From NCBI GenBank assembly GCA_943788775.1, contig CALSRO010000005.1, positions 744,001 through 808,000 on the forward strand: DNA of 64,000 nt, in the 5' to 3' direction. The position numbers and the translations under genes were made by a program. Within the stretch, counting starts at the first letter, position 1; the number at the start of each line of letters is the position of its first letter. The stretch comes from an uncultured Flavobacteriales bacterium (GTDB taxonomy: Bacteria > Bacteroidota > Bacteroidia > Flavobacteriales_G > Salibacteraceae). Positions 1-64,000 of the stretch are shown piece after piece. The notes beneath the pieces are model-generated. The model was not told the DNA's origin. It saw only the letters and a list, made by a program, of their open reading frames with translations, and searched no databases.

Positions 1-1
1 T

Positions 2-1309
2 CCAAAGTCGAGATTCTTGGATGCATCATACTATGAAATTGGACGATCACTTATAGCCATGGGAGACGATGAAAAAGCGCTAGCGAGTTTGAATAAAGTG
101 ATCAATGATTTTCCAAAAAGTAGTTACGTCAGAAGAGCGCTAGTGAGTGTAGGACAAACCCACTACAATGCTGGTCGTGATGAAGACGCCCTTATGACTT
201 TCAAACGAATCATCAAAGAATACCCAACTTTTGAAGATTCTCGCGAGGCATTGATAGGGATGAAGAATATTTACATCGATCGAGGAGATGCACAGGGCTA
301 TGATGATTATGTCAACGCGCTAGGATTTGTTGATTTTTCTGAAGCAGCGCGCGATAGTCTATATTACGAAGGAGCCGAGACTCAGTATTTCGATGGAAAT
401 TGCAAGGAATCTGTGGATGCCTTCACGAAGTACTTGAACCGATTTGATAAGGCTATTTTCTCATTAAATGCAAGGTATTACCGTGGTGAGTGCCTTAATC
501 GAATGGGACAAAAAGAGGAGGCATTAAAGGATTTTGCTTATGTAGCCGACCAACCAAAGAATAAATTCACTGAACCAGCAGTGGTGCAAGTAGCGCGGAA
601 GGCATATAGTGACAAAGACTATCCTCAAGCTTTAAATCATTACAAATACTTGGCTTCAATTGGGGAGTACAAGGAGAACTTACTGGAATCGGAAATTGGA
701 CAGATGCGCTGCAATTTTCAAGTGAAAAACTACCAAGGAGCAATTTCGAATGCCTTGATCGCACTGGAATCAGGTAAGAATGATCAAAAACTCATAAATG
801 AAGCGAATCTGATTATAGCTAAGTCAAACTTGAACTTATCGAGTATGCAAGAAGCCAACATCTATTTTGATAAAGTAGTTGCAGATGGCACCAAGTCACA
901 GGCAGCAGAGGCGAAATACCTGCAGTCTCGCATTCTCTTCAATCAGGATCAACTTGACAGCGCGGAAACGACTGTGTTTAAAGTAGTCGAAAATTATAGA
1001 TCTGAGGGTTTATGGGTTGCAAAGGCTCTAATACTATTATCTGATATATATGTTACGAGGGGCGATCTATTTCAAGCTAAAGCAACACTTCAAGCGGTAA
1101 TTGATAATTATAAAGAAGGCGGAGAGGTGATTGAATTAGCATCCTCTAAACTTCAAACGATTATTGACATCGAGAATGCCCCGATTCAAGAAGAACAAGA
1201 TGTGCTGGAGATTGACTTTGAGCAAACCATTGAAGATTTGGAAAGAAGCTTGCCAAAGAATATAAATGAACAAGGAGCTACACCTTCAGATACTTTGAAG
1301 AATGAATAA
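2..1309 (+). CDS. Tetratricopeptide repeat protein, 5' end cut by window
   Basis: The reading frame is open from base 2, so this is the C-terminal part (about 435 residues) of a longer protein. It is built of degenerate TPR units, helix pairs with A/G/Y spacing such as A-x4-F-x2-V/I-x2-xP, through about residue 380. It ends in an acidic low-complexity tail. Large TPR proteins of about 1000 residues are common in Bacteroidota envelopes and are thought to act as periplasmic scaffolds. The N-terminus and any signal peptide are outside the window. The stop overlaps the next gene by 8 bases, so the two are probably co-transcribed and may work together at the outer membrane. The exact function is unknown. 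Confidence 0.8.
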   Translation, partial: PKSRFLDASYYEIGRSLIAMGDDEKALASLNKVINDFPKSSYVRRALVSVGQTHYNAGRDEDALMTFKRIIKEYPTFEDSREALIGMKNIYIDRGDAQGYDDYVNALGFVDFSEAARDSLYYEGAETQYFDGNCKESVDAFTKYLNRFDKAIFSLNARYYRGECLNRMGQKEEALKDFAYVADQPKNKFTEPAVVQVARKAYSDKDYPQALNHYKYLASIGEYKENLLESEIGQMRCNFQVKNYQGAISNALIALESGKNDQKLINEANLIIAKSNLNLSSMQEANIYFDKVVADGTKSQAAEAKYLQSRILFNQDQLDSAETTVFKVVENYRSEGLWVAKALILLSDIYVTRGDLFQAKATLQAVIDNYKEGGEVIELASSKLQTIIDIENAPIQEEQDVLEIDFEQTIEDLERSLPKNINEQGATPSDTLKNE

Positions 1310-3104
1310 AATCACTTTATATATCATCGTTTTCTCATGTCTGAGTCTTGCGGCTCATTCACAAGAGAAAAATGAAGATAAGCAGCTATCTACTACTGTT
1401 ATAGCGGTGAATAGCTATCGACCTACGATTAGTGATGCCAAAAAATTGGCGCAAACACCTACTACCATTGATACGGTGCTTCCCAAACCATCTCCTACCT
1501 ATATCTATGGTAATGATCCTGTTCAAACGACCTTTACACCCGATTCGATTCAGGCAGCAACAATGAAGGGAGAGCCTCTTGACCCATTATATAGAGCATA
1601 TGTGAGGGGCGGTGCTGGCAATGGAATTAATTACCTTGCGGACGCATACGTCAATGCCTTAAGATCTCGAAATGGGGCTGTAGGAATTGAAGTTCATGGA
1701 CGAGGTGCTCAGGGACTTTTTACTGATCTACCTCCTGCACCATATAACAGATGGGATGGGAAGATTACAGGCAAAAGGTTCTTCAAAAAGCATTCCCTGG
1801 ATTTTTACGGTGGTTACGATCGTGAACGTCTACAGTATTATGGTTATGACCTAAGCGAGAATCAATCAATTGCTATGTATGATGAATTGACGAGTCAGAA
1901 CTTTGGAGATGACGCTGCGATTCGTAATCAATTCAAACAATATTATCAGCGGATTGCAATTGGTTCAGAATTGAATAGCTTTTATACAGATTCTGCCAAA
2001 TTGAACCATAGAGTTGGACTAGACCTATATAATTGGTCAGATAGGAATTCCGCAAATACTGAGAATAATATACTGTTAGACGCTTCCGTTTCAAGATACT
2101 TTGGTGCTCACCAATTTAAAGCCGGATTCAATGCTGACATGAATTTTGTAAACTACCTAGGTGCATTTACCTACAATCCAGAAGGGAAAATTCGAACATC
2201 GAATAATAATTTCATTCTAGGATTAAAACCGACCATGGTCAGCCGATGGAAGAAACTCAGGATTGAATATGGGGCGTTAGTACAAGCTGAGATTGCCTTG
2301 AGCGGAACTACGCCTAGGATTTACCCACATGCTTATGCAAAGTATAATTTAGTGAAGGAAGTGATTATACCATACGCAGGGTTAGGTGGTGGATTGAAAC
2401 GAAATAGTTTGAGTAGTCTAACTGAAGAAAACCCATTTTTATGGACGAGCAGGACCGTACTTCGAAATACGGATGAAGTCTTGAGGGTATACGGTGGATT
2501 TAGAGGCTCCATTTCACAACGAATTACTTACAACATTCAAGCTGCTCGTTTCCTTCAGCGAGATGTTCCAATCTATGTAAACTATAATGCTTCTCAATAC
2601 AACCAAGGTGTAACTCGCTTTGGAGAAAACTATTACGTTGTGAATTATGACACGCTTGACGTGTTTGAACTAAGTGGCGAGCTGACATATAGAATTGATG
2701 AAAAGCTACAAGTAGTAGGATATGGCTCATACAGCATATTCGATGCAGAGCGCGAGTTTGAGGCTTGGCAGATGCCAGCAGTTCGAATTGGATTAACTGG
2801 GTTTTATCAAATTCAAAATAAGATTATTGCCAAGGCCCAAGTTCATTTTCTTGGTCCTCAATGGAGCAAATCTTATGAGTCTACATCTGAATATTTTGGC
2901 AATGATGGTCAGAATGTATATGGTAGTCGTGTCAATCCAGTGGTCGACATAAACCTTGGTGTAGAATACCGATATACGGAGCGATTGTCGGGCTTTCTTA
3001 ATGTGAACAACTTTATTGCTCAGCGTTATCAACGTTGGAATCAATACCCATCACAGAGGTTTAATGTGGTCGGAGGGGTAACTTATTCATTTTGGAAGGA
3101 ATAA
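1302..3104 (+). CDS. Outer-membrane beta-barrel protein (TonB-receptor-like, no clear plug)
   Basis: 600 residues. The N-terminus has a lysine, a hydrophobic stretch and an A-H-S-Q cleavage site at about residue 20, a typical signal peptide. The rest is rich in alternating aromatic and polar strands with glycines, as in outer-membrane barrels. It ends with aromatic residues (Y-S-F-W-K-E) close to the C-terminus, as barrel proteins do. It is shorter than a full TonB-dependent receptor and I see no clear plug domain. It overlaps the TPR protein gene by 8 bases, so an operon is likely and the TPR protein may be its periplasmic partner. The substrate is not known. Confidence 0.7.
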   Translation: MNKITLYIIVFSCLSLAAHSQEKNEDKQLSTTVIAVNSYRPTISDAKKLAQTPTTIDTVLPKPSPTYIYGNDPVQTTFTPDSIQAATMKGEPLDPLYRAYVRGGAGNGINYLADAYVNALRSRNGAVGIEVHGRGAQGLFTDLPPAPYNRWDGKITGKRFFKKHSLDFYGGYDRERLQYYGYDLSENQSIAMYDELTSQNFGDDAAIRNQFKQYYQRIAIGSELNSFYTDSAKLNHRVGLDLYNWSDRNSANTENNILLDASVSRYFGAHQFKAGFNADMNFVNYLGAFTYNPEGKIRTSNNNFILGLKPTMVSRWKKLRIEYGALVQAEIALSGTTPRIYPHAYAKYNLVKEVIIPYAGLGGGLKRNSLSSLTEENPFLWTSRTVLRNTDEVLRVYGGFRGSISQRITYNIQAARFLQRDVPIYVNYNASQYNQGVTRFGENYYVVNYDTLDVFELSGELTYRIDEKLQVVGYGSYSIFDAEREFEAWQMPAVRIGLTGFYQIQNKIIAKAQVHFLGPQWSKSYESTSEYFGNDGQNVYGSRVNPVVDINLGVEYRYTERLSGFLNVNNFIAQRYQRWNQYPSQRFNVVGGVTYSFWKE

Positions 3105-3143
3105 GTGTTAATTGACTGTTGATAAAACCCGCGTATTTATTAG

Positions 3144-5162
<2,019 letters not shown>

Positions 5163-5186
5163 GATTTAGTGGAAATTCTAAACAAT

Positions 5187-5216
5187 AAAAAAGCCACTCA
5201 TTTGAGTGGCTTTTTT
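5187..5216. terminator. Bidirectional rho-independent terminator
   Basis: An 8-bp stem (GCCACTCA/TGAGTGGC) is flanked by an A-run on the left and a T-run on the right. It can therefore end transcription of both gyrB (plus) and the convergent anti-sigma-like gene (minus). Confidence 0.85.
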
Positions 5217-5235
5217 ATTGGGATACTCCACCGTT

Positions 5236-6468
5236 TTATAGGTATCGTATGATATTCGTGTATTGTTTTGTTTTACCACATTGGTCAGTGGCGGTAATTA
5301 GGTAAGTAAACACTTCACCGATTGCAATTGGTTCAGATGATCCGCGTAATGAACCGTCCCAAGCAATCATTTCACTTGTTTCAAATACAACCTGATTTGA
5401 GCTGACTCTTCGAATCTCAATATGAAAGCTGTTCAATTTATCCAACCCCACTGGCATCCAAGTGTCATTTAGGCCATCAGCTCTAGTAGGGCTAAAAGCA
5501 GTCGGTATCTGCAATTCTAATCCAGATTCAACCTTAATTGATCTTGATTCATATGAAGTGCATCCCCACTCATTAATGGTATGCATTCCAACAGTATGTA
5601 AATCTTTAGATACAACTGCAGAAGCTTTAGCCCCCTTAGCTACTGTATCACCGTCCAACACCCATTTATAGGTGTTTGATCCTGGAGTTCCAGCGAGCTC
5701 TAGTGTCGGATCCAAACATAGGTCGGAGGTGTTGTTGATAATCTCAAACTCCGCCTTAGGATTACTATATACTTCAATTGATTGAGTTAAAGATTGTTCA
5801 AACCCATCATTGAACTTCACAATCATGCTCGCAATATATTCTCCTGCATCTTCGAAGATATGCGTAACCTGAAGTCCACTCTTTACAGTTACACCATCAA
5901 AAATCCAAGTAACATCGGCAGCTTTCTCTAATTCTGCCGTAAAGGTAATTTCACTTGAAGGGCATTGTATTCCGTTCGCACTAAAATTGATGTTCTCTAT
6001 TCGATTCGAAATGTTCGCAAAAGATTCGTTGTCAAAATCGTTCTCAATAGAATTATTCTCAGCTTTCTTTTCGATTAAGGAGCCAGAATTGTTGGCCGCA
6101 TCACTTCCAGATAAAACTGTCAAAGCGATCTCCTCGTCAATAATATTAAGCTTAATGATGTGCTCCTCCTGTGGTGAGTGCTCAATCATGGAAAAATCAG
6201 ATTCAGATTCCTTGATTGGATCAGCAAAAAGCTCGATGTCCTCTTGTTCTTCCACTGGAGTCTCAAGTTTGTTCGCTTTGATGTCTGGAAGCGAGGTAAA
6301 TAGCACGGTTAAGGCAATTGTCGCGGCTATTCCGCCAATCAAGGGTGCTTTAAAAGGCACATGAGTCTGCGAGGCATTCAGTTTAGTTTCGAACTCAGTC
6401 CATGCATTTGCATTCGCTGGAGATTCCAAACTTTCGAGTTTACTCTTTATTATATCGTCAAAATTCAT
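5236..6468 (-). CDS. Anti-sigma-like membrane protein with PKD-like and C-terminal CHU_C (T9SS type B) domain
   Basis: 410 residues. Residues 1-35 are a short acidic cytoplasmic helix with the E-x-P-x(5)-W motif seen at the start of many Bacteroidota anti-sigma-like proteins. One membrane segment spans about 41-60. Residues 65-160 are an acidic linker. About 160-235 and 236-315 look like PKD/Ig-type beta domains. About 318-410 match the gliding-motility-associated C-terminal (CHU_C) domain: I-P-T-A-F-S-P, then D-G-L-N-D-T-W, and W-D-G-S near residue 370. There is no cleavable signal peptide, so a single-pass inner-membrane topology with a periplasmic C-terminus is likely. It starts 3 bases after the ECF sigma gene, which supports an anti-sigma role. 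That role is inferred from position and topology; the N-terminal domain is not a clear match to a named anti-sigma fold. Confidence 0.7.
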   Translation of the reverse strand: MNFDDIIKSKLESLESPANANAWTEFETKLNASQTHVPFKAPLIGGIAATIALTVLFTSLPDIKANKLETPVEEQEDIELFADPIKESESDFSMIEHSPQEEHIIKLNIIDEEIALTVLSGSDAANNSGSLIEKKAENNSIENDFDNESFANISNRIENINFSANGIQCPSSEITFTAELEKAADVTWIFDGVTVKSGLQVTHIFEDAGEYIASMIVKFNDGFEQSLTQSIEVYSNPKAEFEIINNTSDLCLDPTLELAGTPGSNTYKWVLDGDTVAKGAKASAVVSKDLHTVGMHTINEWGCTSYESRSIKVESGLELQIPTAFSPTRADGLNDTWMPVGLDKLNSFHIEIRRVSSNQVVFETSEMIAWDGSLRGSSEPIAIGEVFTYLITATDQCGKTKQYTNIIRYL

Positions 6469-6471
6469 TCT

Positions 6472-7053
6472 TTATTCCTGACTTATTTTATCAACTAGTG
6501 GTTTCAGCATCTTTCTCAGATTCAAACGTGCTTTAGATAAGTTGGACTTCGATGTTCCCACACTTATATCCAGCATTTCTGCAATTTCATTGTGATTGTA
6601 CCCTTCTAATACATACAGGTTAAAAACTGTACGATACGCTGGGGATAACTTCTGAACGGAATCTAGAACAACATTTACCGGAATTTGCTGGTAGACACTT
6701 TCATCTTCCTGTTCATCTTCCATATTGCTGCCAACTCTATCCGTCATTTCCGAATCAACAACCACAGGCTTTACCTTTTTTCTTCGGTAATTATCTATTG
6801 CTGTGTTGATCACAATGCGTTTAATCCAACCTTCGAAAGAACCGTCTCCTTTATAGTTCTCAACACTTTTAAATACTTTGATAAATCCGTTTTGAAGAAT
6901 ATCCTTCGCTTCATCATCATCCTTTGCATACCTCCTACAAACGCTTAAAAGCCGCCTGTAGATTGCATTGAAAACATCTTCCTGAGCTTTCCGACTTCCA
7001 TTTCTGCAACCTTCTATAAGTTGTGCTTCTTCATGTGGATGCCATATGCCCAT
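6472..7053 (-). CDS. ECF-type RNA polymerase sigma factor
   Basis: 193 residues, sigma-70 family, extracytoplasmic-function group. Region 2 lies at about 25-95 (D-D-D-E-A-K-D-I-L-Q-x-x-F-I-K-V-F, then G-S-F-E-G-W-I-K-R-I and N-x-x-I-D-x-x-R-R). Region 4 lies at about 125-185 (L-S-P-A-Y-R-T-V-F-N-L-Y, then G-Y-N-H-N-E-I-A-E-M-L and S-x-G-T-S-K-S-N-L-S-K-A-R). It would direct core polymerase to a small regulon, held in check by the protein encoded 3 bases downstream. The gene for a large T9SS substrate ends 41 bases upstream on the same strand, so the three may form one operon. The target promoter is unknown; autoregulation is possible. Confidence 0.92.
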   Translation of the reverse strand: MGIWHPHEEAQLIEGCRNGSRKAQEDVFNAIYRRLLSVCRRYAKDDDEAKDILQNGFIKVFKSVENYKGDGSFEGWIKRIVINTAIDNYRRKKVKPVVVDSEMTDRVGSNMEDEQEDESVYQQIPVNVVLDSVQKLSPAYRTVFNLYVLEGYNHNEIAEMLDISVGTSKSNLSKARLNLRKMLKPLVDKISQE

Positions 7054-7094
7054 TTACTAGATTAAAGACGTTAATTTAAATAATGGTTGCTGGA

Positions 7095-10000
7095 TTATTT
7101 TAGTCCAGTAGGATTACCCGTTTTTCCAATCAGAATGTGTCCAGTGATTTTCTTTGGTTCGTTGTCCTTATCAACATATCGAAGAACATATGGGTAGCTT
7201 CCTGCAGTGACAAATTCACCATTGGTAACGCGTCTACCATCCCAAGCAAAATTCGGGTTTTTCGTATAGAATATTTTGTGTCCCCAACGGTCCACAACTA
7301 CCAATTCAAAACCATTTGGCATGATGCCTTCACCTTCAATTTTCCAAAAATCATTAAGGCCGTCACCATTTGGACTGAAGGATTGAGGAATATAAATAGT
7401 CTGCTCTAGGGAATGATGTAGATACTTGGTAATCGTATCTACACATCCATCAGAACTAGTTGCGATTAAGCTCACGGCATACCAGCCTGTATCTATAAAC
7501 TCATGACTAAAGATGCTGTCCGCGACATATTCGGTACCATCTAAGAGCCACTCAATTGTTTCTGCAGAAATGGACCTATCCGCAAATTCAACGAATGGTT
7601 TAATCGTTGTGGGATTTTCAGGTGAATGTGTAAAGCTGGCTGTTGGAGCCTCTAAAATGTGAATTAAGCACTCCTCAGTTCGTTCAGCATAACACCCAAA
7701 GTCGGTAGTGACAGACAGCGTAACGTCATAGCATCCTGGCTTCTCATATTTATGGGAAATTGAATCAGTTTTTGCCTTATACACTGCATTTCCATCGCCT
7801 AGGGTCCAATTGTATTCATATCCAGGTCGCCACTCATCAATGGATATTGTGACGAGCGCATCTGTACATGATTCTGTTGGTGTGGCAGAGAAAGGCGGAG
7901 CGTCAGGCTCGCCTACATATATGTAAGCCGTGTCTACCCCTGCCGGGCTCAGACACAGGTCAGTAATGGTAACTACATACATGGTAGTTTTCACAGGCTG
8001 CGCAAATTGTATTGGGTTTCCATCCCATGATGATTGATTCCATGAATATCTATGCTGATTTGGTCCTCTAAAGCCACCACGTCCACTAGCAATCAAGTAA
8101 ACGCTCTCACCCGCACAAAGTGAGTCATCTTCTATTCGTATGTCGGCATCTATTTTACTGTATCCTCCAACTTGCACAAAAACACTATCGATATAGGGAG
8201 GTGTGCCACAAAAATCGCTCACGGTAATCGTATACCATACGGGCAGGTCAGGGCTAATGGTTGCTGTTGCACCAAAGGTGCCTGAGCTCCAAGCATATGA
8301 ATACAGACTATCTCCACCGGTTCCCTCAACAGTTACATCGATAGTATCGTAAGGGCAAATGGTGTCTACTTCCGGTATTATAATACCCAATGGCATTCTC
8401 ACATTGATCCTAACACTTGCCGTGTCGCCAGGGCAGCCGTTGGCATCAGTCGTGCTGACAAAGTAGGTTGATGTAATGATCGGATCGACAGTTGTAGCGA
8501 CATTTAGCGATACACTATCTCCTGTTAGAGAATCTAAAGTCCACAAGTAATTGTATGGTGCCGTTCCGCCCACGGTGGCGGCCACCAATGCGGCACTATT
8601 AGAAATACAAATAGTCGTATCACCAAAGGCTTGCGTTACAATACTATCAGGAACTGAAATAACAACAAACGTGGATGTGTCACATCCGTTTCCATCGGTA
8701 ACAGTTAGCCAATTTGTATCCGCGCATAATGCTGTAGCCTGCTGCGTGGTTTCTCCGGATGACCAGTTATACATAAAGTTTCCCACACCACCAGAACCAT
8801 TGCCAAGTGCTTGGGCGTCACACCATGTCACACCTGGACAAGAAACAGGAGTAGGGTTAGTAATACTTGCGCCTACCAAAGAAGGTTCATCGACAGTGAC
8901 AGAACCAGTTTGGATCAAACAACCATCAATAGTGACAAAGTAGGTGCCCGCGCTGACATTGTTTAATGTGTCCGAATCGAGCGATGTCCCAATTGTGGAA
9001 TCAATAACAGTGCTGTCCGGTGACCAATAATAAGAGTACAGACCGTCCCAATTCAAACCTGCATAATTATTTGTGTCTACTGCGAAGGCAGTTCCGGTGG
9101 AGTCTCCGTTACAAAGCACATCGATGGATGAGGCAAACAGTCCAGTGACCGTATCGGGTTGATTTATTGATGTAAAGCCAATGGCGAATTCTGAATTACT
9201 TCCGAATGCATAAACTGTATAGGACCCTGCTGGGGCTCCAACTAAAGAGTCGGTGTCATTCGCTGAAGTATGCACAGCCAGCGTATCGCCTGTGCCATCG
9301 TGCACCCAATAAAAAGTGTAAGGAGGCAACGTTAGGGCACTCGTATCCCAAGCTATTGCCACTCCAGATGAGTCATTGGTGCAGTCGACATCAATGGAGT
9401 CCGTTTCAAGGTTTATGCAACTTACCGCAACATATACACTGTCAGAAACAGAATCTCCATTGCATGTATATCCATTTGCATAAACCCAAGTAGATTGATT
9501 AAAAGAGGTAGTGATTCCATTTCCAATCGCAAAAGGTTGACCGTTAAGCGTTGACCATTGAATTGGAGAAGTCGGAATAAAGCGGATTGATTGGTTACTC
9601 GCTGTCCATTGCTGATCATTTCTTCCAGCTACAGCCGTGGCTATTGTACCATTTGCATTATGAGTGCCTTCTGTACCATCGCCATTTCCCCAATTCGTGC
9701 AAACGGGAACATTCGTTAAGTTGTTATGTATAATGTTCGATGCTTCATGCAGAACGATTTGGAATGTCCCATAACTGGAAGTACATGAGTACATTGGAAC
9801 TGAACTCCAAGTAACAATTAACTTGCGCAATGGAGCAGTCCCCACTGTTTGATAGCTGACATAAGGCCCAGATCCAGAGGCTGGATTCCAATCTCTCCAA
9901 GGCCCCATGATGTTATTCTTTGGAGTATTGTTATTAGTACTTGGAATAGATTGAACTACCCATGTTTGTGTCTGACCATTACTAAAGCCTATCCAACCAT

Positions 10001-10304
10001 TACTGCATATATAGAATTGAGTGTATTGTCCGCAATAAAATGAAAAGGTGAATCCAATGTTAAATGGACCTTGAATTTGGTCGTCACTCATATTGATGCT
10101 CGTACCACCAACAGATTCCGTTTGATACGCTATAGTATCATAGGTATAACCATTGGATGCACCCGAATCAGCAAAAAGATAAAGAAACACAGAATCGGGT
10201 GGACACGTTTGAATTAGCGTGTCAAACGGAATATTAAATGTAGCCTGTGAAAATCCTGATAAGGAGACTAAAGAAAAGATAAAATAAAGCAAGAGCTTTT
10301 TCAT
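7095..10304 (-). CDS. Large secreted protein with SprB-like repeats, PKD domains and T9SS type B sorting domain
   Basis: 1069 residues. The signal peptide is clear (M-K-K-L-L-L-Y-F, then S-G-F-S-Q-A). About 1-300 form a beta-rich N-terminal region. About 300-560 hold SprB-like repeats, with recurring D-V-x-C-x-G/N-D-S-x-G and V-x-A-G-T-Y patterns. These are followed by further Ig/PKD-like modules, with a PKD domain near 800-890 and another near 890-965. The last 95 residues are a CHU_C domain (I-P-Q-S-F-S-P-N-G-D-G-L-N-D, then W-D-G-R), the type B signal for export by T9SS and attachment at the cell surface. Such proteins are usually adhesins or matrix proteins. It lies just upstream of the sigma and anti-sigma genes on the same strand. 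The ligand is unknown. Confidence 0.88.
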   Translation of the reverse strand: MKKLLLYFIFSLVSLSGFSQATFNIPFDTLIQTCPPDSVFLYLFADSGASNGYTYDTIAYQTESVGGTSINMSDDQIQGPFNIGFTFSFYCGQYTQFYICSNGWIGFSNGQTQTWVVQSIPSTNNNTPKNNIMGPWRDWNPASGSGPYVSYQTVGTAPLRKLIVTWSSVPMYSCTSSYGTFQIVLHEASNIIHNNLTNVPVCTNWGNGDGTEGTHNANGTIATAVAGRNDQQWTASNQSIRFIPTSPIQWSTLNGQPFAIGNGITTSFNQSTWVYANGYTCNGDSVSDSVYVAVSCINLETDSIDVDCTNDSSGVAIAWDTSALTLPPYTFYWVHDGTGDTLAVHTSANDTDSLVGAPAGSYTVYAFGSNSEFAIGFTSINQPDTVTGLFASSIDVLCNGDSTGTAFAVDTNNYAGLNWDGLYSYYWSPDSTVIDSTIGTSLDSDTLNNVSAGTYFVTIDGCLIQTGSVTVDEPSLVGASITNPTPVSCPGVTWCDAQALGNGSGGVGNFMYNWSSGETTQQATALCADTNWLTVTDGNGCDTSTFVVISVPDSIVTQAFGDTTICISNSAALVAATVGGTAPYNYLWTLDSLTGDSVSLNVATTVDPIITSTYFVSTTDANGCPGDTASVRINVRMPLGIIIPEVDTICPYDTIDVTVEGTGGDSLYSYAWSSGTFGATATISPDLPVWYTITVSDFCGTPPYIDSVFVQVGGYSKIDADIRIEDDSLCAGESVYLIASGRGGFRGPNQHRYSWNQSSWDGNPIQFAQPVKTTMYVVTITDLCLSPAGVDTAYIYVGEPDAPPFSATPTESCTDALVTISIDEWRPGYEYNWTLGDGNAVYKAKTDSISHKYEKPGCYDVTLSVTTDFGCYAERTEECLIHILEAPTASFTHSPENPTTIKPFVEFADRSISAETIEWLLDGTEYVADSIFSHEFIDTGWYAVSLIATSSDGCVDTITKYLHHSLEQTIYIPQSFSPNGDGLNDFWKIEGEGIMPNGFELVVVDRWGHKIFYTKNPNFAWDGRRVTNGEFVTAGSYPYVLRYVDKDNEPKKITGHILIGKTGNPTGLK

Positions 10305-10308
10305 TCGG

Positions 10309-10316
10309 CAAATCTA
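10309..10316 (-). promoter_or_regulatory. Possible -7 element next to the T9SS-substrate start
   Basis: On the minus strand the bases read TAGATTTG, fitting TAnnTTTG, only 4 bases before the ATG at 10304. Transcription would then start at or near the start codon (leaderless). No TTG is seen at the -33 distance, so it may be chance or a site for a different sigma factor. Confidence 0.3.
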
Positions 10317-10352
10317 ATGTTATACTCTCTTAAACGCTATTGAGAATTTAAG

Positions 10353-10382
10353 TTGCTTAGCAATTACTATAATATAGTTTTG
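10353..10382 (+). promoter_or_regulatory. Bacteroidota-type promoter for mdh
   Basis: TTG at 10353-10355 and TAGTTTTG at 10375-10382 are 19 bases apart, matching TTG-N17-23-TAnnTTTG. The predicted start, near 10389, leaves a leader of about 25 bases before the mdh ATG. Confidence 0.6.
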
Positions 10383-10414
10383 CGGCTCATTTTCAACACA
10401 TAAAAAACTATAGA

Positions 10415-11350
10415 ATGAAAGTTACAGTAGTGGGCGCAGGAGCAGTAGGTGCAAGCTGCGCTGAATACATCGCGATTAAGAATTTTGCCTCTGAAGTTGT
10501 TCTCGTAGACATCAAAGAAGGATATGCGGAAGGTAAGGCAATGGATTTAATGCAATGTGCAACGTTGAATGGTTTTGATACTAAAATCACGGGTAGCACC
10601 AATGATTATTCAAAAACGGCAGGAAGTGCTGTGGCGGTGATAACAAGCGGTATTCCTAGAAAGCCAGGAATGACGCGTGAAGAATTGATAGGTATCAATG
10701 CCGTTATTGTTAAGGAAGTAAGTTCGAATATTTTAACTCACTCACCTGAGGCCATCATTATTGTTGTGAGTAACCCAATGGATACAATGACCTATTTGGT
10801 GCACAAGACAACGGGTATATCAAAAAATAGAATTATTGGAATGGGCGGGGCATTAGACAGCGCTCGGTTTAAGTATCGTTTGAGTGAGGCTTTGGATTGC
10901 CCTCAGTCAGATGTGGATGGAATGGTGATTGGCGGGCATAGCGATGTGGGCATGGTTCCCCTCATTGAAAAGGCAGTGAGAAACAGCGTACCTGTTTCTG
11001 AGTTTTTATCACAAGAAAGAATGGATCAAATCGTAGAAGACACCAAAGTTGGTGGCGCAACCTTGACCAAGTTATTAGGAACTTCTGCATGGTATGCTCC
11101 TGGAGCAGCAGTTTCTGGATTAGTTCAGGCCATCGCATGTGATCAAAAGAAGATTTATCCGTGCTCCGCTCTGCTAGAAGGCGAATATGGATTGACTGAT
11201 TTATCTATCGGGGTTCCATGTGTCTTAGGTGCAAATGGTATTGAACGTATTGTTGAAATTTCACTTTCGGATGCGGAAAAGCAAAAAATGTCTGAAAGCG
11301 CTGAAGGAGTAAAGAAGACTAATGCCTTGCTTGATTCAGTTCTTGGCTAG
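10415..11350 (+). CDS. mdh: Malate dehydrogenase
   Basis: NAD-dependent oxidation of malate to oxaloacetate in the TCA cycle. 311 residues, the normal length for the lactate-dehydrogenase-like type. The N-terminal Rossmann motif is V-G-A-G-A-V-G-A; an acidic residue after the second strand (V-D-I) favours NAD. Substrate-binding features include R-K-P-G-M-T-R in the mobile loop and V-S-N-P-M-D. The catalytic histidine is in I-G-G-H-S-D. It is a single-gene unit with its own promoter upstream and terminator downstream. Confidence 0.95.
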   Translation: MKVTVVGAGAVGASCAEYIAIKNFASEVVLVDIKEGYAEGKAMDLMQCATLNGFDTKITGSTNDYSKTAGSAVAVITSGIPRKPGMTREELIGINAVIVKEVSSNILTHSPEAIIIVVSNPMDTMTYLVHKTTGISKNRIIGMGGALDSARFKYRLSEALDCPQSDVDGMVIGGHSDVGMVPLIEKAVRNSVPVSEFLSQERMDQIVEDTKVGGATLTKLLGTSAWYAPGAAVSGLVQAIACDQKKIYPCSALLEGEYGLTDLSIGVPCVLGANGIERIVEISLSDAEKQKMSESAEGVKKTNALLDSVLG

Positions 11351-11366
11351 ATTATATTTAACCTTA

Positions 11367-11396
11367 AAAAGGCGTCATATTCTGACGCCTTTTTTC
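11367..11396 (+). terminator. Rho-independent terminator of mdh
   Basis: An AGGCGTCA/TGACGCCT stem with a TATTC loop is followed by six T residues and preceded by an A-run. It lies 17 bases after the mdh stop. Confidence 0.85.
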
Positions 11397-11438
11397 ATTT
11401 CTATCAGAAAGAATTCATGTTCGCTTATTTAGCGATAA

Positions 11439-11464
11439 TTGAACAACATGAAATTCTATATTTG
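11439..11464 (+). promoter_or_regulatory. Promoter of secDF
   Basis: TATATTTG at 11457-11464 is a perfect -7 element. The nearest TTG (11439) gives a 15-base spacer, a little short of the usual 17-23. The -7 element is the stronger part of this call. Confidence 0.45.
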
Positions 11465-11468
11465 CACG

Positions 11469-11490
11469 CCCTTTTTAAAGGGTCTTTTTT
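11469..11490 (+). promoter_or_regulatory. Start-proximal hairpin with T-run in the secDF leader
   Basis: CCCTTT at 11469-11474 can pair with AAAGGG at 11477-11482, followed by TCTTTTTT. It begins about 5 bases after the -7 box, so it would form in the first 20-25 bases of the transcript. It resembles a tiny intrinsic terminator. A similar arrangement precedes the tRNA-tuf cluster at 32740. The function is unknown. Confidence 0.45.
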
Positions 11491-11507
11491 ATTAATACAG
11501 TTTTAAA

Positions 11508-14500
11508 ATGCAGAATAAAAGCGCAATTTGGGTATTTACCATACTGCTATTCATCGCTTGTCTTTACCAGCTTTCGTTCACGTTTGTCGCCAGTGGTGTA
11601 GAGAATACAGCTCGCGAAGACGCTCAAGTTCAGGTTGATTCACTTTTAGCAGCTACGCAAGCTAAAGGTGAAGTTTTGACGTCTGAAGAAACAGAGCAAG
11701 CTTTCCAGAAATTTGAGCAAAAGATTCTTCAAAAGAAGAATTCCGAGGAAGTGTATCCTGTTTTAGGATTTACATATGCCTATTGCAAATCGAATGAGAT
11801 AAACCTAGGTCTTGACCTTCAGGGTGGTATGAATGTGACTCTTGAGGTGTCCATGAAGGATCTCATTAAGGCATTAAGTAGCAACAGCCAAGATCCAGCA
11901 TTTCTCGCGGCATTAAATCGTGCATCTGAATTACAAACTGAATCACAGGACGACTATGTCACGTTATTCGCGCAGGCATGGAACGAACAGAATAGTAATA
12001 GCTCTCTAGCAGCTGTATTTCATAATCGAGAAAGCAAGGAGTTATTTCCTCTTGAGGCAACTAACGAAGACATACTTAAGACGATTGCGGATCAGGCGGA
12101 CGCAACTGTGAGTAACACAGAACAAGTCCTGAGAAAGCGTATTGATGGTTTAGGTGTTGTTCAACCATCTATCCAGCGAATTGCTGGTTCAGGTCGAATT
12201 GTTGTTGAATTACCAGGAGTGAAGGATAAGGAACGTGTTCGTAAAATCCTTCAAGGAACAGCGCAGCTAGAATTTTGGTACACATATGAAAATGGTGAGA
12301 TTTATCCAAAACTAGAGGCAGCAAATACAGTGTTGGCGGAACGTCTTTCGAAGCGCGAAAAGGTGAATGAAGCAAAAACTGAAGCTGAGCCTGAAGAGGA
12401 AAATGAAGAATTAGCTGCAGAGCCAGATTCTACCGTGCTAAACCCGGATACAACAGTGCAGAATGCCGAAGAAGAAGGAGCCTTAGTGCTGGAGGGTGAA
12501 AACGGAGCAGAGGCTGATTCCAACGGGTTTGAATTATCTGAGGATAGTCTGGCGCAGTTGAGAGCTGATTATGCTGAGAGTAATCCTCTTTTTAATGTTC
12601 TAAGACCAGCGATTTATCAAAATCCAGACGATCAAAAATACTATGCAGGTAAAGGGCCTACTGTAGGTTATGCATCTGTTTTTGATACAACTGAAATCAA
12701 TGCTTTATTGGCTCGTAAGGATGTCAAGCAACAATTCCCAAGAAGAATGAAGTTCTTATGGGCCGCAAAACCATACGATGAAGAAGGTAAATTCATTCAG
12801 TTGTTTGCGATTAACGTGACCGACAAAGACGAAAAAGCGCCTTTAGAAGGTGACGTTATTACCAATGCCCGAGTAGCCAGCGACCCGCTAGGAAATCCTG
12901 AAGTTTCGATGAGCATGAACTCTGAAGGAGCAAAAATTTGGAAAGCAATGACTGCTGAAGCAGCAGCGCAAACACCAAGCGGTTATATTGCTGTTGTGCT
13001 GGATGATAAAGTTTATTCTGCTCCTCGCGTTGAAAACGAAATTGCTGGCGGTGTGTCGTCTATATCAGGTCAATTTTCACTTCAAGAGGCAGAAGATTTA
13101 GCGAATGTGTTGAAAGCAGGTAAACTTCCAGCAAAGCCAAGAATTATTGAAGAAGCAGTGGTCGGGCCTACTTTAGGTAAGGAGGCTATCACCTCTGGAT
13201 TAATGTCCTTTGCTATTGCATTGATCTTAATACTTGCCTACATGGCATTTTATTACTCATCTGCTGGTATTGTTGCGGATTTGGCATTGTTGGCAAACTT
13301 GTTCTTTGTGGTAGGCGTATTGGCTTCGATTGGGGCAACACTTACTTTACCAGGAATTGCAGGTATCGTTTTAACAATTGGTATGTCAGTTGATGCTAAC
13401 GTACTCATCTATGAACGGATTCGTGAAGAACTAAGAGCCGGTAAAGGTGTGCGATTGGCAATCGTTGATGGTTATAATAACGCGTATAGCTCCATCATCG
13501 ATGCAAACATCACCACATTGTTAACTGGTATAATACTCTACATATTCGGTAGTGGACCAATTAAGGGTTTTGCAACTACATTGATTATTGGTATCGCTAC
13601 ATCTCTGTTTGCTGCGATATTTATTACTCGATTGTTATTCGAGTGGAGGTTAGACAATAATTCTAAACCATCGTTCGCTACAAAAATGACAGAGAATATT
13701 TTGACCAAGGTGGCAATTCCATTTGTACAAAACCGTAAACGTTATTACTTGATTTCAGGATTAGTAATTCTTGTAGGATTAGGGTCACTGGTCACACAAG
13801 GCCTGAACTATGGTGTAGATTTTACAGGTGGACGTAACTATACGGTTCGTTTTGATGATGCTTATCCCGTTTCTGATATCGCTAGTGCACTAAGTGCACA
13901 ATTTGTAGACGAGCAAGGTTTGGCGCAAACGCCTGAAGTAAAAACATACGGTGTTTCAAACCAGGTGAAGATCACTACCAAGTTTATGATCGACTCTGAA
14001 GTTGATGGGGTGGATGACATAGTTGAATCCAAGCTAAATGAGGGCTTGTCTACTATCACTGCTGACTATGAAATCATGAGTTCGCAAAAAGTTGGACCAA
14101 CAATCGCTGATGATATAAAGCAAGCGGCATGGTATTCTGCGATTTTCGCACTATTAATCATTTTCTTATATATCGTAGTACGGTTTAGAAAGTGGCAATT
14201 TGGACTTGGCGCCTTAGTGGCTATGATGCATGACGTATTGATTGTACTTTCTGTATTCTCACTGCTTTATCGATTCATGCCGTTCTCGTTGGAGATTGAT
14301 CAGGCGTTTATCGCGGCAATTTTAACGGTGGTTGGATATTCCATTAATGATACCGTTGTTGTTTTTGATAGAATTCGTGAATTCCTAGGTATTCACAAGC
14401 GTCAAGATTTTGAAGGTGTAATTAATGATGCATTGAACTCCACCTTGTCTAGAACGATTAATACCTCATTATCAACATTGGTGGTATTACTTATGATTTT

Positions 14501-14627
14501 CTTCTTCGGTGGTGAGGTAATACGCGGTTTTGTATTTGCTCTTATCATTGGAGTTATAGTTGGTACTTACTCATCACTATGTGTGGCTACTCCTATTGTA
14601 GTAGATCTTTCTAAGAAAAAGAAGTAG
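11508..14627 (+). CDS. secDF: Fused protein translocase subunit SecDF
   Basis: 1039 residues. It uses the proton gradient to pull proteins across the inner membrane after SecYEG and SecA. A first membrane helix is at about 8-28. SecD includes L-G-L-D-L-Q-G-G-M near residue 100, the periplasmic P1 head, and helices from about 555 (P-T-L-G-K-E-A-I; G-M-S-V-D-A-N-V-L-I-Y-E-R-I). SecF begins near 740 (G-V-D-F-T-G-G-R) with its own helices and N-D-T-V-V-V-F-D-R-I-R-E. Fusion of SecD and SecF is usual in Bacteroidota. An acidic, E/A/N-rich insert at about 284-345 interrupts the P1 region. The gene is followed by a terminator and then tatA. Confidence 0.96.
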   Translation: MQNKSAIWVFTILLFIACLYQLSFTFVASGVENTAREDAQVQVDSLLAATQAKGEVLTSEETEQAFQKFEQKILQKKNSEEVYPVLGFTYAYCKSNEINLGLDLQGGMNVTLEVSMKDLIKALSSNSQDPAFLAALNRASELQTESQDDYVTLFAQAWNEQNSNSSLAAVFHNRESKELFPLEATNEDILKTIADQADATVSNTEQVLRKRIDGLGVVQPSIQRIAGSGRIVVELPGVKDKERVRKILQGTAQLEFWYTYENGEIYPKLEAANTVLAERLSKREKVNEAKTEAEPEEENEELAAEPDSTVLNPDTTVQNAEEEGALVLEGENGAEADSNGFELSEDSLAQLRADYAESNPLFNVLRPAIYQNPDDQKYYAGKGPTVGYASVFDTTEINALLARKDVKQQFPRRMKFLWAAKPYDEEGKFIQLFAINVTDKDEKAPLEGDVITNARVASDPLGNPEVSMSMNSEGAKIWKAMTAEAAAQTPSGYIAVVLDDKVYSAPRVENEIAGGVSSISGQFSLQEAEDLANVLKAGKLPAKPRIIEEAVVGPTLGKEAITSGLMSFAIALILILAYMAFYYSSAGIVADLALLANLFFVVGVLASIGATLTLPGIAGIVLTIGMSVDANVLIYERIREELRAGKGVRLAIVDGYNNAYSSIIDANITTLLTGIILYIFGSGPIKGFATTLIIGIATSLFAAIFITRLLFEWRLDNNSKPSFATKMTENILTKVAIPFVQNRKRYYLISGLVILVGLGSLVTQGLNYGVDFTGGRNYTVRFDDAYPVSDIASALSAQFVDEQGLAQTPEVKTYGVSNQVKITTKFMIDSEVDGVDDIVESKLNEGLSTITADYEIMSSQKVGPTIADDIKQAAWYSAIFALLIIFLYIVVRFRKWQFGLGALVAMMHDVLIVLSVFSLLYRFMPFSLEIDQAFIAAILTVVGYSINDTVVVFDRIREFLGIHKRQDFEGVINDALNSTLSRTINTSLSTLVVLLMIFFFGGEVIRGFVFALIIGVIVGTYSSLCVATPIVVDLSKKKK

Positions 14628-14642
14628 TCAACTTAAAATATT

Positions 14643-14682
14643 TAAGCCCTGATTTGAGAATCATCAGATCGGGGCTTTTTTG
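14643..14682 (+). terminator. Rho-independent terminator of secDF
   Basis: An imperfect stem, AAGCCCTGAT with ATCGGGGCTT (one G-T pair and a partly paired interior), is followed by six T residues, 15 bases after the secDF stop. Confidence 0.75.
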
Positions 14683-14714
14683 TATCATACATTTGCTAAA
14701 AGAATTGCAATAGA

Positions 14715-14930
14715 ATGACATTTTTATTCTTAAACCTTGGTGGAGGAGAAATCTTCGTTGTGCTTATGGTAGTGCTGTTGTTTTTTGGATCTAAACGGAT
14801 TCCTGAATTTGCAAGGAATTTGGGTCGAGGAATGCGGCAATTTCGAGACGCTACGAATGACATTCAAAGGGATATTACCGATTCCGTGAAAGATGTCAAA
14901 AAGCAGATAGAGAACGATAATCAGGAATGA
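14715..14930 (+). CDS. tatA: Sec-independent translocase subunit TatA/E
   Basis: 71 residues. It forms the pore-like assembly of the twin-arginine pathway, which moves folded proteins across the inner membrane. The short N-terminal helix (G-G-G-E-I-F-V-V-L-M-V-V-L-L-F-F-G) is followed by the typical F-G-x-K-R-I-P-E hinge and an amphipathic helix (A-R-N-L-G-R-G-M-R-Q-F-R). An acidic, lysine-rich tail completes it. Its stop overlaps the next gene by 4 bases (ATGA), so the two are translationally coupled. TatC is not in the window. Confidence 0.93.
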   Translation: MTFLFLNLGGGEIFVVLMVVLLFFGSKRIPEFARNLGRGMRQFRDATNDIQRDITDSVKDVKKQIENDNQE

Positions 14931-15856
14931 TTGTTGGGTGGATACAGCTTCTAGGTGGCCTCGGCTTGTTAATTTTTGGGGGTGACTTTATTGTTCGATC
15001 TGCTGTCAAAATTGCGACCTATTTAAAAGTTAGTCCAATGGTCGTTGGTCTTACGATTGTTTCATTTGGAACTTCTTTACCAGAATTGGTGGTAAGCGTA
15101 AATGCTGCATTATCAGGGCATCCAGACATTGCAATTGGGAATATTGTAGGCAGTAATATTGCCAACTTAGCCTTGGTTTTGGGCTTAACCACAACTATTC
15201 GTCCTATCAGGGTTGTACGTAACAACATTGTATTCGATTGGCCGGTTATGCTCTTAGCGACTTTAGTGCTGGTCGCTTTTTCAATTGATAATCAAGTTGT
15301 ACGTTGGGAAGGATTGGTGCTTTTTGCTTTGCTAATGGCCTATAACTTCTGGGTAATGCGAACAGGTCGATTGACTTCGGAAGTTGATCTGAATACAACC
15401 CTTCCGAGGTTTACAGAAGTGCTAAGGTCGGTCGTAATATTAGTAGTAAGCCTTGCAGCCTTAATAATTGGTGCTGATATATTGATCGATGGAGCCGTGA
15501 CTATTGCGAGAGGCTGGGGCATTGAAGAAAGAGTTATTGCAGTGACAATAATCGCCTTTGGGACAAGTGCTCCTGAATTGGCGACATCTTTGCTTGCCTT
15601 GAGAAATAACGAATCTGGTTTGGGAATTGGAAATTTAATAGGATCTAATATTTTTAATATTCTCGGAATATTGGGCGTAACTTCCCTCATTACGGACGTA
15701 CGTGTGAGCTCAGAATTGTTTGACTTCGATTTTTATTGGTTGATGTTAATTCCATTATTAGCATTTCCATTTCTCATTTTTAACCAGAAAATTGGGCGTA
15801 TCCTCGGCTTAACATTATTAGCTGCCTATTTTAGCTATTTATATTTTGTTTTTTGA
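14927..15856 (+). CDS. Calcium/sodium antiporter (CaCA family, YrbG-like)
   Basis: 309 residues with about ten membrane helices in two inverted halves. Each half carries an alpha-repeat: G-T-S-L-P-E-L-V near 46-53 with G-N-I-V-G-S-N-I-A-N, and G-T-S-A-P-E-L-A near 204-211 with G-N-L-I-G-S-N-I-F-N. These are the ion-binding motifs of K+-independent Na+/Ca2+ exchangers. It probably exports Ca2+ using the Na+ gradient at the inner membrane. It starts 4 bases inside tatA. Ion specificity is assumed from the family. Confidence 0.9.
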   Translation: MIVGWIQLLGGLGLLIFGGDFIVRSAVKIATYLKVSPMVVGLTIVSFGTSLPELVVSVNAALSGHPDIAIGNIVGSNIANLALVLGLTTTIRPIRVVRNNIVFDWPVMLLATLVLVAFSIDNQVVRWEGLVLFALLMAYNFWVMRTGRLTSEVDLNTTLPRFTEVLRSVVILVVSLAALIIGADILIDGAVTIARGWGIEERVIAVTIIAFGTSAPELATSLLALRNNESGLGIGNLIGSNIFNILGILGVTSLITDVRVSSELFDFDFYWLMLIPLLAFPFLIFNQKIGRILGLTLLAAYFSYLYFVF

Positions 15857-15940
15857 TTTTATTTTCGAAATGAACAATTTTAACGGGGGTGTGGATAAAT
15901 AAAGTGTGCTTTTTTAGATGTGACCCCCTCTAATCTACCC

Positions 15941-15948
15941 TATTTTTG
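15941..15948 (+). promoter_or_regulatory. -7 promoter element upstream of glutamine synthetase
   Basis: TATTTTTG fits TAnnTTTG and lies 17 bases before the ATG at 15966. A degenerate GTG (15920) sits 18 bases upstream in the -33 place. The leader would be only about 10 bases. Confidence 0.4.
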
Positions 15949-15965
15949 TAGAAATTTTAAAAATC

Positions 15966-18155
15966 ATGGCAAATTTGCGTTTTGATGCACTAAATCACGT
16001 ACTCAGAAGACCAATTATTGATTTTCCGATTTCCAAGGAATTGATCTCAGATTATTATGGAGAAGCCGTTTTTCATGATAAAGCAATGCAACAGTTTTTG
16101 CCAAGAGAGATTTACAAGAATATTAAAGAGTGTATTGTTACTGGAAAACAACTGAATCGTGATGTGGCTGATCATGTTGCAAGTGGCATGAAAGCTTGGG
16201 CTATATCAAAAGATGTAACACATTATACACATTGGTTTCAGCCGCTAACGGGTAGAACTGCTGAGAAACACGATGCTTTCTTTACACCGACTGAGGTGGG
16301 TGAATCAATCGAAAGCTTTGGAGGAGATCAATTAGCACAACAGGAACCAGATGCGAGTAGTTTTCCAAATGGTGGTTTAAGAAATACTTTTGAGGCACGA
16401 GGCTATACAGCATGGGACCCTAGTTCTCCGGCTTTTATTATTAGTGGTACGCTATGTATCCCAACTGTTTTTGTAGCCTATACTGGTCAGGCACTGGATT
16501 ATAAGGCTCCATTGCTTAAGGCTCTTCATGCTTTAAATGACGCGGCTGTTCCGGTCGCTCAATACTTTGATAGAAATGTGAATCGCATTAGCGCAACCTT
16601 AGGGTGGGAGCAAGAGTACTTTCTTGTAGACTCTGCTCTCTATCAGGCTAGGCCAGACCTTATGCTAACCGGTCGGACTCTTTTTGGACATAGCTCCTCC
16701 AAGGGACAGCAATTAGATGATCATTATTTCGGGTCAATTCCTGACCGAGCTGTAGCATTCATGCGTGACTTTGAAGAAGAATCACTGCGATTGGGAATAC
16801 CAATTAAAACTCGACATAATGAAGTGGCTCCGAATCAGTTTGAGTGCGCACCATTGTTTGAAGAGGCGAACCTTGCGGTAGATCACAATTTACTAGTTAT
16901 GGACGTGATGGAGAAAGTAGCTCAGAGGCATAACTTTAGAGTGTTGCTCCATGAAAAGCCATATGCAGGCATTAATGGTAGCGGCAAGCATAATAACTGG
17001 TCACTTTCAACTAATACTGGAGTAAATCTCTTAAGTCCTGGCAATACTCCAAAAACCAATCTAAGGTTTCTGACTTTCTTCGTGAATACGATTAAAGCTG
17101 TTCACGATCATGCAGATTTGCTGAGAGCTACAATCGCTTCCGCGGGTAATGATCATAGGTTAGGCGCGAATGAGGCGCCACCGGCTATAATTTCAATCTT
17201 TATCGGCTCACAGTTGACTCGAATCCTAGGCGATTTGGAAAAAAGAGTAAAGGATAAGGGAATGTCGCCCGATGAGAAAACGGAATTAAAGCTAAACATC
17301 GGTAAGATTCCTGAAATCATGCTGGATAATACGGATCGAAACAGAACCTCACCATTCGCCTTTACAGGAAATAAATTTGAATTTAGAGCAGTTGGATCTA
17401 CAGCAAATTGTTCAGGTCCAATGACTGCTCTAAACACTGTAATGGCCAAACAGCTTATCACATTCAAGTCTCAGGTTGACGCTTTGATTGATAGTGGAAT
17501 CAAGAAGGATGAGGCGATTCTTCGGATTTTAAGGGAGTATATCATTGATTCAAGGAATATACTTTTTGAAGGTAATGGATATGGTGAGGAATGGGTGAAG
17601 GAAGCTAAAAAGCGAGGATTGTCAAACATTAAGACAACACCACATGCCTTAAGCGCATATTTACACAAAGACATCGTTGAAATGTTTGAATCTGCTGGCG
17701 TTTTGACTCATGAAGAGTTGGAAGCTCGCAATGAAATTTATCTTGAAAATTATAAGCTTAAAATTCAAATTGAGTCGAGAGTGGCGGGTGATTTAGCTTC
17801 GAATCATATCATCCCGGCAGCATTAGAATATCAGAGAAAGTTAGTGGAGACCGTGCGTGGTTTGAAAGAAATATATTCTGCGAAGGAATTTGAAACGCTA
17901 TCTGCTCCGCATCGTGATCTCATTGGCAAGGTTTCCAATCATGTATCCAAATTACAAATGGAAATACATAATATGATAGAAGAAAGGAAAAAGGCTAATA
18001 ATATGAGTGACTCACTGAAAAGCTCATCTCACTATTGCGATAAAGTTATCCCTTACCTAGAATCAATTCGAACCGAAGTCGATAAGTTAGAGCTAATCGT
18101 TGATGACGAACTATGGCCAATACCAAAGTACAGAGAGTTATTATTTACTAGATAG
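15966..18155 (+). CDS. glnN: Glutamine synthetase, type III
   Basis: ATP-dependent joining of ammonia to glutamate. 729 residues, the large dodecameric type III form common in Bacteroidota, not the roughly 470-residue type I. Visible features: H-W-F-Q-P-L-T-G near residue 90, E-Q-E-Y-F-L-V-D near 219 (metal-binding glutamates), R-H-N-E-V-A-P-N-Q-F-E in the middle, G-S-G-K-H-N-N-W near 337 (glutamate-binding loop), and N-R-T-S-P-F-A-F-T-G-N-K-F-E-F-R near 460. The long C-terminal helical region is particular to this type. It stands alone behind its own predicted promoter; no P-II gene or transporter is adjacent. Confidence 0.95.
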   Translation: MANLRFDALNHVLRRPIIDFPISKELISDYYGEAVFHDKAMQQFLPREIYKNIKECIVTGKQLNRDVADHVASGMKAWAISKDVTHYTHWFQPLTGRTAEKHDAFFTPTEVGESIESFGGDQLAQQEPDASSFPNGGLRNTFEARGYTAWDPSSPAFIISGTLCIPTVFVAYTGQALDYKAPLLKALHALNDAAVPVAQYFDRNVNRISATLGWEQEYFLVDSALYQARPDLMLTGRTLFGHSSSKGQQLDDHYFGSIPDRAVAFMRDFEEESLRLGIPIKTRHNEVAPNQFECAPLFEEANLAVDHNLLVMDVMEKVAQRHNFRVLLHEKPYAGINGSGKHNNWSLSTNTGVNLLSPGNTPKTNLRFLTFFVNTIKAVHDHADLLRATIASAGNDHRLGANEAPPAIISIFIGSQLTRILGDLEKRVKDKGMSPDEKTELKLNIGKIPEIMLDNTDRNRTSPFAFTGNKFEFRAVGSTANCSGPMTALNTVMAKQLITFKSQVDALIDSGIKKDEAILRILREYIIDSRNILFEGNGYGEEWVKEAKKRGLSNIKTTPHALSAYLHKDIVEMFESAGVLTHEELEARNEIYLENYKLKIQIESRVAGDLASNHIIPAALEYQRKLVETVRGLKEIYSAKEFETLSAPHRDLIGKVSNHVSKLQMEIHNMIEERKKANNMSDSLKSSSHYCDKVIPYLESIRTEVDKLELIVDDELWPIPKYRELLFTR

Positions 18156-18289
18156 TAGTTTGGGCGCGAAACTTTAGATGTATTTTCAATCAGGTTACAA
18201 GTCAATATCATATTTCATTAGATTTGCCAACCTATCAACAAAAACCTAAGTCTTTGTTGACATAACTATCTATAAGAATCGCTACACGT

Positions 18290-20326
18290 ATGACATATTT
18301 GAAGGGAGCACTTAGCATCATTTGTCTCGTATTCCTAACAACAATAGCTGAGGGTCAAAAGAATTGGACAAAAGAGGCCGATTTGACGTATCAAGCTGAA
18401 GCCTATTTTGGGGCAGTTGATGCTTATAAAAAGGCATATACCAAGGAAAAAAAGCAATCGGAAAAGGCACGTATTCTTTTTAGGATTGGTGATTGCTACA
18501 GAAATTTGCAGGATGAAGATCAAGCGCAAGTTTGGTATGATAAGGCTATTGCAGCTGAGTTTGATGAGGCAGAAATATTTGTAAGATATGGAGATATTCT
18601 GAGAAAGAAGGGTGATTACGAAGGCGCGTCCGCAAAGTATCGTGCTGGATTAGCTAAGGCACAAGGTCCATTAAAGAAGGAAGCAGAGAATGGAATTGCT
18701 TCTTGTGAAAAGGCGGTTAAGCTCCTGAAGCAACCGGCTAGGTATAAAGTTGAAAATGAAGTCCAACTGAATACTGCATATTACGATTTTTCATGCTTTT
18801 TCGCTGATAAAAAACACCAAAGCATAATGTTCTCGTCTACTCGACCAGGTGGTGCCGGTGGCGCTGATGATGCAATTACTGGTGAAGGTTTTAGTGATAT
18901 TTTTATTTCACAACGAGATAATAAAGGAAAGTGGTCGGCTCCAGTTCCAACGGATCCAACAATCAATTCAGCTGCGAATGAAGGGTCACCTTGGTTAGAC
19001 TCAAAGTATAGTCAACTTTACTTTACTCGCTGTGGCTACGAAAAAAAGAAACCATTTGGATGTCAAATATTCACTGCGCGTGCGCAGGGTAAAGCGTGGG
19101 CTGAGCCAGAGGTGTTAGATTTTGGAATTGATGATACTACTGCGGCAGGTCATCCGGTAGCTATTGATGATGATATGATTTTGTTTGCTTCCGATATGTA
19201 CGGTGGACAAGGGGGGAAAGACCTTTGGGTAATCACTTTCGATAAGAAGTCAAAACTTTGGGGACCAGCAACCAATTTAGGTCCAGATATTAATACTCCT
19301 GGAGATGAAATGTTTCCATACATACATGAAAACGGAGATCTATACTTTGCGTCTAATGGACATATTGGATTAGGAGGATTGGACATTTTTCATTCGCAAA
19401 TGACTGGAGAAGATGTAGAAGAATTGAAATGGGGTAAACCAGAAAACTTTGGAGCTCCAGTAAACTCTTCAGCTAATGACTTTGCAGTGATTTTTGATGG
19501 TGATGCTAATCGAGGCTACTTTACATCAGATCGAGCAGGAGGAAAAGGAGGCGATGATATTTATAGTTTCACACTTCCGCCATTAATTTTCAAATTGTCA
19601 GGTACAATCATTGATGTGGAAACGAAGGAACCACTTGGTGACGTAAAAGTGAAATTGATGGGTACAGATGGTTCAATCGGAGAGGTAGTCACGGACCCGA
19701 CAGGAGCCTATGACTTTGAGACAAGAGAAAATGATGACCGTTACATACTTGAAAATACATCTTATACTGTCGAGGTCAATGGAATGGAGCAAGATGCTTC
19801 AAATGGAGAACGATATCTTGGAGCCAAAGGGCAAGAGACAACGGTTGGCCTGAAAGAGTCTACTGCATTCGTGAAGGATTTCCAGCTACAGTGCGCGACC
19901 TGTGAGTCTGAAATCCCAATGCCAGCTGTATTCTATCCCCTTGGTAAATGGTCTCTTGTTGTGGACGAGCAAATTAACTCTAAGGATTCGCTCGATTTCT
20001 TGTATACAACATTGGTTGAGAATCCAACGATTGTAATTGAACTTTCAGCACATACGGATTCCAGGGGAAGTGATCAAGCGAACGAGGTGCTTAGTCAAAA
20101 AAGAGCTCAAACTTGTGTTGATTATTTAGTGGAAAAAGGAATTGATCCAGCGAGAATGGTGCCAGTAGGATATGGCGAACGAAGATTAAAAATCAGTGAT
20201 GCTGATATTAATAAGCTTCCTACAAAGGATGAAAAAGAAGCAGCTCATGCTAAGAATCGTAGAACTGTCTTTAGTGTACTAAGCTTCGACTATATTCCCA
20301 AGGAGCCTGCAGGAGATTCTAAGTAG
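18290..20326 (+). CDS. PorE-like OmpA-family envelope protein (TPR, beta-propeller, CRD, OmpA)
   Basis: 678 residues with a signal peptide ending near A-E-G-Q. TPR repeats cover about 25-145. A PD40/WD40-type beta-propeller covers about 165-430, with recurring blade motifs such as F-S-S-T-R, F-A-S-D and F-T-S-D-R-A-G-G-K-G-G-D-D. A carboxypeptidase-regulatory-like domain lies at about 432-510 (L-S-G-T-I-I-D, then T-K-E-P-L). An OmpA_C peptidoglycan-binding domain lies at about 550-665 (S-A-H-T-D-S-R-G, then N-R-R-T-V-F). This order and size match PorE of Porphyromonas gingivalis, an outer-membrane T9SS component tied to peptidoglycan. Paralogues with this layout are common, so the exact orthologue is not certain. 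It ends in a terminator. Confidence 0.75.
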   Translation: MTYLKGALSIICLVFLTTIAEGQKNWTKEADLTYQAEAYFGAVDAYKKAYTKEKKQSEKARILFRIGDCYRNLQDEDQAQVWYDKAIAAEFDEAEIFVRYGDILRKKGDYEGASAKYRAGLAKAQGPLKKEAENGIASCEKAVKLLKQPARYKVENEVQLNTAYYDFSCFFADKKHQSIMFSSTRPGGAGGADDAITGEGFSDIFISQRDNKGKWSAPVPTDPTINSAANEGSPWLDSKYSQLYFTRCGYEKKKPFGCQIFTARAQGKAWAEPEVLDFGIDDTTAAGHPVAIDDDMILFASDMYGGQGGKDLWVITFDKKSKLWGPATNLGPDINTPGDEMFPYIHENGDLYFASNGHIGLGGLDIFHSQMTGEDVEELKWGKPENFGAPVNSSANDFAVIFDGDANRGYFTSDRAGGKGGDDIYSFTLPPLIFKLSGTIIDVETKEPLGDVKVKLMGTDGSIGEVVTDPTGAYDFETRENDDRYILENTSYTVEVNGMEQDASNGERYLGAKGQETTVGLKESTAFVKDFQLQCATCESEIPMPAVFYPLGKWSLVVDEQINSKDSLDFLYTTLVENPTIVIELSAHTDSRGSDQANEVLSQKRAQTCVDYLVEKGIDPARMVPVGYGERRLKISDADINKLPTKDEKEAAHAKNRRTVFSVLSFDYIPKEPAGDSK

Positions 20327-20343
20327 ATAAAAAACAATATAGA

Positions 20344-20378
20344 ACCGCGTGACTAGTAATACTCACGCGGTTTTTTTA
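20344..20378 (+). terminator. Rho-independent terminator of the PorE-like gene
   Basis: ACCGCGTGA at 20344-20352 pairs with TCACGCGGT at 20363-20371 and is followed by more T residues. An alternative GTG start for purM at 20349 falls inside this stem and is therefore rejected. Confidence 0.85.
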
Positions 20379-20387
20379 TACAATAAA

Positions 20388-21569
20388 ATGGAGGTAAGCG
20401 ACAAGTACGCGTCACGCGGAGTTTCAGCAGGTAAGGCTGATGTGCACGCAGCTATTAAGAATATAGATAAAGGTTTGTATCCCAAGGCTTTTTGTAAAAT
20501 CATTCCTGATATGTTGACAGGTGATGAATCGAAGTGTCTAGTTATGCATGCAGATGGAGCGGGTACCAAATCTTCTCTGGCTTACGCATATTGGAAGGAA
20601 ACAGGCGACCTCAGCGTATGGAAAGGCATTGCTCAGGATGCTGTGGTGATGAATACGGATGATTTATTATGCGTTGGAGCTAAAGGCCCGATTGCACTTT
20701 CATCAACAATTGGTAGGAATAAGAAAGAAATTTCAGGTGAAGTAATTAAGGCAATTATCGAGGGCACCGAGGAGTTACTTCAGTCTATGCGCGATATGGG
20801 TTTTATGATTTACTCTACAGGCGGTGAAACTGCCGATGTAGGTGATTTAGTTCGGTCAATTATCGTTGATAGTACCGTGACTGCTGTTATGAATCGAAAG
20901 GATGTTATTGACGCATCAAGGATAAAAGATGGAAACGTGATTGTTGGGCTTTCCTCATCAGGAAAAGCGAAATACGAGCAATCGTGGAATGCAGGAATGG
21001 GAAGTAATGGCTTGACATCAGCTCGTCATGATCTTTTTAACAAAGAAGTAGCAGAGAGATATCCTGAAAGCTTTGATAATTCTTTGGATAATACCTTGGC
21101 TTATACTGGGCCGTATTTCCTGACTGATAGTGTACCAAACTCACCGTTAGATGCTGGGAAAATGGTGTTGTCTCCAACGCGAACATATGCACCAATAATG
21201 ATTAAGCTATTCGAAGTTTTAAAGGGAGAAATCAACGGAATAATTCACTGTAGTGGAGGTGGGCAAACCAAGATTCTACATTTCTTAGAACAAGGCAAAG
21301 TGATCAAGGACCAGTTGTTTGATGTGCCTGTCTTGTTTAGCGAAATCCAAAAACATAGTAAGACCTCATGGAAGGAAATGTACCAGGTATTTAACATGGG
21401 ACATCGGATGGAAATATATGTAGACGAGAAATATGCTCAAACCATCATAGATGTGTCAACTGAGTTCGGAGTTGATGCTAAAATTATTGGTCGAGTAGAA
21501 GGATCAAAAAGTCCAGAGCTTCACATTCACAATGGAAATGAAATATTGAAATACAATAAAAACGCATGA
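20388..21569 (+). CDS. purM: Phosphoribosylformylglycinamidine cyclo-ligase (AIR synthetase)
   Basis: Fifth step of purine synthesis: ATP-driven closure of FGAM to AIR. 393 residues from the ATG, the longer form found in Bacteroidota (other bacteria have about 345). Near the N-terminus it has Y-A-x-R-G-V-S-A-G-K-A and H-A-D-G-A-G-T-K-S. The N-terminal AIRS fold has D-A-V-V-M-N-T-D-D and G-G-E-T-A-D-V. The C-terminal half has H-C-S-G-G-G-Q-T-K. The upstream GTG is excluded because it lies in the preceding terminator. It overlaps prfA by 4 bases. Confidence 0.94.
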
Positions 21570-22654
21570 GCACCTTACTAACTAAACTAGAATATATTAA
21601 GGAGCGTTGGGAAAAAGTTGAATTGCAATTAAGTGATCCCGAGGTGATTGGGGACATGAAACGTTTTGTCAAGCTGAATAAAGAATACAGCGATTTAGGT
21701 GAAATCGTAAAAGTCTACAACGAGTATCGCGATATGCTTGGTAATTTGGAAAGTACTAAGGAGTTACTTCAATCCGAAATGGATGAAGAAATGCGAGAAA
21801 TGGCTAAAGAGGAGTTGTCCGAACTGGAATCGGCTATTCCTGAAAAAGAGGAGCAAATAAAATGGTTGCTTGTACCGAAAGATCCGGATGATGATCGTAA
21901 TGCTATTCTTGAAATTAGAGCGGGAACCGGTGGTGATGAGGCCAGTTTGTTTGCAGGAGACCTTTATCGAATGTACACTCGTTATATCGAGAATCAGGGT
22001 TGGAAGATTGATGTTTTGGACGTGACTGAAGGTACTGCTGGTGGCTATAAAGAAGTAATTCTGAAAGTGACTGGTCCAGATGCATATGGCATTTTAAAAT
22101 ATGAAGCTGGTGTACATCGAGTTCAAAGAGTTCCAGAAACTGAATCACAAGGTCGTGTGCATACTTCGGCTGCTAGCGTGGCTGTATTGCCTGAGGCTGA
22201 AGAAGTTGATGTGGTGATTAATCCTGCGGACATTGAGATTCAAACAGCGCGATCAAGCGGGGCTGGCGGGCAAAATGTGAATAAAGTGGAAACCAAAGTT
22301 CAGCTTACACACAAGCCAACAGGAATTTTTATTCAATGTCAGGTGGAGCGTTCCCAATTACGAAATCGCGAAATCGCTATGGAAATGCTTCGGTCTCGAT
22401 TGTATGAAATGGAGTCGAGCAAAAAGAATGCTGACATAGCATCAAAGCGTAAAACAATGGTTTCTAGTGGAGATCGATCAGCGAAAATCAGAACCTATAA
22501 TTACCCACAGGGACGTGTGACAGATCACCGAATCGGTTTGACACTTTACAATTTGGACAATGTCATAAATGGTGATATCCAGAAATTAATCGATGAGCTC
22601 GTTATGGCTGAAAATGCCGAAAAACTTAAGGCTGGTGAGGATATCATGGCCTAA
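21566..22654 (+). CDS. prfA: Peptide chain release factor 1
   Basis: Recognises UAA and UAG in the ribosomal A site and triggers release of the nascent chain. 362 residues, normal length. The catalytic G-G-Q motif is in [11 protein letters not shown] near residue 233. The codon-recognition tripeptide region shows [13 protein letters not shown], in which P-E-T is the RF1-type form of the P-x-T element. The start overlaps the purM stop by 4 bases (ATGA), so the two are coupled. The partner methyltransferase PrmC is not adjacent. Confidence 0.96.
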
Positions 22655-22665
22655 CTAAACATGCA

Positions 22666-23472
22666 ATGAATAGGATAGAACTAATAGAATTAATTAATAA
22701 GAAGCAATCCTTTCTTTGTGTTGGATTAGATACCGATCCAAACAAACTTCCGGATCACCTTCCAAAAAATGCTGAAGGTGTCCTCGAGTTTAACAAGCAG
22801 ATTATTGATTCGACCAAAGAATTTGCGGTTTCTTTCAAACTTAACATTGCGTTCTACGAAGCGCTTGGAATTGAGGGTTGGAAAGCACTTGAGAAAACGA
22901 TAAACTATATTCCAAAAGATCAAGCACTGGTTATTGCGGACGCAAAAAGAGGGGATATTGGCAATACAGCTGATCAATATGCCAAGGCATTTTTCGAGAA
23001 CTTAAAAGCTGATGCGATTACGGTGAATCCTTATATGGGTAGAGACTCTGTTGAACCATTTTTAAAGTATGATAATAAATGGACGATTGCTTTAGGTCTA
23101 ACATCTAATATAGGTGCTATCGACATTGAACTAATGGATTTGAAAAATGGTCGGAAAGTATATGAGGATGCGATTGATTCCATTGCTAAGTTGGGAACTA
23201 TAGACAATCTGATGTTTGTGGTTGGTGCCACCAAGGTTGAATATTTTGAAAAGATCAGGACCATTATTCCAGATCACTTTCTGCTCATTCCAGGTGTTGG
23301 TGCACAAGGAGGAAAGCTGCAAGATTTGCAAAGCGCAATGAACGAAGATTGTGGGCTACTGGTTAATTCCTCTCGTCAAATAATATACGCTAGCAAAGGA
23401 GTTGATTTTGCTGAACAAGCTGCGGTGCAAGCTTCCGTATTGCAACGGCAAATGGCCGAAATGTTAAAGTAG
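22666..23472 (+). CDS. pyrF: Orotidine 5'-phosphate decarboxylase
   Basis: Last step of UMP synthesis. 268 residues, of the longer type 2 subfamily. The active-site motif is A-D-A-K-R-G-D-I-G-N-T near residue 89, holding the Asp-Lys-x-x-Asp-like catalytic set in this subfamily's form. Other markers are G-L-D-T-D-P at the N-terminus and L-I-P-G-V-G-A-Q-G-G near the phosphate-binding end. It lies 11 bases after prfA and 4 bases before the DUF2851 gene, in the same putative operon. Confidence 0.94.
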   Translation: MNRIELIELINKKQSFLCVGLDTDPNKLPDHLPKNAEGVLEFNKQIIDSTKEFAVSFKLNIAFYEALGIEGWKALEKTINYIPKDQALVIADAKRGDIGNTADQYAKAFFENLKADAITVNPYMGRDSVEPFLKYDNKWTIALGLTSNIGAIDIELMDLKNGRKVYEDAIDSIAKLGTIDNLMFVVGATKVEYFEKIRTIIPDHFLLIPGVGAQGGKLQDLQSAMNEDCGLLVNSSRQIIYASKGVDFAEQAAVQASVLQRQMAEMLK

Positions 23473-23476
23473 TTGC

Positions 23477-24745
23477 ATGCGAGAGGACCTGCTTCAATTC
23501 GTTTGGGCTCACGGCCTTTTTGATCTAAGCAACCTTGTTACCACCACCGGTGAGGCCATTGGAATTGAACGGTTTGGGTCTCTCAATTCTATTGCTGGTC
23601 CCGACTTTTCAGATGCCCGAATAAGAATTGATGCTCACCTGTGGATTGGAAATGTGGAAATCCACATCAAGGCCTCTGAATGGAATCAACACCGACACGA
23701 CCAGGACCCGGCATATAACAATGTCATTTTACATGTGGTTCTGGAAAATGACATGACCATTTATAATCAAAATGGGGAGTTAATACCAACGTTGGAGTTA
23801 AAGGGAAGAATCGGCAAATCGATTATTAAACGATACCAATCTCTATGTGAAAGTAAAAGGCGCATTCCCTGTGAAGGATTCATTAAAGACTTCCCCAAAA
23901 TTCAGTTTAATGCTTGGCTCGAAAGTCTTTTGGTAAATCGATTAGAGAGAAAATCAAATGATATACGACTGATTCATAAAACTGCTGATGGCAATTGGCT
24001 GGAAACCTTTTATACTTTATTTGTTGGGTATTTAGGTCAAAATCAAAACAAACTTGCCCTTCAAGAACTATGTCGTAAACTTCCTTTCAATACCCTTTCT
24101 AAACATATCGACCAGCCTTTTCAGCTGGAGTCTATGCTTTTCGGTGTAGCAAATTTAATTCCAGCGAATAGCCAAGTTAAATATGCTCAGCGACTTCAAA
24201 ACGAATACGAATTTCTTAAGATAAAGTATAGTCTTAATGAAATATCTCAGCAGTGGAAGTTCGGAGGAATTCGTCCTGAAGCTTTCCCAACGCGAAGAAT
24301 AGCCTTGTTGGTAAAACTGCTACCTTATCTACAACGCGGCTATAATAACCTCATGCAAAGCGAGGAAATTAAATGGCCGGATTCTTCAAGTTTTGATCAT
24401 GAGTATTGGTCCTTTCATTATAGTTTTAAGGACGAGGCAAAGCAAATGATAAGCTTCAGGCTTTCTGATGGTTTAAAGCAGATTTTAAAGATTAACGTGA
24501 TCGCACCATTCGTGTTTTTCTATGGGCGCGAAGTGGGAGGTGATCGATTTATTGGCCAGGCCTTAACGGTTTTGGAAAGTTGTAAACCAGAAAAGAATCG
24601 AGTGCTAAGGGAGTGGCAAAAACTGGAAATTGAGGCTCAAGATGGAGCACAGAGTCAAGCATTAATTGAGCTCCGCAAACAATACTGTGAACATAAAAAT
24701 TGCGTAATTTGCAACGTAGGAAAATCGCTTATCCAGAAACAATGA
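23477..24745 (+). CDS. DUF2851 family protein
   Basis: 422 residues, cytoplasmic by composition. The N-terminal half has the DUF2851 hallmarks W-x-x-G-x-F and G-P-D-F-S-D-A-R-I, then G-N-V-E-I-H-I-K-A-S-E-W-N, N-N-V-I-L-H-V-V and C-x(9)-C. Near the end it has C-E-H-K-N-C-V-I-C-N-V-G, a cysteine-rich motif that may bind metal. The family is widespread in Bacteroidota and its function is unknown. G-P-D-F-x-x-A with G-x-x-E-x-H recalls nuclease-like folds, but that is only a suggestion. It overlaps the PspC gene by 4 bases. Confidence 0.85.
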   Translation: MREDLLQFVWAHGLFDLSNLVTTTGEAIGIERFGSLNSIAGPDFSDARIRIDAHLWIGNVEIHIKASEWNQHRHDQDPAYNNVILHVVLENDMTIYNQNGELIPTLELKGRIGKSIIKRYQSLCESKRRIPCEGFIKDFPKIQFNAWLESLLVNRLERKSNDIRLIHKTADGNWLETFYTLFVGYLGQNQNKLALQELCRKLPFNTLSKHIDQPFQLESMLFGVANLIPANSQVKYAQRLQNEYEFLKIKYSLNEISQQWKFGGIRPEAFPTRRIALLVKLLPYLQRGYNNLMQSEEIKWPDSSSFDHEYWSFHYSFKDEAKQMISFRLSDGLKQILKINVIAPFVFFYGREVGGDRFIGQALTVLESCKPEKNRVLREWQKLEIEAQDGAQSQALIELRKQYCEHKNCVICNVGKSLIQKQ

Positions 24746-24963
24746 AAGCAAGGATTCAGTCATTTTTAGAACGTAACGCATTTGGTGTTTGCGAGTGGTT
24801 AGGCGAAAAATGGGGTATTAAATCTTCACGAATTCGTGTTTATTTCATTTATGTTTCGTTTTTCACCTTTGGATCTCCAATAATTGTCTATTTCGCGCTA
24901 CTTTTTTGGCTAGAACAGAAGGACTTTTTTAGATCAAAACGCCCCACTATTTGGGATGTTTAG
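24742..24963 (+). CDS. Small PspC-domain membrane protein
   Basis: 73 residues from the ATG that overlaps the previous stop (ATGA). The PspC fold is visible: N-A-F-G-V-C-E-W-L-G-E-K-W-G-I, then S-R-I-R-V-Y-F-I-Y-V-S-F, then a membrane helix to about residue 60 (V-Y-F-A-L-L-F-W-L). PspC proteins take part in envelope-stress responses in other bacteria; the job of this single-domain form is not established. A longer reading from a TTG at 24700 would sit inside the DUF2851 gene and is less likely. Confidence 0.8.
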   Translation: MKARIQSFLERNAFGVCEWLGEKWGIKSSRIRVYFIYVSFFTFGSPIIVYFALLFWLEQKDFFRSKRPTIWDV

Positions 24964-24986
24964 CCACTTTTTGATACAATAGTTAA

Positions 24987-26018
24987 GTGAGCATTCTTCC
25001 TCAATTCAAATATTTTAAAGAAATATACTACGCCCTGCTTTTTTTGGTCGTGGTATTGTTTGGAGGGACTTTAGGATACGTCTATATTGAGGATTATTCT
25101 GTAATGGATGCCTTCTATATGACTGTGATTACGGTGTCCACAGTTGGTTTTGGTGAAGTAGAAATGCTGAGTGATGTTGGTAGATTATTTACGTCTTTTT
25201 TAATAATCAGCACCTTCGGTACATTCGCTTATACGTTCAGTAATGTCACTCGATATATCATTTCAGGGAAATACAGAATCTATTTTAAAAACTATAAAGT
25301 AATGAACGAATTAGAATTGTTGAGTGGTCATGTAATTGTTTGCGGGTATGGCCGTAATGGAAAGCAGGCGATTAAATCGTTACGTGCTCATAAAGAACAA
25401 TTTGTTGTTATTGAATCTGATGGCGATTTAGTGACTCAAGTTCAAGATACTGATGAAGAAATACTGATTATCGCTGGCGATGCAACGGATGATAGCATAC
25501 TAATAAAGGCAGGCGTTCAACGCGCCAAGGCGATAATTGCGACACTACCAAAAGACGCTGATAACCTCTTTGTTGTATTGAGCTCTAGAGAGTTAAATAA
25601 AAGGCTCAATATCATTTCTCGAGCTTCAGATGATCGAAGTGAGCATAAATTAAAAATAGCAGGAGCAAACAATGTAATTCTTCCTGATAGTGTTGGGGGC
25701 TCTCATATGGCAATGTTGGTCATGACGCCTGATTTAATGGAATTCCTCGACCACATCTCCTTGACTGGAATGGATGAATCAACCTTGGTTGAAATTAGAT
25801 TTAACAACCTTCCAGCAGATTTTGAGCATAAGAGTATAATTGAGATTGAAAAGCGATATCAGACTGGAGCTAGGATCATTGGATTTAAAACACCAGAAAA
25901 TGAGATAATCGTAAATCCGTCTTCAGAAACTGAATTAGTTCCTAAATCGAAGCTATTCGTATTAGGTAATCCAGATCAAATCAAACGATTAAAATCGGTG
26001 TTACACATCGATGACTAA
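24987..26018 (+). CDS. Potassium channel with TrkA N- and C-terminal regulatory domains
   Basis: 343 residues from a GTG start. Two membrane helices flank the pore loop with the selectivity filter T-V-G-F-G-E near residue 51, so it is a two-helix (Ion_trans_2) channel. An RCK/TrkA_N domain follows from about 112, with the dinucleotide-binding V-C-G-Y-G-R-N-G-K and an acidic residue (V-I-E-S-D) after the next strand. A TrkA_C domain lies at about 255-340. It probably passes K+ under control of a bound nucleotide or ion. No Trk/Ktr transporter subunit is adjacent. The end overlaps the next gene by 8 bases. Confidence 0.9.
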   Translation: MSILPQFKYFKEIYYALLFLVVVLFGGTLGYVYIEDYSVMDAFYMTVITVSTVGFGEVEMLSDVGRLFTSFLIISTFGTFAYTFSNVTRYIISGKYRIYFKNYKVMNELELLSGHVIVCGYGRNGKQAIKSLRAHKEQFVVIESDGDLVTQVQDTDEEILIIAGDATDDSILIKAGVQRAKAIIATLPKDADNLFVVLSSRELNKRLNIISRASDDRSEHKLKIAGANNVILPDSVGGSHMAMLVMTPDLMEFLDHISLTGMDESTLVEIRFNNLPADFEHKSIIEIEKRYQTGARIIGFKTPENEIIVNPSSETELVPKSKLFVLGNPDQIKRLKSVLHIDD

Positions 26019-26904
26019 AAAACGAAAAGTATTGGTGACCGGAGCTAATGGGCTCATTGGAAGCCGAATCGCTGAATTGGCAGATTTAGATTTTGACATC
26101 ATCACAATGTCAAAGACCAAAAATGAATGGGTTGATTATGTAGTTGATTTTAAGAATGTAGAAGAAATTACCGAAGTTTTAAACCTATCGAACCCTGACG
26201 TGATTATTAATGCCGGAGGTATTACTTCTATTGAATTTGCAGAGATCAATAGGGCCGAAACAACGCTCGTGAATGTGGATGCTGTGAAGGTTATTGCTAG
26301 GTGGTGTGAGGAGCGTGAGGCACGTTTGATTCAGTTTTCAACGGACTTCGTATTCAATGGAACGAAGGATTGGTATTGTGAATCGGATATTGCATCTCCA
26401 ATAAGTCACTACGGTCAATCAAAACTGAAGTCGGAAGAAATCGCGCTTAACCTGGGTTCATCAGTGGTAATTAGGACATCGCTCGTATATGGCCTAACAA
26501 ATCACATGAGTCGGTTAAATTTTCCTCTTTGGATTTATAACGAGCTTACTAAGGGCAATACACTGAAAATAACTGCAGATCAATTTCGCTCGCCAACATT
26601 TGTAGATGATTTGGCTCTTGCAACAATCGATCTCATTGAACACTCCTTTAATGGAATTATTCACTTGGCGGGATCGAAGCGACTTAATGTATATGACTTT
26701 GCCCTTGAAGCAGCTGAACTGTTTTGCCTGAATATCGAATTACTGACTCCGATTAATACTGACAATTCAGGTCAAAATGTGAAACGACCGATGTCCACAG
26801 GTCTGAATAATGGCCTTGCGCTTGCGGTGATAGGATACAAGCCCAGATCACCAAAGGAAGGCCTTAAGCAAATTTTCAAAAAACTGAATACCCAGAAGAA
26901 TTAG
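26011..26904 (+). CDS. SDR-family NAD(P)-dependent reductase, RmlD-like
   Basis: 297 residues, extended short-chain dehydrogenase of the dTDP-4-dehydrorhamnose-reductase type. N-terminal nucleotide motif T-G-A-N-G-L-I-G (about residues 9-16). N-A-G-G-I-T-S follows, and the catalytic Tyr-x3-Lys is in H-Y-G-Q-S-K. S-T-D-F-V-F-N-G matches the RmlD signature. The rml partner genes (rmlA, B, C) are not nearby, so the sugar substrate is uncertain; MAT2B-like proteins share this fold. It overlaps the channel gene by 8 bases. Confidence 0.82.
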   Translation: MTKKRKVLVTGANGLIGSRIAELADLDFDIITMSKTKNEWVDYVVDFKNVEEITEVLNLSNPDVIINAGGITSIEFAEINRAETTLVNVDAVKVIARWCEEREARLIQFSTDFVFNGTKDWYCESDIASPISHYGQSKLKSEEIALNLGSSVVIRTSLVYGLTNHMSRLNFPLWIYNELTKGNTLKITADQFRSPTFVDDLALATIDLIEHSFNGIIHLAGSKRLNVYDFALEAAELFCLNIELLTPINTDNSGQNVKRPMSTGLNNGLALAVIGYKPRSPKEGLKQIFKKLNTQKN

Positions 26905-26936
26905 CTTGGTATCTAGATTCCCATATATTTGGCTGA

Positions 26937-28511
26937 ATGCAAATCAGAACAATGAATAAGCTTCGCGTTTTTATCACGTTTATTTCTCTTCAAGTACTGT
27001 CATTACCATTGTTGGCTCAGGAACCTGGCGCAGTTGATAGGGCTATAAATGACTTTATGGAGCCGATCACGACAACACTTATGAAGGTCATCTTCTTTAC
27101 AGTTCCAATTGGTTCAATAGACGTTCCTTTCGTATTGATTTGGCTTATTGGTGGAGCAATTTTCTTCACCTTCTATATGAAGTTTATAAATATAACTGGC
27201 TTCAAGCACGCCTTGGATGTGGTGAGAGGGAAGTATGATAATCCCGATGATGCAGGTGAAGTGTCTCACTTTCAAGCATTGACTGCGGCCTTATCGGGAA
27301 CAGTTGGAGTTGGAAATATTGCTGGTGTAGCTATTGCTGTTTCACTCGGTGGACCTGGAGCCACATTTTGGATGATAGTTGCTGGACTATTCGGGATGTC
27401 TTCAAAATTTGTTGAGTGTACACTTGGATTGAAATACCGAAGGCAACACGAAGACGGTTCCGTGTCTGGTGGTCCAATGTATTACTTAAGCCAAGGATTG
27501 GCAAATAAAGGCAAATCGAAATTTGGAAAGGTGTTGGCGGCATTGTTTGCAATTGCTTGCATTGGTGGCTCTTTCGGTGGCGGAAATATGGTTCAAATAA
27601 ATCAGGCAACTCAACAGCTTATTGCCGTCACGGGTGGCGCTGAAAGCATTTTCTTCGAAAGAGGCTGGATCTTTGGTGTGATGATGGCAATAGTCGTAGG
27701 AGTAATTATAATCGGTGGTATTAAAAGTATTGCTAAAGTTACAGATAAGGTGGTGCCGTTTATGGTTGGAATCTATGTCTTAGCAGCACTCATCGTTATT
27801 GGTAATAACATCACGAATATTGGATGGGCATTTGGTCAAATCCTATCAGGAGCCTTTAGTCCGGATGCTATGTATGGTGGTTTTATTGGCGTATTGATTC
27901 TAGGTTTTAAAAGAGCGGCATTCTCCAATGAAGCGGGAATTGGATCAGCTTCAATTGCACACTCGGCAGCTAAAACTGACGAACCAATTAGCGAAGGCGT
28001 AGTTGCGTTATTGGAGCCATTTATAGATACTGTTGTGATTTGTACGATGACCGCTTTAGTTATCATATTTTCTAGTTATGGTGATTTCACCCCAGCTGAA
28101 GCCATGGCATCTGCCTCCCCTGGAGGTACGGGGGAGGCCACAGGCATTGGTTTAACGTCTTCTGCATTTGCTCAGACGATAAGTTGGTTTCCAATTGTGC
28201 TTTCGGTTGCCGTGATTTTATTCGCACTGTCAACTATGATCTCTTGGAGTTATTATGGTATAAAATCTTGGACTTATTTATTTGGATCATCCAAATCATC
28301 TGTTACAACCTATAAAGTTGTATTCTGCTTGCTCGTTGTTGTGGGAGCAGCCATCAGCGCTAAACAGGTCTTTGACTTTGGAGATGCTATGATTTTCGCA
28401 ATGTGTTTTCCTAATGTGCTTGGATTGTACTTTTTAGCACCAGAAATAAAAGAAGATTTAAAATCATATTTCGATAGGATTAAATCGGGCGAAATAAAGG
28501 CTTATAAATAA
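26937..28511 (+). CDS. Sodium:alanine symporter (AGCS family)
   Basis: 524 residues with about ten membrane helices. It brings in alanine or glycine with Na+ at the inner membrane. Family markers: [16 protein letters not shown] near residue 108, [17 protein letters not shown] and F-S-N-E-A-G-I-G-S near 330. The first 30 residues look like a signal peptide (L-P-L-L-A-Q), as in several Bacteroidota members. An alternative ATG at 26952 would shorten it by five residues. It lies 12 bases before the HhH gene. Confidence 0.93.
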
Positions 28512-28523
28512 TGACCTGACACC

Positions 28524-29462
28524 ATGCGCTTGTGGAAAAAGCTTGTAAGAAATTATTTCACGTTTAATAATCGCGAAAAGCGTGGATTATATGTGCTGAT
28601 ACTTCTTATAGTCCTTCTATCCACAATCCATCTAGTTATTCGATTACAACCTGCTGAGCAACTAGCGATTTCCGAGGAACAAGAAAGTCTCTTAGCAGCT
28701 TTTGATCAGGCACAAAGTTCCGTATCATCCGATACCGATGTAGTGGACTCGGCTATAAATCAAGGCTCCTTAGATAAAATTGAATGGAAATCTTTCGATC
28801 CAAATATTGTCACTGTTGAAGAGTTGATGTCTCTAGGATTGGATTCAACAATCGCGCATCGTTTGGTGAAATATAGATCGAAAGGAGGGAAGTTTAAGGA
28901 TGCAAATGACCTTAGAAAAATTTACGGGATGGATAGTTCTTGGATTGAAACAGCTAATACTCACATGTCTTTTCCTGAAGGAATCATCGTTAAGCATACG
29001 CAACCAACATGGGCAATAAATCAACCAAAGGATACCATTAAATCCAAAATGAGAAAGGCAGTTCCAAAAGTTGAATTGAACGCAGTCGACAGTGCCACTC
29101 TCGTTCAACTTCCGTGGATTGGACCTTTTTATGCTAAGGAAATTGTCAAGCTAAGAAGTGGGTTAGGTGGATTTAGATCATATGAGCAATTACTAGCAGT
29201 TTATAAAATAAGAGATGAGGCCATTCAAAGTATCATCGATCATTCGACACTTGACACATCTCTGATTCAGCGAATTAAAATTAATGAAGTTGATTTGAAA
29301 AGATTAGGTTACCATCCATATCTTACTTGGAAACAAGCGAGGATCATTATCAACTATCGCGATCAACACGGAGATTACCGCACGGTTAAGGATATTCAGA
29401 AGACACTGGTCATTTCCGATTCAGTTTATCTTAAAATTGCACCCTATTTATCAACTGAATGA
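28524..29462 (+). CDS. Membrane-anchored helix-hairpin-helix protein (ComEA-like)
   Basis: 312 residues. One membrane helix lies at about 20-42 (V-L-I-L-L-I-V-L-L-S-T-I-H-L-V). After a linker come three HhH-type repeats: at about 90-140 (S-L-G-L-D, G-G-K-F-K), about 178-230 (L-N-A-V-D-S-A-T-L-V-Q-L-P-W-I-G) and about 250-310 (I-N-E-V-D, H-G-D-Y-R). ComEA-type HhH proteins bind DNA outside the inner membrane during uptake, but in Bacteroidota many such proteins are uncharacterised. It overlaps apt by 4 bases, which may only reflect gene packing. Confidence 0.82.
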   Translation: MRLWKKLVRNYFTFNNREKRGLYVLILLIVLLSTIHLVIRLQPAEQLAISEEQESLLAAFDQAQSSVSSDTDVVDSAINQGSLDKIEWKSFDPNIVTVEELMSLGLDSTIAHRLVKYRSKGGKFKDANDLRKIYGMDSSWIETANTHMSFPEGIIVKHTQPTWAINQPKDTIKSKMRKAVPKVELNAVDSATLVQLPWIGPFYAKEIVKLRSGLGGFRSYEQLLAVYKIRDEAIQSIIDHSTLDTSLIQRIKINEVDLKRLGYHPYLTWKQARIIINYRDQHGDYRTVKDIQKTLVISDSVYLKIAPYLSTE

Positions 29463-29986
29463 GTAAGGAAAGCCTTCTAAACGCAATTCGTACAATACCT
29501 GACTTTCCCAAGCCTGGAATTATGTTTAAAGATATCACCCCAGTGCTTCGAGATGTAGAATTATGTCGTTTTGTGGCAAAAACAATCGCTGATCAGTTTC
29601 GAAATGATGGAATTGAAATTGTGGCTGGAATTGAAAGTAGAGGATTTCTTTTCGGAATGATGATCGCTCAAGAATTAAATTGTGCCTTTGCAATGATTCG
29701 TAAAAAAGGAAAGCTACCTCATAATACCGTGGAAATGGATTATGCTTTGGAATACGGAACAGCGACAATCGAAATTCATGAGGAGGAGATTCTCCCTGGT
29801 CAATCGGTTATGATACATGATGATTTGTTGGCGACTGGTGGAACAGCTGAAGCGGCTGCAAAACTGGTGTCAAAAATTGGTGGAAACATAAAAGGTTTCA
29901 GTTTTGTTGTATCTCTTGATTTTCTAAATGGAACGAGCCTATTGGCCAATTACAATGAAAAAATTGTGACTCTTGTAAATTATTAA
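29459..29986 (+). CDS. apt: Adenine phosphoribosyltransferase
   Basis: Salvages adenine to AMP using PRPP in the cytoplasm. 175 residues, normal length. Motifs: F-P-K-P-G-I-M-F-K-D-I-T-P near residue 15, G-I-E-S-R-G-F near 56, and the PRPP-binding loop I-H-D-D-L-L-A-T-G-G-T-A near 119. The start overlaps the HhH gene by 4 bases (ATGA). It is followed after 9 bases by an acyl-CoA dehydrogenase gene. Confidence 0.96.
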   Translation: MSKESLLNAIRTIPDFPKPGIMFKDITPVLRDVELCRFVAKTIADQFRNDGIEIVAGIESRGFLFGMMIAQELNCAFAMIRKKGKLPHNTVEMDYALEYGTATIEIHEEEILPGQSVMIHDDLLATGGTAEAAAKLVSKIGGNIKGFSFVVSLDFLNGTSLLANYNEKIVTLVNY

Positions 29987-29995
29987 ATAAAAAAC

Positions 29996-31135
29996 ATGAA
30001 TTTTTCAAGCTACGAGAACGAAGAAATGATCACGCAAATGGTGCGTGATTTTGCAGAAAAAGAAATTCGTCCTAACATCATGAAATGGGATGAACCACAG
30101 CATTTCCCCGTGGACTTATTTAAAAAAATGGGTGAACTTGGAATGATGGGCGTATTTGTTCCTGAAGAGTATAATGGAGCCGGCTTGGGATATTTTGAAT
30201 ATGTCACAATAGTGACTGAGGTGGCTCGAGTATGTGGTTCAATCGGATTGAGTGTTGCAGCACACAACTCACTTTGCACCAATCATATTTTAATGTTTGG
30301 AAATGAAGATCAAAAGAATAAGTTTTTACCCAAACTCGCCACAGCAGAGTGGATTGGAGCTTGGGGGTTGACTGAAACTGGGACAGGTTCAGATGCCGGT
30401 GGTATGAACACTACAGCAGTGCGAGATGGAGATGATTGGATTATAAATGGTTCGAAAAACTTCATTACCCATGCAATAAGTGGAGATGTAGCGGTGGTAA
30501 TTGTTAGAACTGGGGAAAAAGGTGACTCACATGGAATGTCTGCTTTCATAATTGAAAAAGGCACACCAGGCTTTTCAGGTGGAAAGAAGGAGGATAAACT
30601 AGGCATGAGAGCGTCAGAAACAGCAGCTCTATTCTTTGACAATTGCCGAGTGTCAAATGCGAATTTACTTGGTAACGAAGGAGAAGGCTTTATTCAAGCG
30701 ATGAAGGTATTGGATGGTGGGAGAATTTCAATAGCTGCTTTATCATTGGGTATAGCTAAAGGGGCCTTGGATTGTTCAGTGCAGTATTCAAAAGAGCGCG
30801 AACAGTTTGGTAAACCAATATCTAAATTCCAAGCAATTGCCTTTAAATTAGCAGATATGGCCACTGAAATTGAAGCAGCCGAGTTGCTTATAATGCAAGC
30901 GGCCGACCTTAAAAACCGGGGACAAAAAGTAACTAAAGAATCCGCTTTCGCTAAGTATTACGCATCAGAAGTTTCTGTTCGTGTAGCGACAGAAGCGGTT
31001 CAGATTCATGGTGGATATGGCTATACAAAAGAATATCCAGCCGAAAAATTTTACAGAGATGCTAAGCTTTGCACCATTGGTGAAGGCACATCTGAAATAC
31101 AGAAGTTGGTAATATCTAGAGAAATTTTAAAATAG
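29996..31135 (+). CDS. Acyl-CoA dehydrogenase
   Basis: FAD-dependent oxidation of an acyl-CoA to its trans-2-enoyl form; electrons go to electron-transfer flavoprotein. 379 residues, normal length. Markers: W-G-L-T-E-T-G-T-G-S-D-A-G-G near residue 122 (FAD and substrate loop), E-R-E-Q-F-G-K-P near 266, Q-I-H-G-G-Y-G-Y near 338 and the C-terminal I-G-E-G-T-S-E-I-Q, whose first glutamate is in the usual catalytic place for short- and medium-chain members. Chain length preference cannot be told from sequence alone. Confidence 0.94.
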   Translation: MNFSSYENEEMITQMVRDFAEKEIRPNIMKWDEPQHFPVDLFKKMGELGMMGVFVPEEYNGAGLGYFEYVTIVTEVARVCGSIGLSVAAHNSLCTNHILMFGNEDQKNKFLPKLATAEWIGAWGLTETGTGSDAGGMNTTAVRDGDDWIINGSKNFITHAISGDVAVVIVRTGEKGDSHGMSAFIIEKGTPGFSGGKKEDKLGMRASETAALFFDNCRVSNANLLGNEGEGFIQAMKVLDGGRISIAALSLGIAKGALDCSVQYSKEREQFGKPISKFQAIAFKLADMATEIEAAELLIMQAADLKNRGQKVTKESAFAKYYASEVSVRVATEAVQIHGGYGYTKEYPAEKFYRDAKLCTIGEGTSEIQKLVISREILK

Positions 31136-31192
31136 CTGCGGTTTTTATAAAAATCGTTTTTACATTCGCGCCCCAATTTAGGACAAGAGACT

Positions 31193-31384
31193 ATGCTAAT
31201 TATTCCAGTTAAAGAAGGCGAATCAATAGAAAAAGCGCTAAAGAAGTACAAGAAGAAATTTGAACGTACCGGCACAATGAAGCAATTGCGTGAACGTCAA
31301 AAGTTTACTAAGCCTTCTGTGAAAAATCGTGAACAACGACTTAAAGCTATTTATCGAAACGAAAAGTTTGGTACTGAAGAATAG
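31193..31384 (+). CDS. rpsU: 30S ribosomal protein S21
   Basis: 63 residues. A small basic protein of the 30S subunit near the mRNA exit; in Bacteroidota it is part of the region that handles the anti-Shine-Dalgarno tail. The sequence has the family pattern I-P-V-K-E-G-E-S-I-E-K-A-L-K followed by R-x(3)-F, and a basic C-terminal half. A weak promoter-like TACATTCG lies about 25 bases upstream. A strong terminator follows. It begins a run conserved in this phylum: rpsU, xerC-like, hpf, tRNAs, tuf. Confidence 0.95.
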   Translation: MLIIPVKEGESIEKALKKYKKKFERTGTMKQLRERQKFTKPSVKNREQRLKAIYRNEKFGTEE

Positions 31385-31404
31385 TTCTAGATTATAAATC
31401 GAAG

Positions 31405-31434
31405 AAAAAAATCCGTCCTAGTGACGGATTTTTT
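31405..31434 (+). terminator. Rho-independent terminator of rpsU
   Basis: ATCCGTC/GACGGAT stem with a CTAGT loop, preceded by A residues and followed by six T residues. It lies 20 bases after the rpsU stop and just ahead of the recombinase reading frame. Confidence 0.85.
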
Positions 31435-31444
31435 ATTTTAGGGT

Positions 31445-32353
31445 ATTCTTAAATCAGGACCCATAAAACAGCTTGTTGAAACTTTTCTAGATCATCTCAG
31501 ATATCAGAAACGATTTAGTGTTCATACCATACAAGCATACAGAAACGATCTTATTTCGTTCTGCGATTTTCTGGATGTTGAATTTGAGCTGATTCAGGTT
31601 AATGAGATAAAGCGAGTACACATCTCATCCTTTGTTGCAGCCTTGAGCGAAATGGGGTTGAAACCAAGATCGGTCAATAGAAAACTAAGTAGCATACAGT
31701 CGCTATTTAATTATTGTATTCGCAACGGACTAGTCGAGACTAATCCAGCGTCCAACATCAAAAGACCAAAAGCTGGATCTGCCCTGCCGTCTTTTGTGCG
31801 TGAAGAGTCATTAAAAAGTTTATTTACTGAGATCGACTTCCCTCAAGATTATGAGGGACAGCGTGATCGATTGATGATTACCCTTTTTTATACTTCGGGA
31901 ATAAGAAGGGATGAAATGATCAACCTAGAGATAGCTTCATTAGACTTTTACACTAAATCCATCAAGGTCCTAGGCAAAAGAAATAAGGAAAGGATAATTC
32001 CATTATCTAAAACATTAATGGATCAACTTCAAGGGTATATCCAGCTTCGGAACGAAATTGAATCGAACACGGAGTATTTATTTGTTACACCATCAGGTAA
32101 AAAAATGTACCCAAGCCTTGTCTATAAAATTGTAAAAAAGTACCTTTCGCTAGTTACAACAATGACAAAGCGCAGTCCTCATGTTCTGCGTCACTCATTC
32201 GCTACACACCTATTAAACGAAGGAGCAAATTTGCAATCAATTAAAGAACTTCTCGGTCATAGCAGTTTGTCAGCTACACAGGTTTATACACATACATCAC
32301 TCGATAAACTCAAAGATGTTTATCGCAAGTCTCACCCTAGAAATAAAAAGTAA
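31445..32353 (+). CDS. xerC: Tyrosine recombinase XerC/XerD-like, non-standard start codon
   Basis: The frame is open from 31442, just after a TAG at 31439-31441. The codons from about 31463 on give the conserved core-binding (SAM-like) N-terminal domain, with F-L-x-H-L-x-Y-x-K-R-x-S-x-H-T and A-Y-R-N-D-L. There is no ATG, GTG or TTG before a TTG at 31643, which would remove most of that domain. I therefore place the start at ATT 31445 (302 residues); ATA 31463 is the other choice. The catalytic domain is intact: Arg in S-G-I-R-R, His-x-x-Arg in H-V-L-R-H-S-F, and L-G-H-S-S with the nucleophile Tyr in Q-V-Y-T-H. Xer proteins resolve chromosome dimers at dif. It lies 2 bases before hpf. Confidence 0.85.
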   Translation: MLKSGPIKQLVETFLDHLRYQKRFSVHTIQAYRNDLISFCDFLDVEFELIQVNEIKRVHISSFVAALSEMGLKPRSVNRKLSSIQSLFNYCIRNGLVETNPASNIKRPKAGSALPSFVREESLKSLFTEIDFPQDYEGQRDRLMITLFYTSGIRRDEMINLEIASLDFYTKSIKVLGKRNKERIIPLSKTLMDQLQGYIQLRNEIESNTEYLFVTPSGKKMYPSLVYKIVKKYLSLVTTMTKRSPHVLRHSFATHLLNEGANLQSIKELLGHSSLSATQVYTHTSLDKLKDVYRKSHPRNKK

Positions 32354-32355
32354 TC

Positions 32356-32658
32356 ATGGAAGTAAAAGTTCATTCAATCCACTTTGATGCAGACGCAAAG
32401 CTTATCAGCTTTATTAATGAGAAAATTTCCAAGTTGAATTTGTTTTATGACAATATTCTTGCGGGCGAAGTCTATTTACGTATTGATAAATCAAGCGATT
32501 TTAAGAATAAAGTGGCTGAGATTAGAATTATTACACCAGGTAAAGAGATGTTTGCAAAGAAGCAGTGCAAAAGCTTCGAGGAAGCTGCAGACCTTGCTGC
32601 TGAAGCCTTAAGAAGACAGGTTAAAAGAAAAAAAGGTAAATTACTTCAAGTTCACTAG
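32356..32658 (+). CDS. hpf: Ribosome hibernation-promoting factor, short form
   Basis: 100 residues, HPF/YfiA (RaiA) fold: beta-alpha-beta-beta-beta-alpha with a basic C-terminal helix (A-E-A-L-R-R-Q-V-K-R-K-K-G-K). It binds in the 30S decoding channel and keeps idle ribosomes inactive in stationary phase. It lacks the C-terminal dimerisation domain of the long form. It follows the recombinase gene by 2 bases, so it is probably transcribed with it. The tRNA cluster behind it has its own promoter. Confidence 0.92.
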   Translation: MEVKVHSIHFDADAKLISFINEKISKLNLFYDNILAGEVYLRIDKSSDFKNKVAEIRIITPGKEMFAKKQCKSFEEAADLAAEALRRQVKRKKGKLLQVH

Positions 32659-32710
32659 GTGTGTTTCAAAAAGTAATTATGCTGTAATTGCGAAAAATAT
32701 TTCGTAACGT

Positions 32711-32740
32711 TTGCCACATATCAAACAATGTATAAATTTG
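32711..32740 (+). promoter_or_regulatory. Promoter of the tRNA-tuf cluster
   Basis: TTG at 32711-32713 and TAAATTTG at 32733-32740 are 19 bases apart, an exact fit to the Bacteroidota promoter. The predicted start is near 32747, about 45 bases before tRNA-Thr. Confidence 0.65.
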
Positions 32741-32772
32741 CAGTCCTTTTTCGAGGGGGTCTGCATTTTTGT
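32740..32772 (+). promoter_or_regulatory. Start-proximal hairpin with T-run before the tRNA cluster
   Basis: GCAG at 32740-32743 pairs with CTGC at 32761-32764 around an inner CC/GG part and a loop, followed by ATTTTTGTTTT. It overlaps the predicted transcription start and resembles the secDF leader hairpin at 11469. It could be a small attenuator, a processing signal or an initial-transcription element. Confidence 0.4.
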
Positions 32773-32791
32773 TTTATGCCCTTGATAAGTT

Positions 32792-32865
32792 GCCGGTGTA
32801 GCTCAGTTGGCCAGAGCAGCTGATTTGTAATCAGCTGGCCGGGGGTTCGAATCCCTCCACCGGCT
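32792..32865 (+). tRNA. tRNA-Thr (anticodon TGT)
   Basis: Full cloverleaf: acceptor GCCGGTG/CACCGGC, D-arm with GCTCAGTTGG, anticodon stem GCTGA/TCAGC around TTTGTAA, and T-arm GGGGGTTCGAATCCCTC. No CCA is encoded. First of four tRNA genes in front of tuf. Confidence 0.95.
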
Positions 32866-32912
32866 CGTTCATTTAAAGTGGGTTTATTTATAAAACTCAG
32901 CAGGATTTATTA

Positions 32913-32995
32913 GGGGAGATACTCAAGCGGCCAACGAGGACAGACTGTAAATCTGTTGGTTTTTACCTTCGAAGGTTCGAATCCTTCTCTCCCCA
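32913..32995 (+). tRNA. tRNA-Tyr (anticodon GTA)
   Basis: Acceptor GGGGAGA/TCTCCCC, anticodon loop CTGTAAA with GTA, and a long variable arm typical of a class II tRNA (83 bases in all). The discriminator base is A. Confidence 0.95.
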
Positions 32996-33059
32996 CGTTG
33001 TTTTTGAATTGTTCTTTTATTGTTTTGAAATAACACCTCCTTTTAATAGGAGATATTTA

Positions 33060-33132
33060 GCGGGAGTAGCTCAGTTGGTAGAGCATCAGCCTTCCAAGCT
33101 GAGGGTCGCGGGTTCGAGTCTCGTCTCCCGCT
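33060..33132 (+). tRNA. tRNA-Gly (anticodon TCC)
   Basis: Acceptor GCGGGAG/CTCCCGC, anticodon stem TCAGC/GCTGA around CTTCCAA, T-arm GCGGGTTCGAGTCTCGT. The discriminator base is T. Confidence 0.95.
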
Positions 33133-33191
33133 CTTTTTGATGGCCATTTTATGGTCAGTGTTTAAATGCTCTACTGGGGGTTATGTAATAA

Positions 33192-33263
33192 GCCGATGTA
33201 GCTCAGGGGTAGAGCGCTTCCTTGGTAAGGAAGAGGTCAGGGGTTCAATTCCCCTCATTGGCT
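33192..33263 (+). tRNA. tRNA-Thr (anticodon GGT)
   Basis: Acceptor GCCGATG/CATTGGC (one G-T pair), anticodon stem CTTCC/GGAAG around TTGGTAA, T-arm AGGGGTTCAATTCCCCT. It is the last tRNA before tuf and the second threonine isoacceptor of the cluster. Confidence 0.95.
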
Positions 33264-33312
33264 CGGCTTTTTGAATTGTAATTAATAATTAAACTAAATA
33301 GGTAAATAAGTC

Positions 33313-34497
33313 ATGGCAAAGGAAAATTTTGATCGTTCCAAACCACACTTGAACATCGGAACGATCGGTCACGTTGACCACGGTAAAACAACCTTAACAG
33401 CTGCAATTACTACAGTGCTAGCGAAAAAAGGTTTCTCTGAACTACGTTCATTCGATTCAATCGATAACGCACCAGAAGAAAAAGAAAGAGGTATCACGAT
33501 TAACACCTCACACGTAGAGTATCAAACAGAAAACCGTCACTACGCTCACGTTGACTGTCCAGGTCACGCGGATTACGTTAAGAACATGGTTACGGGTGCT
33601 GCTCAGATGGATGGTGCTATTCTAGTTGTAGCTGCTACTGATGGACCAATGCCACAAACTCGTGAGCACATCCTACTTGCCCGTCAGGTTGGTGTGCCTC
33701 AGATTGTTGTTTTCATGAATAAGGTTGACCTTGTTGATGATGAAGAGCTTCTAGAGCTTGTTGAAATGGAAGTGAGAGAATTACTTTCTTTCTATGATTA
33801 TGATGGCGATAACGCTCCAGTAATTCAAGGTTCAGCTCTAGGTGGTTTGAACGGAGAAGCTGCTTGGGAAGATAAAATCATGGATTTGATGACGGCTGTG
33901 GATGAGTACATTCCTCTTCCTCCACGTGATATTGATAAAGACTTTTTGATGCCAGTTGAAGATGTATTCTCGATTACAGGTCGTGGTACTGTTGCTACTG
34001 GTCGTATTGAATCAGGTGTAATTAATACAGGTGATTCTGTAGAGATTATCGGTTTTGATGAAAAGTTGACTTCTACGATTACAGGTGTTGAGATGTTCCG
34101 TAAGATCCTTGACAGAGGTGAAGCTGGTGACAACGTAGGTCTTCTACTTAGAGGTATTGAAAAAGAAGCGATTCGAAGAGGAATGGTTATTTGTAAGCCA
34201 GGATCTGTTAAGCCTCACACGAAGTTTAAGGCTGAAGTTTACGTTCTTAAAAAAGAAGAAGGTGGACGTCACACTCCATTCCACAATAAATATCGTCCAC
34301 AGTTCTACTTAAGAACTACGGATGTAACTGGAGAAATCATGTTAGGCGAAGGTCGTGAGATGGTTATGCCAGGTGATAACCTTACTATCGAGGTTAATTT
34401 GATCGCTCCAGTAGCTATCAACCAAGGATTGAAATTTGCAATCCGTGAAGGTGGTAGAACTGTTGGTGCTGGTCAGGTTACTGAGATCCTAGAGTAA
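33313..34497 (+). CDS. tuf: Elongation factor Tu
   Basis: GTPase that delivers aminoacyl-tRNA to the ribosome. 394 residues. G1 is G-H-V-D-H-G-K-T-T near residue 19, the switch II motif is D-C-P-G-H-A-D-Y near 81, and the base-specificity motif is N-K-V-D near 136. Domains 2 and 3 follow ([14 protein letters not shown]). It sits behind four tRNA genes, an order typical of the phylum, and may share their transcript. A hairpin follows the stop. Confidence 0.98.
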
Positions 34498-34517
34498 GAA
34501 TAGTTTAATTATTCAGA

Positions 34518-34549
34518 AGTGTGGAGGCTGATTTTAGCCTCCACACTTT
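34518..34549 (+). terminator. Likely terminator of tuf
   Basis: A 12-bp inverted repeat, AGTGTGGAGGCT with AGCCTCCACACT, lies 20 bases after the tuf stop. The T tract is short (TTT then C), so termination may be partial and allow read-through to tRNA-Trp and secE. Confidence 0.6.
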
Positions 34550-34628
34550 CTGTCGTTTAATAAATAGGTCGAGCAGAAGTCGAAAGACGGAGGTTCAAAT
34601 GTGAATCGAAACAGCAGTTTCAAACCAT

Positions 34629-34701
34629 ACGGGTGTAGCTCAATTGGTAGAGCACTGGTCTCCAAAACCAGGGGCTGTGGGTTCGATTCCTACCACCCGT
34701 G
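34629..34701 (+). tRNA. tRNA-Trp (anticodon CCA)
   Basis: Acceptor ACGGGTG/CACCCGT, D-arm GCTCAATTGG, anticodon stem CTGGT/ACCAG around CTCCAAA, T-arm GTGGGTTCGATTCCTAC. It lies 12 bases before secE, in the conserved tuf, tRNA-Trp, secE order. Confidence 0.96.
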
Positions 34702-34713
34702 CAAAGAATAATT

Positions 34714-34911
34714 ATGGCAGGAATTAGAACATATGTAGAAGACGCGGTTGATGAGTTAACCAACAAAGTGTCATGGCCAACTTGGAGCGAGCTCCAGAGT
34801 AGTGGTATTGTTGTTTTGATTGCCACATTCCTGGTTGCTGGAATAATCTACTTGATGGATCTTGGATTCGGACAGCTTATGGATGTTATCTACAATACAA
34901 TTTTCGGATAA
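34714..34911 (+). CDS. secE: Preprotein translocase subunit SecE
   Basis: 65 residues. Short single-helix form of SecE, which clamps SecY in the inner membrane. The N-terminal amphipathic part has E-L-x-N-K-V-S-W-P-T, the family signature, followed by a membrane helix at about 32-52 (I-V-V-L-I-A-T-F-L-V-A-G-I-I). I chose the ATG; a GTG 15 bases upstream lies in the tail of tRNA-Trp. One base separates it from nusG. Confidence 0.95.
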   Translation: MAGIRTYVEDAVDELTNKVSWPTWSELQSSGIVVLIATFLVAGIIYLMDLGFGQLMDVIYNTIFG

Positions 34912-34912
34912 C

Positions 34913-35473
34913 ATGACAGAAACAGCAACCAAGAGTAATTTAAAGTGGTATGTCGTTCGCGCTATCAGTGGGAAGGAAAGAAAAGTTGTGGAGCAGCTTG
35001 AAATGGAAATTGAACATCAAGGTCTCAAGGATCATATTGTTCAAATTCTATTACCAATTGAAAAGGTTTATCAAATTCGAAACGGTAAAAAAGTTAGCAA
35101 AGAAAGAAACCTCTATCCAGGATATGTTTTTATCGAAGCTAATCTCATTGGTGAGATTCCACATATGATCAAGAATATGACCAATGTGATTGGTTTCTTA
35201 TCTGATAAAAAGGGCGGTAGTCCGATTCCATTGCGTCAGAATGAAGTTAATAGAATGTTGGGTAAGGTGGATGAGATGGCGGATAATGAAGCCGAATTGA
35301 ACATCCCATTCGTTGTTGGTGAATCAGTCAAGGTGATCGATGGGCCGTTCAATAGCTTCTCTGGAGTTATTGAAGAAATCAATGAAGAAAAGAAGAAACT
35401 TAAGGTGATGGTGAAGATTTTCGGCAGAAAAACACCATTGGAGTTGAGTTACATGCAAGTAGAAAAAGAGTAA
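34913..35473 (+). CDS. nusG: Transcription termination/antitermination factor NusG
   Basis: 186 residues. It binds RNA polymerase and influences pausing, rho action and ribosome coupling. The NGN domain spans about 10-115 (W-Y-V-V-R-A-I-S-G-K-E and L-Y-P-G-Y-V-F-I). The C-terminal KOW domain is at about 130-186 (G-E-S-V-K-V-I-D-G-P-F-N-S-F-S-G). The ATG at 34913 is preferred over an in-frame start at 34862 that lies inside secE. The order secE, nusG, rplK is universal in bacteria. Confidence 0.96.
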   Translation: MTETATKSNLKWYVVRAISGKERKVVEQLEMEIEHQGLKDHIVQILLPIEKVYQIRNGKKVSKERNLYPGYVFIEANLIGEIPHMIKNMTNVIGFLSDKKGGSPIPLRQNEVNRMLGKVDEMADNEAELNIPFVVGESVKVIDGPFNSFSGVIEEINEEKKKLKVMVKIFGRKTPLELSYMQVEKE

Positions 35474-35486
35474 TTAATAATTAGGA

Positions 35487-35507
35487 GTTCCGAACCAGTT
35501 TCGGAAC
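35487..35507 (+). promoter_or_regulatory. Hairpin in the rplK leader
   Basis: GTTCCGAA pairs with TTCGGAAC across a five-base loop, between nusG and rplK. It has no T-run, so it is not a terminator. In other bacteria L1 represses rplKA by binding this leader; whether this hairpin is that site is not clear. Confidence 0.3.
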
Positions 35508-35528
35508 GCTTGAACTAAATCAATCAAT

Positions 35529-35951
35529 ATGGCTAAAGAAATTAGCGCACTAATCAAATTGCAAGTCCGAGGTGGAGCTGCAAATCCTTCTCCTCCAGTG
35601 GGTCCGGCCCTTGGTGCGAAGGGTGTAAATATCATGGAGTTCTGTAAGCAGTTTAATGCAAGAACTCAAGATAAATCAGGTAAGATTCTTCCTGTAGTTA
35701 TTACCGTATACGGAGATAAGTCGTTTGACTTCATTGTTAAGACTCCTCCTGTGGCTATTCAGTTAAAAGAAGCTGCAAAAATTAAGTCGGGTGCTGCAGA
35801 GCCAAATCGTATTAAATCTGGAACAGTAACTAAGGCACAAGTTCAGGCAATTGCTGAAGACAAGATGGTAGACCTTAACTGTTTCACAGTTGAATCGGCC
35901 ATGAGAATGGTGGCAGGTACCGCCCGAAGTATGGGTATTGCTATTAAATAA
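35529..35951 (+). CDS. rplK: 50S ribosomal protein L11
   Basis: 140 residues, normal length. It binds 23S rRNA at the GTPase-associated centre. The N-terminal domain has [17 protein letters not shown], with the proline-rich loop targeted by thiopeptides. The C-terminal rRNA-binding domain ends A-G-T-A-R-S-M-G-I. It is the first of the rplKAJL group; 8 bases separate it from rplA. Confidence 0.97.
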
Positions 35952-35959
35952 TCGAAGAA

Positions 35960-36652
35960 ATGGCCAGATTAACGAAAAAAAGAAAAGCTGTATTGGATAA
36001 AGTCGATGCAGATAAATTATATCCACTTGCTGATGCAAGTGCATTAATAAAAGAAATTAGCACATCAAAATTTGATGCTTCTATTGATCTTGCAATCCGT
36101 CTTGGAGTTGACCCTCGTAAGTCAAACCAAATGGTGCGTGGGGTTGTGTCTTTACCGCATGGTACTGGAAAGAATGTGAGAGTTCTAGTATTGTGTACAC
36201 CAGACAAAGAACAAGAAGCAAAAGATGCAGGTGCTGATCATGTTGGTTTAGATGAATTTGTCGCTAAGATAAAGGGAGGCTGGACCGATGTGGATGTAAT
36301 CATTACTATGCCTAGCGTTATGGGTAAGGTGGGTGCTTTAGGCCGAATTTTAGGCCCTAGAGGATTAATGCCAAATCCGAAAACAGGAACGGTTACCATG
36401 GATATTGGTAAGGCGGTGACTGACGTAAAAGCTGGTAAGATCGACTTCAAGGTCGATAAATATGGCATTGTGCATGCTTCTATCGGAAAGGTTTCTTTCG
36501 ATGCACAAAAAATCGCTGAAAATGCGAGTGAGCTGTTACAGACAATTGTTAAGCTAAAGCCGAGTGCTTCGAAAGGTACTTACATGAAAAGTGTTTTCAT
36601 GTCTAGTACTATGAGTCCTAGCATAAGGGTAGATTCTAAATCATTTAGCTAA
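35960..36652 (+). CDS. rplA: 50S ribosomal protein L1
   Basis: 230 residues. It forms the mobile L1 stalk that helps release deacylated tRNA, and in many bacteria it represses its own operon. Signature regions: [15 protein letters not shown] and [14 protein letters not shown]. It lies in the nusG, rplKAJL, rpoBC block. Confidence 0.97.
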
Positions 36653-36676
36653 TACTAATCTTAATCAAAAAGTAAG

Positions 36677-37201
36677 ATGACACGTCAAGAAAAAGATGCC
36701 TTAATCAGTGATCTTGCTGATCGATTGAGTAAGAGTGAGGTTTTTTACCTTACAGATATTTCAAGTTTAAATGCTGAAAATTCCGGCAAATTACGCAGAC
36801 TTTGCTTCCAGAAGGATGTGCAATTAAAGGTTGTTAAAAACTCGCTTCTTAGCAAAGCTATGGATCGAGTGGATGGCAAAGATTTCAGTGAACTGAAGGA
36901 TGTCTTAAAGGGTAACACCGGTTTGATGATTGCTGAGACGGGCAGTGGCCCAGCTAAGCTGATCAAAGAATTCAGAAAAAAATCGAATAGGCCAATCTTA
37001 AAAGGGGCTTATATCGAGGAGAGTATTTATGTTGGAGATGATTCTCTAGAAATGCTTGCAAGTCTGAAATCGAAAGATGAACTTATCGGTGATATCATTC
37101 TTTTACTTCAATCACCTGCGAAAAATGTTATTTCTGGACTTAGTTCAGGTGGTGGCAAATTAGCGGGAATTCTCAAGACGCTCGAAGAACGGGCAGCATA
37201 A
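36677..37201 (+). CDS. rplJ: 50S ribosomal protein L10
   Basis: 174 residues. It anchors L7/L12 dimers to the 50S stalk. The N-terminal rRNA-binding part has the family pattern L-R-x-x-x-x-x-x-V-x-L-K-V-V-K-N-S-L. A C-terminal helix for L12 binding follows (A-K-N-V-I-S-G-L). It is followed at 46 bases by rplL, its binding partner. Confidence 0.96.
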   Translation: MTRQEKDALISDLADRLSKSEVFYLTDISSLNAENSGKLRRLCFQKDVQLKVVKNSLLSKAMDRVDGKDFSELKDVLKGNTGLMIAETGSGPAKLIKEFRKKSNRPILKGAYIEESIYVGDDSLEMLASLKSKDELIGDIILLLQSPAKNVISGLSSGGGKLAGILKTLEERAA

Positions 37202-37246
37202 ACAAACAATAGAACTTAGGTTAAACATTTATAATTCAACAAAAAA

Positions 37247-37627
37247 ATGGCTGATTTGAAAGCTTTTGCAGAGCAACTAGTAAATCTTACCGTAAAAGAG
37301 GTAAACGAACTTGCTACAATTTTAAAGGATGAATACGGTATTGAGCCAGCTGCAGCAGCAGTTGCTATGGCTGGACCAGCTGCTGGCGGAGACGCTGCGG
37401 GTGGCGGTGACGAACAAACCGAATTTGATGTAATCCTCACAAGCGCAGGTGCTTCTAAGCTTGCTGTCGTGAAACTAGTTAAAGAAATGACTGGCCTTGG
37501 TCTTAAAGAGGCTAAGGAACTAGTGGATGGCGCTCCTAAACCGTTAAAGGAAGGTGTGTCTAAAGACGAAGCGGAAGCATTTAAAACACAGCTATCTGAA
37601 GCTGGCGCTGAGGTTGAGGTTAAGTAA
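37247..37627 (+). CDS. rplL: 50S ribosomal protein L7/L12
   Basis: 126 residues. The stalk protein that recruits translation GTPases. The N-terminal dimerisation part (residues 1-35) is followed by an alanine- and glycine-rich hinge at about 36-55. The C-terminal domain has [15 protein letters not shown] and G-L-G-L-K-E-A-K. The hinge is rather glycine-rich. A long inverted repeat follows before rpoB. Confidence 0.97.
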
Positions 37628-37660
37628 ATCTCAACAATAATTGCTTTTTAGTGGTTTAGT

Positions 37661-37685
37661 CCAACTCCGAAAATTTCGGAGTTGG
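37661..37685 (+). promoter_or_regulatory. Inverted repeat between rplL and rpoB (possible attenuator or RNA-processing site)
   Basis: Two perfect 12-base arms, CCAACTCCGAAA and TTTCGGAGTTGG, surround a single A. No T-run follows at once, so full termination is unlikely. In other bacteria the rplL-rpoB gap carries an attenuator and an RNase III site that set the ratio of ribosomal protein to polymerase; this may be its equivalent. Confidence 0.5.
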
Positions 37686-37732
37686 CGCTAGACCCTTTTG
37701 TGTTTGTAGTTCATCATTTTATTTTTCATTCC

Positions 37733-40700
37733 ATGACCAAATCAAATATTCCGGAAAGAATAAACTTTTCGCGCACTCAGAATCAACTGCAGTACCCGGA
37801 TTTCTTAGACATACAGTTGCGGTCTTTTCAAGACTTCTTCCAACTCGAGACCTCTCCAGAGGATAGAGAAAATGAAGGTCTTTTTAACGTATTTAGCGAG
37901 AATTTTCCGATAACGGATTCGCGAAACAACTTCGTGTTGGAGTTCTTGGACTACTTTGTAGATCCACCAAGATATTCCATCGCAGAATGCATGGAAAGAG
38001 GTTTGACATATAGTGTACCTCTGAAGGCAAAACTGAAACTGTATTGTACTGATCCTGAACATGAGGATTTTGAGACAATTGTTCAAGATGTTTATTTGGG
38101 TACAATCCCATATATGACTCCTGGAGGTTCATTTGTTATCAATGGAGCTGAGCGTGTAGTTGTATCGCAGCTTCACCGTTCACCTGGAGTATTCTTTGGT
38201 CAGAGTTTCCACGCAAATGGTACTAAGCTATATTCGGCAAGAATTATCCCTTTCAAGGGGTCTTGGATTGAATTTGCTACAGACATTAACCAAGTGATGT
38301 ACGCTTACATCGACCGAAAGAAAAAATTACCTGTAACCACATTGTTCAGAGCAATTGGTTATGAAAGTGATAAAGAAATACTTGAAATTTTTGATCTCGC
38401 AGATGAGATTAAAGTGAGTAAATCTGGACTGAAGAAAGCTGTTGGAAGAAAGCTAGCTGCAAGAGTTCTGAAAACATGGTTCGAAGATTTCGTGGATGAA
38501 GATACTGGAGAAGTTGTGTCAATTGAAAGAAATGAGGTCATCGTTGATCGCGAAACAGTATTAGAAGATGAGCACATTGACTTAATCGTGGATGCTGAAG
38601 TAAAGACCGTTTTACTGCACAAGGAGAATATCAACGCTGCAGACCACGCCATTATTTACAACACACTTCAAAAAGATCCTTCGAATTCTGAAATTGAAGC
38701 CGTTGAGCATATCTACCGAATACTTCGAAATGCTGAACCGCCAGATGAGGAAACAGCTCGTGGCATTATTGATAAATTATTTTTCTCTGACAAGAGATAT
38801 GATTTAGGTGAAGTTGGACGATATCGAATTAACAAGAAGCTTGGATTGGATATTGACATGGAAAACCGCGTTTTAACGAAGGTGGACATTATCGAGATCA
38901 TTAAGTACTTAATTGAGTTGATCAACTCAAAGACAAACGTGGATGACATTGATCACCTAAGCAACAGACGGGTTCGTACTGTTGGTGAGCAATTGTATTC
39001 ACAATTCGGAGTCGGACTCGCTCGTATGGCAAGAACTATCCGTGAACGAATGAATGTTCGTGATAACGAGGTGTTTACACCTATTGATTTGATTAATGCC
39101 AAGACATTATCATCTGTGATTAATTCTTTCTTCGGAACGAATCAGTTATCTCAATTCATGGATCAAACGAATCCGTTGTCTGAAATCACTCACAAAAGGA
39201 GATTATCAGCACTAGGGCCAGGTGGACTATCGAGAGAGCGTGCCGGTTTTGAGGTTCGTGACGTTCACTACACTCACTATGGTCGTTTGTGTACTATCGA
39301 AACTCCTGAAGGTCCGAATATTGGTTTGATTTCATCATTGTGTGTTTATGCTAAAGTAAACAGACTAGGTTTTATTGAAACACCATATCGCAAGGTTGGT
39401 GATGGTAAGGTGAAATTAGAGGACATCATCTATTTAAGTGCAGAGGAGGAAGATGACCAAATGATTGCCCAGGCAAATGCTAAGGTCAATAATAAAGGTC
39501 AATTCGAAACTGAAAGAGTAAAAGCAAGATTTGAAGGTGATTTCCCGGTTGTAGAGCCAAAGGACATCACTCTTATGGACGTTGCTCCAAATCAAATTGC
39601 ATCTATTGCGGCATCATTAATTCCGTTTTTGGAGCATGATGATGCGAACCGTGCATTGATGGGGTCAAACATGAGTCGTCAGTCTGTACCACTTCTTCGT
39701 CCAGAAGCTCCAATTGTTGGAACAGGACTAGAAAAACTTGTTGCTCGTGATTCGCGAGTTATGAGTTATGCTGAAGGAACTGGTGTAGTTGTGGAGGTTG
39801 ATGCTAATTCTGTGACCATCAAGTATGAGAGGTCAGAAGAGGATGAATTAGTAAGCTTTGACGATGAGTACAAGACTTACACGTTCACTAAATTCAAGAA
39901 AACCAACCAGAGCACTACTGTCAATATTAGACCAGTCGTTAAAAAAGGCGATAAGGTTAAGAAAGGACAAGTATTAAGCGAAGGCTATGGAACGGATAAA
40001 GGTGAACTTGCACTAGGTCGAAACTTAATGGTGGCATTCATGCCTTGGAAAGGATTCAACTTTGAGGATGCGATTGTGATCTCCGAAAAAGTAGTTCGGG
40101 ATGACATATATACAAGTATTCACGTTGATGAATATGTTTTAGAAGTTAGAGATACAAAACGAGGTCTAGAGGAACTTACTGCGGATATACCCAATGTTAG
40201 TGAAGAAGCAACCAAAAACCTTGACGAAAACGGTTTAATTCGAGTAGGAACTGAGGTTAAGGAAGGTGATATCCTAATTGGTAAAATCACACCGAAAGGT
40301 GAGACGGATCCCACACCGGAAGAAAAACTTCTTAGAGCCATTTTTGGTGATAAAGCTGGCGATGTGAAAGATGCTTCTTTGAAGGTATCTCCGTCAGGAT
40401 CTGGTGTCGTAATTCAGAAAAAGTTGTTCTCAAGAGCGATCAAAGACCGCAAGGCGAAAGCTCAGGAAAAGAATATACTTGAAGATGTAGACAAGGAATA
40501 TGAAAAGATCATTGAAGAATTGAAGGTCAAATTGGTGGATAAGCTATTTACTATCGTAAATGGCAAAACATCTCAAGGTGTATTCAATAAATACAACGAG
40601 GAAATGATCAAGAAGGGCATGAAGTTCACAATGAAGAGTCTTCAAGGGTTGGATTATACTACTCTTAGTCCTGCTGGTTGGACCACGGATGATGCTAAGA

Positions 40701-41539
40701 ACGATATGATTAAGAGAACTCTTAATAACTATAATATCAAGGCTAATGATGCTCTAGGTCAGATGAAGCGTAAGAAGTTTGCAATTACTGTGGGAGATGA
40801 ACTTCCTCAAGGAATTGTGCAGCTTGCAAAGGTTTACCTGGCAAATAAGCGTAAGCTAAAGGTTGGAGATAAGATGGCTGGACGTCACGGTAACAAGGGT
40901 ATTGTTGCTAAGATTGTTCGTTCAGAGGATATGCCATTCCTTGAGGATGGAACTCCAGTTGATATTGTATTGAATCCACTGGGTGTGCCATCACGGATGA
41001 ATCTTGGTCAGATTTTCGAAACAGTTCTTGGTTGGGCTGGTAAGAATTTAGGGCTCACGTTTGCCACTCCGATTTTTGATGGAGCAACTATTGATGACAT
41101 TCACAGTTATACAGCTAAAGCAGGTGTTCCGGATTATGGAAGAACATATCTATTCGATGGTGGCACAGGAGAGCGATTCGATCAACCAGCAACAGTTGGT
41201 GTGATATACATGCTCAAACTTCACCACCTTGTTGATAATAAGATGCACGCAAGATCTATAGGACCATACTCACTTATTACTCAGCAACCATTGGGTGGTA
41301 AGGCACAGTTTGGTGGACAAAGATTTGGTGAGATGGAGGTTTGGGCGCTTGAGGCGTTCGGAGCTTCACATATCCTACGCGAGATCTTAACAGTAAAATC
41401 AGATGATGTAATTGGTAGAGCGAAAGCTTACGAGGCCATCGTAAAAGGCGAGCCAATGCCTGAACCAGGGATTCCTGAATCGTTCAACGTATTGCTTCAC
41501 GAAATGCGCGGTCTCTGTCTAAATATTACACTAGAATAA
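37733..41539 (+). CDS. rpoB: DNA-directed RNA polymerase subunit beta
   Basis: 1268 residues from ATG 37733, normal for Bacteroidota. An earlier in-frame TTG at 37682 overlaps the inverted repeat in front of the gene, so it is rejected. The rifampicin region reads [19 protein letters not shown], with the usual sensitive-type residues. Further on are G-F-N-F-E-D-A and [10 protein letters not shown], which lie around the active site. It forms the polymerase core with rpoC 30 bases downstream. Confidence 0.98.
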
Positions 41540-41569
41540 GCTTATTCATACCATTAAAAGGAATTTACA

Positions 41570-44500
41570 ATGGCATTAAGAAAAGAACAACGTCCGCAAA
41601 GCGGGTTTAATCAAATAACTATCAGCCTTGCATCACCTGAGATGATCTTAGAGAAATCTCATGGGGAAGTGTTGAAGCCTGAAACAATTAACTATCGTAC
41701 GTACAAGCCTGAACGTGATGGTCTATTCTGTGAACGAATTTTCGGTCCAGTGAAAGACTATGAATGTCACTGCGGTAAGTATAAGCGTATCCGTTACAAG
41801 GGTATTGTTTGCGACCGTTGTGGTGTTGAAGTAACTGAGAAGAAGGTTCGAAGAGAAAGAATGGGTCACATTTCATTGGTGGTTCCTGTAGCTCATATTT
41901 GGTATTTCAAATCTCTTCCAAACAAAATTGGTTATTTACTAGGTCTTCCAAGTAAAAAGCTAGATTCAATCATCTATTACGAGCGTTATGTTGTAATCAA
42001 TGCAGGTATAGCTAAGAATAAAGATGGAGAGGATTTAAACTATTTGGATTTCTTGACAGAAGAGGAATACCTAGATATTCTAGATACCCTTCCGAGAGAG
42101 AATCAATACTTCGATGATAAGGATCCTGAAAAGTTTATTGCGATGATGGGAGCAGATGCATTATATGCATTGCTTCAGCGTTTAGACTTGGATGAATTAA
42201 GTTATGATTTGCGTCATAAGGCCAATACAGAGACGTCTCAGCAAAGAAAGAATGAAGCATTAAAGCGTCTTCAGGTTGTCGAGTCTTTCCGTTCTGCTAA
42301 TGAGCATATTCTCAATCGACCTGAGTGGATGATCGTAAAGGTAGTACCAGTTATCCCACCAGAGTTGCGCCCATTGGTGCCATTGGATGGTGGGCGATTC
42401 GCAACGTCTGACTTGAATGACCTTTATAGAAGAGTGATTATTCGAAATAATCGATTGAAGCGATTGTTAGAAATTAAAGCTCCGGAGGTAATCTTGAGAA
42501 ATGAGAAGCGTATGCTTCAAGAAGCAGTTGATTCATTGCTTGATAACTCTCGCAAGTCATCCGCAGTGAAAACAGAGTCTAACAGAGCGCTCAAGTCACT
42601 ATCTGATAGCTTAAAAGGTAAGCAAGGTCGTTTCCGTCAGAACTTATTGGGTAAGCGTGTTGATTATTCAGCGCGCTCTGTAATTGTCGTTGGTCCCGAT
42701 TTGAAGCTTCATGAATGTGGTCTTCCTAAGGACATGGCTGCTGAGTTGTTCAAACCGTTTATTATTCGCAAGCTAATTGAAAGAGGCATTGTGAAAACGG
42801 TGAAGTCCGCGAAGAAAATTGTGGATAAAAAGGAACCAGTAGTTTGGGATATTCTTGAAAACGTATTGAAAGGGCATCCAGTTCTATTGAACCGAGCACC
42901 AACTCTTCACCGTTTGGGTATCCAGGCATTTCAACCTAAGTTGATTGAGGGTAAGGCGATTCAATTACATCCACTTGTTTGTACTGCATTCAACGCGGAT
43001 TTCGATGGTGACCAGATGGCGGTGCACGTTCCTCTTGGACACGCTGCTGTATTGGAGGCTCAATTACTGATGCTTGCTTCGCACAACATCTTGAATCCTG
43101 CAAATGGTGCTCCTATTGCTGTACCTTCTCAGGATATGGTACTGGGTTTATATTACATCACTAAGTCTAGAAAGAGTACTGCTGAATTAGTAATGAAGGG
43201 CGAAGGCAAGGCTTTCTACTCTCCAGAAGAGGTAATCATAGCTTACAATGAGGGTAAGTTAAGCCTTCATGCTGAGATTAAACTTCGAGCTACAATTCAC
43301 GGTGAGCGTAAGATTATTGATACTACGTGTGGTCGAGTTCTTTTCAACCAAATGGTTCCAGAAAAGGCTGGTTACATTAATGAAGTATTGACAAAGAAAT
43401 CGCTGAGAGACATTATCGGTCGAGTATTGAAGGCTTGTGGAATGGCTGCTACTGCTAAGTTCCTTGATGATATTAAGTCACTTGGTTTCTACATGGCTTT
43501 TAAAGGCGGTTTATCATTCAATTTAGGTGATGTAATTGTGCCTGATGAGAAGTTGACTCTTCTTGCTAAGGCTCAAACTGAAGTGGATGAAGTAATGATG
43601 AACTACAACATGGGTCTCATCACTAACAATGAGCGTTACAATCAAGTCATTGATATTTGGACACACACCAATTCGAAGTTGACGCACGTTTTGATGAATC
43701 GATTGGAAAATGACAATCAAGGATTCAATTCGGTTTACATGATGTACCATTCTGGTGCTCGTGGATCTAAGGAGCAGATTCGTCAGTTATCAGGTATGAG
43801 AGGTTTAATGGCTAAGCCACGTAAGTCGGGAGACACTGGTGGAGCAATTATTGAGAATCCGATTCTTTCGAATTTCCGCGAAGGACTTTCGATTTTGGAG
43901 TACTTTATTTCAACTCACGGTGCGCGCAAAGGTCTTGCCGATACTGCACTTAAGACTGCCGATGCAGGTTATTTGACTAGAAGATTGGTAGATGTTGCTC
44001 AAGATGTTATCGTAGCTTCTGAAGACTGTGGAACATTGAGAGGTATCACTGCTATGGCATTGAAGAAGAACGAGGAAATCGTTGAACCATTGCACGAGCG
44101 TATCACAGGTCGTACCAGTGTTTATGATGTTTATCATCCTCAAAGCGATGAATTGTTGGTTGCGGAAGGTGAGGAGATCACTGATGACATCGCTTTGATC
44201 ATTGAAGATGCTGGAATTGAAGAAGTAGAAATTCGTTCGGCCTTAACATGTGAAATGCCTCGAGGTATTTGTACTAAGTGTTATGGTCAGAACTTATCTA
44301 CTGGTAAACAAGTAACCAAAGGTGAGGCCGTGGGTGTTATTGCGGCACAATCAATCGGTGAGCCGGGTACTCAGTTAACATTACGTACATTCCACGTGGG
44401 TGGTACGGCCTCTAGTATTGCATCAGAGTCTAAAGTAATGGCTAAGGTTGATGGTAAGGTTGAAATAGACGAGTTGCGTACTGTTGAAAAAACAGAAAAG

Positions 44501-45868
44501 GACGGAACCAAGAAGCAAGTTGTAATTGGTCGATCTGCAGAAATGAGGTTGATTGATGCGAAAAGCGGAATGACGGCTGCAACTAGCATTATCCCATATG
44601 GATCTGAAGTATTCGTGAAGAGTGGTGATAAGGTGAAAAAAGGCGACATGATATGTCAGTGGGATCCATATAACGCGGTTATTCTATCTGAATTTGGTGG
44701 AAAACTAGTGTATGAAAGCATCGAAGAAGGTGTTACGTATAAGGAAGAATCTGATGAGCAGACTGGCTTCCGTGAAAAAGTGATTATCGATAATCGGGAT
44801 AAGACTAAAAATCCAACCATTCACGTTACTGATGCCAAGGGTGAAACGCTTCGATCATACAGTATTCCTGTAGGAGCGCACATCATGGTGAATGAAGGTG
44901 AAAAGGTTGGATCTGGTGCTATCTTGATTAAAATACCAAGATTAGGTGGTAAAGGTGGTGGTGATATTACCGGTGGTTTACCGCGTGTTACTGAACTTTT
45001 CGAAGCACGTAATCCATCTAATCCTGCAATTGTTTCTGAGATTGACGGTATTGTTAGTTTCGGTAAGATTAAGCGTGGTAATAGAGAAATTATTGTTGAA
45101 ACAAGAATTGGCGATAAATCGAAATATTTAGTTCCATTGTCTAGACACATTCTTGTTCAGGAAAATGACTTTGTGAAAGCGGGTCAACCACTTTCTGATG
45201 GCGCTATTACTCCAGCGGATATTTTAGCTATCATGGGGCCAACTGCAGTTCAAGAGTACTTGGTGAATGAAATTCAGGAAGTATATCGATTACAAGGTGT
45301 GAAGATTAACGATAAGCACTTTGAAGTTATCGTTCGTCAGATGATGCGTAAGGTTACAATCTTGGATCCCGGAGACACTAAGTTCTTAGAGCTTCAGAAT
45401 GCAAACAAAACGGACTTCATCGCTGAGAATGATAGAATTTTTGGAATGAAGGTGGTTGTTGAGCCAGGTGATTCTGAAACAATGAAAGCGGGGCAGATTA
45501 TCAATGCACGTAAATTGAGAGATGAAAATTCTCAGTTGAAGCGAAAGGATAAGAAGCTTGTTGAAGCTAGAGATGCGGTTCCTGCTACTGGTCAGCCAGT
45601 ACTTCAAGGTATCACTCGTGCTTCACTACAAACTGAAAGTTTCATCTCAGCTGCTTCCTTCCAAGAAACAACGAAGGTGTTGAACGAAGCTGCTGTGAGC
45701 GGTAAGATCGATTACTTGAAAGGACTTAAGGAGAATGTGATCGTAGGTCACCTGATTCCTGCTGGAACTGGATTGATTGATTACCGAAACATAGTAGTTG
45801 GTAGCCAGGAGGAATATGACCAAATGATTGGTGCTCGTTCAGAAGCAGTAGTTGAAGATTACGAATAG
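41570..45868 (+). CDS. rpoC: DNA-directed RNA polymerase subunit beta'
   Basis: 1432 residues. The N-terminal zinc ribbon is C-H-C-G-K-Y with C-D-R-C-G near residues 66-84. The catalytic loop N-A-D-F-D-G-D-Q-M, whose three aspartates hold the active-site Mg2+, lies near 475. The trigger-loop region has T-Q-L-T-L-R-T-F-H near 940. The second zinc site uses the cysteines in E-D-C-G, then [11 protein letters not shown]. It follows rpoB at 30 bases and leads into a DUF3467 gene 12 bases later. Confidence 0.98.
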
Positions 45869-45880
45869 AATCAGATTAAA

Positions 45881-46201
45881 ATGGCAGACGAAAAGGAAAT
45901 AAAACAAGGTCAGATCAATATTGAATTGAGTGAAGAAGTTGCCCAGGGTGAGTATTCAAACTTGGCAGTGATAACACACTCGAATGCAGAATTTATCGTA
46001 GACTTTGTAAGCATGATGCCAGGAACGCCTAAAGCTCGTGTGAAATCGAGAATTATACTGGCCCCACAGCATGCTAAGCGACTTCTAAAGGCATTGAATG
46101 ATAACGTGAGAAAGTTTGAAAGTCAACATGGTGAGATAAATGATATTGAACCTGGAAACGCTCCTTTTCCGATGAACTTCGGCCCTGCGGCTGAGGCGTA
46201 G
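45881..46201 (+). CDS. DUF3467 family protein
   Basis: 106 residues, cytoplasmic. Family pattern: Y-S-N-L-A-V-I-T-H-S-x-x-E-F-I-V-D-F, then M-P-G-T-P-K-A-R-V-K-S-R-I-I-L-x-P-x-H-A-K-R-L. Members are found next to rpoC in many Bacteroidota, which suggests a link to transcription or simply a fixed gene order; the function is unknown. A strong terminator follows and closes the rpoBC unit. Confidence 0.85.
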   Translation: MADEKEIKQGQINIELSEEVAQGEYSNLAVITHSNAEFIVDFVSMMPGTPKARVKSRIILAPQHAKRLLKALNDNVRKFESQHGEINDIEPGNAPFPMNFGPAAEA

Positions 46202-46219
46202 TCGTTTTGTTCAACATAG

Positions 46220-46250
46220 AAAAGGCTATCCAATTGGGTAGCCTTTTTCG
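46220..46250 (+). terminator. Rho-independent terminator closing the rpoBC unit
   Basis: AAAGGCTA at 46221-46228 pairs with TAGCCTTT at 46239-46246 with further pairing inside the loop, followed by a T-run. The flanking A-run would also let it act on the convergent patatin gene. Confidence 0.8.
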
Positions 46251-46274
46251 TTTTCTTAAGTTTTGATCAATATC

Positions 46275-48635
46275 CTATTTTAAGGCTCTGTCATTGAACA
46301 ATATGTAGCCAAAGTGAAAGAAGAATGTGACTGGCTGATTTTCTTTGTATACGCTGATTTCAGGTAAATTGTAATAATAGTTCACACTAAAACTAAGAGG
46401 GCCTAGTGGAGTTTTATAAACAGCATTTGCTGTGGCAATCGTATAATATTTAGATCCAATAAAGCTTGGTGAATTGTTTCGGATAAACACTTCTTCTTCT
46501 GTGTTTCCATCCATATCAATATCATTAATATCAGTAATAATATCCGCGTACTCAAATGGTTTAAATAAATAACCTTCGAGTCTAAGATCTAAGTTTTTGT
46601 ATACGTTGAAAATGAATTTATGCCCCACAGCAGCATATTTATAGGCTCGAAATGACTCTAAGAATAATGTTTGACTTTCAGGAGTGGGTTGAAACGCTGG
46701 TGACCTTAATTGGCTTGCCGAGTAGTTTGTAAATAGGCGTTGAGTAGAATAGACACCTTCAGCATAAAAACCTAGTCGGAGAATTCCTTGTCGCTTATAA
46801 TAATTGTCATATATAGCCTTGAAATCGACCCAATCATGTGATGACGTAATTCCAATTTGATCCAATGATGTACTGCCAGGAGTGTACTTTTCTTCACCTT
46901 CAACGTAACGAAATGATATTCTGAGAAAAGCTCCGGCATTTGGATAAAGCTTTTCATTAAAACTATTTTTTTCAAAAGCACCGCTAAAAGTTGTTCCTCT
47001 AAAAACTGTGATGTCCTTGAGATCATCTCCCCCAAAATCTGGGGTTTGAAAATAGTCGTCCTTCAATGAAACGGCACCGCCACCAAATGAAAGTTTGGAT
47101 TTATTCGATAGGGCAAGTGCGAGGTCTCCTCGAAAGAATTGTTCATTTTGAATCAGGAATAGCGAATTGTTGTTCTCAAAGAAATTGGCTCGGCTTTCGA
47201 AATAATTCCAACGGCTTAGAACCCCTTTCATTTCGAAATAGATGGGTAACCTAACAGGAATGTCAATTCGTCCCATTCCCAAAACAGAATTGTAAAGCTT
47301 GCCGAAGTAGGTGTTTGCGTAAAAACTAGAACCAGTGTTATTCATGGCTGAATAACCAATTCCAACATATCCAGTATTGATTGGTCTGGATGATATGTTG
47401 CCACCTATTTCTAGAAGTAAGTTTTTTTCTTTGCGAACAGTCAGTTGCAATCGATACGTGGAATCCGCTGCCAACCCTATTGTCGATGGGAAAATGCGAT
47501 CGATCTTGTCCGATTCAAGAAGTCGATAATATCCTTTGGTTAGACTGTTCATTGTAAGATTTTGGTTCTTTCTTGGTTTTAAAATCAAACCGACATAAGC
47601 ACTTTGTGATTTGCTCAGACCTTCATATTCTATTTCACTAAAATTCAATGGAATTTTTGCATCGTTAAATTTTTTCCGATTTACATCAACTACCTTCTGA
47701 TGAACTCTTCTGTGTACTTTGTTCTTAATGTCATCCATTGATCTCAATGTGGCAACGTATCCTGAATCAACATTTTCTTGACTATGCTTAAAATCAAAGG
47801 TTCCATAATTGACTTTTGGTTCAATCAAAACGCAACACTCCTGTTCAAGGGTATAGTTAGTCTTACTCACGACCATATTGCGTAACTGTGATATGGCATC
47901 ACCTTCTCGAGGTGGCTCCTCGTTGGAACTTACATTACATCCAATGATGACGTCAGGATTGAAATCATCTCGCATCACATCAGTAGGAAAATTATTGTAT
48001 AAACCACCATCAAAAAGTAGTTTCCCGTCAATGGTAATTGGCTCCAGGTAAAGGGGGTAGCTCATGCTGGCCCTTACAGTTCGGTTTAAATTGCCGCTCG
48101 AAAAGATCATTGATTCTTTGTCTACAATGTTGGCAGCAACACATCTGAAAGGAACAAAGAGGCTATCAAAATTATAATTAGCAACTTGACTGGCAGGCTC
48201 TAACATCGCCATCATCTCAATATCTAAAGATGATGGATCAATAAAACTTGTCGGCAAAGAGGTATTAAGAAAATTAGAGTCAGAACTGACCCTAAACGAA
48301 AACCAACTCGCGTTCGCTATCGGTTTTCTGAAATAATAGATGTATTTATCTTGGATTTGACCTTCTGCGAGTCGTCTATAGTAGTCACTAGCAACGATTT
48401 TTTCTATTTGCTCAGGAGAAAAACCGGCTGCATACATTCCACCGATGAGAGCACCGACAGAAGTCCCTGTTATATAATCTATTGGAATAGAGTTTTCCTC
48501 CAATGCCTTTAAAACTCCAACATGAGCCAGACCACTTGCTCCACCTCCACTTAAAACTACTCCTACGCTTTGGGCCTGCATGAACTGACTCAAGACTAAT
48601 AGCAACGCGAAAAGGGCAGTGGTTCGAGTTAACAT
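46275..48635 (-). CDS. Patatin-like phospholipase with BamA-like barrel
   Basis: 786 residues. The signal peptide ends near M-Q-A-Q. The patatin domain lies at about 22-220: oxyanion loop G-G-G-A-S-G, nucleophile in G-T-S-V-G, and the dyad aspartate in D-G-G-L-Y-N-N. A POTRA-like segment lies at about 310-390. The last 400 residues are strand-rich and look like an Omp85/BamA-type 16-stranded barrel. This is the layout of type Vd autotransporters (PlpD, FplA), where the lipase domain is carried to the cell surface by its own barrel. Substrate is unknown. It is the last gene of a minus-strand run that starts with cystathionine beta-synthase. Confidence 0.88.
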   Translation of the reverse strand: MLTRTTALFALLLVLSQFMQAQSVGVVLSGGGASGLAHVGVLKALEENSIPIDYITGTSVGALIGGMYAAGFSPEQIEKIVASDYYRRLAEGQIQDKYIYYFRKPIANASWFSFRVSSDSNFLNTSLPTSFIDPSSLDIEMMAMLEPASQVANYNFDSLFVPFRCVAANIVDKESMIFSSGNLNRTVRASMSYPLYLEPITIDGKLLFDGGLYNNFPTDVMRDDFNPDVIIGCNVSSNEEPPREGDAISQLRNMVVSKTNYTLEQECCVLIEPKVNYGTFDFKHSQENVDSGYVATLRSMDDIKNKVHRRVHQKVVDVNRKKFNDAKIPLNFSEIEYEGLSKSQSAYVGLILKPRKNQNLTMNSLTKGYYRLLESDKIDRIFPSTIGLAADSTYRLQLTVRKEKNLLLEIGGNISSRPINTGYVGIGYSAMNNTGSSFYANTYFGKLYNSVLGMGRIDIPVRLPIYFEMKGVLSRWNYFESRANFFENNNSLFLIQNEQFFRGDLALALSNKSKLSFGGGAVSLKDDYFQTPDFGGDDLKDITVFRGTTFSGAFEKNSFNEKLYPNAGAFLRISFRYVEGEEKYTPGSTSLDQIGITSSHDWVDFKAIYDNYYKRQGILRLGFYAEGVYSTQRLFTNYSASQLRSPAFQPTPESQTLFLESFRAYKYAAVGHKFIFNVYKNLDLRLEGYLFKPFEYADIITDINDIDMDGNTEEEVFIRNNSPSFIGSKYYTIATANAVYKTPLGPLSFSVNYYYNLPEISVYKENQPVTFFFHFGYILFNDRALK

Positions 48636-48648
48636 GGTTCAAATCTAA

Positions 48649-49455
48649 TCAACTTTTGTGGCGTTCATAATCAAGTGCAACTGTTCGTCTAAAGTTGGAA
48701 AAATATCCTGGTGCATGTCTCAGCCTTGATCCATACCAGCTAAATATTTCACCATTTACTAAGAATACTTTGGCTTTCGGGAATTGTTGCTGCATTTGAA
48801 TGATATCCAATTCTTTAAAGGGATATGGCTCACTTGACAGAAATACAATATCTGGATGGAGATAAGTACCGATTTCGGGATATCGACTATGCGCATCTTC
48901 AATGCAATTGCTGAATCCAGCTCGGTTTAGCATATCGTTAATGAAAGTGTTGCGACCCGCAGCGATTAAAGGGTTTTTCCAAATCAAATACAGTGCTCTT
49001 AGTTTATCTAATCTAGACGCATTTAACGACTGGAAGGCCAATCGAATTTCAGATTGAATAAGATCTGATTCACTTTTCGTTTGTGTCAAATGACCAATAG
49101 TGTCAATCATTTGCAACGAATGCTCGAGGGTATAAATGTCCGACATCCAAACTGGAAAATCGCGTTCCAGCTGTGCGATGTCCCCGTGCGAATTTTCTTC
49201 CTTATTCCCAATGATTAGATCTGGATTTAGCGCTCTAATCCGCTCAATATCCAATTTTTTGGTTCCGCCCACGCGAGTTTTACTCCTAAACCAAGAGTTA
49301 GGATGGATGCAAAATTTGGTGATTCCTACGACTCTCTCGCCTAGGCCAAGATCATGGAGCAACTCGGTTTGGGATGGCACTAAACTGATAATGCGATCCG
49401 GTCGAGATGGTATTTCTACCAAGCGCCCCATTTGATCCTTTATGGCATGCTTCAT
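48649..49455 (-). CDS. Periplasmic-binding-protein fold, BtuF-like, without signal peptide
   Basis: 268 residues. It has the class III (helical-backbone) binding-protein pattern: R-I-I-S-L-V-P-S-Q-T-E-L-L near residue 23, V-V-G-I-T-K-F-C near 42, P-D-L-I-I-G-N near 78. These resemble cobalamin- or iron-chelate-binding proteins such as BtuF. No hydrophobic leader or lipobox is present: the protein begins M-K-H-A-I-K-D-Q-M-G-R-L. That may mean it acts in the cytoplasm or that its ligand delivery is unusual. The first 4 bases overlap the end of the cystathionine beta-synthase gene; no transporter genes are adjacent. The ligand cannot be told from sequence. Confidence 0.78.
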   Translation of the reverse strand: MKHAIKDQMGRLVEIPSRPDRIISLVPSQTELLHDLGLGERVVGITKFCIHPNSWFRSKTRVGGTKKLDIERIRALNPDLIIGNKEENSHGDIAQLERDFPVWMSDIYTLEHSLQMIDTIGHLTQTKSESDLIQSEIRLAFQSLNASRLDKLRALYLIWKNPLIAAGRNTFINDMLNRAGFSNCIEDAHSRYPEIGTYLHPDIVFLSSEPYPFKELDIIQMQQQFPKAKVFLVNGEIFSWYGSRLRHAPGYFSNFRRTVALDYERHKS

Positions 49456-50813
49456 GACATTGCTGCGACCAAATCATGCCGTGTGATAATATGGTATTTA
49501 CCTTGACCCATATCCACCAACACGGCTCCGTTTACTTCATCAATTCTTTTGGCTATCGAGGAAATCGGATCAGATAATTGCACCACTGGATATGGAGCTT
49601 GCATGTAGTTGCTCACTGCTTTGTCGCGGGCAGTTGGATCTGTTGCCAAGGCTGGGAGTAAATTAACATCGTCTAAGCTTCCAATGAACTTGCTATCTTC
49701 CATCACTGGCAGTTGCGATACGTCAAACTTGCGCATGATAGCAATCGCATTATGCACAGGTTCACCAGAATTGACCTTTAATAGCGGTAGCTCCATTCTA
49801 TCGGCAATAAGATCTTTTGCGGTCTTATTACCATCATTCAAAAATCCGCGATCGCGCATCCAATCATCATTAAAGACCTTGCCTACGTATCGTGAACCGT
49901 GATCGTGAAATAACACCACAACTACATCTTCGGGTTTCAATTCGTGTTTCATCTGACGCAACACCTGAAATGCTGAACCCGCTGAGTAACCTAGGAGCAA
50001 CCCTTCTTTCAGCGCTAATTCTCGGGTAACTAAAGCTCCATCGCGATCGGTGATTTTCTCGAAGTGATCAATGACGGAGAAATCAACATTCTTAGGAAGT
50101 ATGTCCTCGCCAATTCCCTCAGTAATGTAGCTATAAATCTCTTTTTCATCGAAAATCCCAGTTTCATGGTATTTCTTGAACACTGAACCGTATGAATCAG
50201 CGCCCCATATTTTGACGTTCGGATTTTGTTCCTTCAAGTATTTTCCAACGCCTGATATTGTTCCGCCTGTACCAACACCAACTACGAAGTGAGTGATTTT
50301 ACCATCCGTTTGTTTCCAAATTTCAGGTCCCGTGGATTCGTAATGTGCAACTGCGTTTGAAGCGTTGTCGTATTGATTTACCCAATAGGAGTTTGGAATT
50401 TCTGCGTTTAAGCGTTTCGCTACAGAATAATACGAGTCTGGATGTTCTGGCTCTACATTGGTTGGACAAACATGAACGGTTGCTCCAACGGCCTTCAGGA
50501 TATCCATTTTCTCTTTGCTTTGCTTATCACTTAGCGTACAATGTAGTTTGTACCCTTTCACTATAGCAGCAAGTGCCAAGCCCATTCCAGTATTTCCACT
50601 GGTACATTCAATGATGGTTCCACCTGGTTTTAGGTCTCCTCGCGCTTCTGCATCCTCAACCATTTTCAAGGCCATACGATCCTTAACACTGTGTCCGGGA
50701 TTGAAGTATTCAATTTTCCCAAGAACAGTGCAAGGAAGATCTTCCGCAATTTTATTCAGCTTGACCATTGGCGTATTTCCAATGGTTTCGAGAATGTTGT
50801 TTTTAATATCCAT
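49452..50813 (-). CDS. Cystathionine beta-synthase
   Basis: 453 residues. PLP enzyme that condenses serine (or O-acetylserine) with homocysteine or sulfide. The PLP lysine is in H-S-V-K-D-R near residue 43. T-S-G-N-T-G-M-G binds the substrate carboxylate and G-V-G-T-G-G-T-I-S-G binds the PLP phosphate. The last 120 residues hold two CBS domains, which regulate by binding adenosyl ligands in relatives. The length and C-terminal pair fit cystathionine beta-synthase rather than plain cysteine synthase. It is followed, with a 4-base overlap, by the BtuF-like gene. Confidence 0.88.
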   Translation of the reverse strand: MDIKNNILETIGNTPMVKLNKIAEDLPCTVLGKIEYFNPGHSVKDRMALKMVEDAEARGDLKPGGTIIECTSGNTGMGLALAAIVKGYKLHCTLSDKQSKEKMDILKAVGATVHVCPTNVEPEHPDSYYSVAKRLNAEIPNSYWVNQYDNASNAVAHYESTGPEIWKQTDGKITHFVVGVGTGGTISGVGKYLKEQNPNVKIWGADSYGSVFKKYHETGIFDEKEIYSYITEGIGEDILPKNVDFSVIDHFEKITDRDGALVTRELALKEGLLLGYSAGSAFQVLRQMKHELKPEDVVVVLFHDHGSRYVGKVFNDDWMRDRGFLNDGNKTAKDLIADRMELPLLKVNSGEPVHNAIAIMRKFDVSQLPVMEDSKFIGSLDDVNLLPALATDPTARDKAVSNYMQAPYPVVQLSDPISSIAKRIDEVNGAVLVDMGQGKYHIITRHDLVAAMS

Positions 50814-50894
50814 TCAGTCTAGAAATTATGCCTACGAAGGTAAAAATCGAAAGGGACGGGTTTTCAGATTTATGCGAGTATCTGCACGACCTTT

Positions 50895-52127
50895 TTAATT
50901 GAATCGGATGGTCTTGACTGGGTCTATTCGGCTGACCATCATCGATGGTAATATCAACATCAAAAGTGATATAACAACACTCCCAAGATTAATGAAGAAC
51001 AGAGTATTGAGATCAAACATTACCGGCACGTGGTCTATGTAATAACTGGTTTTGTCTAGTTTCAAAAACTCGAACTTGTACTGTAGGTAGCCCAATCCGA
51101 TTCCGATAATATTCCCCCAAAAAGTTCCGAGTAAAATTAAGTAGGCCGCGTTGTATAGAAAGATGCGACTCAAGCTTTGATTCGTGGCACCCATGGCTTT
51201 TAACAGGCCAATCATATTGGTTCTTTCTAAAATAAATACGAGTAGAGCTGTGATCATGTTAATACCAGAAACCAAAACCATGAGCGTGAGAATAATGATC
51301 ACGTTCAAATCCTGAAGCTCTAACCAACCAAATATTTCCATGAACTGATCCGTGATTTTAAGCGTGGTAAACTCCCATGAGATATGTTTTGAAATGATCT
51401 CATCCAATTTGTCAAGATCTTCAAATGAATTCAAGGTGACTTCAAATCCAGCCACTTGATTCTCCGTCCAATTATTGAGTTTTTGCACATGCCGCAAGTC
51501 GCAAAGCAAAATACTCGCATCAAATTGTTCCATGCCACTCTCGTAGATGCCTCCAATGATGAATCTGCGCTTGCGTTCCTTTTCATCTTGAATGAACACC
51601 ACCGTGACTTTGTCGCCAAGATTCAAATTCAACTTGTTGACAATGTATTTAGAGATTAAAATGCTGTCGGTTTTCTGGCTATCGGGTATGCCGAAAATCC
51701 TGCCTTCCAATAGGTTTTTTTCGAAAAATGTCCAATCGAAATCGCTGCTTACCCCCTTTGCAACAACTCCTTTTATTTCTCCGTTGGCGGTGAGTATTCC
51801 ACTTTTATGTGCGTAAACATTGATGTTTTTTACACTAGGCTCATTCTGTATGTCCTTCAGGAAATCTTGATTTCGGTCAATAGGTTTTGCTCCAAGGGTG
51901 TTAGCGGGGTTGTACAGTGAAATTTGAAGGTGAGAACCAAATCCGATGACCTTCTGCTGTATTTCGTGTTGAAACCCTGTGACAATTGCCACTGAAAGAA
52001 TCATTACTGCCATACCAATGGCTATCCCTCCGACTGCGATGCGTACGATGGTCGAACTGCTTCTTCCTGTAACCCCGCTGTTTCGACCAGCGATCATTTT
52101 TTTAGCGAGATGGAATTCGTAGGGCAA
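50895..52127 (-). CDS. ABC transporter permease, LolC/LolE-type
   Basis: 410 residues. FtsX/MacB permease architecture: the first helix at about 28-52 (I-V-R-I-A-V-G-G-I-A-I-G-M-A-V-M), a periplasmic MacB-like domain at about 53-265, then three helices at about 270-400 (I-I-I-L-T-L-M-V-L-V-S-G-I-N-M and so on). The conserved D-P-V-K-T-I-R ends the protein. LolC/E move lipoproteins from the inner membrane to the periplasmic carrier. The ATPase partner (LolD) is not adjacent, as is common in this phylum. Confidence 0.85.
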   Translation of the reverse strand: MPYEFHLAKKMIAGRNSGVTGRSSSTIVRIAVGGIAIGMAVMILSVAIVTGFQHEIQQKVIGFGSHLQISLYNPANTLGAKPIDRNQDFLKDIQNEPSVKNINVYAHKSGILTANGEIKGVVAKGVSSDFDWTFFEKNLLEGRIFGIPDSQKTDSILISKYIVNKLNLNLGDKVTVVFIQDEKERKRRFIIGGIYESGMEQFDASILLCDLRHVQKLNNWTENQVAGFEVTLNSFEDLDKLDEIISKHISWEFTTLKITDQFMEIFGWLELQDLNVIIILTLMVLVSGINMITALLVFILERTNMIGLLKAMGATNQSLSRIFLYNAAYLILLGTFWGNIIGIGLGYLQYKFEFLKLDKTSYYIDHVPVMFDLNTLFFINLGSVVISLLMLILPSMMVSRIDPVKTIRFN

Positions 52128-52207
52128 TGGAAAGTGTTTAAAACTTGAGAGACTTCAGTTCAATGTAGGTGTGAAGATGCAGATTTTTGAAAATGTAATT
52201 GCAACGT

Positions 52208-53404
52208 ATGAAAACACTATTGGTTTCACTTCTCATTTTCGCCACGAGTTTGCTGGGTTACTCGCAGAATCTATACAAAACGGATGCAGATATTTCCGTT
52301 GGGGCGAAACAAACAGATAACTATTTGAAGCCACTTGATGGATTGAAAGTGGCCGTAGTTGGAAATCACACTTCCATGGTTGACTCTGTTCATGTGGTAG
52401 ACTTTCTTCTGAATAATGGAGTAGAAGTGGTGAAGGTATTTGCGCCCGAACATGGATTCAGAGGAAAAGCGGATGCTGGTGAAAAAGTGGACAGTGAAAT
52501 TGACTCTAAAACAGGTCTTCCCATTGTGAGCTTATATGGATCGCATAAGAAACCCACCGCAGAAGATTTGAGTGGAGTGGACCTCGTGATTTTTGACATC
52601 CAAGATGTGGGTGCACGGTTCTATACTTACATTTCTACCATGACCTATGTAATGGAGGCATGTGCTGAGAATGAAAAAAAAATGATGGTTTTCGATCGAC
52701 CGAATCCAAATGGATTTTACGTGGATGGGACCAATGCTCGAACCTGAATTTAAATCCTTTGTGGGTATGCTTCCCATACCGGTTGTTCATGGGATGACAG
52801 TTGCAGAATTGGCTCAGATGATCAATGGTGAGGGATGGTTGGAAAATGGGGTCAAGTGCGATTTATCGGTAATAGCCTGCAAAGGATATCAACATAAGGA
52901 TATATATGTATTACCCATCAAGCCATCCCCAAATCTACCCAACCAAAACGCGATTTTACTTTACCCTTCCCTCTGTTTTTTTGAGGGAACTAGTGTGTCC
53001 GTGGGGCGGGGAACTGACCATCCCTTCGAAGTGTTTGGACACCCCAATTTGCAGACGGGCTCTTATGTGTTTGTACCTGCTCCAGATGAAGGTTCTAAAC
53101 ACCCAAAACACGAGGGAGTACCATGTGTGGGCTGGAATTTGACCGAATTTGGGGGTAAGAACATACAGGAGAAAAAGTATCTGATCCTCGACTACATGGT
53201 CAATGCTTATCGTGAGTTTCCTGAAAAAGAAAGCTTCTTTTTAAGCAATGGTTTCATTAATAAGCTTGCTGGTACCGATCAGCTGCAAAAAGCAAATAGA
53301 GGCAGGGCATGACAGCCGATGAAATCAGACAAACTTGGAGAAGCGATATTGCAGATTTCAAGGCAAAAAGGCGTAAGTACCTGCTATATCCAGATTTTGA
53401 GTAG
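52208..53404 (+). pseudogene. namZ: Broken exo-beta-N-acetylmuramidase, NamZ type (DUF1343)
   Basis: The concatenated reading gives one full-length NamZ-like protein of about 400 residues: signal peptide (L-L-G-Y-S-Q), F-A-P-E-H-G-F-R-G, D-I-Q-D-V-G-A-R-F-Y-T-Y and D-R-P-N-P-N-G. Members remove N-acetylmuramic acid from peptidoglycan fragments. Three single extra bases break it: a G within GGG at 52727-52729, an A in the A-run at 53287-53291, and a C at 53308. After the third the original frame is restored and the last 31 codons end at the TAG 53402-53404. All three lie in or next to short runs, so they could be assembly or sequencing errors. If real, the gene is inactive, since the first part stops after about 180 residues. 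Confidence 0.8.
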
Positions 53405-53419
53405 GCCTACTTAAATAGA

Positions 53420-54653
53420 CTATTTCAGATTGATCTGTACGGCACTGCTCTGAGCTTCCAAAGTCTTTGGATATTCTTCCAATGCGTGACGCAAAACCTC
53501 AACCGCCTTTTTTAGCTTGTCCTTTTCTAGTACGTATGCAAGTCTGACCTCGCGCGTGCCAAGGTCTGGTGATGCATAAAATCCAGCAGCAGGCGCCATC
53601 ATAACGGTCGCTCCTTTATAAGAATAACTATCTAAAATCCATTGGCAAAAATTTTCTGCACTATCCACAGGCAATTCGGCCATGGCGTAAAATGCGCCAC
53701 CAGGTTTTGGGCAAGTGACCCCTTCAATAGAGTTTAATCCGTCCACTAATATGTCTCTTCGGCTGAGGTATTCTTCTTTTACATCATCAAAATATTGTTG
53801 TGGAGTGGCCAATGCAGCTTCTCCTGCGATCTGTCCAAGAGTTGGAGGGCTCAATCTTGCCTGTGCAAACTTCATGGCCGTTGCCATTACCTCAGTGTTC
53901 TTAGATACTAAGGCTCCCACTCGTGCCCCACACATGCTATAGCGCTTTGATACGGAATCTACAATGATTGGCGTGGTTTTCCAGACCTTCTAAACTCAAT
54001 ATGGAATAGTGTTCCGCTCCATCGTAACAGAATTCGCGATACACCTCATCTGCAAACAGGAATAGGTCATGCGCTAAAACGATCTTACGAAGCGTCTCTA
54101 ATTCTTCTTGGTTGTATAGGTAACCGGTAGGGTTTCCGGGATTACAGATTAGTATACCTCGGGTTCTATCGTTGATGAGTTCCCTAAAGTCTTCAATGGG
54201 AGGCAAGGCATAGCTATCTTTCAAATAGGTGGTAATAGGTCTTAATATCACTCCAGCCTCTAAAGCAAATGCATTGTAGTTAGCATAGAATGGCTCTGGA
54301 ACAATTACCTCGTCCTCTGGGTTAAAGCAGGTCATCATCGCAAACAAAATGGCCTCTGAACCACCATTGGTAACGATAATGTCGTTGTGGTCTACATCTA
54401 TTCCTTTTCCTCTGTAATATTTAGCCAGTCCTTTTCTGTACGATTCAAAGCCGGCACTGTGGCTATATTCTATTACTTTTTTATCGAAGTTTTTAATGGC
54501 GTTGAGCGCAACTTCAGGTGTTTCAATATCGGGTTGACCAATATTTAAATGAATTACCTCATTACCCGCCTCAATGGCAGCCTCTGCGTATGGTACTAAT
54601 TTTCTGATTGGCGATTCTGGCATCGCGAAACCTTTGTTCGAAATAAATGGCAT
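53420..54653 (-). pseudogene. Aspartate-type aminotransferase (class I/II), frameshifted
   Basis: The two minus-strand halves (53937-54653 and 53420-53935) together make one full PLP aminotransferase of about 400 residues. An extra base at 53968-53969 (read as GCCAATC where the family needs GCCATC) shifts the frame. The N-terminal half has N-I-G-Q-P-D, the P-G-N-P-T-G substrate loop and A-D-E-V-Y. In the corrected frame the next residues are S-V-S-K-R with the PLP lysine, then M-C-G-A-R-V-G. Neither half alone carries that lysine. The break is only 560 bases from the damaged namZ-like gene, so a shared technical cause is possible. Confidence 0.8.
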
Positions 54654-54722
54654 AGGAGAAAGGTGTAAATCTTTATTCTAGAACTGGATTCAAATATAGC
54701 AGCGGGCGAACATTTGGAGCAT

Positions 54723-54757
54723 AAAAAAACCCTAATCCTGAAATTTCAGGATTAGGG
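54723..54757 (-). terminator. Rho-independent terminator of the DUF1573 gene
   Basis: Two perfect 14-base arms (54730-54743 and 54744-54757). On the minus strand they are followed by a run of T residues. It lies 26 bases past the DUF1573 stop. Confidence 0.85.
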
Positions 54758-54782
54758 CCAAATTGAATTCCTCGAAAGAATC

Positions 54783-55235
54783 TTAGTTAGCTGATGGCGC
54801 CATGGTTGGCTCCTTCGCTGGCATTGCCGAATCATCTGCCTTCGGTGCTGCCTCAATGTTTCCTTTGATGCGGATCACTTTAGTCTTAGAGTTTCCAGCA
54901 TTTGAAGTAATAGTTACAGACTTGTTGATTGGACCAACACGCTTGCTATCATACTTCACTTTGATCTCTCCGGTTTGACCTGGAGCGATTGGCTCACGTG
55001 GCCAAGTTGGTACTGTGCATCCACAAGAACCTTTTGCGTTAGCGATAATTAATGGTTCCGTACCTGTGTTTTTGAATGAGAAAACAGTGCTAGCATCACC
55101 GTGCTGCTTCATGTTTCCAAAGTCGTGGACTTCTTTTTCGAATTCAATCTCAGCTCCACTTTCTGCTGCTTCCTGTGCGAATGCTCCGGCTGACATCATC
55201 ATGATGGTTCCTAGAGCTAAAAGTAATTTCTTCAT
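54783..55235 (-). CDS. DUF1573 domain secreted protein
   Basis: 150 residues. The signal peptide ends at G-A-F-A-Q. The single DUF1573 (Ig-like, ASH/MSP-type) domain shows H-D-F-G-N-M-K, F-x-F-K-N-T-G-x-x-P-L-I-I and G-S-C-G-C-T-V-P-x-W-P. The C-terminal tail is alanine- and proline-rich. Such proteins are very common in Bacteroidota envelopes and their role is unknown; the C-x-C pair is a fixed feature. A TAAATTTG box lies upstream at 55258-55265. Confidence 0.88.
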   Translation of the reverse strand: MKKLLLALGTIMMMSAGAFAQEAAESGAEIEFEKEVHDFGNMKQHGDASTVFSFKNTGTEPLIIANAKGSCGCTVPTWPREPIAPGQTGEIKVKYDSKRVGPINKSVTITSNAGNSKTKVIRIKGNIEAAPKADDSAMPAKEPTMAPSAN

Positions 55236-55257
55236 AGTATGGTTTTTAATCAGATGT

Positions 55258-55265
55258 CAAATTTA
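55258..55265 (-). promoter_or_regulatory. -7 promoter element of the DUF1573 gene
   Basis: On the minus strand TAAATTTG matches TAnnTTTG, 22 bases before the ATG. No TTG is seen at the usual -33 distance. Confidence 0.4.
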
Positions 55266-55354
55266 CGCTCTCAACAATGCGCAGCCTTTCGTTTAACACA
55301 ACTTTAAGATTTGGACTAATTGCCAATCCTTAAGGTTAAACAAGAATATGAAAT

Positions 55355-55362
55355 TACATTTG
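55355..55362 (+). promoter_or_regulatory. -7 promoter element of valS
   Basis: TACATTTG fits the consensus and leaves a leader of about 20 bases before the ATG at 55388. The -33 region is poor. Confidence 0.35.
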
Positions 55363-55387
55363 TCGACTCTTAAAATTAAGCTAAGTA

Positions 55388-58006
55388 ATGAGCGAATTGT
55401 CAACGCGATATAATCCTGCAGAGGTAGAAGGTAAGTGGTATAAGCACTGGATGGAGCAGGGTTTTTTTAAATCGAGTCCCGATCCGGATAAAGAACCATT
55501 CACGGTTTTAATTCCTCCACCTAACGTTACTGGAGTGCTTCATATGGGGCACATGCTCAACAATACCATTCAAGATATTCTCATTCGAAAGGCCCGGTTA
55601 GAAGGAAAAAATGCCTGCTGGGTGCCAGGAATGGATCATGCATCCATTGCTACGGAGGCCAAGGTAGTGAAGCGGTTACGCGAAAAAGGAATTAAGAAGT
55701 CTGACATCGGTAGAGAAGAATTTTTGAAACACGCTTGGGAGTGGAAGGAAGAATTTGGCGGGGTCATTTTATCTCAACTTCAAAAACTAGGGGCCAGCTG
55801 CGATTGGGACAGAACACGGTTCACCATGGACGAGAAGTACTATGAAAGTGTCATCGATACCTTCCTTCATCTGTATGAAAAGGATTTGATTTACCGAGGA
55901 TATCGAATGGTGAACTGGGACTGTGAAGCGCTCACCGCTGTGTCTGACGAAGAGGTAATTCACACCGAAGAATCAGGCAAAATCTACAGCGTGCGTTATC
56001 AAATTGCTGGAACAAACGAATTTGTAACCATCGCCACTACACGACCTGAAACCATTGTAGGTGATACCGCTATTTGTATTCATCCGGATGATGAACGCTA
56101 TAAGCACCTCCATGGCAAAAAGGCGATTGTCCCAATCGTGAATCGTGAGGTTCCCATTATTTTGGATGAATATGTGACCATGGATTTTGGTACAGGTTGT
56201 TTGAAAGTAACTCCCGCTCATGATACGAATGACTATGAGTTGGGCCAAAAACATAACCTTGAGTCGATTGATATTTTAAATCCAAATGGAACGCTAAGCG
56301 AGGCTGCTCAATTTTTGGTAGGGCAAGATCGGTTTGAGGCTAGAAAGAATATTATCCCTTTGTTGGAAGCAGCTGGAGCCTTGGTGAAAATTGAAGATTA
56401 TCAAAACAAAGTGGGACGCAGTGAGCGAACCAACTCCATCATTGAACCCAGGTTGTCAAAGCAGTGGTTTGTTAAGATGAAACCGCTTGCAGAGCCTGCG
56501 CTGGAAGCGGTGGAAAGCGGGGATATTAAATTCCACCCACATAAATTCACGAACACCTATCGCCATTGGATGACTAATATCAAAGATTGGTGTATCAGTC
56601 GTCAGTTGTGGTGGGGACATCGGATCCCAGCTTGGTATTATGGTGAAGGTGATTCAGATTTTGTCGTTGCGAAAAATGCTGATGAAGCGCTCGCGAAGGC
56701 GAAAGTGGCTGCCGGCCGGGACTTATCAGCCAGTGACCTATGGCAAGATGAGGATGTGATGGATACATGGTTCAGCTCTTGGCTTTGGCCGATCAGCGTG
56801 TTTGATGGCTTTTATGACCGAACGGAGTTGGATTATTACTACCCAACGAACGATTTAGTTACAGGTCCAGATATCATCTTTTTCTGGGTGGCCAGAATGA
56901 TCATGGCAGGTGAGGAATTTGAGAAGAAACGACCCTTCGAAAACGTCTATTTCACTGGATTGATTCGAGACAAGCAAGGGCGCAAAATGTCCAAGTCGCT
57001 CGGTAATTCTCCGGACCCGATCGACCTCATTGAAAAATACAGTGCAGACGGGGTGAGACTGGGATTGTTGATGACGGCTCCTGCGGGCAACGACATTCCC
57101 TTTGATGACGCCATTTGTGAGCAAGGAAGAAATTTCACCAACAAGATTTGGAACTCACTGCGGTTGGTCAAGGGTTGGGAAGTAGCGGATAAACCACAAT
57201 CGGAAGCGAGTAAACTTGCTCTGATGTGGATGAATGAGCGCATCAAAAAAGATGTCTTAGAAATCAATGATCATTACAACAAGTATCGATTGAATGATGC
57301 TGCCCTCTGCGTGTATAAATTAATTTGGGATGCTTATTGTTCATGGTATTTAGAAGCCATTAAGCCAGAATATGGGGACTCAATAGATCGCGAAACATAC
57401 CAGGCAACATTGGATATCTTGGGCAGATTGATGACCATACTTCACCCAATGATGCCGTTCATTTCGGAGGAGGTTTGGCATTCTATAGAGGAAAGATCGG
57501 AAACAGATTGCGCGATCATTTCGAGTTGGCCTGTTGCCGATTCTTACGCCAAGGCTGCGATTTCGAATTTTGAAATGGCTCAATCCATTATCACTGAAAT
57601 TAGATCCATACGAGCTTCTAAGAACTTGAGTCCGCGTGACGAATTGGTTTTAATGCAGAATGGCGAAAAAGGAGCGTACTCCCAATTTGAAGCGATCATC
57701 GCTAAATTGGCAAATGTCAGTCTGCAATATGGAAATCAACCTACTGGACCAGCTGCTTCATTTATTCTCGGAACCACCGAGTTTGCCATTCCACTGGAAG
57801 GGTTAGTAGATAGCGCGCAAGAAAAAGAGAAGTTGGAAGAGGAACTGAAATACCAGCGTGGATTCTTGAATTCGGTATCCAAGAAATTGGCCAATGAGCG
57901 ATTTGTATCTAACGCTCCGGAAGCGGTCGTAGCTTCTGAGCGTAAGAAAATGGCTGATGCTGAATCACGAATTAAATCTATAGAAGAAGCGATTTCGAAG
58001 CTATAA
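55388..58006 (+). CDS. valS: Valine-tRNA ligase
   Basis: 872 residues, normal for bacterial ValRS. Class I signature H-M-G-H near residue 55 (P-N-V-T-G-V-L-H-M-G-H) and K-M-S-K-S near 538. Between them lies the editing domain (T-T-R-P-E-T-I-V-G-D-T-A), which removes threonine. The anticodon-binding domain and a C-terminal coiled coil (last 65 residues) complete it. The next gene begins on the base after the stop, so DUF481 is probably co-transcribed. Confidence 0.97.
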   Translation: MSELSTRYNPAEVEGKWYKHWMEQGFFKSSPDPDKEPFTVLIPPPNVTGVLHMGHMLNNTIQDILIRKARLEGKNACWVPGMDHASIATEAKVVKRLREKGIKKSDIGREEFLKHAWEWKEEFGGVILSQLQKLGASCDWDRTRFTMDEKYYESVIDTFLHLYEKDLIYRGYRMVNWDCEALTAVSDEEVIHTEESGKIYSVRYQIAGTNEFVTIATTRPETIVGDTAICIHPDDERYKHLHGKKAIVPIVNREVPIILDEYVTMDFGTGCLKVTPAHDTNDYELGQKHNLESIDILNPNGTLSEAAQFLVGQDRFEARKNIIPLLEAAGALVKIEDYQNKVGRSERTNSIIEPRLSKQWFVKMKPLAEPALEAVESGDIKFHPHKFTNTYRHWMTNIKDWCISRQLWWGHRIPAWYYGEGDSDFVVAKNADEALAKAKVAAGRDLSASDLWQDEDVMDTWFSSWLWPISVFDGFYDRTELDYYYPTNDLVTGPDIIFFWVARMIMAGEEFEKKRPFENVYFTGLIRDKQGRKMSKSLGNSPDPIDLIEKYSADGVRLGLLMTAPAGNDIPFDDAICEQGRNFTNKIWNSLRLVKGWEVADKPQSEASKLALMWMNERIKKDVLEINDHYNKYRLNDAALCVYKLIWDAYCSWYLEAIKPEYGDSIDRETYQATLDILGRLMTILHPMMPFISEEVWHSIEERSETDCAIISSWPVADSYAKAAISNFEMAQSIITEIRSIRASKNLSPRDELVLMQNGEKGAYSQFEAIIAKLANVSLQYGNQPTGPAASFILGTTEFAIPLEGLVDSAQEKEKLEEELKYQRGFLNSVSKKLANERFVSNAPEAVVASERKKMADAESRIKSIEEAISKL

Positions 58007-58801
58007 GTGCTTTCAGTTTTTGGACATAGCAAAACGTGTAGCGGAGTTTTTGCGGGCGCTGCTTTCTTTGTATGCTTCACTTTTTTCGCCACGGTCGGAG
58101 TTTCACAAATTGTCAACGTAGAATCCAAACGAGATGGTTTGGATGCGCAAGAAGGGTGGCACGGAAACGTCAATTTTAATTTGAGTTTTCAGAGAAACAC
58201 CAGTGATATTTTGACCTACGGCAATAAATCAACCATCCAATGGCAAAAGAATAGACAGCGATTATTGCTATTGACGGACCTGAGTAGGGTGCAAGCAGCC
58301 GGAGCCGATTTTGTGAATCAAGGTTTTTGGCACGGGCGATACAACTATCACTTAGACAAGAAGAAGCGAGTCTCGGCCGAAGTGTTTCAGCAAGCTCAGT
58401 TCAATTCAGTTCAGCTGATTCAATTTAGGTACTTGACTGGCGCGGGCATTGGATGGAATGTAGTCGAAAAAGACTCAATTAAGTTCCGAGTGGGAACCTT
58501 ACCGATGTATGAGTACGAAGAGCTGACCACAGACGTTATCGAACGAAATTTCCGCCAAAGCACTTATGTATTGTTTTTCTTCAGGTTAAAAATGCTGGAA
58601 TTTCAAACCATCAATTATTATCAGCCGAAAATCACCGAGTTATCTGATTATCGTTTCAGTAGCTCTAGCACGATCGAATTCACCTTACGAAAGTGGTTGA
58701 AATATAACGTAAGCTTTGATTTACTATACGACTCCAAAGTACCATCGACCATTCCTGATTTAGTTTTTACTCTGCGAAACGGCTTAGGGGTTGAGTTTTA
58801 G
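58007..58801 (+). CDS. DUF481 outer-membrane barrel protein
   Basis: 264 residues from a GTG that directly follows the valS stop. The hydrophobic leader ends near G-V-S-Q at residue 33. The rest is strand-rich with aromatic girdles, in the DUF481 pattern (N-x-x-L-S-F-Q-R-N-T-S, W-x-G-R-Y-N-Y-H), and ends in V-E-F. It would sit in the outer membrane; its function is unknown. No in-frame ATG lies near the start, so the GTG is the best choice. Confidence 0.8.
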   Translation: MLSVFGHSKTCSGVFAGAAFFVCFTFFATVGVSQIVNVESKRDGLDAQEGWHGNVNFNLSFQRNTSDILTYGNKSTIQWQKNRQRLLLLTDLSRVQAAGADFVNQGFWHGRYNYHLDKKKRVSAEVFQQAQFNSVQLIQFRYLTGAGIGWNVVEKDSIKFRVGTLPMYEYEELTTDVIERNFRQSTYVLFFFRLKMLEFQTINYYQPKITELSDYRFSSSSTIEFTLRKWLKYNVSFDLLYDSKVPSTIPDLVFTLRNGLGVEF

Positions 58802-58810
58802 ATAAATTGT

Positions 58811-58999
58811 ATGTCGCTACTTACCCTGTCAATATTGTTCATAGCACTCGGTGTTTTATGCTGGTTCTTTCCCGAGTTAATTTCAGGATGGGAGTTTTTA
58901 TCCACAAATGACAAGGGCAGAAAGATCCTCCGGATTGGAGTTTGCTTGGGCCTTTTAGTGGTAGGTCTATTCCTATTTGTTTTGGATTATTTGACCTGA
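58811..58999 (+). CDS. Small two-helix membrane protein
   Basis: 62 residues: a helix at about 3-22, a short loop with L-I-S-G-W-E-F-L-S-T-N-D-K-G-R, and a second helix at about 40-60. The loop recalls the L-I-A-G-Y-N-T-M-S pattern of DUF3784 proteins, but the match is weak and the family is not certain. It lies 9 bases after the DUF481 gene, so it is likely in the valS transcript. Confidence 0.6.
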   Translation: MSLLTLSILFIALGVLCWFFPELISGWEFLSTNDKGRKILRIGVCLGLLVVGLFLFVLDYLT

Positions 59000-59046
59000 A
59001 TCCATTTAACAGTTCCAATATCGATTTCCATGAGATTTGATCATTT

Positions 59047-59802
59047 TCAAACGTATCCCATCGCCCAATAGCTCGCATATCCCAACCATTCATGCATTAG
59101 CACATTCCAGTGGGCTAAAACAAGCGGATTTGGAATAAAGGATTCGACTCCAATTCCAGATTCGTTGCGGTAGGACTCCGCACAATAGGGGATAACCTTC
59201 AGTCCCTGCTTTTCAAAACAAGCAATGGCTCGCGGCATATGATAGCCAGAAGTGACTAATAAAATGGGCTCATCGGCCAATCCTTCAGCCTCTAAAAGCT
59301 TCTTGGTTTCAATCGCATTCTCACGCGTATTCCTCGATTCAGACTCAATCAGTATTTTCCTCATCGGAATGCCAATTTCATCGGCATATTTTGAGGCATA
59401 CACGCTTTCCCGTAGCTCTGGATGCAATAGAAATCCACTGCCACCGCTGATCACTAATCGGTCAATCTTCCTTGTTTGCAACAGCCAAATACCTTGATTA
59501 AACCGATCGCTGCCGAAGCGAAAAGCAATCCGATTGGAAATGGTGTCGTAGGATGAAAATCCACCCAATACCACGCCAGCTTCACATTCTGGGATATCCT
59601 CTGTCAATAGAATTGGAGGCTCCCAGAAGTTGTTTACCCCATCCATGATCAGCGGACTGGTGAAAATAAATAGCATGGCAAACCCAGCGATTCGAAGTCT
59701 TTTGGACTGCTTTTTCCAGAAAAAACTAGCCACAAGTAGGATGAATATCCAACTGATGGGCATGACTAAAAACGACAGTATTTTACTCAGAGCGAAAAAC
59801 AT
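59047..59802 (-). CDS. YdcF/SanA/ElyC-family membrane protein (DUF218)
   Basis: 251 residues. Two membrane helices lie in the first 55 residues, followed by a DUF218 domain: G-V-V-L-G-G near residue 89, L-V-I-S-G-G-S-G near 121, E-S-x-S-R-N-T-R-E-N-A near 155 and L-V-T-S-G-Y-H-M-P-R-A near 183. ElyC and SanA affect peptidoglycan and envelope stability in enterobacteria. The role here is inferred from that family. The start codon is 1 base from the stop of the DUF3667 gene, so the two form an operon. Confidence 0.85.
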   Translation of the reverse strand: MFFALSKILSFLVMPISWIFILLVASFFWKKQSKRLRIAGFAMLFIFTSPLIMDGVNNFWEPPILLTEDIPECEAGVVLGGFSSYDTISNRIAFRFGSDRFNQGIWLLQTRKIDRLVISGGSGFLLHPELRESVYASKYADEIGIPMRKILIESESRNTRENAIETKKLLEAEGLADEPILLVTSGYHMPRAIACFEKQGLKVIPYCAESYRNESGIGVESFIPNPLVLAHWNVLMHEWLGYASYWAMGYV

Positions 59803-59803
59803 G

Positions 59804-60529
59804 TTAACCGTTCAAGATTTTAAATAGAACCCCAATGGGTGTGAACACAATGATAGATATCAAAATGACATAGAGGTAGGTTAACAATGTTCGCAAAATG
59901 CCCTTAATTATGCTTGTTGATAGTGTCCGCACGTAAACGTAGAATATGACCAATAACAATAAGGGAGAAGATACCATCTCCCAGTATGCATCAAATCCAG
60001 GCAAAAATGCAGAGAAGAAAATATCGAGTGGTATGGATATAATAGTCATAAAGGAATAGGCATAGGCGCTGACAACAAGGTGTTCAGCATAGTTGAGTTT
60101 AGCCGGCCTGAAGGCTAGCCAAGAACCAATGGCGACAATGGGCACATTTGCTAAAATCATAAGATTCGAATACTCTTTCAGAACGCTCAGATTCAAGGGA
60201 TTTTCCTCCTGCATCTCGATCATACCCTCTATCGAAAATCCAAAAACAGATACTACCAGTGCGTATAACGAGGCATAAACAATTAAGAATCGAAAGGGAT
60301 TCATGTAACGATAGCGCTCACCCTGCACAAAGTCATTAATGACGACTTCTGGATTTTTAAACAACTCCAGTATCGTGAAAAGCAGCCCACGTTCAAGATT
60401 GAACATGTTCTTTAACATATCGTTGAACAGAAACTTCAAAGTGAGTCGTTCACGTTTTATCTGCCGATAACAAACGTTGCAACTCATTGACTCGTTCAGG
60501 AAATTGTCGTTCGATTTGGTCAGTGACAT
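59804..60529 (-). CDS. DUF3667 membrane protein
   Basis: 241 residues. The N-terminal part has a C-x-x-C pair (S-C-N-V-C) and F-x-x-L-x-N-P-x-x-x-x-x-x-F-x-x-G-x-R-x-x-Y-x-N-P-x-R-F, the family hallmark. Four to five membrane helices follow. The start is at 60529. Function unknown. The gene is divergent from the glycosyltransferase gene at 60575, with only 45 bases between them. Confidence 0.82.
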   Translation of the reverse strand: MSLTKSNDNFLNESMSCNVCYRQIKRERLTLKFLFNDMLKNMFNLERGLLFTILELFKNPEVVINDFVQGERYRYMNPFRFLIVYASLYALVVSVFGFSIEGMIEMQEENPLNLSVLKEYSNLMILANVPIVAIGSWLAFRPAKLNYAEHLVVSAYAYSFMTIISIPLDIFFSAFLPGFDAYWEMVSSPLLLLVIFYVYVRTLSTSIIKGILRTLLTYLYVILISIIVFTPIGVLFKILNG

Positions 60530-60574
60530 AGTATTTACAAAGCTACATTTGACGATTAATTGAAAGCATAGTTA

Positions 60575-61693
60575 GTGAAAGTCTGCATACTAGGAACAGC
60601 ATGGCCGTATAGAGGTGGATTAACAGCAATGAATGAGCGATTGGCTCAAGAGTTTGTGGCAGAGGGACACGAAGTTGAAATCATCACGTTCACTCTGCAA
60701 TATCCAAGTATTTTCTTTCCGGGTAAATCACAATTCGATGATCGTCCTAAACCTCCTTTTCAGATCAAAAGGATGCTCAATTCTATCAATCCTTTCAGTT
60801 GGTGGCGCGTTGGAAGGTATTTGAAGAAATCACAACCCGATTTGATCGTGGTGAAGTATTGGATTCCATTTATGGCGCCTGCTTTTGGCACCGTCTTACG
60901 CATCGCGAAGAAAAACGGAAAAACGAAGGTGGTTTCTATATTGGACAATATCATCCCGCATGAAAAGCGGCTTTTCGATTTCCAATTGAGTAGCTATTTC
61001 GTGAAAGCTGTGGATGGTTTCATTACCCTTTCTAAAAGTGTATTGGAAGATCTAGGTCAGTTTGATAAATCCAAGCCCAGGAAGTTTAGTCCACACCCGG
61101 TGTATGACCACTTCGGTTCTGTAGCTTCAAAAACCGATGCCAGACACAAGTTAGGACTTAAGCAGGACGGCAAATACCTGTTATTTTTCGGTTTTATTCG
61201 AGATTACAAAGGGCTCGACTTATTGTTGAAAGCCATGAGCGATACGCGAATTCGAGAGGCTGGAATCCGATTGATCGTGGCGGGTGAGTATTATTCTAAT
61301 CAAGAGGAATACGACCAATTGATCAATAAACTGGAGATCAGAGATTCGCTGGATCTCTTTACCAAATTCATTCCTGACAATGAGATCGCGCATTATTTCA
61401 ATGCGGCAGATTGTGTGGTTCAACCGTATAAAACCGCCACGCAAAGTGGAGTGACTCAAATCGCCTATCATTTTGAGAAACCCATGATTGTGACCAATGT
61501 TGGAGGTTTGCCAGAAATAGTCCCGCATGGAGAAGTAGGCTTTGTGACTCACGTTGACCCTCTTTCCATTGCCGATCATATCATTGAATTTTATCGCGGT
61601 GATGTCAATCGTTTTGCAACCAAAATCAAGGAAAAGCAAAAAGAATATTCTTGGACAACGATGCTTAACAATGTCCTAAGCCTAGTTGACTAG
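60575..61693 (+). CDS. Glycosyltransferase, family 4 (GT-B fold)
   Basis: 372 residues from a GTG start. N-terminal G-T-A-W-P-Y-R-G-G is the usual acceptor-domain glycine loop; C-terminal Q-S-G-V-T-Q-I-A-Y-H-F and P-M-I-V-T-N-V-G-G-L-P-E-I-V form the nucleotide-sugar site. It probably transfers a hexose or heptose in surface-glycan synthesis. The heptose genes directly after it suggest but do not prove a heptosyl donor. Confidence 0.85.
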   Translation: MKVCILGTAWPYRGGLTAMNERLAQEFVAEGHEVEIITFTLQYPSIFFPGKSQFDDRPKPPFQIKRMLNSINPFSWWRVGRYLKKSQPDLIVVKYWIPFMAPAFGTVLRIAKKNGKTKVVSILDNIIPHEKRLFDFQLSSYFVKAVDGFITLSKSVLEDLGQFDKSKPRKFSPHPVYDHFGSVASKTDARHKLGLKQDGKYLLFFGFIRDYKGLDLLLKAMSDTRIREAGIRLIVAGEYYSNQEEYDQLINKLEIRDSLDLFTKFIPDNEIAHYFNAADCVVQPYKTATQSGVTQIAYHFEKPMIVTNVGGLPEIVPHGEVGFVTHVDPLSIADHIIEFYRGDVNRFATKIKEKQKEYSWTTMLNNVLSLVD

Positions 61694-61715
61694 TTAACAT
61701 TTATATTCGCCTCCC

Positions 61716-62741
61716 ATGATTTATCGCAGTAAAGCGCCATTGCGCATAGGTTTTGCAGGAGGTGGAACAGACGTTTCTCCTTACTCTGATGAATACGGTG
61801 GAGCCATATTGAATGCGACCATCAACTTATTTGCCTATGCCAGCATTGAACCAACTGACGATGGTAAAATCACCTTACACGCTGCGGACAAAAATGTTAC
61901 ACTCACTTTTGATTCTGCCGAAGAATTGCCCACGGGCGGTGGCCTAGACTTACAAATTGGAGCTTACAACAGAATCGTAAAAGACTTTGCCAAGAAGCCG
62001 TTGTCGTTTAAAATGACCACCTTCATTGACGCTCCATCGGGTTCGGGTTTAGGAACGTCATCCACCTTGATGGTAGCAATATTAGGAGCATATGTCGAGT
62101 GGTTTGGATTGCCCTTGGGAGAATATGATATTGCTCACTTGGCATACGAGATCGAGCGAATCGACTTAGGAATGTTGGGCGGGAAACAAGATCAGTACGC
62201 TGCTACGTTCGGAGGTTTCAACTTCATTGAGTTCAAGGCGAATGATTCTGTGATCGTGAATCCATTGCGAATTAGAGAACGATACAAGCACGAACTGGCA
62301 TATAACCTTCTTCTGTTTTACACCGAAACCAGCCGAGAGTCGAGCGCGATTATAGCCATGCAGCGCGATAGTGCGGCTGCCAAATCCGGTGCTGCTGTTG
62401 ATGCCATGCACAAGCTGAAAGAACAAAGCGTCATGATGAAAGAGGCGCTTCTGAAAGGAGAAGTGAATCGCATGGGTGAAATATTGCACTTCGGCTGGGA
62501 GAATAAAAAACAAATGGCCAAGGGAATCAGCAATGAAATGATCGATGGCTTCTACAATCAAGCGATGAAAGCCGGTGCCACTGGTGGTAAAATTTCTGGC
62601 GCGGGCGGAGGTGGATTCATGATATTTTATTGCCCAGGAAACTCGAGACACATAGTTATTGAGGCCTTGGCAGAATTGGGTGGGAAAATCCAACCCTTTC
62701 AATTTTATAACGAAGGACTTTTAACTTGGAAAGGCGAATGA
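61716..62741 (+). CDS. hddA: D-glycero-alpha-D-manno-heptose 7-phosphate kinase-like GHMP kinase
   Basis: 341 residues. GHMP-kinase motifs: P-L-R-I-G-F-A-G-G-G-T-D near residue 8, the phosphate loop G-S-G-L-G-T-S-S-T-L near 110, and the C-terminal G-A-G-G-G-G-F near 300. The following two genes (isomerase and guanylyltransferase) make heptose kinase the most likely role: it would phosphorylate D-glycero-D-manno-heptose 7-phosphate at C1. Fucokinase-type activity is the main alternative. The stop overlaps gmhA by 4 bases. Confidence 0.82.
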   Translation: MIYRSKAPLRIGFAGGGTDVSPYSDEYGGAILNATINLFAYASIEPTDDGKITLHAADKNVTLTFDSAEELPTGGGLDLQIGAYNRIVKDFAKKPLSFKMTTFIDAPSGSGLGTSSTLMVAILGAYVEWFGLPLGEYDIAHLAYEIERIDLGMLGGKQDQYAATFGGFNFIEFKANDSVIVNPLRIRERYKHELAYNLLLFYTETSRESSAIIAMQRDSAAAKSGAAVDAMHKLKEQSVMMKEALLKGEVNRMGEILHFGWENKKQMAKGISNEMIDGFYNQAMKAGATGGKISGAGGGGFMIFYCPGNSRHIVIEALAELGGKIQPFQFYNEGLLTWKGE

Positions 62742-63316
62742 GCATAATATCAATCATCCAGCAATCGATAGATACAAAGGCCAAAATGCTTCAATCTGAA
62801 GCGTTGGTGAATAGCATTCAGCAGTGTGCAGACGCTTGGGTCAAGTGCTTGAATAATAAAGGAAAAGTCCTTTTTTGTGGCAATGGTGGAAGCGCGGCAG
62901 ATGCGCAACACATTGCAGCCGAATTGAGTGGTCGATTCTATTTTGATCGTCCGGCTTTGTTTGCGGAAGCATTGCACGTGAACACCTCCTATTTAACGGC
63001 CGTTGCCAACGATTACTCCTACGATGTGGTCTATTCGCGCATGATCGAATCGAAAGGAGCTGAGGGCGATGTGCTGGTGGGAATTTCGACCAGTGGAAAT
63101 TCTAAGAATGTGGTCTTGGCCATGCAGGAAGCCCAAAAAAGGGGAATGATCACCATAGGTTTCACAGGTGAAGCAGGGGGCGAGTTGAGAAATTGCAGCG
63201 ACATTTTGATCAACATTCCTTCAACGGATACACCGCGTATTCAAGAGTGCCACATATTGGTCGGTCATATCATTTGCGAATTAACCGAAGCAGCACTTTT
63301 TGAGCGAAAGAATTAA
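62738..63316 (+). CDS. gmhA: Sedoheptulose-7-phosphate isomerase
   Basis: 192 residues from the ATG overlapping the hddA stop. SIS-domain isomerase that turns sedoheptulose 7-phosphate into D-glycero-D-manno-heptose 7-phosphate, the first step to activated heptose. Motifs: G-N-G-G-S-A-A-D-A-Q-H near residue 50, G-I-S-T-S-G-N-S near 116, and the C-terminal R-I-Q-E-C-H-I-L-V-G-H. It lies between the kinase and the nucleotidyltransferase of the same pathway. Confidence 0.93.
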   Translation: MSIISIIQQSIDTKAKMLQSEALVNSIQQCADAWVKCLNNKGKVLFCGNGGSAADAQHIAAELSGRFYFDRPALFAEALHVNTSYLTAVANDYSYDVVYSRMIESKGAEGDVLVGISTSGNSKNVVLAMQEAQKRGMITIGFTGEAGGELRNCSDILINIPSTDTPRIQECHILVGHIICELTEAALFERKN

Positions 63317-64000
63317 AACGGCTATTGTTTTGGCTGGCGGATTTGGCACTCGACTGCAATCTGTGGTGTCCGATGTGCCAAAACCGATGGCTCAAGTGGC
63401 AGGTCGTCCTTTCTTAGAATATATACTCGATTACTTGATTCATTTTGGTTTTACCGAAGTTGTACTCTCTACAGGTCACTTATCAGAAGTCGTTTCGGAT
63501 TATTTTGGCGAACAATACAGGTCAATGACCGTGAAATATGCCGCAGAAACGGACCCACTCGGAACGGGTGGAGCCATCCTAAACTCTTTTCGATTTACAG
63601 ACGCACAAAATGCCCTGGTCTTGAATGGAGATAGTTTTTTGGATGCGCCCTTAGACGAAGTCTTAAATAACGACCGATTGATGGATTGTGACGGTCTCAT
63701 AGTGTTGCGACAAATGCCAAATCCAGATCGGTTTGGCACGGTCAGGCTTGGGACAACGGGGCTGGTCGAAGAATTTGAAGAAAAAAAGCCTGGATTGGAC
63801 TCAGGTCTGATCAATGCAGGGATTTACATTTTGAATCGAAGTGTATTAGAACACTTTGGTTTGACAGGGAGGTTTTCCATAGAGGAAGATTTTTTCAAAC
63901 CACATATATCAGAAGTGAAAATTGCTGGCTTCGTAACTGATGGCTATTTCATTGACATTGGAATTCCCGAGGAATACGACCGTGCACAATCTGATTTTAA
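63300..64000 (+). CDS. hddC: Nucleotidyltransferase, HddC-like (mannose-1-P guanylyltransferase family), cut by window end
   Basis: The frame stays open to the last base, giving at least 233 residues. It starts at a TTG inside the end of gmhA (17-base overlap); no ATG lies before the conserved motif. N-terminal L-A-G-G-F-G-T-R-L, then P-K-P-M-A and G-T-G-G-A-I-L are the nucleotide-sugar pyrophosphorylase signature, and N-G-D-S-F is the metal aspartate. Position after hddA and gmhA suggests it attaches GMP to heptose 1-phosphate to give GDP-heptose. Confidence 0.85.
   Translation, partial: MSERIKTAIVLAGGFGTRLQSVVSDVPKPMAQVAGRPFLEYILDYLIHFGFTEVVLSTGHLSEVVSDYFGEQYRSMTVKYAAETDPLGTGGAILNSFRFTDAQNALVLNGDSFLDAPLDEVLNNDRLMDCDGLIVLRQMPNPDRFGTVRLGTTGLVEEFEEKKPGLDSGLINAGIYILNRSVLEHFGLTGRFSIEEDFFKPHISEVKIAGFVTDGYFIDIGIPEEYDRAQSDF

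Follow-up and report, generated by a model that had tools for sequence, protein, structure and literature searches.

An ECF sigma factor and the membrane protein encoded directly behind it in an uncultured Flavobacteriales bacterium appear to form a regulatory pair for cargo of the type IX secretion system (T9SS). On balance, it is rather probable that the membrane protein is an anti-sigma factor with a pseudo-CTD as its sensor and that T9SS cargo is under the control of the pair, in what is plausibly a secretion feedback, with both the binding of the sigma factor and the sensing being presumed. The pairing of the two genes, their predicted promoter, the predicted cargo-rich regulon and the loss of the RWG motif from the sensor domain are evident from the sequences themselves. 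The finding bears on how Bacteroidota fit their output of very large surface proteins to their type IX capacity, the known PorXY-SigP control being one of machine genes. For this task the system offers a definite candidate: its promoter is defined, its cargo regulon is predicted, its sensor domain is missing a motif and it is widely spread in the class. Its short promoter pattern lets cargo regulons be read off genomes and, if the feedback reading is true, a cell may adjust the amount of cargo it makes to the state of its secretion machine.

Organization of the locus

The window, i.e., the whole stretch of 64,000 nucleotides that was analysed, carries the genes listed in Table 1. An earlier note on this DNA had described three minus-strand genes, and the open reading frames match its description exactly, with 41 bases between the cargo and sigma genes and 3 bases between the sigma gene and that of the membrane protein. 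The naming of a type B T9SS substrate and of an ECF sigma factor also holds. The cargo protein exceeds the curated cut-offs of both CHU_C (63.9 bits, cut-off 27) and TIGR04131 (50 bits, cut-off 35), and sigma-70 regions 2 and 4 of the sigma factor are both above theirs (62.5 and 51.9 bits). The membrane protein has a single helix and a PKD_4 match of 30.4 bits. The terminator hairpin common to the sigma operon and gyrB is strong by folding and was overlooked by the terminator scan.

Table 1. Features of the locus (positions of the window)
Feature	Position	Strand	Details
Cargo gene	7095..10304	-	1069 aa; signal peptide, PKD/Ig-like domains and CHU_C; T9SS type B
CHU_C of cargo protein	about 7394-7134	-	residues 971-1057
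Predicted promoter of cargo gene	10332..10356	-	GCAACT-N14-CGTTT; start codon 27-28 bp further on
ECF sigma factor gene	6472..7053	-	193 aa
Predicted autoregulated promoter of sigma operon	7066..7090	-	GCAACC-N14-CGTCT; start codon 12-13 bp further on
Anti-sigma-like membrane protein gene	5236..6468	-	410 aa
N-terminal two-helix segment of anti-sigma-like protein	6364..6468	-	residues 1-35; presumed sigma-binding
Membrane helix of anti-sigma-like protein	6289..6345	-	residues about 42-60
PKD domains of anti-sigma-like protein	5524..5979	-	residues about 164-315
CHU_C-like domain of anti-sigma-like protein	5269..5511	-	residues 320-400; without RWG motif
Terminator hairpin	5183..5220		between convergent ends of sigma operon and gyrB; -24.4 kcal/mol, z -10.5

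Conservation of the pair

An even sample of the class, comprising 296 genomes, contains 55 full-length matches in 13 family-level groups, and a separate search adds one more such group (f3), which raises the spread to at least 14. This conservation of the sigma/membrane protein pair implies that the observation is not due to chance. The sigma gene is directly upstream in 17 of 19 class-level loci, while the other two may be data or gene-calling gaps. Likewise, within the family of the window the gene of the membrane protein directly follows the sigma gene in differing surroundings, and in one genome (G009) it is apparently split over two ORFs. The record CP034120.1, titled Glaciecola amylolytica, contains the pair described here, which is of Bacteroidota type, and its title looks wrong.

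The cargo gene is a less constant neighbour. The complete loci of the genus have it upstream of the sigma gene, as do g13 and g3; families f25 and f55 have homologues at that place (E about 1e-58 to 1e-60), and G038 and f17 a CHU_C gene. In the remaining loci the sigma gene is usually first. The cargo gene as an invariable partner was thus rejected, being upstream of the sigma gene only in some lineages. Rather, judged from gene order, the conserved unit is the sigma factor with the membrane protein, and the cargo gene is optional. Large CHU_C genes are enriched just downstream of the pair (7/29 same-strand genes vs 23/1125 genes in the loci, with the kinship of loci ignored).

The membrane protein as a likely anti-sigma factor

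The gene of the membrane protein lies directly downstream of the ECF sigma gene and is conserved with it. Among its relatives, 68/69 have a membrane helix at the matching place after a short N-terminus (by hydropathy only), and W23 of the N-terminal segment is present in all 69 full-length relatives. No recognised anti-sigma domain of Pfam matched the protein, and hence it is labelled here as anti-sigma-like. From the general knowledge of ECF systems, its adjacency to the sigma gene, its one helix and the apparent autoregulation together make it the likely anti-sigma factor of the adjacent sigma factor. In other orders, the gene after an ECF homologue mostly encodes a membrane protein that lacks CHU_C and has a similar N-terminal segment. 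Since a similar segment carries different ectodomains in these orders, it looks like an old module to which varied ectodomains were attached.

An AlphaFold model of the fused sigma and anti-sigma proteins, whose alignment was built with in-frame read-through rows, reached a mean pLDDT of 81.8 and a pTM of 0.49, with no interface scores, and supports the domain layout only. The fusion itself probably accounts for the long helix predicted across the junction. Foldseek matched the model to ECF sigma structures, several of which were solved with their anti-sigma factor, and also to Ig-like domains such as that of the Aureispira grappling-hook protein. Thiol sensing through two nearly invariant cysteines (C169 and C303) was set aside by inspection, as similar cysteines recur in the PKD/Ig-like domains of cargo.

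The CHU_C-like domain and its lost motif

The earlier note had placed a CHU_C domain on the membrane protein. This is true of the family, where 21/23 members of the anti-sigma-like proteins match CHU_C (best 1.9e-13), although the protein of the window itself stays below both curated cut-offs (CHU_C 18.6 of 27 bits, TIGR04131 19.3 of 35 bits). In a tree, a split with a support of 0.68 sets all 88 anti-sigma domains, and only one cargo domain, to one side, and the tree places them as a distinct subfamily in one clade. These matches and the one clade led to the rejection of a spurious CHU_C call at the family level. The four strands predicted for the CHU_C-like domain (542-549, 555-559, 581-589 and 595-604 in the numbering of the fused model) resemble those of the cargo CHU_C domain (121-125, 131-135, 156-165 and 171-180).

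The RWG motif separates the two groups. It is found in 1/70 anti-sigma CHU_C-like domains vs 39/39 cargo domains, a count that is perhaps somewhat favoured because the cargo set was gathered with a profile seeded on the cargo domain of the window. Among the class-level loci, none of the anti-sigma domains has RWG, and one of three upstream cargo domains has RHG. The FSPNGDGxND stretch is also partly lost or relaxed in the anti-sigma domains. As RWG is lacking, the CHU_C-like domain is probably not exportable. In Flavobacterium johnsoniae each of five conserved type B motifs is required for secretion (PMC12618676), and RWG may or may not be among these five.

The simplest reading of these sequences is that the domain keeps the fold, and perhaps a contact surface, and stays unexported. 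The loss of RWG would also be compatible with a domain that has given up contact with the T9SS. The earlier idea that this domain meets the same machinery as the cargo is weakened, given that the motif is systematically lost here and kept in the cargo domains compared.

A predicted promoter shared by the pair and its putative targets

A two-box element, [AG]GCAAC[CT]-N14/15-CGT[CT], stands before the sigma genes, usually 10-20 bp ahead of the start codon. It is present in 42/55 sigma-first loci vs 0-2/55 in shuffles, and several of the loci without it have a start codon called too far upstream. Among the class-level loci, which partially overlap the first set, 13/18 have the element. It tracks the CHU_C-type anti-sigma (35/39), in contrast to 4/39 of the ECF relatives with other partners. 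In related ECF genes without a CHU_C partner (L141, L169, L173 and L174, of Mucilaginibacter and relatives) a variant TGCAACC ... CATCT was noticed by eye.

At loci of the window layout the element occupies the cargo-sigma gap in 14/14 cases, and a copy of its own precedes the cargo gene in 13/14. A conserved predicted ECF-type promoter upstream of the sigma gene itself is an apparent autoregulation. With a promoter in the 41-bp gap and a second copy before the cargo gene, the sigma and anti-sigma genes would form an autoregulated two-gene operon and the cargo gene would be a separately promoted target, from which read-through may occur. The simple single operon proposed earlier was hence rejected on account of the promoter predicted within the gap, the cargo gene having its own promoter and being missing upstream in most relatives. 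A TAnnTTTG-like box is also seen just ahead of the cargo start codon (window 10307-10320, minus strand), and other loci of the genus have a TTTG box resembling it. TAnnTTTG is the published sigma-A -7 consensus, and a second or leaderless promoter for the cargo gene is thus possible.

Predicted regulon in the source genome

The pattern has 28 matches in the source genome vs 38 for the reversed control, i.e., its total is at chance level, and most matches lie within genes. As in several other genomes with totals at chance, the signal is carried only by the position of a match and the gene downstream. Six intergenic matches have a gene after them. The predicted targets are the sigma operon itself, the cargo gene upstream of it, a secreted redoxin of 210 aa and three operons of two genes each, namely CHU_C operons on C6 and C2 (the C2 site being 142 bp ahead of the start) and a type A operon on C3. 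One further pattern sequence occurs twice with no gene after it.

Four of the five non-sigma units are T9SS cargo (three type B and one type A) and the fifth is the redoxin. The probability of three type B units among five is about 3.5e-5 at a background of 1.5%, i.e., 42 CHU_C genes over an estimated 2750 or so genes. Over the curated cut-offs, the genome contains SprA, 39 CHU_C matches, 8 PorP/SprF-like shuttles and 119 type A tails. No motif was found near sprA, the machine gene looked at individually, and T9SS machine genes were set aside as targets on this ground. Several of the shuttle genes adjoin CHU_C genes (C2, C3, C5 and C9). The CHU_C genes predicted to be under sigma control have no shuttle listed nearby and seem to be orphans among type B cargo.

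Predicted regulon in other genomes

The CHU_C operons of C6 and C2 recur in G010 and G020. The redoxin site recurs in these two and, within an over-long ORF call, in G012. Four genomes of the genus have the promoter before a secreted redoxin-like gene (L307:558-1190; L220, L223 and L343).

A stricter pattern gave 136 sites in 20 other genomes, 17 of them before sigma genes. Among the other 119 sites, 33 are located 5-60 bp ahead of a start codon vs 2.9 expected, with 23 unread sites scored as negatives. The reversed decoy pattern, run on six of the 20 genomes, gave 26 sites, of which 25 lie within genes and 1 is promoter-like; in the same genomes the real pattern is promoter-like in 23/56. The regions for a second reading were picked from the match list, in part for their T-rich spacers, with the genes downstream still unseen. 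CHU_C is encoded in 8/26 complete downstream units, and further units end in type A tails or hold long secreted proteins cut by the locus end. Some targets are non-cargo, for example AlgH-like genes, and some matches will be due to chance. In both f2 genomes (L273 and L290; G035 and G036) the motif stands 13 bp ahead of the start of a YqgE/AlgH-like gene.

The predicted cargo-rich regulon of the sigma factor is well supported by the sequences. Since it consists mostly of T9SS cargo, these sequences do tie the sigma factor to type IX secretion. The earlier idea of a regulatory unit tied to this pathway thus survives for the conserved pair and its regulon, and fails for the single operon.

Proposed mechanism and alternatives

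The sigma gene and the next gene would constitute an autoregulated operon in which the second product is the membrane-anchored anti-sigma of the first, an ECF sigma factor. The anti-sigma would hold the sigma factor through its short N-terminal two-helix segment and, by its presumed topology, would reach the periplasm with PKD and CHU_C-like (type B CTD) domains. The freed sigma factor would transcribe from RGCAACY-N14/15-CGTY promoters its own operon, the upstream cargo gene, a mainly T9SS-cargo regulon and, in the genus, a secreted redoxin. The CHU_C-like domain could be a pseudo-signal, with the fold kept and RWG gone, that most likely contacts a part of the type B route, or cargo, while remaining unexported. 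Secretion route or cargo is the first guess for its ligand, because a CTD-like domain sits on the regulator of CTD-bearing cargo. The occupancy of the type B route may then set the level of free sigma, the sign of this feedback being presumed. More tentatively, the anti-sigma may mimic cargo, so that its non-exportable copy of the type B signal samples the shuttle or translocon of the cargo and couples cargo production to secretion capacity via sigma.

It is also conceivable, though rather unlikely, that the pair controls T9SS cargo while the PKD and CHU_C-like ectodomain senses a cue outside secretion, such as a glycan, surface contact or envelope stress, and the CHU_C fold is reused for binding. 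Ligand binding is common among PKD and Ig-like domains, and the loss of RWG and of parts of FSPNGDGxND would suit such a reuse, as would the quite different ectodomains that related ECF factors of other orders have on a similar N-terminal segment. However, the regulated genes themselves encode CHU_C proteins, and the CHU_C fold is kept, as one clade, across many families. A single operon of the three genes with one promoter upstream of the cargo gene is improbable. It agrees with the common strand, the short gaps, possible read-through from the cargo gene and a scan that found no terminator between the genes (the same scan that missed the 5183-5220 hairpin), but a conserved predicted ECF promoter fills the cargo-sigma gap at each of the 14 loci and, in most relatives, no cargo gene accompanies the sigma and anti-sigma genes. 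Most improbable of all is that the ectodomain is cleaved and exported by the T9SS, its loss freeing the sigma factor: the strands are predicted as in the cargo domain, but RWG is missing in 69/70, other conserved positions are relaxed, whereas in F. johnsoniae five conserved type B motifs are each necessary for secretion (PMC12618676), and an internal helix anchors the protein.

Relation to known systems

A literature search for an anti-sigma with CHU_C, CTD or PKD, or for ECF control of T9SS cargo, came upon no account of the present system. As this search mostly left out subscription papers and preprints, it does not prove the novelty of the system.

The pair of an anti-sigma-like protein and its sigma factor that is regarded here as a probable controller of T9SS cargo has partial counterparts. 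Membrane anti-sigma factors such as RseA, RsiW and FecR share the place downstream of an ECF sigma gene, the one helix, the short cytoplasmic N-terminus and the apparent autoregulation, but the protein described here lacks a known anti-sigma Pfam domain and its ectodomain is PKD and CHU_C-like. It resembles type B cargo (CHU_C, TIGR04131) in that a CHU_C-like C-terminus, for which the same strands are predicted, comes after PKD domains. Unlike such cargo, it is anchored by an internal helix and is without RWG, and the copy of the window is under both curated cut-offs.

In Porphyromonas gingivalis, SigP acts with the PorX response regulator in the control of T9SS machine genes (PMC4800418), and PorA is a CTD protein in the PorXY-SigP signal path (PMC7712824). 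Both systems place type IX genes under an ECF sigma factor, here by prediction, and involve a CTD protein in the signalling. They differ in the targets, which are machine genes for SigP and predicted cargo genes here, in the proposed SigP motif, which is unlike the promoter found here, and in the partner, as the text of PMC4800418 mentions no anti-sigma factor whereas the partner here is a membrane anti-sigma-like protein. The SM6 promoters of Flavobacterium psychrophilum have a CGT box at -10 and precede T9SS components and the sigma/anti-sigma pair THC0290_1774/1773, according to the available portion of PMC9723704. The targets listed there are machine genes (gldN and porU) and not cargo. 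Compared by that description, both systems have a CGT -10 box and count T9SS genes among their targets, and in each of them a sigma/anti-sigma pair is itself preceded by this type of promoter.
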